Assembly (NCBI GenBank): GCA_028819305.1
Contig: JAPPLY010000029.1
Coordinates: forward strand, 1-34,208
Direction: 5' to 3'
Source: Bdellovibrionales bacterium
Lineage (GTDB): Bacteria > Bdellovibrionota > Bdellovibrionia > Bdellovibrionales > UBA1609
Length of the DNA: 34,208 nt
The notes beneath the pieces are model-generated. The model did no database searches. It was not told where the DNA came from and saw nothing but the letters and a program-made list of their open reading frames with translations. How positions within the stretch are numbered: the stretch's first letter is position 1; each line of letters begins with the position of its first letter. A program made the translations under genes and the position numbers. This document shows positions 1 to 34,208 of the stretch, piece after piece.

Positions 1-186
1 TCCCCCTTTTTAAAAATATTTTTTATTTGTTTCAAACTGAGACACTGGTATCAAAATGAAACAAAAAATTAATTATATATTAGCACTGGATTCCCGCTTT
101 CGCGGAAATAACAGCACTCACACAAGAATGACAGTGCTGAGGCCGTGAAGTATTTGTAGATTTATTTTTTATCTAGTGAAAGCTTA

Positions 187-996
187 TTAATTCCATTCTC
201 CTCCCTTTTTAAGAATTTGCAGATGCTCCATATTAAGCCCACAGGCTTTTAATTCTTCTTCTGATAAAACCTCTGCCATTTTTATAGCTTTTGGCAAATC
301 CTGTTGAACTTTATCAGCTATAAGTAGATCTGGCCTTTTTACAGCCGTTATCAAAATAGATATAAGGTATTGAAAATTTTTAATATTTTTATGATGGCCG
401 GATAACATCACTTTAGGGATTTCGTATCCAGGGATGTCTTTAGGTCTAGTCCATTGAGGAGCTTCCAATAAGTGATCTTGCTCAAAGCTTTCATTTAAGT
501 AAGACAATTCATTTCCTAAAGCCCCTTTAATAAAACGAGAAAGGGAGTCCAATATAACCAGCATCGCCGATTCCCCCCCTGTTAAAATATAATCTCCTAT
601 GGATATTTCTTCATCCACATAGTCATTAACGAATCTCTGATCTACACCTGCATAACGACCACATATAAAAATCCACTCTTTGTTCGTTTGCGCAGCCCAA
701 GAGCGAGCTGTTTTGTAGTTCCACTTTTGACCCTGCGGACTTAAGTAGATAACTTTTGGATTTGTTGCTGATAAAGATTCTATTGCTTTTTTCAGAGGAG
801 GATACATCATCACCATTCCATCCCCTCCTCCGAAAGGAGCATCATCCACACTCTGATGCACATCTTCTGTAAAATCCCTGGGATTTACAAAGTGAGTTTT
901 TAAAAGCTTGGACTGAATAGCCCGACCCAATATACCTGTTTTTAAAGGAGAGTTAAAAAAATGAGGAAATAAAGTTACGACATTTATTTTTAACAT
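187..996 (-). CDS. trmD: tRNA (guanine-N1)-methyltransferase TrmD
   Basis: 269 aa; TrmD-like N-terminus (INVVTLFPHFF), DDAPFGGGDGMVM, YLSPQGQ, ICGRYAGVDQR, DEEISIGDYILTGGE. Confidence 0.97.
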   Translation of the reverse strand: MLKINVVTLFPHFFNSPLKTGILGRAIQSKLLKTHFVNPRDFTEDVHQSVDDAPFGGGDGMVMMYPPLKKAIESLSATNPKVIYLSPQGQKWNYKTARSWAAQTNKEWIFICGRYAGVDQRFVNDYVDEEISIGDYILTGGESAMLVILDSLSRFIKGALGNELSYLNESFEQDHLLEAPQWTRPKDIPGYEIPKVMLSGHHKNIKNFQYLISILITAVKRPDLLIADKVQQDLPKAIKMAEVLSEEELKACGLNMEHLQILKKGGEWN

Positions 997-1082
997 AGGA
1001 GCTTTTTCTGTAAATTCTTTAGATTGATTCGAAATAACTAGATCCCTCTTCAGTACATTTCCAGCAGTTATACGGAAATTGA

Positions 1083-2516
1083 TTATTTAATACGCTGTCT
1101 TTTTTCTTGATACTCTTTTAAACCTTTCTTCACTTTTCCACTTAAGATAAGCACTCCAATCAGGTTAGGAAAAGCCATACCTAAAATCATAAGATCTCCA
1201 AAATTCATAACATTTTTAGAAGTGGCAATAGAGCTTATAAAAATAACAAACAGTAAAAGTAATTTATAAATTAAAGATTTATTTTCACCAAAAATAAAAG
1301 AAAAACACCTTTCTCCATAATAAGACCAAGAAATAATAGTGGAGAAAGCAAAAAGAAATACAGCCAGGCTCAGAAGATACGGGAACCAAATCACAACATC
1401 CCCCATAGAACTAGAAGTAAGGGCCGCTCCTTTTTGTTGGCTAACTAAGTCCATATACTCCGGGTTATTATAAGCTCCGGTAATAACAATCACCAAAGCC
1501 GTCATGGTACAGACAACAACGGTATCAATAAAAGGCTCTAGTAAGGCAACTGCACCCTCTTCCACAGGATGATTCACTCGAGCTACAGAATGAGCAATAG
1601 CGGCAGAACCCAAGCCTGCTTCATTGGAAAAAGCGGCTCGTTGTATGCCCACAACCAACACTCCTAAAAAGCCGCCATAGGCGGATTCAGGAGTAAAAGC
1701 CCCTTGTAAAATAGTTAAAAAAGCCGAGGGGATTTTTTCATAAAATACCACTAAAATATATAAAACCATTAAAATATAAGTGGCACACATAAAGGGAACA
1801 ATACGACTAGCTACAAGGGCTATTCTCTTGATACCTCCTATAATAACAGTCCCTACAAGAAGAACCATAGCAAGGCCATAAACCCAATGGTGCTGGGCCA
1901 GAAACGGGATGCTGATGCTCATTGCGGTTAGAGACTGATTCACCTGGAAAGCAGCTCCTCCACCAAAAGAACCTCCCATGCACATAAAACAAAAAGTCAT
2001 AGATAAAAAAAAGCCTAAGCGAGGTAATCCCATATCCGCTAAACCTTTCTTTAAATATTCCATAGGCCCACCCATTAAACTTCCATCTTTTCTTTTTTCT
2101 CTGTACATCACAGCTAGAGTACATTCTGTGAATTTAGTGCTCATACCTAAAATGCCCATTACAATCATCCACAAAGTGGCCCCCGGCCCCCCTACAGAGA
2201 TGGCGACAGCCACTCCAGCAATATTCCCAAGACCCACTGTAGCCGAAAGAGCCGTTGTCAAAGCTTTAAAGTGACTGATTTCTCCAGATTTCTCAGAGGC
2301 ATCATATTTACCTAAAACAAGGTCAATAGCGTGTTTAAAAAAGCGGATATTTACAAAACCCATTTTGAAAGTGAAATAAACAGCACAAAAACAAAGCAGA
2401 GCCAATACAAAAGGAAGCCTCATTTTATCCGTGAAAAACAGAAGATCAAAAAAAATAAGCTTTTCTATAAGGGTATTGATTGTTTCAAATAGAAAATTAA
2501 CAATGTTTTTTATCAT
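1083..2516 (-). CDS. Sodium:alanine (AGCS family) symporter
   Basis: 477 aa polytopic membrane protein; FKALTTALSATVGLGNIAGVAVAI and QRAAFSNEAGLGSAAIAHS motifs typical of the AGCS family. Confidence 0.95.
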   Translation of the reverse strand: MIKNIVNFLFETINTLIEKLIFFDLLFFTDKMRLPFVLALLCFCAVYFTFKMGFVNIRFFKHAIDLVLGKYDASEKSGEISHFKALTTALSATVGLGNIAGVAVAISVGGPGATLWMIVMGILGMSTKFTECTLAVMYREKRKDGSLMGGPMEYLKKGLADMGLPRLGFFLSMTFCFMCMGGSFGGGAAFQVNQSLTAMSISIPFLAQHHWVYGLAMVLLVGTVIIGGIKRIALVASRIVPFMCATYILMVLYILVVFYEKIPSAFLTILQGAFTPESAYGGFLGVLVVGIQRAAFSNEAGLGSAAIAHSVARVNHPVEEGAVALLEPFIDTVVVCTMTALVIVITGAYNNPEYMDLVSQQKGAALTSSSMGDVVIWFPYLLSLAVFLFAFSTIISWSYYGERCFSFIFGENKSLIYKLLLLFVIFISSIATSKNVMNFGDLMILGMAFPNLIGVLILSGKVKKGLKEYQEKRQRIK

Positions 2517-2675
2517 TTTTTCGTCTTTCCCCAGATCACTATATTCTTGACATCACTTTTTCCATAGGTGAACCTTTTGCTTCCTATATTCTCCTAATGG
2601 AAGGGTAACTCTATATAAAGTTAGTATTCACATCAATACAGGTAGATAATACAAAATATCCTAACTATATTCATG

Positions 2676-5126
2676 TTAAAAAGGAAGTCCCATTGTGAAT
2701 TGAAAATGAGAGGGTCGTTCCCCCTTATTTTCATCAGGTTGAAAAGGAAAACCTATTTCAAAGCGAAGGGGACCAACAGGACTGAATATCCTTAATCCAA
2801 AGCCCCAATTCCACCTTAATCCTATAGAGTGCCAATCATCATAAGCATTACCTGTATCAACAAATAAAACCCCTAAAAGTTTTGCCCCGGGCAAAATGGG
2901 AAACTGTAGTTCCCAATTAGTATAAAATTCTTTCATACCACCAAAAACACGATTAGCAACAGCCTGGGGATGAGAGTGCCCATACTGTTCTGCTTTATTA
3001 AGAATACTTTTAGATTCTTTTCGCGGCCCCAGGGTAAAATGCTGAAACCCCCTTAAGCTATTAATTCCTCCCAACAAAAATAAACGATCAATAGGAATAC
3101 TGTGTTTATGACCATCAATAGCCAAATGTTGGCTATATTGCGTATTCATACGAAACACAAAATTCCAGAATAACTTTTGGTAAAACCGAACATTTGCGGA
3201 TAAGGTAAAATAATTAAATTTTCCAAATATTCCATCATAAGCCACAGATCCCCTGGAATATAAACCCCCTGTGGGAAAAAGACGATCATTTCTTTTATCA
3301 TACTCTACAATAGCCTCCACGGGGTTACGAAGACCGCTGGAAGAATCCACAGGGTAAAGATGCGGATCTATTGTATTGCTCAACCATACTACTTCCATTC
3401 TATAGTAAAGCAGCAATTTTAAAGAGTCCGTAAGAGACCGACCAAAAGTCACTCCGCCACTAATTTTTTCTTCTGAAAAACCACGATAATTAATATCGGG
3501 AATGGATCTGAGACAAAATTCCTGCCTTTCTACCCTATTTTTTATAGAACTTGTGTTTCCGCTTCTAAAATCAAGTTTTTGACACTCGGATTCCACTTTC
3601 TTTCTTTCCTTATCCAAATCCCCACCACTCCAATACTCAAAATAAAAATCTCCTCCGAAGTACCATCGGGAATCCAAAAAATAAGGATCAGAAAATTGTA
3701 AATTAATATACTGCCTAACCTTGTTTATAGTAGCATCAAATCCCATATTATAACCTTTTCCAAAAAGGTTATATTTATGAACTTTTCCATTAAAAGCAAA
3801 ACCATACTCCGCATACTGTGCGCCTAATTCCAGTGTACCTGTATTTTCCCTTTCTTTTATATTCACTTCCATATCCACGAGATCATCTCTGTTTTTAATT
3901 GTTTTTGATACTATTTTCACATCATCAAAAAAACCCAATCTCCGTATGTTCTCAGCCGATCTATTTTTATCTGTCTCATTGTATAGCTCCCCTTCAAAAA
4001 TTCTAACCTCCCTTCTAATCACTTTATCTCTGGTATAGGAGTTTCCTGTAATATGGATCTGCCCTATTTTTACTTTTTTCCCTTTCCGTATCTCAAACAA
4101 CACATGAATCGTTTTATTATCATCACCGGGTAAATTAAAAAATTTAGGAATAACATTAACGAAGGCATACCCCTCATCACCATATTTTGTTTCCAAACGC
4201 TTAATATCTCTTTGTAATTTTCCATAAGAGAATACTTCCAACTCCTCCGTTTCCAAGTCTTTTTTCAAAAATTCCTTTTCAAAAATCAAATCTCCTGAAA
4301 AATCAACAGTACCGGCTTTATACTGTTCCCCTTCCTGAATAGGAATACGAATAGTCATATTTGTCTTATCTGGTGAAATCACAATGTCCGGCTTCCCGAC
4401 AAAGACCTTCCAATATCCTCTATCCATATAAATAAAACGAATATTATTAAGATCTTTTTCCAAAATATCCTGGCTATAGGAACCAGCCGAGGAGAGAAAA
4501 CTTAAAAGGCCAAATTCTTTTGTGCCCATAAAGGAAGCTATTTCTTTTGAAGAAATAGCTTGGTTTCCTATAAAATCCACCCTTTTTACTTTTACTTTTT
4601 TATTCTCCTCTATCTGAATAATCAATCGCACTTTTTCAGGATGAGATGTTTTTTCAATGGAGTAAGATATTTCTGCCAGATAATACCCTTTTTTTTCATA
4701 TTCCTCTTTGATACTTCTTATCGCTCGTTTTACTTTTTTATGATCTAAGAATTCATTGGGTAAAAAATGAAAAATTTCACCCAATTCTTTCTTACTTAAA
4801 CTGTCATTTCCTTTATATATAATTTTTTCAACAATCGGTTTTTCTTTTACTATATAAACTAAAGTAACTTTTGCTCCTTCTTTTTTTTGCACTTCCACAT
4901 CATCAAACCAACCTGTATTAAAAATCTGCCGCACATCTCTACGGACCTTATAAGGGGCATACTTTTCATTAACCTTAGAAAAAATTTTTGAACGAATAGC
5001 CGACTCTTCAACTATTTTATTCCCTTTTATAACCATTTTTCCAATACGGTTTGAATTGGCAAAAACAGTTAGTGGAAGCACACTAAAAATAAAAAAAAGA
5101 AAAAAAGAAAGGTTCATAAAAGACAC
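2676..5126 (-). CDS. bamA: Outer membrane protein assembly factor BamA (POTRA repeats + barrel)
   Basis: 816 aa with signal peptide, repeated POTRA-like segments (VRRDVRQIFNTGWFDDVEV, IRRLGFFDDVKIV), LRGF motif and C-terminal ...FQFTMGLPF. Confidence 0.95.
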   Translation of the reverse strand: MSFMNLSFFLFFIFSVLPLTVFANSNRIGKMVIKGNKIVEESAIRSKIFSKVNEKYAPYKVRRDVRQIFNTGWFDDVEVQKKEGAKVTLVYIVKEKPIVEKIIYKGNDSLSKKELGEIFHFLPNEFLDHKKVKRAIRSIKEEYEKKGYYLAEISYSIEKTSHPEKVRLIIQIEENKKVKVKRVDFIGNQAISSKEIASFMGTKEFGLLSFLSSAGSYSQDILEKDLNNIRFIYMDRGYWKVFVGKPDIVISPDKTNMTIRIPIQEGEQYKAGTVDFSGDLIFEKEFLKKDLETEELEVFSYGKLQRDIKRLETKYGDEGYAFVNVIPKFFNLPGDDNKTIHVLFEIRKGKKVKIGQIHITGNSYTRDKVIRREVRIFEGELYNETDKNRSAENIRRLGFFDDVKIVSKTIKNRDDLVDMEVNIKERENTGTLELGAQYAEYGFAFNGKVHKYNLFGKGYNMGFDATINKVRQYINLQFSDPYFLDSRWYFGGDFYFEYWSGGDLDKERKKVESECQKLDFRSGNTSSIKNRVERQEFCLRSIPDINYRGFSEEKISGGVTFGRSLTDSLKLLLYYRMEVVWLSNTIDPHLYPVDSSSGLRNPVEAIVEYDKRNDRLFPTGGLYSRGSVAYDGIFGKFNYFTLSANVRFYQKLFWNFVFRMNTQYSQHLAIDGHKHSIPIDRLFLLGGINSLRGFQHFTLGPRKESKSILNKAEQYGHSHPQAVANRVFGGMKEFYTNWELQFPILPGAKLLGVLFVDTGNAYDDWHSIGLRWNWGFGLRIFSPVGPLRFEIGFPFQPDENKGERPSHFQFTMGLPF

Positions 5127-5142
5127 CAGTTGATAATATATA

Positions 5143-5212
5143 ATAAAGACGGAAGGCTATCTTGAAATATAAGCTTTGTCAAAGCCCCTAGAACGCTCTT
5201 TACCAAACCGAT
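5143..5212. repeat. Dispersed repeat R1, copy 1
   Basis: aataaagacggaaggctatcttgaaatata(a/c)gctttg(t/g)caaagcccctagaa, shared nearly identically with 9032-9100. Confidence 0.8.
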
Positions 5213-5313
5213 CAGGAGTCCCCGCTCCCCGCTGCTTTCGCTTGCTTCGTGGAGACTTGTTTGTTGCCAAGCTCCACACTCCGTTCATCACTGGGAAGAG
5301 GCTTACAGACACC

Positions 5314-5487
5314 CTAAAATCCGGTAAAACGATTCAAAGTCACTTTTTTAAAAATTTAAAAATGTATGAACAATATAGTGACAAGTCTCATGGACAGTCT
5401 TTTCTAATTTATGGAGGGGATGAAGAACAAAATAGAAGTTACGGTCGAGTTATTCCATGGAAAAAAACATATAAATTGTTTATGTAG
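5314..5487 (+). pseudogene. Probable C-terminal fossil of a DUF4143 AAA ATPase
   Basis: Frame encodes LKSGKTIQSHFFKNLKMYEQYSDKSHGQSFLIYGGDEEQNRSYGRVIPWKK, resembling the end of DUF4143 ATPases (KSGKTI...YGGD...RVxxW); no ATPase N-terminus nearby. Confidence 0.55.
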
Positions 5488-5761
5488 ATTTCCATCACGA
5501 CATTTCTAAACTCTCATTTCCCTTGAGAGAAAAAAGAGACGACAGGAAAACCCGATCCCCACGGAAGCAGGAATCAAACACAATCAGTGTGTAAAAAATA
5601 TACAAAAATGTAAATATTTCATTAAAGTTTTTTATATAAGTAAAATAGGATTATGATATACTTATCGGGCTCCTGTTGGACTTAAATTAACTATTAATGT
5701 AGTGAAGTTATTCACTAATAAAATAGAGGAATTACTCATTTTTTTAAAATTATATGATCTT

Positions 5762-7744
5762 ATGCAGAATACTATATGGCTTTTAGCTTGGAGAGTTTAT
5801 TATCTCTCTTTAATTTTTTTAGTAACTGTCAGTTTACAAGCTTTTTCTGCTTTATCTTGTGAGGATTTTGCGCGATTACACCACTCAACTTTCGTAAATG
5901 ATACGACAAAAAACTACAGGCAACTTCTCACTAGGTTGGCTCAGTCCAGCTTGAGAGTAAAAGAATTAAACCTTCAGCAAATAAAAGCTTTAGAGAGTTA
6001 TCATAGCGTGGTTTTAGGAGAGAAGGGAAAAGATGGAACTTTTCCCAGAGCAGGTAATTATACTGTGGGTCAGAGGAGAAAGATCATAAAATATCTCGAG
6101 AGCCAGGGGTTTTCCCGTGAACAAGTGAGAAAGTTGATAGAAGATGGGGTGGTAGAGATTAATCGTATAGCAAAACTAAGGCTAAATATAAGAAAAGTTT
6201 TAAATAATATTAATGAGGGAAAACCTGTTTTTATTACAGACAGCATAAGATTTATAAAAGTAAATAAAGTATTGGAAAGAACAGACAGATATGGTCTCTT
6301 GGTGGAAATAGAGGCAATAGATCCTAAAACTCGTCAAATAGTCACAGAAGAAATGTTTCTAACAGAAGGTAGGGTTATTTTTGAGCAGTACCAGATAGTT
6401 AATAAGGTCTTAGAAAAGACAAATAGGGGTTTTGTAGTCCGTTTGATGAATGGAACCAATGCTTTTTTTTCCTTTAAAGAAGCTATAAAAAATGGTTTAC
6501 TTCCAAGAAACCCTACAACTAAAGATATTCGTGAATTAGAAGATACTTTAAATATACCAGTCGTGTTTGAAAATTCCGGCTTTAAAAGCTTAGCTACCAA
6601 AAGGAAAGAACCGAAAAGTTACGGAAAAATAATACCCGATGGGTATAAATTCCAATCGAGGGAAGATATTCCTGATCTAAGGGAGTTTTATAAAAAAATA
6701 AGCGATAGCTTCGTATTTACTCAATATGGATACACTCAATATAGTGGAGAATACAGATTGATAAATCCTGAATTTGAAGCTATATTTACTGCTGCTCGCT
6801 CCACCAGGAAAAAAGTGAACTCTAAAGACTTACAGCTTCCTCCACCCACTAGTAAAGTGGAACAAGATTATAAAACTAGCTATACAGAAGGCTTAGATCA
6901 AGTTAATGAATGGGCCTATGTTCGCAGACGTTTACAAGAGTTAGGAGCCAACCCTCGAACTACCCATATTGAATATTTTGCGGATCAAATTCCTGATTTT
7001 ATAGCGCATATAAGAAAGAGTCTTGAAGAAAATTATTTTCCTGAATCTCATCTTTCTGGTAGCAAGTCGGAACAACTAAAACACCTAGAGAGTCTGGAAG
7101 TAGAAGCAAAGAAAGCTATTACAGATGAAACAGTCACTTATAAGTGGTGGCTCATTTTTAACCATAAATTATCTATAGTGATGACAGGAAGCCATCCCAA
7201 AAACAAAACGAACTTAGGTCTTGTTGAGGAGGAGATAATATCTGAATTTCCATTAAAAATCATAATACCAACAACTAGAGGAGAAAACATAGGAATTATA
7301 ACTTTCAATAGAGCTATGTTTGAAGGTGTTTACCCGGCTGGTATGATTAATAAAAATAATATTAATGTAGATAATACAACACTTTACCCCTCTGATTTTT
7401 TTACACATGATATAGGACATTCTATCCTTAACGGTAATAGGCTTTATATGGATTATTCTGTGAGCCATAGGCTACTGCATAAAAGATTATTAGATAGCAT
7501 GGAAGATCTCCCACCGAATAAAAGAAAACAAGTGGAAGGGGTTTATTTTATTATGACACATGAAAGTGATCTCAATATTCTTACCTATGGTCATCTGAGA
7601 CTAGAAACAATAAAAAGCTCTATAATGAATCTTGTTTCTAACGTTTTTAAACTTCCTGATGATCCTGTTTTAAGGAAACAGAAAATAGAAGACCTGGCTG
7701 ATACTTTTATGGAAGTGTATAACCGGGCACAACAACAATTATAG
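5762..7744 (+). CDS. Large exported orphan protein
   Basis: Track ORF starts at GTG 5702; ATG 5762 gives a signal-peptide-like N-terminus (MQNTIWLLAWRVYYLSLIFLVTVSLQAFSALSC). C-terminal half has a FFTHDIGHSI motif. Confidence 0.75.
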   Translation: MQNTIWLLAWRVYYLSLIFLVTVSLQAFSALSCEDFARLHHSTFVNDTTKNYRQLLTRLAQSSLRVKELNLQQIKALESYHSVVLGEKGKDGTFPRAGNYTVGQRRKIIKYLESQGFSREQVRKLIEDGVVEINRIAKLRLNIRKVLNNINEGKPVFITDSIRFIKVNKVLERTDRYGLLVEIEAIDPKTRQIVTEEMFLTEGRVIFEQYQIVNKVLEKTNRGFVVRLMNGTNAFFSFKEAIKNGLLPRNPTTKDIRELEDTLNIPVVFENSGFKSLATKRKEPKSYGKIIPDGYKFQSREDIPDLREFYKKISDSFVFTQYGYTQYSGEYRLINPEFEAIFTAARSTRKKVNSKDLQLPPPTSKVEQDYKTSYTEGLDQVNEWAYVRRRLQELGANPRTTHIEYFADQIPDFIAHIRKSLEENYFPESHLSGSKSEQLKHLESLEVEAKKAITDETVTYKWWLIFNHKLSIVMTGSHPKNKTNLGLVEEEIISEFPLKIIIPTTRGENIGIITFNRAMFEGVYPAGMINKNNINVDNTTLYPSDFFTHDIGHSILNGNRLYMDYSVSHRLLHKRLLDSMEDLPPNKRKQVEGVYFIMTHESDLNILTYGHLRLETIKSSIMNLVSNVFKLPDDPVLRKQKIEDLADTFMEVYNRAQQQL

Positions 7745-7825
7745 TTCAAATAAGAACGGTAATGATATATTCTTTTAAGATATTTTTTCATACGCTAAAA
7801 ATTTTTCTTGATATTTGTTTATAGA

Positions 7826-7854
7826 TCCGTTATATTTACAGTAAATTTAACGGA
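7826..7854. promoter_or_regulatory. Inverted repeat upstream of DUF4143 ATPase gene
   Basis: TCCGTTATATT-7 nt-AATTTAACGGA (10/11 complementary), centred about 24 bp before ATG 7864. Confidence 0.45.
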
Positions 7855-7863
7855 ATTAAAAAC

Positions 7864-9030
7864 ATGTATTCTCGCTTACTAGCTTTACCAAAAAAAAGTT
7901 TTTTCCTTTTCGGGCCAAGAGGAACAGGTAAATCTGTATGGTTGAAGCAACATCTTTCCTTTGCCGATTTAAGTATTAACCTTCTTAAATCCAAAGAGTA
8001 CTTACAATACAAAAAAAATCCCTCTCTTCTTGAACAAGAAGTAAGTGCATTAAAAAAAAGAAAAGCCTGGATTGTCATTGATGAAGTACAAAAATGCCCT
8101 GAATTGTTGGATGAAGTCCATGCTCTATTGTTTGAAAGTAAAAACAATTACCGTTTTGCGCTGTCTGGTTCCAGTGCTCGACAGCTTAAAAGATCTCAAG
8201 CCAATATGCTGGCCGGTCGAGCTTTGTCAAAAAAAATGTTTCCTCTCAGCAGATTGGAAATAGGTAAGAATTTTAAACTACAAGAAATACTTTGTTATGG
8301 GCAATTACCCTTAAGTGTAACAGAATCCAATATAGCAAACAAAATTGAATTTCTGGATGCTTATATAGAAACTTATTTGAAAGAAGAAATCCAACAAGAA
8401 GCTCTTGTAAGGAACTTAAATAATTTTTATCGTTTTCTCTCTATCGCCGCTTTAATGAATGGACAAGTTCTCAATATATCCAATATTGCTAGAGATGTTG
8501 GTGTAGCCAGATCCACAGTACAAGGTTATTTTAGCATTTTGGAAGATACATTGTTAGCTTGGTATTTACCTGCGTATCGTAATAAAGCTAAAGTCAAAGA
8601 AATTGCTCACACTAAATTCTACTTATTTGACTGCGGTGTGCAACGGGCCTTGGCAGGGCTTCATAGGGATAAACCTTCAATAAATGAAATAGGTTTTTTG
8701 TTTGAAACTTTTATTCTGAATGAATTTAGGGCTATTAACTCATGGATGTCTCATGGAGCTAGGTTTTTTTATTGGCGTACGGAATCAGGCAATGAAGTAG
8801 ATCTTATATGGAAAAAAGGACATCAATCCATTGGTTTTGAAATAAAATCCACTTATGTCTGGAAAGAAAAGTTTAACAAAGGATTAAATGTTTTACTAAA
8901 TTCAGGGGATATACATAAAGCTTTTGGTGTATATCGCGGCCACCGGATTTTAAAAGTGGGTAAAGTTACCGTTCTGCCCTACACAAGGGCTATAGAGATG
9001 GTTTTTCAGGGACATTTTAAATCTTCATAA
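7864..9030 (+). CDS. AAA family ATPase with C-terminal DUF4143 (PD-(D/E)XK-like) domain
   Basis: FLFGPRGTGKSVWLKQ Walker A; WIVIDEVQKCPELLDEVH Walker B; LSGSSARQLKR; C-terminal GNEVDLIWKKG...GFEIKST. Confidence 0.93.
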   Translation: MYSRLLALPKKSFFLFGPRGTGKSVWLKQHLSFADLSINLLKSKEYLQYKKNPSLLEQEVSALKKRKAWIVIDEVQKCPELLDEVHALLFESKNNYRFALSGSSARQLKRSQANMLAGRALSKKMFPLSRLEIGKNFKLQEILCYGQLPLSVTESNIANKIEFLDAYIETYLKEEIQQEALVRNLNNFYRFLSIAALMNGQVLNISNIARDVGVARSTVQGYFSILEDTLLAWYLPAYRNKAKVKEIAHTKFYLFDCGVQRALAGLHRDKPSINEIGFLFETFILNEFRAINSWMSHGARFFYWRTESGNEVDLIWKKGHQSIGFEIKSTYVWKEKFNKGLNVLLNSGDIHKAFGVYRGHRILKVGKVTVLPYTRAIEMVFQGHFKSS

Positions 9031-9031
9031 A

Positions 9032-9100
9032 ATAATAAAGACGGAAGGCTATCTTGAAATATACGCTTTGGCAAAGCCCCTAGAATGCCTTATACCGAGC
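9032..9100. repeat. Dispersed repeat R1, copy 2
   Basis: Near-identical to 5143-5212; lies just after the stop of the 7864-9030 ATPase. Confidence 0.8.
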
Positions 9101-9219
9101 AAGTCAAAAGTCGCTTTTTTCAGCCCTACTTTTATGGGGACAGAACTCCTTTGTAAATTCTGTATTTCAATAGTGTTATAGGTTATCACAGTTAAAACCC
9201 TGGTCCAAGGAGAGTCGGG

Positions 9220-10296
9220 TCAGATTCTGTTTTTTAGCTTCTTTATCTCCTCTTCAGAAAAACCGGTGACTTCAGTAATTAACTTAGTGTCCATTTTTCT
9301 TTTTAGCATATTAATCATAACTTCCAGTCGTCCCTGCTGCTGTCCTTCTTGTCGTCCTTCTTGTCGTCCTTCTTCTCTAAAAAGTTCCTTTATGTCCATA
9401 TATCCCCCTTTCTTTATTAATCCCTGTTTTATCATCTCTGCCTCCGCTTCCTCACATTCTTCTTTCTTCATCTTATATCCCTTTATTAAATACTCCATTA
9501 TATTTAGTATTATACCCTCTTTATTTCTTTCCCTCTCCAACAGCTCTTTAAAAAGAGAAAATACTTTTTTAAAGTTTAATTCTCCTGACCAAACCTCCCT
9601 TAGCAAATATAATAAACCTCGACTCTTAAAACTGTGATCCTTAAATACCCACTCCCACTTCTTATCCTGTATGTCTAAGAGCCTTACTTTAAAGTTTAAC
9701 ATACTTTCTCGAAAAGAGAGAGGCAAACTTAAAAAATCCTTGCTTCCTAAAGCCTCCTGGAAAGAGAGCTTCCACCTCCAAGGCTTTTTCCCATGATAAA
9801 ACACAACAGGGATAATAGGGGTAAGGGGTTTTCCTTCTTTTAAACTTTGTTCAATAATCAGATATTGGTATCGGAAAAGCTGTTCAAAAAGACTTACATT
9901 ATAAGAGGCTTTATGTTCGAGGATGATAAATATACGGATTTCGGATATTACATTAGAGATTGAATGTTTTTTTCGTTTTTCTTTAAGAGAAAGAGAGACT
10001 GGGGTGGTGCTTATTTCCTCACCGATTAGGTGAGCTTGATTTTTAAGAGGAACAGGGTTTAAAATAGGGTTTATTTCTTTACCAGTTTGATAAGGTTTAG
10101 GTTTCAGGGGTAAAGAGAAGATAAGGTCAGCACTACTGCCATCGGAAAAGGCATTTTGCTCTGCCTTAAGTTTTGTTAAGTTGTATGCTTTTAGTTCTTC
10201 TTTGGAGAAAATAAGCTGGAAGAGTTCTTGAGCCAGTTCTGGTTTGGAGAAGAAGAATTTAAAGAACTGATCGTGATGATTGGTGTGTATAGCCAT
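9220..10296 (-). CDS. Rpn-family recombination-promoting nuclease / putative transposase (PD-(D/E)XK)
   Basis: N-terminal HDQFFKFFFSKPELAQELFQLI, SSADLIFSL, IFIILEHKASYN...QLFRYQYLI, PIIPVVFYHGKKPWRWKLSFQEAL; C-terminal EGRQEGRQEGQQQGRLE repeat. Confidence 0.85.
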   Translation of the reverse strand: MAIHTNHHDQFFKFFFSKPELAQELFQLIFSKEELKAYNLTKLKAEQNAFSDGSSADLIFSLPLKPKPYQTGKEINPILNPVPLKNQAHLIGEEISTTPVSLSLKEKRKKHSISNVISEIRIFIILEHKASYNVSLFEQLFRYQYLIIEQSLKEGKPLTPIIPVVFYHGKKPWRWKLSFQEALGSKDFLSLPLSFRESMLNFKVRLLDIQDKKWEWVFKDHSFKSRGLLYLLREVWSGELNFKKVFSLFKELLERERNKEGIILNIMEYLIKGYKMKKEECEEAEAEMIKQGLIKKGGYMDIKELFREEGRQEGRQEGQQQGRLEVMINMLKRKMDTKLITEVTGFSEEEIKKLKNRI

Positions 10297-10424
10297 TTTA
10301 CTAAAATCCTGTTTAAAAAATTTGGTTTGAATATTTTAGTTACACTTCAGTTTTTTTTGTTCAAAAGCTTACAAAAATTTAAAGAGAAAAAAAGCTTAAA
10401 ACGAGTTAGGCCCTTGAGCTCAAT

Positions 10425-10445
10425 GCAACCACCGGTTGCCTTTTT
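10425..10445 (+). terminator. Candidate small intrinsic terminator
   Basis: GCAACC-ACC-GGTTGC followed by CTTTTT. Confidence 0.35.
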
Positions 10446-10907
10446 GCAAAACGCCTGTTCGAGATTTTAGATTTTTTTCTCTTTAAAGTGTTGAAACTTA
10501 CTAACAGTGAAGTTTGGTATTTCAAACGGGATTTGTATATCTTGTTTAAGTTTAAGGAGACTTGGTTTTTTCTATTTTTTTTCATGGTGCTTTTATATGT
10601 GCAATATCAAAGGAGGGGAAAGAGTAGGTTTTTGAGCTACTTTTTAGAGAAAAAAATCCGAGATCCGAATATTGAGGGATTAAAATACGGATTTTGTTAC
10701 TTTGTATTTGTGCTGAAGTTGGGCAAAACCTGGTATCCAGACACAATAACATCAGTAAGGATCCATTTCGTCCTTCTTGCCTTTAAAACAACAAAGCTAT
10801 AGATAAAAGCTAATCGGGAGGATTTTTTCAGAAAACTTCAGAAAGGTATTGAGTTTTCCGAAAAAAATTTTCCGAAAAAAAAAGTATCCTGAACCAAGTA
10901 AAAAGCC

Positions 10908-11579
10908 TTAAGAAAATACACCATCCTGCATGTGCAATCGCTTTGGGAAAGCTTTAGCAAATACCGAATCATGACTGGCAGAAATAAAAGTAATGCCAAA
11001 ACGCGCTTTTAATTCAAAAAAAATATCTAAAATATGAATGGTGTTTTTGGCATCCAAATTACCTGTAGGTTCGTCAGCCAATATAATCTCCGGCTCATTA
11101 ACAAGAGCACGAGCAATAGCGACTCTTTGTTGTTCCCCACCACTTAACTCAGAAGGAAAATGTTTTCTACGATCAGCAATCCCAACCAATTCCGTTAAAT
11201 ATTCCGCTCTCTCTTTCGATTCTTTAAAGCTTTTTTTACCAATTTGCCCCGCGATCATAATATTTTCAAGTGCGTTAAATTCGCCTAATAAGTAGTGAAA
11301 TTGAAAAATAAACCCCATTTTTTGACTTCTAAAATCCGATAGCTCTAAATCCGTAGCTAAATTTAAGTTCTTATTGTAATAAAACACATCCCCCTTGCTA
11401 GGGCGATCCAAAGTCCCAATGACATGCAGAAAAGTGCTTTTTCCGACTCCAGAACCTCCGGTAATACATATTGCTTCTTTTTTTTTAACAGTGAGGTTAA
11501 TATTTTTTAAAACATCAATACGTCCATCTCCTTTAAAAAAGCTCTTACTTAATGATTGAACAGTTAATATATTATCCAT
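10908..11579 (-). CDS. lolD: ABC transporter ATP-binding protein, LolD-type
   Basis: [23 protein letters not shown] Walker [33 protein letters not shown]; directly downstream of a LolC/E-like permease. Confidence 0.9.
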
Positions 11580-11615
11580 ATTTTTTCCTATTTTTTTGTT
11601 CTGATTATAAAAATA

Positions 11616-12830
11616 TTACTCGCAAAGCAATCCCTCTCTTAAAGAGAGCTTTAAAGCTCTCCAGGTGGGTAATAAGCAGGAAATAAGACAAATCAATAAA
11701 GCACAAACAAAAATCAATAACATATCAGAAAACCTTATATCCGCTATAATAGTGTTGACCTTATATACATCAGAAGGAACTATTTGCCAAAAACTCTGAA
11801 CCATTATAAACCCTCTGGATAAGGTCCAACCAAGCCCCATTCCTATTACAGTTCCTACAAAACTTACAATAAAACCTTGAGTCAAGATAAGAGAAAAAAT
11901 AAAAAAGGGGCTGGCTCCCATTACTTTTAAAATACAAATCTCACGAATCTGGTTCAAAACAGTAATAGATAAATGAGAAGATACATTAAAGGCACTAGCC
12001 AGAACTAAAACCATGAGAATAAAAAAAATTAAGAATTTTTCCTTTCGCACAGCTTCAAAATAACCACTGTTGACATTCTTTATAATGCTTTGCCAGTCTC
12101 TCACTTTGTAATCTGATCCTAATTTGTTAGTGAACTTGGCACGCATCATTTCTATTTGGCTTTCTTTATACATCAAAAATCGTAATCCAGTAATAGCAGC
12201 CGGGTGGCGAATTAAATTCCGAGCGGTTTTTATATTAATTAAGATATAACGAGAATTAAAGCCATAAAACCCCATATCCAATATACCTTCTACATACAAT
12301 TGCTGATGTTTGTTTTGAAAAGAACCATCCGGATTCATTTTAGGAAGCACAATATGAAAGTAATCCCCTGGATTCAGATTAAACTTTTTAGCCACTCCTC
12401 TACCTATTAAGGCCGCTTTTTCATCTGTAAGATTAAAAGTGCCTTTTATTAAACGGTTCTCCAAACTGACCCTGTGTTGAGACTTCTTAGAGGGAATCCC
12501 ATCCAATAATACCCCGGACAACCGACCTTTATACACCAATAACGATTTTAAAGATAAAAAAGGCGAATAAGATAGGGTGGGATCTAAGTCCTCTTTTATT
12601 TTACCTATAATATCCTGTTGTGTGCTTATTTTCCGACCGGTAATAACCAAGTGACCGGTCATATTGACAATAGCTTCCTTGACTGTTGTTTCATAACCAC
12701 TATACACAGACATAGCCAGTACAAGACTGGATGAAGCCAAAATAAGGCTTAAAATACTCACCAAGGGAGTAAATCGAATAAATCGGTGCTGCGACAAAAA
12801 AAACCTTTTAAACCATAATACAGAGAACAC
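11616..12830 (-). CDS. Lipoprotein-releasing ABC transporter permease, LolC/LolE family
   Basis: 404 aa; FxxRRFF-type N-terminus, MSVYSGYETTVKEAIVNMTGHLVI, MVLVLASAFNVSSHLSITVLNQIREICILKVMGAS, FtsX-type C-terminal TM helices. Confidence 0.9.
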   Translation of the reverse strand: MFSVLWFKRFFLSQHRFIRFTPLVSILSLILASSSLVLAMSVYSGYETTVKEAIVNMTGHLVITGRKISTQQDIIGKIKEDLDPTLSYSPFLSLKSLLVYKGRLSGVLLDGIPSKKSQHRVSLENRLIKGTFNLTDEKAALIGRGVAKKFNLNPGDYFHIVLPKMNPDGSFQNKHQQLYVEGILDMGFYGFNSRYILINIKTARNLIRHPAAITGLRFLMYKESQIEMMRAKFTNKLGSDYKVRDWQSIIKNVNSGYFEAVRKEKFLIFFILMVLVLASAFNVSSHLSITVLNQIREICILKVMGASPFFIFSLILTQGFIVSFVGTVIGMGLGWTLSRGFIMVQSFWQIVPSDVYKVNTIIADIRFSDMLLIFVCALLICLISCLLPTWRALKLSLREGLLCE

Positions 12831-13087
12831 CGTGAGACTCCTAAATTTAGGTTATTAACTACATACTCTCCAGTTCCACCTCCACCTGCGCAAGAACAAG
12901 GTTTTCAGGTTTATAAATAAAAAGAATATATATTATTTTCTTAATCCTTTAATCTCAACAAAATACCTAAAAATTTAAACACGATCGATATAACTTACAC
13001 TTTCTAATTGAAAAGGCTACTCATTTTTCCATTTTTTATCAAATGATGAGAGATTTGTCCTACTTAAATAAACTAAACCCTTGAAGG

Positions 13088-14110
13088 TTAAATCACTCTC
13101 CAAAAAAAAGAAAAGGATAATAAAAGAGACACTAAATATAACAAAGTGGCTTTTTCTAAAAACCCGGGAAATAGATCTTTATATTGTTTCCATTCCTGCA
13201 TCTCCACAACACTTTTCTCCAACTGACTTATTTCTGAAAAAATGGTCTTTAAAACCTTTGCGTTATTAGCCCTAAAATATTTTCCCCCTGTTTCCTGTGC
13301 GATTTTTTTTAACAATTTTTCGTTAATTTTTGTTTTCAGCCTTTGATAGATAATTCTTTTCCTACCCGTATGGTCTTTTATTTCCCTTCGAATCCGAGCA
13401 GGACCGGCACGACCTCCTGCTCCTATTGTATAAACTCGAATCTCATATTGCTTGACAATATCTAAAGCAGTTTGGGGAGTAATCACTCCCACATTATCTT
13501 CTCCATCTGTCAAAAAAACAATAACCTTACTTTTAGCTGAAGATTGCCTTAATCTGGCTACTGCATTCGCTAAAGCCACCCCAATAGCTGTGCCTTTTTT
13601 TATATAAGGGTCATAGTGGCTCACCTTCACTTCATCCACACTACTTAAAAGAACACCATAATCCAAGGTCAGAGGCACCTTTGTATAAGATTCCCCCGCA
13701 AATACAATTAAACCCACACGATCATATACAAGTCCATTTATAAAACTTTTAATCACTCTTTTAGCTACTTCAATCCGACTGCCCGGATGCATATCCTCTA
13801 TCAACATGGAGTCGGAAGTATCTAATACAATAACAATATCTATTCCCTCAGCACTGCGATTCACTTGTGTATCCACCACCTGAGGCCGGGCCAAGGCAAG
13901 AATTAATATGAGGAGACTTAAAAACTGAAGCACCGCTGGCAACTCCACCCATCGAGACCGAAGACTATTTTTCAACTGAAAACCATCTAAAAGACTAACT
14001 CGAAAGGCCCTTTTTTTCTTCCTCCCGTATAAAAAATAGTATAATATTAGAACCACCAAAGGGATCAACAACCAAAAAGCTAAAGGGAATTTCCAATACA
14101 TTTCAATCAC
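13088..14110 (-). CDS. VWA-domain membrane protein, BatA-like
   Basis: MIDAS motif VLDTSDSM, FLTDGEDNVG, N- and C-terminal TM helices; in a MoxR-DUF58 gene cluster. Confidence 0.9.
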   Translation of the reverse strand: MIEMYWKFPLAFWLLIPLVVLILYYFLYGRKKKRAFRVSLLDGFQLKNSLRSRWVELPAVLQFLSLLILILALARPQVVDTQVNRSAEGIDIVIVLDTSDSMLIEDMHPGSRIEVAKRVIKSFINGLVYDRVGLIVFAGESYTKVPLTLDYGVLLSSVDEVKVSHYDPYIKKGTAIGVALANAVARLRQSSAKSKVIVFLTDGEDNVGVITPQTALDIVKQYEIRVYTIGAGGRAGPARIRREIKDHTGRKRIIYQRLKTKINEKLLKKIAQETGGKYFRANNAKVLKTIFSEISQLEKSVVEMQEWKQYKDLFPGFLEKATLLYLVSLLLSFSFFWRVI

Positions 14111-14259
14111 TCCGATTTTTTATTTTTCAAACTTATTAGAGTATAGCTGTTCTGTATTTACCAAGTTCACTTAAAACAAAAAGACTACGAATCACAAGGA
14201 GTACGAGCACTTCCTTTTGAAACTTTCTGCAAAGAACTAAATATGCTTTAAAATACTTC

Positions 14260-15174
14260 TCATCCTACAGAATTTCCTCCTTGCTGATATATTTTAATAG
14301 CTTGTTCCCGAGCCATGTTTAACAATTGTTCACTGTCTTCACTACTCACTCTCTCAGAAGAAAGTCTCTCTATCTCTGCAAAAAAAACCTCGATATCACA
14401 CTTTTTTAAAATAACAGGATAATGCTTTTTTATCTGTTGGACAATTTTTTTAGGTTTTTCATCCTTAGCAAAAATAAAAAATTGATTTTCCAAAAAAAGC
14501 CGAAAAGCGGTTTCCACTTGTCGGATAATCTGCTTTCCATCCTTCTTATTCAACTCTCTCATCAACAAATTTAATTGACTTATAAACTCACGAAAGGGCT
14601 TTTTGTTTCTTAATCTTCTTTTTACTTCTCTTATTTTCTTTCTTCTCCTTAAAAAAGTTCGCGTTTTTACAGCAATAAAGACTATCAAACTCAGCAACAC
14701 CAACACAGCTAAGGGTTTATACCAAAATGGCAACACCTCTTTCCAAGGGCCGTAAGGCGGAAAAGGCTGTATGGTTTCTTTTTCGTTTTGAGGAAGAACA
14801 GAATTCACTTTCCATAAAAGAGATTTCACTTTCGCCACGCCCTCGTCACTGACCAATCGAAAACCGGTGTTGTAATGACCTGGCTGATAACTAGTGACTT
14901 TAAAAACGCCTTTTCCTGGAAGAATACTCACCGTATCCAGCACAAAAAGAGCATAGGGACCAGGCTGATTGTTTTGCATTTCCTTTTTAAAGTTCCTATT
15001 TTTCCCTTGGCTAGCTATGTCCTGGTTATGAAATTCAATACGAACGGGAGAAGATAAAATAAGGGATAAGGGCCATTCACAATGCAGCTCAAAAATATCC
15101 CCTACAGTGAGGTGTTTTGGTCTTTTTTCAAGCCGGCAAAGAATTTCTGGATATGGGATATCTATATGTTTCAT
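14260..15174 (-). CDS. Bat-operon membrane protein (DUF4381/BatD-like position), function unknown
   Basis: 304 aa; extracytoplasmic beta-rich region, one strong TM (PLAVLVLLSLIVFIAV), basic cytoplasmic tail; between the DUF58 and VWA genes. Confidence 0.7.
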   Translation of the reverse strand: MKHIDIPYPEILCRLEKRPKHLTVGDIFELHCEWPLSLILSSPVRIEFHNQDIASQGKNRNFKKEMQNNQPGPYALFVLDTVSILPGKGVFKVTSYQPGHYNTGFRLVSDEGVAKVKSLLWKVNSVLPQNEKETIQPFPPYGPWKEVLPFWYKPLAVLVLLSLIVFIAVKTRTFLRRRKKIREVKRRLRNKKPFREFISQLNLLMRELNKKDGKQIIRQVETAFRLFLENQFFIFAKDEKPKKIVQQIKKHYPVILKKCDIEVFFAEIERLSSERVSSEDSEQLLNMAREQAIKIYQQGGNSVG

Positions 15175-15271
15175 AAACTATATCCTTCTGGTTTGATTCC
15201 CGCTTCCGCAGGAATGACAGCGCTTCCGCAGAACGGGAAAGCAACGATTTGCCTTTCTGTATAAGTTGTAT

Positions 15272-15375
15272 TCCTTCAGGAAAACAGTTTGCCGGTTAAG
15301 GGTCCAAGTCCCTTGGCTTCCTACCAAGGAAGACAAAGGCCGTCCCGATAAAGGCAAATCTGTTTTCCTGAAGGA
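15272..15375. repeat. Inverted-repeat-bounded 104-bp element with internal hairpins
   Basis: TCCTTCAGGAAAACAGTTTGCC (15272-15293) versus GGCAAATCTGTTTTCCTGAAGGA (15353-15375), complementary except one inserted base; internal AAGGG/CCCTT and CTTCCT/AGGAAG stems. Confidence 0.75.
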
Positions 15376-15486
15376 CACACTCACTAATAAACCATTCTCC
15401 TCATAATAACCAAAGGTTGCTCTGTGGCAAAACGCATGTCCGAGCCTTTTAACCTCCATTCTCTTCTGAAGGATTCCTTCACTATC

Positions 15487-16362
15487 TTACTTGTCCCGCC
15501 TTTTTTTAATAAACACCATAAGTTGTTTAAATATATCTTGATCCGTATCAATAAAAAAATGATCCACACCTGATTTCCTTAAATGACTTATCACTTCTTT
15601 TTTTTTATCTTCCATCCGGTTTTTGTATTCCTCCGTAAAAACACCAGAAGATGTATCCACCACCCTTCTTTGTCCTGTTTCCGCATCTTCCACCTCTAAT
15701 AAACCCAAAGCCGGAAAATGACTCTCAAACGGATCCTGTACAATACCCGCCACTACATCGTGACGCTGATTTGTAATTTTAAGCTGACGGACAAAAGGAG
15801 AAAAAGAAAAAAAATCACTGAATAAAAAAATATGACAGTGTTTTTTTAAAACGCCATTCATAAAATCCAAAGCAGGCAAAATATCCGTATTTAGCGATGT
15901 CCTCTTAAAAGAATAAAGATCTCTTACAATTCTCAAAACATGATTAGAGCCGCGAGCGGGAGGAACATAATGTTCGACACGATCGGAAAAAAGAAGAAGT
16001 CCTACAGCATCTTGATTTCTTTGAGCACTCATAGCAATAAGAGAAGCCAGCTCACAGGCCACCTCCCCTTTAAAACCCCTCGTTCCAAAATCGAAAGAAC
16101 CGCTCACATCCATTACCAACATAAAAGTAGCCCCTCTTTCCTCTTCAAAAATTTTTATATAAGGCTCCCCCATTCTAGCTGTTAAAGGCCAACTTATGGC
16201 GCGTATATCATCCCCCGGAACATATTGCCGATAATCAGAAAAAATCATTCCCTGGCCTTTAAAGGCGGAACGATAACCACCGGCAAATAAATCCCTTACC
16301 CGCTGACGCAATTTTAACTCTATTAACTTTACTTTCTTAAGAACAGAAGAGGGGGCACTCAA
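15487..16362 (-). CDS. DUF58 domain-containing protein
   Basis: LRQRVRDLFAGGYRSAFKGQGMIFSDYRQYVPGDDIRAISWPLTARMGEPYIKIFEEERG is a strong DUF58 signature. Confidence 0.94.
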   Translation of the reverse strand: MSAPSSVLKKVKLIELKLRQRVRDLFAGGYRSAFKGQGMIFSDYRQYVPGDDIRAISWPLTARMGEPYIKIFEEERGATFMLVMDVSGSFDFGTRGFKGEVACELASLIAMSAQRNQDAVGLLLFSDRVEHYVPPARGSNHVLRIVRDLYSFKRTSLNTDILPALDFMNGVLKKHCHIFLFSDFFSFSPFVRQLKITNQRHDVVAGIVQDPFESHFPALGLLEVEDAETGQRRVVDTSSGVFTEEYKNRMEDKKKEVISHLRKSGVDHFFIDTDQDIFKQLMVFIKKRRDK

Positions 16363-17351
16363 GATACTCTTATCCTTCTTATAATTTGATCTATAACTTG
16401 ATCGGCTCCTAGGTCTTCCGCCTGCGCCTCATAAGATAATAAAATACGATGACGAAGTATAGGGTAGGCTACAGCTTTAACATCATCCGCAGATACATAA
16501 TTTCTCCCTTTAATAAAAGCATGCGCTTTTGCCGCCTTCGGAAAATAGACGGTGGCTCTAGGAGAAGCTCCAAAAGAAATAAAAGGCTCCAAATCCATCA
16601 AACCGTAATCTTTTGGCTTACGGGTGGCCATAACCAAATCAACTATATAGTTTCTAAGTTTGTCATCTAAATACAACTCATCCACTTTTTTCTGAAAAGC
16701 CAAGATATCCACAACAGATAAAACAGGTTGAACCACAGGCACATTTAAAGAAGACATACGTTTTAATATCTCCATCTCCTCACTACGGGTGGAATAGCTG
16801 ACCTTCACTTTAAACAAAAAACGGTCTAGCTGTGCTTCCGGTAAATTATAAGTACCCTCCTGTTCAATGGGGTTTTGAGTGGCCAAAACCAAAAAAGGAT
16901 CCTCCATTGCAAAGCTATTATCTCCAATGGTGACCTGCTTCTCAGCCATAGCCTCCAATAGGGCACTCTGTACTTTAGCAGGGGCACGATTGATTTCATC
17001 AGCTAATAAAATATGAGTAAAAACAGGTCCCTTTTTAACAGAAAAAACCTGACTCATAGAATTAAAAATCATAGTTCCTACAATATCTGTAGGTAAGAGG
17101 TCCGGTGTAAATTGCACCCGCTTAAAATCTAAAGAAGTCACTTTAGCGACAGAGGAAATAGCCAATGTTTTGGCTAGCCCAGGCACCCCTTCAATAAGAA
17201 TATGCCCTCCTGTCAACAAACCAATAAAAATACTATTTAGCATTTCTTGTTGACCAACAATAACTGTTTGCACTTCTTCTATCGCTTTTTTTAACTTTTC
17301 TGTCTGAACTTCTTCAGGATGATATATAGACATAATTTTATCTTCTCCCAA
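16359..17351 (-). CDS. MoxR-family AAA+ ATPase
   Basis: HILIEGVPGLAKTLAISSVAK, ILLADEINRAPAKVQSALLEAMAEKQVTIG, LATQNPIEQEGTYNLPEAQLDRFLFK; 4-nt overlap with the DUF58 ORF. Internal start MSIYHPEE... also possible. Confidence 0.95.
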   Translation of the reverse strand: MGEDKIMSIYHPEEVQTEKLKKAIEEVQTVIVGQQEMLNSIFIGLLTGGHILIEGVPGLAKTLAISSVAKVTSLDFKRVQFTPDLLPTDIVGTMIFNSMSQVFSVKKGPVFTHILLADEINRAPAKVQSALLEAMAEKQVTIGDNSFAMEDPFLVLATQNPIEQEGTYNLPEAQLDRFLFKVKVSYSTRSEEMEILKRMSSLNVPVVQPVLSVVDILAFQKKVDELYLDDKLRNYIVDLVMATRKPKDYGLMDLEPFISFGASPRATVYFPKAAKAHAFIKGRNYVSADDVKAVAYPILRHRILLSYEAQAEDLGADQVIDQIIRRIRVS

Positions 17352-17540
17352 AAACCGATTATTGATAAGCCCTCTATAAATAGAAATAGACTCTATCTGT
17401 TGAGATTAAAAAATAATTTATCTTACTTATAAAAGTTTTACAAATAAAAACAAAATTCTATCCTTTTTTCTAAAAAAATATTGACTGTTTGTCTTATATA
17501 ACAGTATCCATAACCTCAGATACCTAAAAAGGAACCTAAA

Positions 17541-17816
17541 ATGAGTCAGAATAAAGAAACTCCAAATAATAATACAGAAAAGATAGATACTCCTATCTTT
17601 GCCACCCTTGTTCATTCTATCACTCACTCTGCTCTTGTTGCGATGGGTTTAGTGCCGGAAATGAAAGACAAAAAAAATAAAGCTTTAGCAGAGTTTAACA
17701 TCGAACTACTTATCCTACTTAGAGAAAAAACAAAAGGAAACCTAACAGAAGAGGAACAACAATTAATAAATAATTGCATACAGGACTTGCAAATCACCTT
17801 TGCCCAAGACAGTTAA
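17541..17816 (+). CDS. DUF1844 domain-containing protein
   Basis: 91 aa; FATLVHSITHSALVAMGLVPE...NIELLILLREKTKGNLTEEEQQLINNCIQDLQ resembles DUF1844 proteins; AGGAACC upstream of ATG. Confidence 0.8.
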   Translation: MSQNKETPNNNTEKIDTPIFATLVHSITHSALVAMGLVPEMKDKKNKALAEFNIELLILLREKTKGNLTEEEQQLINNCIQDLQITFAQDS

Positions 17817-17982
17817 ATTTGCATTTTTTCTGAGCTATTGGTTCGGAAGGGCTATAATTAAAGAAAATATACAAAGAGACTGTGTAAAGAGGATTCCATA
17901 TCATCTAAAGAAATCTCTTTTTCTAGGCCCACCGAGAGAGCTAAGGTAGATGTTAAAAAGGAAGGAAGGGATAGGTCTAAAA

Positions 17983-19419
17983 ATGTTTAACAAAGCTTAT
18001 AAATTTTCTGCTCTTTTTATTTTTTCTGTTTTACTGGTTTTGTTATCCAGCGCAGGTATGCTTTTTTATCAAAAAAGCATCACCGCCCGCCCTTTGATTA
18101 AAGGTCTCCAACCAGGAGAGCCTCTGCCAGCGGACATCTTTATTAAAATGGCAAAAATTATTAACCCAACTGTAGTTAATATCTCCACTTCTAAAACAAA
18201 CAACATAGGTCCTTTCCCTCATTTTCATGATCCTTTTTTCGACTTTTTTTTCACTCCCCCCTCAAGTTCTCCCAAACCCAAACCTCTTTATTCTCTTGGT
18301 ACAGGTTTTATTATTCGCTCTAACGGGCTGATTCTGACTAACACCCATGTTGTTAATAAAACAGATACTATTCAAGTACAACTGAAAGACAGCGAAACAC
18401 TATATACAGCTAAAGTAATAGGTAAAGATATTTATACAGACGTGGCTCTTATTAAAATTTCAGTGAACCGAAATTTACCCACAGCTCGTCTAGGCAAAAG
18501 CAGCCAATTACAGGTAGGGGAATGGGTAGCCGCTTTCGGAAATCCCTATGGTCATGGACATACTATGACAAAAGGTATTGTATCTGCCATCAACCGAGAA
18601 ATAGATGAATTAAATTTATTTCCTTTTTTACAGACAGATGCCATTATTAACCCCGGAAATTCAGGTGGTCCTTTAGTGAATACACGAGGAGAAGTAGTGG
18701 GCATTAATACAGCTATGCACACACAGGGTATTAGTTTCGCCATTCCCATTGATAATGTGAAAGTGGTGCTCAAAGACCTGGAAAGCCAAGGGCGGGTAAG
18801 AAGAGGTTTTATTGGTATCCAGATGGCACAGCATAGTACACAAAAAGGAGCTTTAATTTTAGAAGTTGTACCTGATACCCCTGCTGAAAAAGCAGGCATA
18901 AAAACAAAAGACCTTATTACCAGTTTTAACAACAAAAAGATAACGGACTACAAAGACCTCTTTAAAGCTGTGGCTTCTACTCCTGTCAATCACACCGTTC
19001 CTATGGAATTTATTAGAAATGGTAAAAAACACAGAATAGATATTACCGTTGCAGAAAGAAAGGAGCTATCAGCCGAAAATACAGAAAAACCTTCCAATTA
19101 TGGAAAGAAGAAAGCAGCCCCTTTTGATTTAGGTATCGTAATGGTAACAGGAACAAAAAAATGGATGAAGTCAATAGGGCTTCCCCCATTAAACCGTCAT
19201 CATCCGATCGTAACGGAGGTAAAACCAGGCTCTCCCGCTGCTTTTGCCGGAATCAGAAAAAAAGACATCATTTTAAAGGTCAATGGATGGCAGGTTCAAA
19301 CAGCAAGAGAAGTTCAAAGACGATTATCCAGAAACAGAACCAACACACTAAACATACTTAGATATAGACCTTATTCCCGTCAATATATAAATATGATTTT
19401 TCAACTAACCGCCCGTTAA
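17983..19419 (+). CDS. Periplasmic serine protease, HtrA/DegP (Do) family with PDZ domains
   Basis: GTGFIIRSNGLILTNTHVV, TDVALIKI, TDAIINPGNSGGPLVNTRGEVVGINTA catalytic triad context; two PDZ regions. Track start 17950; ATG 17983 has a GGAAGG ribosome-binding site and gives a better signal peptide. Confidence 0.94.
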   Translation: MFNKAYKFSALFIFSVLLVLLSSAGMLFYQKSITARPLIKGLQPGEPLPADIFIKMAKIINPTVVNISTSKTNNIGPFPHFHDPFFDFFFTPPSSSPKPKPLYSLGTGFIIRSNGLILTNTHVVNKTDTIQVQLKDSETLYTAKVIGKDIYTDVALIKISVNRNLPTARLGKSSQLQVGEWVAAFGNPYGHGHTMTKGIVSAINREIDELNLFPFLQTDAIINPGNSGGPLVNTRGEVVGINTAMHTQGISFAIPIDNVKVVLKDLESQGRVRRGFIGIQMAQHSTQKGALILEVVPDTPAEKAGIKTKDLITSFNNKKITDYKDLFKAVASTPVNHTVPMEFIRNGKKHRIDITVAERKELSAENTEKPSNYGKKKAAPFDLGIVMVTGTKKWMKSIGLPPLNRHHPIVTEVKPGSPAAFAGIRKKDIILKVNGWQVQTAREVQRRLSRNRTNTLNILRYRPYSRQYINMIFQLTAR

Positions 19420-19803
19420 TACAAGTTTATACTGATTTGTATTTAAAATAATAGGTTTCGCTAGATCTCTCATAAAAAAATAATTACCAACCCCTTATAT
19501 CTCTATGACACAAGAAAAAACCAAACCTATATTTTTTACTAACAAAGAGTGTACACACTATAAGATTAAACAATCAAAAAAACTTGTAAAGGTATTAAAC
19601 TTGTCTGAAGTCTTGCCGTTCTCCATTCAAATACCAGACAATAAACTGACTAAAATTTAAACAATCTGGGTATCAGTCCAGATTTTATTTTAATAATAGT
19701 GAAGAAAATAAAACTCCTTTAACATTTAATTTAAGAAGCTTCTTTGTCTGAGAGGCTTCTCTTCTCTGGAAAATGAAATAACCTTTATTCAAAATATAAG
19801 ATT

Positions 19804-21219
19804 ATGAAACGCATTTTAATTATTGATGATGAAAATACACTAAGTAACTCTTTGTCTCGATCCTTAGAACATCATGGCTATTTAACTGTAAAAACTCATT
19901 CAAAAAAAGAGTTTCACCAGTTAAACACCAATACTATCTTTGATATAGTTCTTCTTGATCTCAGATTACCAGACGGAAATGGCCTGGAATTAATAAAATA
20001 CATAAAAGAAAAAAATCAAAATACTCAAATCATTGTTATGACGGGTTACGGCTCTATTGACCTGGCAGTAACAGCTACAAAAAAAGGAGCTTTTCATTTT
20101 ATAACGAAGCCTTTTAACATAGGTGAAATCATCAATCTCTGCACTAGAGCTTTGTCCCAATCTCAATTAGAAAAGGAAAACGCACGCTTACGCTCTGTCG
20201 TAAAAAAACAATATCGCTTTAATCAAATTATTGGTCAAAGTCGCCCCATACTGGAATTATTGGAAATGATAAAAAAAATCGCTAGTTCCTCCTCCACTGT
20301 TCTCATAACTGGTGAAAGTGGCACCGGAAAAGAGTTGGTTGCCAAGTCCATTCATTTTAACTCAGAACAAAACACAGGGCCTTTTATACCTGTTCATTGT
20401 GGAGCTATTCCAAAAGATTTGCTGGAGAGTGAACTATTCGGACATGTAAAGGGAGCCTTCACCGGGGCCATCAAAGATCGCGTCGGACGCTTTAAAATGG
20501 CAGAGGGGGGGACCTTATTCTTAGATGAGATAAGCACCATGGACTTATCCACACAAGTAAAACTACTACGAGTACTACAAGAAAAAGAATTTCAACCCTT
20601 AGGAGGAGATCAGATCATTGCATCCCGAGCAAGAGTGATTGCCGCCAGCAACGAAAACCTAGAACAAGCCGTAAAACAAGGCTCTTTTAGAGAAGACCTT
20701 TATTATCGCCTAAATGTCATTCCTCTGAATATATCTCCACTGAGAACAAGAAAAGACGATATTCCTTTACTTATCAACCATTTTATAAAAACTTTTAATA
20801 AAAGCAGAACTCATAAACTAAAAGGCATATCAGAATCGGCTATGTATTACCTCTGTCAATATCACTGGCCTGGAAATATTAGAGAATTAGAAAACATGGT
20901 CGAGCGGTTATGCGTTTTAAAAGAAAATGAGGTAATACAAGATAGAGATCTCCCTAAAAAGTACCTTCATCATAATCCTCAAAATACGCATCCTAATTTA
21001 GATATTCCCGATACCGGCCTGGATTTTTATGATACCATAAAGTGTTTTGAAAATGATTTAATTCTAAAAGCCCTAAAAAAAACTAGATGGAATCGTAATC
21101 AAGCTGCTAAATTACTAAAACTTAATCGCACAACTCTTCTGGAAAAAATCAAAAAAAAGGGACTAAAAGAAAATAACAGAACTTTCATTGATGACCAAAC
21201 ACACCCTATACTACCTTAG
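19804..21219 (+). CDS. Sigma-54-dependent response regulator (NtrC family)
   Basis: N-terminal receiver ([22 protein letters not shown]), AAA+ ([16 protein letters not shown]), GAFTGA loop, C-terminal Fis-type HTH ([21 protein letters not shown]). Confidence 0.96.
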
Positions 21220-21327
21220 AGGTTTTGTGTTTTTCTTCACTTCAAATAATAAATATCTACGAAAGATTAAACTTTTACAGTAACAAAACGCGGATACTCA
21301 TAAGGCCCATGACAGCTTAAATTTTAT

Positions 21328-21951
21328 ATGATACAAATAAAGCTGTTGAAAATCTCTAAGAAACAGATATCTCAAAGGATTTTAATGTATAAATTGTACT
21401 TTCCTCTTATCCTTTTTTTTAATATGCATTTTAGTCCTGCAAACACCTTGCAAACAGAAACACAATCCGATGGGTCAAAGATTATTTTTTATCCTATCTC
21501 AGTTAAACCCCTATCAAAAAAGCAATTAAAAAAAATAGAACACCGTATTGATTCCTATATGAGTCGGCTATCTCTCTTGTTCGAAAAACAGCCTCCACAA
21601 CAAAATTTATCTTCTCTTCATAAATTTAAAAAATATATAGATAAAATATATAAAACCAACAACATAAAATACAAAATTAGTAACACTGTTTTAAACAGCC
21701 GGATTTTACTTCTCTCCCAATGGCTCGATTCTCTTCCCAAACCTACCTCCCTTCTTCTACAAAACTGTCCCCAACACATTCATCGTCTCACATTAAAAGC
21801 TCATGTCTTGTTACAAAGCAAAGAACTCACTAAGTGGCTCGATCAGATGGTAAGGTTAGTACAAAAACTATGTCCTAAAAATAATAAAAAAACTCCCCTA
21901 ACAGCCAAAAACAAGATTATCATCGAAAGAAATAGAAATGGCTGTACATAA
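21328..21951 (+). CDS. Exported hypothetical protein
   Basis: 207 aa; hydrophobic N-terminus (MYKLYFPLILFFNMHFSPANT), downstream Met possible as start; overlaps next ORF by 14 nt. Confidence 0.6.
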   Translation: MIQIKLLKISKKQISQRILMYKLYFPLILFFNMHFSPANTLQTETQSDGSKIIFYPISVKPLSKKQLKKIEHRIDSYMSRLSLLFEKQPPQQNLSSLHKFKKYIDKIYKTNNIKYKISNTVLNSRILLLSQWLDSLPKPTSLLLQNCPQHIHRLTLKAHVLLQSKELTKWLDQMVRLVQKLCPKNNKKTPLTAKNKIIIERNRNGCT

Positions 21952-23611
21952 AACTAACATACAAGATATTTTAAAGATTGTTCTATACACTATTTGCTTT
22001 TCTCTGTCCATAAACAGTGTAGCTCGTACAAATAAAAACATAACTTCTGAAACTAAAAGTACAAAGTCGTCTTACTACGGAGAAGGGTCCTATGAACAAT
22101 GTAATTGCATCAATAACAAGTTCACAAAGCATCTCACTGATCCTTATAAAAAGGAAATAGAGGAATGGTTTATCCAAACAGCTTCACCTGAAGACCAAAC
22201 CACAGAAGCCAAAACCATCTGTATTGACTGCACATTAGACCCATTGACAAAAGAAGAAGAAAGCCAATGGGGCCTCTTTTTCCAAGGAATAAAAAAATGG
22301 TATGAAAAACTCCAAAATATATGGAATCCAAAAGAGACGCCCTCCCCTAAAACCACACCTTTACAAACAAGGGAGAAAAAGCCTGATTTTATACCTTCTG
22401 TTTGCTTCCAAATGAGTGGACAAATGGTAAATGATAAACCAGACTCTCAAGAAGATTTTTTCACCTGCATACATAAACACTATGATGGTTCTGACTCAGA
22501 CCATTTATGTGCTGATATCATTAATTCCTCTGATTATCCTAAGAAATGTATAGCTATCCCGATTCCCTGTGAAGATACAAATAACCCCGATATTCCTTGC
22601 AAAGAGAAGTTTAGAAAAAGAGAAAATAATAAAAAAGCCAACGGGTGCAACAAAGGGGCCACTTTTCCCAGACGCCCCTGTTTAAACGAAGACTACACAG
22701 CTATGACCGCAAAAGCTTTTCATGATGTGGCCAAATGTTTAAATGTACCTTTAGATTTAGCTTTTCCCATATTGCACCACGAGTCCCATTTCATTTTAAA
22801 CAATGAAAGTAACACCGGTGCCCTTTGCTATTCTCAAGTAACCAGTCATGCTGTTGCCGATTTTAATTCTTTTCTAACAGATACCCCTAACTACTCGAGT
22901 ATATCGGATTTGCTACCGAAAAATATTAAGGCTAAATGTCCTGAACAATGGAAGCATTTTCAAAAAATCAATACTAAATATACATATAATAAGAAGAAAC
23001 AAAAAATACTGGAAATAAAAACAGACCTGGATAGGTGCCGACTGAATCTGAATCCTTATACCTGCCTATTTTACGGACTCTCTTACATTAAAATTCTGAT
23101 GCACAAAGCGGAGCAAGCCCTACAACAAATGAATCAAGTTGAAATAGTGGAAATCGCTGGCACCACACTTATCCTATGGGATGAAGAGCACAAAAAAAAA
23201 TGGACAGAAAGTAACACAAATAAAAATCTTCAAACCAGAAAAATCAAAATCTTCTCAGACACAGACCTTATAAAGAGATGGCTTACCATCATTGGTTATA
23301 ATGGGGGGATTTCTATCCCGGGAAGTATGTTCACCGGCTTTATGAATGACATTAAAGCGCAGCTCGCTCAAACAAATAACCGAAAAAAAAGAAAGCAGCT
23401 TCTAAGAACAGGATTGAACATCTCTGATTTTAAAAACAGTTTTCCACCTTATGTGAGAAAACACTACCCTCAAAAGGGAACAGCTAGAAGAAGTCAAGTG
23501 GCCAACTATATGGGAAAAGTAAATAGAGATATGAACACCCTCCAAAATCGAATTCAGGGGCAATACGCTGCTTCCCTTCCCAAAGATATTTGCACCCCAC
23601 CCTGGAAATAA
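21938..23611 (+). CDS. Cys-rich exported protein with lytic-transglycosylase (SLT)-like core
   Basis: Signal peptide; FHDVAKCLNVPLDLAFPILHHESHFILNNESNTGALCYSQVT resembles an SLT E-S motif followed by GxxQ-like segment; YNGG motif later. Confidence 0.65.
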   Translation: MAVHKTNIQDILKIVLYTICFSLSINSVARTNKNITSETKSTKSSYYGEGSYEQCNCINNKFTKHLTDPYKKEIEEWFIQTASPEDQTTEAKTICIDCTLDPLTKEEESQWGLFFQGIKKWYEKLQNIWNPKETPSPKTTPLQTREKKPDFIPSVCFQMSGQMVNDKPDSQEDFFTCIHKHYDGSDSDHLCADIINSSDYPKKCIAIPIPCEDTNNPDIPCKEKFRKRENNKKANGCNKGATFPRRPCLNEDYTAMTAKAFHDVAKCLNVPLDLAFPILHHESHFILNNESNTGALCYSQVTSHAVADFNSFLTDTPNYSSISDLLPKNIKAKCPEQWKHFQKINTKYTYNKKKQKILEIKTDLDRCRLNLNPYTCLFYGLSYIKILMHKAEQALQQMNQVEIVEIAGTTLILWDEEHKKKWTESNTNKNLQTRKIKIFSDTDLIKRWLTIIGYNGGISIPGSMFTGFMNDIKAQLAQTNNRKKRKQLLRTGLNISDFKNSFPPYVRKHYPQKGTARRSQVANYMGKVNRDMNTLQNRIQGQYAASLPKDICTPPWK

Positions 23612-24047
23612 AGATTAACATTCACACCAGAGGCAAATCATTATTTGTGCCAATTGTACTATAGGGAACTGTGACAGGAGGTCAGAAATAAATAAATATA
23701 CATGTCAACATCATAACAGGCAGCATAATGAATTTATTTTTTTTAATAATTAGAAAAATAGAAAATCCAACACTAACTGAAAAAGAAAATTTATCTGATT
23801 TTTTATAACTACGGAAGTCATGTATAGACAATCTTTTTTGCATATACTCTTATATATATATATATTTATATACTGAATCGGTATAGAGTTCGCTCCCTTC
23901 AGAGTTTCTCTTCTCTTTGCAGAAAAAAGAGACAACTGGAAAATCTAAGCCGAGCTAGTATATAAACATATTAGGGAAAATGTAAGCTCAACTGCCTATA
24001 GGTAGTTTTGAACTTCAGCCTGATTGTGTATTGTGCCTGTTTCGTTT

Positions 24048-24063
24048 AGACTATATATTGTTT
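24048..24063. promoter_or_regulatory. Candidate NrdR box upstream of nrdA
   Basis: AGACTATATATTGTTT resembles the NrdR consensus acaCwAtATaTwGtgt; lies immediately before the nrdA ribosome-binding site. Confidence 0.45.
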
Positions 24064-24078
24064 AGGAGGAAAAATACT

Positions 24079-26505
24079 GTGAGTGGTGTCTCTACCTATT
24101 CCGTAAATACAAAAAAAGAAATACAAACCAGAAGTACTGTTATGATAGAACAAGATCCATTGGATATAAAAACAGCAGAAGATACTGGTCCCAAGGTGAT
24201 GAGAGTTAAAAAGAGAAATGGAGACTTAGAACCAGTTAATGTTAATAAAATCATAAATGTAGTTTTAGCCTGTTCTTCTCATTTAAAAGAAGTGGATCCT
24301 ATGAGAGTGGCCACAAAAGTTATTAGTGGCCTATACGATGGAGCTACTACAAAGGAACTGGATAAACTCTGTATTCAAACCGCCTCCCTCCTCATTGCCG
24401 AAGACCCTAACTACTCAAAATTAGCTTCTCGGTTGATGGTTCGGTATATTGATGAAGAGGTACAAAATCAAAATATTAGAAATTTTTTTGACTCAATAAA
24501 GGTAGGATACAAATGCGGGCTTATTTCAAAGCAAACTCGTTCCTTTGTAAAAGAACATAAAGAAGCCCTTAATATTATTGTAGATAAAAGCCGCTCCAAA
24601 AAATTAGAGTATTTCGGTATTCGCACTCTTTATGACCGTTACCTTCTAAAACATACAGAAACCAGAGAAGTTATTGAAACTCCCCAATATTTCTTCTTAA
24701 GAGTGGCTTGCGGCTTATCCCACACTTTTCAGGAAGCTAAGGAATTTTATGAACTGATTTCCCAATTAGACTATATGCCCAGCTCCCCTACTCTATTTAA
24801 CTCCGCTTCAAATATGCCTCAGTTATCTTCTTGTTACCTTTTAGATTCACCGGAAGATGATCTATCAGCTATTTACGAGAAATATAAAGATATTGCCTTA
24901 CTATCCAAGTTTGCCGGCGGAATTGGAGTCTCCTTTAGCCGTATCCGCTCCCGAGGCTCCTTAATTAAAGGCACCAATGGCCATTCCAAGGGGGTCGTCC
25001 CCTTCTTAAAAACTATGGACTCTTCTGTAGCGGCTGTTAACCAGGGAGGACGAAGAAAAGGAGCCGCCTGTATTTATATGGAACCCTGGCATCCCGACAT
25101 TGAAGAGTTTTTAGAACTAAGAAACAACACCGGAGATGAAAACCAAAGAACGCACAACCTCAATCTGGCTAATTGGATTCCCGACCTGTTTATGAAAAGA
25201 GTGGAGGAAAACAAAATGTGGTCCTTGTTTGACCCTAAAGCTCTTCCTCAGCTTACAGACAGTTTTGGTGAAGAATTTGACGCCATCTATGAAAAAGCAG
25301 AAGCCGATGGGTTAACTGTACGCCAAGTTCCCGCTCGCCAGCTATATTCCCGTATGATGAGAACCCTTGCTGAAACCGGAAATGGATGGATGACTTTTAA
25401 AGACCAAAGTAACAAAAAATCCAATCAAACTTTAAAAAAGGAAAATGTGATTCATTTATCCAACCTTTGTACAGAAATATTGGAAGTCACCTCTAAAAAT
25501 GAAACTGCTGTTTGCAATTTGGGATCTATAAACCTGGGCAATCATTATCACCCCCAGACAAAGGTAAATTGGGAGAAACTAAAAAACACAGTGGAAAAAG
25601 CGGTACTATTTCTGGATCGAGTGATTGATATCAATTTTTATCCTATTAAAACCGCCAACACTTCTAATAAAAAATGGAGACCGGTGGGACTAGGCTTAAT
25701 GGGACTACAAGATTTATTTTTCCAATTAAATATTCCCTTTGACTCTGAAGAGGCATTAGAGCTTTCCAGTAAAATTCAAGAAGAAATTTATTATCATGCT
25801 CTTAATACTTCCTGTACTATTAGTGAAAAACAGGGTCCTCACCCTGCTTTTGAGGACACCAGAGCTAGTAAAGGTCTCCTTCAATTCGACCTGTGGAATA
25901 AAGAACCATCTGATAAAAAGCGATGGGAAAAACTAAAAAAGAAAATTAAAAAACAGGGGCTTAGAAACTCTTTACTTATTGCCATCGCCCCCACCGCTAC
26001 CATTGCCTCTATTACAGGAGTGTATGAGGCTATGGAACCACAGGTATCTAATTTATTTAAAAAGGAAACCTTATCCGGGGAATTTATTCAAATTAATAAA
26101 TATCTTGTAGAAACTTTAAGAGAGAGAGGTCTCTGGACAGACTCTATTAGGCAATCTATAAAAGCCAATGAAGGCTCTATTCAAAATATCCCTGAAATAC
26201 CGGATGATATAAAAATAGTATATCGCACAGCCTGGGAACTTTCACAAAAATTCCTTATTGACCTATGCGCAGGTAGGGCTCCGTTTGTAGATCAAAGTCA
26301 ATCTTTGAACTTATTTATTGAAAACCCCTCTATAGGAAAGTTATCCAGTATGTACATGTATGCCTGGAAAAAGGGTATCAAAACCACCTATTATCTTCGT
26401 TCTAGACCTGCTACAGGTATTAGTAAAGTAACTGTTAAAACCTCCACCCCCTCCTCCTCTAACCCTAATTTGGAAAACCCGGAAATATGTGAGGCTTGCC
26501 AATGA
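24079..26505 (+). CDS. nrdA: Ribonucleoside-diphosphate reductase alpha subunit (class I)
   Basis: N-terminal ATP cone, SSCYLL, LCTEILEVTSKNETAVCNLGSINLG, C-terminal CEAC thiols. Start set at GTG 24079 with AGGAGG at 24064-24069 (track start 24031; ATG 24142 also possible). Confidence 0.93.
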   Translation: MSGVSTYSVNTKKEIQTRSTVMIEQDPLDIKTAEDTGPKVMRVKKRNGDLEPVNVNKIINVVLACSSHLKEVDPMRVATKVISGLYDGATTKELDKLCIQTASLLIAEDPNYSKLASRLMVRYIDEEVQNQNIRNFFDSIKVGYKCGLISKQTRSFVKEHKEALNIIVDKSRSKKLEYFGIRTLYDRYLLKHTETREVIETPQYFFLRVACGLSHTFQEAKEFYELISQLDYMPSSPTLFNSASNMPQLSSCYLLDSPEDDLSAIYEKYKDIALLSKFAGGIGVSFSRIRSRGSLIKGTNGHSKGVVPFLKTMDSSVAAVNQGGRRKGAACIYMEPWHPDIEEFLELRNNTGDENQRTHNLNLANWIPDLFMKRVEENKMWSLFDPKALPQLTDSFGEEFDAIYEKAEADGLTVRQVPARQLYSRMMRTLAETGNGWMTFKDQSNKKSNQTLKKENVIHLSNLCTEILEVTSKNETAVCNLGSINLGNHYHPQTKVNWEKLKNTVEKAVLFLDRVIDINFYPIKTANTSNKKWRPVGLGLMGLQDLFFQLNIPFDSEEALELSSKIQEEIYYHALNTSCTISEKQGPHPAFEDTRASKGLLQFDLWNKEPSDKKRWEKLKKKIKKQGLRNSLLIAIAPTATIASITGVYEAMEPQVSNLFKKETLSGEFIQINKYLVETLRERGLWTDSIRQSIKANEGSIQNIPEIPDDIKIVYRTAWELSQKFLIDLCAGRAPFVDQSQSLNLFIENPSIGKLSSMYMYAWKKGIKTTYYLRSRPATGISKVTVKTSTPSSSNPNLENPEICEACQ

Positions 26506-26554
26506 TAATCCATTTAAAACAAAGAATAAACACAGTTAATTGCGAGGTGTACTA

Positions 26555-27553
26555 ATGATATTAGATCCTGGATTTGAACTCACTTTACGCCCTATGAAAT
26601 ATCCCGTATTTTATGAAATGTATCGGGATGCCATTAAGAATACATGGACCGTAGATGAAGTGGATTTTAGCCCGGACATTGTAGATCTGAATCAAAAGCT
26701 CAACTCCAGTGAAAGGTTCCTTATTCAAAGATTAGTGGCTTTTTTTGCCACGGGGGATACTATTGTCGGTAATAATTTGGTTTTGAATTTGTATAAGCAT
26801 ATTAACTCCCCGGAAGCTCGCATGTATCTAGGGCGTCAACTCTACGAAGAAATGCTCCATGTTCAATTTTATCTAACTCTGCTAGACTCTTATATTCCTG
26901 ATCACCAAGAAAGAGCCAAAGCTTTTTCTGCTATTACAGAAATACCTTCTATTAAGAAAAAAGCGGATTTTAGTTTCAAATGGATGGATACTGTAGATAA
27001 GCTGAATAGATTGGACACTTTGGAAGACAAGCGTCGTTTCTTAATGAACTTGATTTGTTTTGCGGGAGCTATTGAAGGCTTGTTCTTTTTTGCCGCTTTT
27101 GCCTATGTATATTTTTTACGCTCTAAAGGACTTTTAAACGGTTTGGCTACAGGAACCAACTGGGTTTTCCGGGATGAAAGTTGTCACATCCAGTTTGCCT
27201 TTAAGGTGATTGAAGTGGCCCGAAGAGAGCAACCTGATATTTTTCACCCGGGCATGAATAATATGATTATAGCTATGTTCCATGAAGCTATTGAGTGTGA
27301 ACTAGCCTTTGCCGAGGAAATTTTGGAAAAAGGAGTGGCCGGGCTGAGTCTAAAAGACATGAAAACCTATCTCCAATACATCACTAACCTTCGTTTAGAG
27401 CAACTAGGGATACCTCCTCAATTTAAAGCACGTAACCCCTTTAGCTTCATGGACCTACAAGACACTCAGGAGCTAACTAACTTTTTTGAAAGAAAACCCT
27501 CTGCCTACCAAGTGGGCGTTAAAGGAGAGGTTTCTTTTGATGAGATGTTTTAA
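26555..27553 (+). CDS. nrdB: Ribonucleoside-diphosphate reductase beta subunit
   Basis: LYEEMLHVQFY, RDESCHIQFAF, EAIECELAFAEEIL diiron ligands; ATG 26555 after GAGGTG (track start 26540 is TTG). Confidence 0.95.
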   Translation: MILDPGFELTLRPMKYPVFYEMYRDAIKNTWTVDEVDFSPDIVDLNQKLNSSERFLIQRLVAFFATGDTIVGNNLVLNLYKHINSPEARMYLGRQLYEEMLHVQFYLTLLDSYIPDHQERAKAFSAITEIPSIKKKADFSFKWMDTVDKLNRLDTLEDKRRFLMNLICFAGAIEGLFFFAAFAYVYFLRSKGLLNGLATGTNWVFRDESCHIQFAFKVIEVARREQPDIFHPGMNNMIIAMFHEAIECELAFAEEILEKGVAGLSLKDMKTYLQYITNLRLEQLGIPPQFKARNPFSFMDLQDTQELTNFFERKPSAYQVGVKGEVSFDEMF

Positions 27554-27649
27554 AAACAACTTCCCTCACTCTATTCCCCGATGGACTATAAAACAAGAAA
27601 AAGCTTTGATTGAAATGTTTTAAAAACAACTTCCCTCACTCTATTCCCC
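27545..27649 (+). repeat. Direct repeat at the nrdB 3' end
   Basis: atgttttaaaaacaacttccctcactctattcccc (35 bp) at 27545-27579 and identically at 27615-27649, period 70 bp; includes the nrdB stop codon. Confidence 0.95.
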
Positions 27650-27752
27650 TGCCGGCTCACTCACAAACTTTTATCCTTAGCCATGTAGTGTAATACAAAT
27701 AAACGCTTGTTTTAATAAAGTCCTTAAAAGTGTCTCAATTACTTTTAATAAA

Positions 27753-27878
27753 TAGTCGGTTCTGAAAAAGTTTTCTTAATGTCATTCCCGTGAAAACAGG
27801 AATCCAGAAAGGTAAACAGGGCTAGATGCCCGCTTCCGCGGGCATGACAGTTTGTTGGAATTTTTTCAGAACCAACTA
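27753..27878. mobile_element. 126-bp MITE-like element, copy 1
   Basis: Terminal inverted repeats TAGTCGGTTCTGAAAAAGTT / AATTTTTTCAGAACCAACTA; two internal stem-loops including ATGCCCGCttccGCGGGCAT; TA at both ends. Confidence 0.85.
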
Positions 27879-27914
27879 AATATAGTAAAAATATAGTAAA
27901 AAGGAGGAATATTA

Positions 27915-28169
27915 ATGAAAAATATATTATTCTTTATGTTCATAATAGTAAGTAGTTTTAATGTTTACGCTAGAGGTGAAAATGATGGTTCTGGTGTTGT
28001 GAAAAGAAGCCAGCCGGTGACAGATTCGACAACAACAGGAACCCTACCTTCTCCATCACCGGTATCTAATTATGAAAGAAGCCAGCCGGTGAAATGTCCG
28101 AAAAAAATTAGAGAAGGAGGACCTATAAAGATAAATATTGAGTTAGAGTGTTCATCTTACAACAAGTAA
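27915..28169 (+). CDS. Small exported protein, ARGENDGSGVVKRS family, short paralog
   Basis: AAGGAGG ribosome-binding site; signal peptide MKNILFFMFIIVSSFNVYA; near-identical N-terminus to the ORF at 29586. Confidence 0.75.
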   Translation: MKNILFFMFIIVSSFNVYARGENDGSGVVKRSQPVTDSTTTGTLPSPSPVSNYERSQPVKCPKKIREGGPIKINIELECSSYNK

Positions 28170-28206
28170 AACTGGTCCCGTTCTGAAGTAGAAACGGGAC
28201 CAGTTT
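28169..28206 (+). terminator. Strong hairpin, terminator-like, copy 1
   Basis: AAACTGGTCCCGTT-10 nt-AACGGGACCAGTTT (14-bp perfect stem) followed by a second hairpin AAACCC-AGA-GGGTTTTT. Confidence 0.7.
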
Positions 28207-28306
28207 AAACCCAGAGGGTTTTTATATTCAAAAAACCAAACAAAACCCAACTTCAGAGATAAATAACAGGACAAAAGAGGTAACACCACATTCCCACTTA
28301 AACCCA
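28205..28306 (+). repeat. 93-bp repeat family, intergenic copy 1
   Basis: Unit begins ttaaaccca at 28205 and again at 28298 (period 93); homologous to 34062-34208. Confidence 0.85.
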
Positions 28307-28425
28307 GTTTGATGCCATATTGTTGCACCTACCCCTCGTGATTTACGAATGACGGGGTACGAGGTGACCTAAAAAGATTACTTTCATCTTTTTTTAATCA
28401 AATCACAAAAATTACTGTTTTTTTA

Positions 28426-28454
28426 TTGCTTTTATATGCGAAAGTGACGATAAT
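28426..28454 (+). promoter_or_regulatory. Candidate sigma70 promoter for NYN gene
   Basis: TTGCTT-17 nt-GATAAT. Confidence 0.5.
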
Positions 28455-28490
28455 ATAGAAAGTCACGCCAGTCTTAAATGGCTGGTCGCG

Positions 28491-28508
28491 AGGCCACTTA
28501 AGTGGCCT
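28491..28508 (+). promoter_or_regulatory. Perfect 18-bp palindrome in the NYN-gene leader
   Basis: AGGCCACTTAAGTGGCCT, ending 11 nt before ATG 28520, preceded by a weaker GCCAG...CTGG(T) stem. Confidence 0.7.
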
Positions 28509-28519
28509 TTGCTTTTACT

Positions 28520-29179
28520 ATGAAAACACTTGTTTATATTGATGGCTTCAATCTTTATTATGGCTGTTTAAAAAACACCCCTTATAAGTGGCTCAATGTT
28601 AAGACACTTGTCACGAAACTTTTATCATCTCAACATTCAATATCTGAAATAAAATATTTTACAGCCCGTGTATCTTCAAAATCAGAAAAACCAGACTTAC
28701 CTAAACAACAAGCCTTGTATTTTAGAGCACTAAAGACTATTTCTAATCTGAGCATCTTTAAGGGACATTTTTTAATGAATATATCCCGATTGCCAATTAT
28801 TCCAGATGACAAAGTGAATGTTTGGAAAAATTTTGTAAGCTCACAACGACTTGAAACAGCTTTTATTCTTAAAGTTGAAGAAAAAGGCTCAGATGTTAAT
28901 TTAGCCTCTCATTTGTTAATGGATGCTTTTAAAGACAAATTTGATTGCGCTGTGGTTTTATCTAATGACTCTGATTTATTTACTCCTATGGAAATGATAA
29001 AAAAGGAATTTAAAAAGAAAATTGGACTTATTGCACCAAACAAACATCCTTCCCGGCACTTAATGAAAGTTGCCAATTTCGTAAAGACAATAAGATCAAA
29101 AAATCTTTTAAAAGCCAGCCAATTTCCTGACAGGTTAGAGGATAACAGAGGAGAATTTACAAAGCCCTCTTCTTGGTGA
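28520..29179 (+). CDS. NYN domain-containing (LabA/DUF88-type) predicted RNase
   Basis: MKTLVYIDGFNLYYGCLK, DVNLASHLLMDAFKDKFDCAVVLSNDSDLFTPM, C-terminal LLKASQFPDRLEDNRGEFTKPSSW; track start 28502 moved to ATG 28520. Confidence 0.9.
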   Translation: MKTLVYIDGFNLYYGCLKNTPYKWLNVKTLVTKLLSSQHSISEIKYFTARVSSKSEKPDLPKQQALYFRALKTISNLSIFKGHFLMNISRLPIIPDDKVNVWKNFVSSQRLETAFILKVEEKGSDVNLASHLLMDAFKDKFDCAVVLSNDSDLFTPMEMIKKEFKKKIGLIAPNKHPSRHLMKVANFVKTIRSKNLLKASQFPDRLEDNRGEFTKPSSW

Positions 29180-29423
29180 AAATTATGAGTAACAAAAAAA
29201 CTAGAAAAAAAACTAAAATCAATTTTGAGATTTTAGAGTCAATCACGAAAAGTTAGAGAGATATTTCTAATTGGTTTCCTCCCGACCTCATAGTGTAATA
29301 CAAATAAACACTTGTTTTAATCAGGTTCTTAAAAGTGTCTCAATATGAGACCAACTCAATGAATATTAAAAAATACTATAAAAAAATTGAAAAAAAAAAA
29401 AAATAACCGATCCTTTTAATAAA

Positions 29424-29549
29424 TAGTCGGTTCTGAAAAAGTTTTCTTAATGTCATTCCCGTGAAAACAGGAATCCAGAAAGGTAAACAGGGCTAGATGC
29501 CCGCTTCCGCGGGCATGACAGTTTGTTGGAATTTTTTCAGAACCAACTA
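29424..29549. mobile_element. 126-bp MITE-like element, copy 2
   Basis: Reads as identical to copy 1 at 27753-27878. Confidence 0.85.
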
Positions 29550-29585
29550 AATATAGTAAAAATATAGTAAAAAGGAGGAATATTA

Positions 29586-30233
29586 ATGAAAAATATATTA
29601 TTCTTTATGTTCATAATAGTAAGTAGTTTTTATGTTTACGCTAGAGGTGAAAATGATGGTTCTGGTGTTGTGAAAAGAAGTAAGCCGGTGACAGATTCGA
29701 CAACAACAGGAACCCCACCTCCTCCATCACCGGTATTTCCACCTTCTCCATCACCTCCCAGTTCCGCCCACGCAATCGTACTTCCTTCTCCATCACCGGT
29801 ATTTAATGTGAAAAGAAGCAAGCCGGTGACAGATTCGACAACAACAGGAACCATTAGAGACGGAACTATAAATATTCATTATGATATTTCACCAGCTATT
29901 GTTGAAAAAAACGCCGAAATACAAGCTTTACGCAAACAAGTTGTAAATTTAGCTAGGAAAGGACACGCTTTAGCTGCTGACTTAAAAGCTTGCAAAGGAA
30001 GAAAATATGCATCCGAATGGAGCGGTGGCGGTGAAGGGACTGAAGGTAGCCCTAACCAAAACAATAGTGGCAACTGGAGCGGCATTGGCGATTTCATTGG
30101 CGGTTTATTTGGGGGCAGCGATGACTCCGACCCTGGTGGCCCCGGTCCTGGCGGCGGCCCTGGCAGCGGCGGCCCTGGCAGCGGCGGCCCTGGCACAGGC
30201 GGCGGTGTCAGTGATGAAGGTGGGCGACGATAA
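29586..30233 (+). CDS. Exported Pro/Gly-rich protein, ARGENDGSGVVKRS family, long paralog
   Basis: Signal peptide; duplicated VKRSKPVTDSTTTGT; charged helical segment IVEKNAEIQALRKQVVNLARKGHALAADLKACKGRK; GGPGPGGGPGSGGPGSGGPGTGGG tail. Confidence 0.75.
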   Translation: MKNILFFMFIIVSSFYVYARGENDGSGVVKRSKPVTDSTTTGTPPPPSPVFPPSPSPPSSAHAIVLPSPSPVFNVKRSKPVTDSTTTGTIRDGTINIHYDISPAIVEKNAEIQALRKQVVNLARKGHALAADLKACKGRKYASEWSGGGEGTEGSPNQNNSGNWSGIGDFIGGLFGGSDDSDPGGPGPGGGPGSGGPGSGGPGTGGGVSDEGGRR

Positions 30234-30265
30234 AGGTCTCTGTTATAATTAAAGGAGAGAGTGTT

Positions 30266-30700
30266 ATGAAAAGTTTATTAATTCTTATCACATTAGTAAG
30301 TAGTTTTTATGTTTACGCTAGAGGTGAAAATGATGGTTCTGGTGTTGTGAAAAGAAGCAAACCAGTGACAAAAAAATCAAGCACCATTAGAGATGAAACT
30401 ATAACTATTAATTATGATATTGTTCACCCAGCTATTGCTGAAAAAAACGCCGAAATACTAGATTTACACAAACAGATTGCAGATTTAGCTAGGAAAGGAC
30501 ACGCTTTAGCCGCTGACTTAAAAGCTTGCAAAGGAAGAAAATATGCATCTGAATGGAGCGGCGGCGGTGAAGGCACTGAAGGTAGCCCTAACAGAGGCGG
30601 TGAAGGTAATGGAGGCAGCACAGGCGGCGGTGTCAGTGATGAAGGGGGAAGGGCCAGTATTACAGACTTTCCAGAGCCGGAGACCGGTATTATTAAATAG
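30266..30700 (+). CDS. Exported protein, ARGENDGSGVVKRS family, middle paralog
   Basis: Shares SSFYVYARGENDGSGVVKRSKPVT and the KNAEI...ARKGHALAADLKACKGRKYASEWSGGGEGTEGSPN block with 29586-30233; GGAGAGA upstream of ATG. Confidence 0.75.
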   Translation: MKSLLILITLVSSFYVYARGENDGSGVVKRSKPVTKKSSTIRDETITINYDIVHPAIAEKNAEILDLHKQIADLARKGHALAADLKACKGRKYASEWSGGGEGTEGSPNRGGEGNGGSTGGGVSDEGGRASITDFPEPETGIIK

Positions 30701-30768
30701 GATAATAATATATGGATCGTCCCTGAAAAGTGAACTATTGAGTTAGAGTGTTCATCTTAAACAAATAA

Positions 30769-30806
30769 AAACTGGTCCCGTTCTGAAGTAGAAACGGGAC
30801 CAGTTT
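30769..30806 (+). terminator. Strong hairpin, terminator-like, copy 2
   Basis: Same 38-nt hairpin as 28169-28206. Confidence 0.7.
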
Positions 30807-30909
30807 AAACCCATAGGGTTTTTATATTCAAAAAACCAAACAAAACCCAACTTCAGAGATAAATAACAGGACAAAAGAGGTAACACCACACTCCCACTTA
30901 AACCCAAAG
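30805..30909 (+). repeat. 93-bp repeat family, intergenic copy 2
   Basis: ttaaaccca at 30805 and 30898 (period 93); almost identical to 28205-28306. Confidence 0.85.
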
Positions 30910-30956
30910 CGTTTTATAGAAAGCGGGAAAAACCTTTCTCCAACATGCAAACTATA

Positions 30957-31082
30957 TAGTCGGTTCTGAAAAAGTTTTCTTAATGTCATTCCCGTGAAAA
31001 CGGGAATCCAGAAAGGTAAACAGGGCTAGATGCCCGCTTCCGCGGGCATGACAGTTTGTTGGAACTTTTTCAGAACCGATTA
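30957..31082. mobile_element. 126-bp MITE-like element, copy 3
   Basis: Same length and core as copies 1 and 2 but diverged ends; TIR TAGTCGGTTCTGAAAAAGTT versus TAATCGGTTCTGAAAAAGTT (19/20); perfect ATTCCCGTgaaaACGGGAAT stem. Confidence 0.85.
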
Positions 31083-31095
31083 TATAAATACAAAC

Positions 31096-31154
31096 TTATT
31101 TGGACTAAAATCCAAAATAGTCTTGACTTATTTGGATTTTAGTCAAAAATAGTC
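31096..31154 (+). promoter_or_regulatory. Operator-like direct plus inverted repeats before DUF4143 ATPase
   Basis: Two 27-nt units TTATTTGGA-9 nt-AAAATAGTC with period 32, plus inverted pair GACTAAAATCCAAA (31103-31116) / TTTGGATTTTAGTC (31131-31144); TTGACT between them. Confidence 0.65.
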
Positions 31155-31157
31155 GTA

Positions 31158-32309
31158 ATGAAAAAACATTCTTTTCATAGGCTGAATAAAGCTTTTATTC
31201 TAAAAGATTTAAAAAAAAAGATGGTTCTTCTCACAGGACCACGGCAAGTGGGAAAAACATGGCTCGCAAAGCAGATTATGAACCATTATAAGAACCCACT
31301 GTATCTAAATTACGATTCTCTCAAAGATAAAAAAATGATAAAAGAACAATCCTGGCTAGAGTCTGTAGATCTTATCGTGTTTGATGAAATTCATAAAATG
31401 GATCAATGGAAAAACTACATAAAAGGAATTTTCGACACCCGTCCCCAACACAGAAATATATTGGTAACAGGAAGTGCCCGACTTCAACAAATACAAAGAT
31501 CAGGGGATTCTTTAGCCGGACGTTTTTTTTCCCATACCCTTCTGCCTTTCTCCCTTTTTGAACTAAGCCAGACTAACCAATCTATTGGCTTTAATAAACT
31601 GTTTAGTAGAGGAGGATTTCCAGAACCTCTACTGATGGCGAAAAGTATTAATGAAGCAGAAAGATGGAGGCAGCAATATATGTTTTCCTTATTAAGAGAG
31701 GATATTCCTGACTTTAAAAACCTTCAAAATTATAGAAAAATGGAAACCTTATTATATCTACTTAGAGAAAAAATGAGTTCGCCTATATCTATCAACTCTC
31801 TTTCCCAGGCCCTTGGAATAGACCATAAAACCGTTGAAAAATATATTACTGTTTTAAAAGACCTTTTTATTATTTTCTCAGTTCCTTCATTTTCAAAAAA
31901 TATTGCCCGTTCTCTTTCTAAAACAAAAAAAATCTACTTTTACGATTACGCTTTCATTGACGCCATAAATACAGGGGGACGATGGGAAAATATAGTAGCT
32001 CTCCATTTACTGAAACACTGTCTTTATTTACAAGAAACACAACCCTCTAAAGCATTGCAACTAGTATATTTAAGAACAAAAGACAAAAGGGAAGTGGATT
32101 TCCTACTGACGAAAAAAGGCTCTCCGCATCTGATGATTGAAGTGAAATCAAAAGAAGTTGCTTTTAGTAAAAATTTAATATATTTCCATGACAGATACGG
32201 TATCCCAGGAAAACAGTTATGCCCAAAATTAAAAAGACAAAAGCAAATAAAAGGAAAAAATATCATTTCAGAAAGTCTTGAAACTTTTTTACTTAAACTA
32301 AAAACATAA
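31158..32309 (+). CDS. AAA family ATPase with DUF4143 domain
   Basis: VLLTGPRQVGKTWLAKQI Walker A; DLIVFDEIHKM Walker B; LVTGSARLQQIQRSGDSLAGR; EVDFLLTKKGSPHLMIEVKSK. Confidence 0.93.
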   Translation: MKKHSFHRLNKAFILKDLKKKMVLLTGPRQVGKTWLAKQIMNHYKNPLYLNYDSLKDKKMIKEQSWLESVDLIVFDEIHKMDQWKNYIKGIFDTRPQHRNILVTGSARLQQIQRSGDSLAGRFFSHTLLPFSLFELSQTNQSIGFNKLFSRGGFPEPLLMAKSINEAERWRQQYMFSLLREDIPDFKNLQNYRKMETLLYLLREKMSSPISINSLSQALGIDHKTVEKYITVLKDLFIIFSVPSFSKNIARSLSKTKKIYFYDYAFIDAINTGGRWENIVALHLLKHCLYLQETQPSKALQLVYLRTKDKREVDFLLTKKGSPHLMIEVKSKEVAFSKNLIYFHDRYGIPGKQLCPKLKRQKQIKGKNIISESLETFLLKLKT

Positions 32310-32392
32310 AAAAACTATAAAGAGGCAATGAGAAAATTTTGCCCAATTAGTATCTTCTTATGATTTAAACTCATAAAATACTAAACTTTCCG

Positions 32393-33577
32393 CTATAATA
32401 AAGGCCGAAAAGATAATTCTCTATAACGGTTGATCGTTTTCCTGTAAGGTTCAATCCATATATTTTTATCCAATTTTCTTGTTCTCTTATCAGAAAGTGA
32501 GCAAATGACTATCGGTATTCCTGGAAAATCTTTTTGAAAAGCTTTTAAAGAATGTATATTTTTTATTTGCCGACCTGTTTTACACTCAATGGCTATAAGA
32601 GGCTTTCCACCTGATTCAATTATAAAATCTATTTCCCATCGTCCCTTCCTCCAAAGAGAAATACGATGCTCATATTCTGAATAATCACGAATCCTTATCA
32701 ATTCATTAGCTATCCATGTTTCAAAAAGCATTCCTTTCTCCACCGATGTAGGTTTATCAGAGAGCCTATTTTGCAAAGCTCTTATAACTCCACAATCAAA
32801 AAAATAAAACTTAGGCCGAGCTTTTTTACGCTCACTACGATTAAAAGGCCATATAAATTGGCCCATCAGAGTATCTTCTAAAATGGAATAATGCTCCTTT
32901 ACCGTATTAACATGCACAGCACATTCCCGAGATACATTAGCAAACTCAATCATTTGCCCATTGCATTGAACTGCTACATCCAAAAAACGATAAAACGAAT
33001 CGAGCTTCCGCACAAGAGATTCTGCTTTTATTTCCTCCTTAATATAAGTTGTTACATAGCTCTTCAGGTGAGAAATAGCCTCTTTACTATGATTTTGAAC
33101 AATTAAAGAAGAAATCAAAGGAAGAGATCCAAATCTTAAAATAGTATTAATGTTAAAGTCTTTCCCTAACTCATGGGCTGTCAGAGGATGTAGATTGAAA
33201 TAAATAGCACGCCCTCCCAATAAATTAGCCCCTCCATGTCTTAATTTCCTGGCACTAGAACCAGATAAAAAAAATCGTATTTTTTTTCTATCAATCCCCA
33301 TCTGAACATAATCCAAAAGCTTTGGAATTTTTTGAATCTCATCCACCATAACCACCATATTGGGCTTTAAAAATGAAATAGCCTCCCAAAATTCATGCGG
33401 ACGAGTACGAAAGGCTATTTCCACTTGAGGGTCCAATAGATCAAAACAGACATCAGCCCCCAGCTGATTGAGAAGGGAGGTCTTTCCCGTCATACGCGGC
33501 CCCATTAGAAAACAAGAAGAATTTAGTGACTTAAGTTGAATCTCCCTTTTATACAATATATTGTTACTTGTACGCAT
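32393..33577 (-). CDS. AAA family ATPase with DUF4143 domain
   Basis: FLMGPRMTGKTSLLNQLG; MVVMVDEIQKIPKLLDYV; LSGSSARKLRHGGANLLGGR; WEIDFIIESGGKPLIAIECKTG. Start set at ATG 33577 (track start 33586). Confidence 0.92.
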   Translation of the reverse strand: MRTSNNILYKREIQLKSLNSSCFLMGPRMTGKTSLLNQLGADVCFDLLDPQVEIAFRTRPHEFWEAISFLKPNMVVMVDEIQKIPKLLDYVQMGIDRKKIRFFLSGSSARKLRHGGANLLGGRAIYFNLHPLTAHELGKDFNINTILRFGSLPLISSLIVQNHSKEAISHLKSYVTTYIKEEIKAESLVRKLDSFYRFLDVAVQCNGQMIEFANVSRECAVHVNTVKEHYSILEDTLMGQFIWPFNRSERKKARPKFYFFDCGVIRALQNRLSDKPTSVEKGMLFETWIANELIRIRDYSEYEHRISLWRKGRWEIDFIIESGGKPLIAIECKTGRQIKNIHSLKAFQKDFPGIPIVICSLSDKRTRKLDKNIWIEPYRKTINRYRELSFRPLL

Positions 33578-33597
33578 AAATAACAATATACTGTATA
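33550..33597. promoter_or_regulatory. Operator-like inverted repeat across the start codon of DUF4143 ATPase
   Basis: TATACAATATATTGTTA-14 nt-TAACAATATACTGTATA (16/17 complementary); the 14-nt spacer holds the start codon. Confidence 0.6.
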
Positions 33598-33740
33598 TTT
33601 ATAACTATATCCACTGTTTTATTAGATTCTATAAAGAATGAAGTTTAAAAGCAAATTAGTCCTTTGACACAGCAATAGCTAGTAGTTACTCTGTGACAAC
33701 ATTTGATATACAAACAAATAAAACATTTATTGGAATTAAA

Positions 33741-34208
33741 ATGAACGGATCACAATTTTATTACGCCCATAATGTACTGGGCATTTCTTCACTTCTGAAA
33801 CCTCAAAAAATCCGTTCCACCTATCGCCTACATCATAGTTCAGAAAAAGAAATTGATTTTCTGTTTTTCTGCCAACAACTAAATACAGAAAAAGACCCTT
33901 CTTTAATTCAAAAAATAGCTCAAGCCCTGGGTTTCCCCAATTACGCAATAGTGGAAATCAGAGATAAACAAAACCCATACGTTCCTTATATTCTGAATAA
34001 CCTACTGACCCGCTTTTGCCCAAAAGGTTTTGTCATTTTTGGACCTGACTTAGCCCCCCACTTAAACCCAAAGGGTTTTAATTTTTACAACTCCGAACAA
34101 AAACCAACTTTAGAAATAAAAAAAAGAGCAAAAGAGGTAAAACAACATTCCCGCTTAAACCCAAAGGGTTTTAATTTTTACAACTCCGAACAAAAACCAA
34201 CTTTAGAA
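33741..34208 (+). CDS. Truncated ORF ending in in-frame 31-aa tandem repeats (runs off window)
   Basis: 156 codons with no stop from ATG 33741 to the window end: MNGSQFYYAHNVLGISSLLKP...LNPKGFNFYNSEQKPTLEIKKRAKEVKQHSRLNPKGFNFYNSEQKPTLE; absent from the ORF track because it is open-ended. Confidence 0.65.
   Translation, partial: MNGSQFYYAHNVLGISSLLKPQKIRSTYRLHHSSEKEIDFLFFCQQLNTEKDPSLIQKIAQALGFPNYAIVEIRDKQNPYVPYILNNLLTRFCPKGFVIFGPDLAPHLNPKGFNFYNSEQKPTLEIKKRAKEVKQHSRLNPKGFNFYNSEQKPTLE
34061..34208 (+). repeat. 93-bp tandem repeat inside the ORF
   Basis: 34061-34115 and 34154-34208 are identical (55 bp), period 93; second unit cut by window end. Confidence 0.95.

Follow-up and report, generated by a model that had tools for sequence, protein, structure and literature searches.

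Short palindromic repeats of at least two families lie in frame inside many unrelated proteins of a Bdellovibrionales genome

The stretch of DNA analyzed here (the window, 34,208 nucleotides, C87:1-34208 of the source genome) belongs to a Bdellovibrionales MAG of 1.98 Mb in 88 contigs, with a completeness of 92.9% and a contamination of 0.1%. The repeats occur in a relative of the predator Bdellovibrio that has a small genome; its ribonucleotide reductase small subunit shares 93-94% identity with that of two Bdellovibrionales MAGs. For comparison within the genus we used the genomes G001 (90% complete) and G002 (83% complete), and all results rest on one MAG and on incomplete relatives. The names “family 1” and “family 2” were coined in the course of this analysis.

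Heads of family 1 start at positions 28207, 30807, 30900, 34064 and 34157 of the window, and the period is exactly 93 bp both from 34064 to 34157 and from 30807 to 30900 (Table 1). This confirms the coordinates and the exact period given in the initial annotation for a tandem in the ORF from 33741 and for two intergenic relatives. The two tandem units of this ORF do not differ across the 52 nt that are visible. Intergenic copies 1 and 2 are identical to the coding unit at 75/93 and 74/93 positions (own-genome BLASTN, E=3.8e-19 and 8.6e-18), and to each other at 91/93. The replacement of the GAG codon by TAG in copy 2 (AAACCCATAGGG) had been read correctly. Two other early assumptions had to be given up. 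The intergenic copies do not represent separate insertions: both are contained in a duplicated segment of 185 bp, and they are one insertion, duplicated together with its surroundings. Nor does the ORF from 33741 run off the contig end, as position 34208 adjoins a gap of 100 N, past which (from C87:34309 onward) the frame resumes with another unit and reaches a unique C-terminus and a stop codon. Both flanks of the gap match one contiguous ortholog ORF without the array (G001:C43:1285-1818).

Table 1. Positions of repeat units, host reading frames and duplicated segments in the window
Feature	Position	Strand	Remark
Family-2 element IPVVFENSGFKSLATKRKEPKSYGKIIPDGY	6554..6646	+	93 bp, hairpin arm deleted, in frame in ORF 5702-7744
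Family-2 3' terminal palindrome ATACCC-GAT-GGGTAT	6632..6646	+	ends window copy
Host ORF of window family-2 copy	5702..7744	+	680 aa, without Pfam match
Duplicated segment carrying intergenic copy 1	28122..28306	+	94% identity to 30722-30906
Intergenic family-1 copy 1	28207..28299	+	followed by half palindrome
Duplicated segment, second copy	30722..30906	+	counterpart of 28122-28306
Intergenic family-1 copy 2	30807..30899	+	TAG in coding-equivalent frame
Second terminal palindrome AAACCCAAAGCGTTT at the end of the 30807 copy	30900..30914	+	palindrome-spacer-palindrome layout
Host ORF of family-1 array	33741..34208	+	N-terminal part without Pfam match
Family-1 unit 1, in frame, LNPKGFNFYNSEQKPTLEIKKRAKEVKQHSR	34064..34156	+	tandem array in ORF from 33741
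Family-1 unit 2, in frame	34157..34208	+	interrupted by 100-N scaffold gap

Several further features were seen in the window. Strong hairpins with AAACTGGTCCCGTTTC arms, probably transcription terminators, directly adjoin both intergenic family-1 copies (28169-28206 and 30769-30806). A segment of about 300 bp occurs three times (27742-28041, 29413-29712 and 30946-31245; 99% and 63%), and two of its three copies are upstream of small secreted proline/glycine-rich proteins. Near-identical 46-nt repeats (GTTTTAAAAACAACTTCCCTCACTCTATTCCCC) at 27534-27579 and 27604-27649, 70 bp apart, look like the two-repeat remnant of a CRISPR-type array. Three ORFs encode AAA-type ATPases, DUF4143-like by eye (7864-9030, 31158-32309 and 32393-33586).

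Genome-wide, the pattern AAACCC-NNN-GGGTTTT with at most one mismatch is found at 59 places, and its reversed control pattern at none. If the palindrome is restricted to a central AAA, 57 sites remain here compared to 0-3 in each of 58 relatives; in these, G001 and G002 included, palindrome counts are not above those of the control pattern. The approximately 59 sites are spread over many contigs, and both this dispersal and the species-specific, recent burst are direct observations. Sixty copies are conserved from T-AAACCC through about 28 bases and become looser thereafter, ending in a variable tail, so the conserved part of the unit is a palindromic head of about 28 bp. Single-strand folds of whole family-1 units showed mostly no excess structure over shuffles (z-scores were near or above 0 for five units and about -2 for the sixth), so the long stem-loop of the whole element that one looks for in RPE-like repeats is not seen; what is conserved is the short terminal palindrome, the only symmetric part, and not a long hairpin. 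The period of tandem arrays is either 56-62 or 93 bp, and several of them reach N gaps; the 93-bp unit originally proposed is therefore not universal, as periods of 56-62 bp occur elsewhere.

Family-1 copies are found between genes, at their ends, or within them in frame. The reading frames used are NPKGF and KPKGF, and the third frame mostly opens with TAA. In several cases (SecY, SSB-like protein, others) a copy provides the stop codon of the preceding gene or overlaps with it, and one copy lengthens ribosomal protein L3 by a few codons. Together with its T-run the head looks like a weak terminator, but the presence of copies within essential genes speaks against termination as the main function. 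A role as DNA uptake sequence was ruled out, as there are only about 59 copies and the homology extends well past the palindrome.

Seven loci carry family 1 in frame inside a gene. The hosts are a class A penicillin-binding protein (PBP), ValRS, MutL, an ATP-grasp-like ORF, the window ORF, an AroDE-like protein (shikimate kinase / shikimate dehydrogenase fusion-like) with three units, and an enoyl-CoA hydratase / 3-hydroxyacyl-CoA dehydrogenase (ECH/HCDH). At the insert the G001/G002 orthologs are shorter by 29 codons in PBP, about 52 in the AroDE-like protein and 22 in the hydratase; for ValRS, the ATP-grasp-like ORF and MutL the comparison gives smaller net gains together with local replacement. 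Native codons were replaced, not simply interrupted, in ValRS, the ATP-grasp-like ORF and ECH, and by family 2 in EF-G, which blurs the boundaries of these inserts. Single-copy in-frame inserts are found on many independent contigs with the expected gene on both sides. Empty sites in the relatives, the reading frame and the lengths of the inserts are observed directly.

The second family came to light through the peptide RKEPKSYGK, common to the AroDE-like protein and the protein of the window ORF 5702-7744. Its consensus comprises 114 bp or 38 codons, with the peptide IPIVFENSGFKGLAAKRKEPKSTEKLVPVKTGIIPDGY in one reading frame compared to the two frames of family 1. The ends (ATACCSATCG...CGATGGGTAT) are inverted repeats at 9 of 10 bases. 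A DNA search gave 40 or more places for family 2 in this genome and none in G001-G003. The best-scoring 30 of these places and the window copy were typed, and 13 of the 31 copies lie in frame in genes, the other 18 elsewhere. Hosts are RNase R, EF-G, FeoB, a BamB-like beta-propeller, an SNF2/DEAD-type helicase, a DUF4340 protein, MltG, the host protein of locus L238 (805 aa, no Pfam match above cut-off), the AroDE-like protein, two short ORFs and the window ORF; one host resembles, in our own reading and without a Pfam match, a mevalonate-kinase-type kinase. Same-genus orthologs without the 38 codons were found for RNase R, the BamB-like protein, the L238 host protein and locus L246. The G002 homologs of ORF 5702-7744 gave no clean alignment across the insert. 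Taking both families together, the proteins with in-frame inserts include translation factors, RNA enzymes and cell-wall enzymes.

Within family 2, a deletion of 1 nt (GTACG for GTTACG), which leads to the length of 114 bp, is present in 10 of the 13 in-gene copies and in none of the 18 others (Fisher p=6e-6, best 30 plus window copy). The window copy came into frame by a different route, as it has lost 21 bases. A length divisible by three was found for 13/13 in-gene copies compared to 10/18 others (p=0.01). One must keep in mind that this latter comparison is partly circular, since only a length divisible by three can leave an ORF open on both sides; the shared deletion of 1 nt carries more weight. 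The 1-nt-deleted form of 114 bp (L238-L261) was seen only in genes among the 31 typed copies.

A hint towards the origin of family 2 comes from outside the genus. Of 141 genomes of the order that were searched, two (G030 and G132) also contain its first approximately 32 bases; they belong to a different genus of the family. The 20-bp terminus ATACYGATCGTGTTTGAAAA has about 110 and 99 sites in these two genomes and 55 in the source genome, compared to 0-1 sites in two other members of the G030/G132 genus, with controls near zero. In G030 and G132 (L326-L336, L338-L365) the terminus ends perfect or near-perfect inverted-repeat elements of 38-114 bp. No new in-gene copies were found among the loci examined in these two genomes. 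The patchy distribution suggests that family 2 may descend from a MITE-like element. No consistent target-site duplication was seen at four clean pairs of filled and empty sites, nor in the copies of the other genus. For an autonomous parent element, no suitably spaced pair of ends was present among the matches listed, and the contigs are short. The family-1 head pattern and the family-2 core had no exact match in viral contigs.

Judged from the sequences alone, short mobile palindromic repeats of at least two families occur in this genome, where they lie in frame inside many unrelated proteins, and are lacking in close relatives. We consider it very probable that these are protein-coding palindromic elements, short and non-autonomous, whose way of working is that of the Rickettsia palindromic elements (RPE). 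The element consists of a short terminal palindrome (AAACCC-NNN-GGGTTT in family 1), a spacer and a second terminal palindrome. Mobilization would occur in trans by an unidentified enzyme, which is an inference, and insertion leaves no visible target-site duplication. One or two sense frames are open, so that copies with a length that is a multiple of three would add a peptide segment, and the host protein would have to tolerate the added 31 or 38 residues. That the inserts are translated is likewise inferred, without transcript or peptide evidence. Copies of other lengths would last only between genes or at gene ends. Since each end palindrome is at once a direct repeat of the other, tandem arrays in which each unit shares one palindrome would arise by recombination between the two ends; such growth, which we infer, would lead to the 93-bp period and would explain why the assembly breaks at arrays. 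The layout at 30807-30914 would permit this recombination and fits the period.

The closest competitor, which we regard as unlikely but still possible, agrees with this explanation on mobility and differs from it on the existence of a form fitted to coding. According to it the repeats are classical MITEs of a DDE-type insertion sequence, and the in-gene copies are tolerated by-products without coding adaptation. The inverted-repeat elements that ATACYGATCGTGTTTGAAAA ends in the other genus could be expected of such MITEs, and so could the inverted-repeat ends of family 2 itself. What speaks against it is the missing consistent target-site duplication and a parent insertion sequence that was not seen among the matches listed, although the contigs are short. 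Against it also stands the confinement of the 114-bp form to genes among the typed copies, as plain tolerance predicts otherwise for intergenic sites. One may carry the argument further and propose that the 114-bp form is a coding-adapted lineage, which arose from an intergenic MITE ancestor through the one-base deletion to exactly 38 codons and now enters translated genes by preference, bringing a ready-made peptide in frame. We put this forward only tentatively and hold it to be rather doubtful. If true, the 114-bp form would be a mobile protein segment and no tolerated accident.

Palindromes of the REP/BIME or IS200/IS605 type, moved by a Y1 (RAYT) transposase, would also be perfect, short, dispersed and frequently located next to stop codons. 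The Y1 transposase (PF01797) had no match in this genome, of which about 7% is missing, or in three relatives, while control genomes matched, and the longer conserved body of the repeats serves as coding sequence, which makes this origin very improbable. The same holds for the view, raised in the initial annotation, of an expanding coding repeat of one surface protein with dispersed fragments, or of a gene-tail duplication. The window array is indeed tandem, and its two intergenic relatives are indeed part of a duplicated segment, so that the gene-tail duplication stands for the relation between these two copies. Beyond them both versions are refuted: neither accounts for the copies inside ValRS, PBP, MutL and other unrelated conserved genes whose orthologs lack them, or for the sites on many contigs. 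The in-frame insertion by RPE-like elements, which had been inferred at the same time, is in contrast supported in the sense of a common way of working, with family 1 in other unrelated coding sequences and host-gene orthologs, that of the window ORF included, without the repeat. An artefact of assembly or binning at a collapsed repeat can hardly be credited: the window does end at an N gap within a repeat, and gaps break other arrays too, but the single-copy inserts have the expected gene on both sides on many contigs, and contamination is minimal.

To return to elements that work like RPE, these comprise 105-146 bp with 12-bp terminal inverted repeats, lie in frame in many Rickettsia genes, and have an unknown target duplication and unproven mobilization (PMC2229807; also PMC10969869). 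Like the palindromic elements of Rickettsia and Wolbachia, the repeats described here form several families per genome and are found between genes as well as in frame in unrelated conserved genes (PMC2229807, PMC10969869, PMC3767692). They differ in their bdellovibrionote host, in species-specific insertions with empty sites in same-genus species, in their in-frame tandem arrays, and in a conserved core formed by a palindrome of 15 bp with a loop of 3 nt. Homology to RPE was not compared, and we therefore do not file the elements as RPE members by descent.

Similar palindromic coding elements of Wolbachia and Methanocaldococcus jannaschii are cited in PMC2996958; the latter are likewise stand-alone in-frame insertions, but belong to another domain of life. 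Palindromic amphipathic repeat coding elements (PARCEL) share the tandem in-frame units with dyad symmetry (PMC2996958). They are amphipathic repeats of 25 residues in membrane proteins and ORFs of unknown function, whereas here units of 31 or 38 residues occur, also as single inserts in housekeeping enzymes. Among bacterial MITEs with open reading frames, ERIC, the 107-bp Correia/NEMIS form and YPAL resemble our repeats in being shorter than 200 bp and dispersed, with inverted-repeat ends and some forms fused in frame; here no target-site duplication was seen, and insertion in the middle of core housekeeping genes is common. In Neisseria one MITE size form is intragenic and another intergenic (PMC2229807), a split that resembles the 114-bp form. 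REP/RAYT systems share the short dispersed palindromes, but here a Y1 transposase is absent and the longer body is coding.

Such elements have previously been described mainly from Rickettsia and Wolbachia, plus one archaeon, and the papers that we searched contained no report of them for Bdellovibrio. How protein-coding palindromic elements move is unknown (PMC2229807). A study of Rickettsia japonica found the insert at the same locus in orthologs (PMC3767692), which hides the insertion event. In the present case the burst is limited to a single species, and filled and empty sites can be compared within the genus. With at least two families, of which family 2 has 13 and family 1 has 7 in-gene loci, and with a terminus that one family has in common with the MITE-like repeats of another genus, three questions become directly testable, namely what the elements target, what they descend from, and what the inserts cost EF-G, RNase R, ValRS and other hosts.

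A third, older palindromic repeat of about 115 bp (TTCAGGAGAGAACAGG...CCTGGTTCTCTCCTGAA) was also observed, for example at G000:C85:3456-3569 and at 15409-15470 of the window. It is common across the family, with 48 matches in the own genome, 43 in G001, 18 in G002 and 27 in G003, and is read through in at least two genes, the hydratase and the AroDE-like protein.
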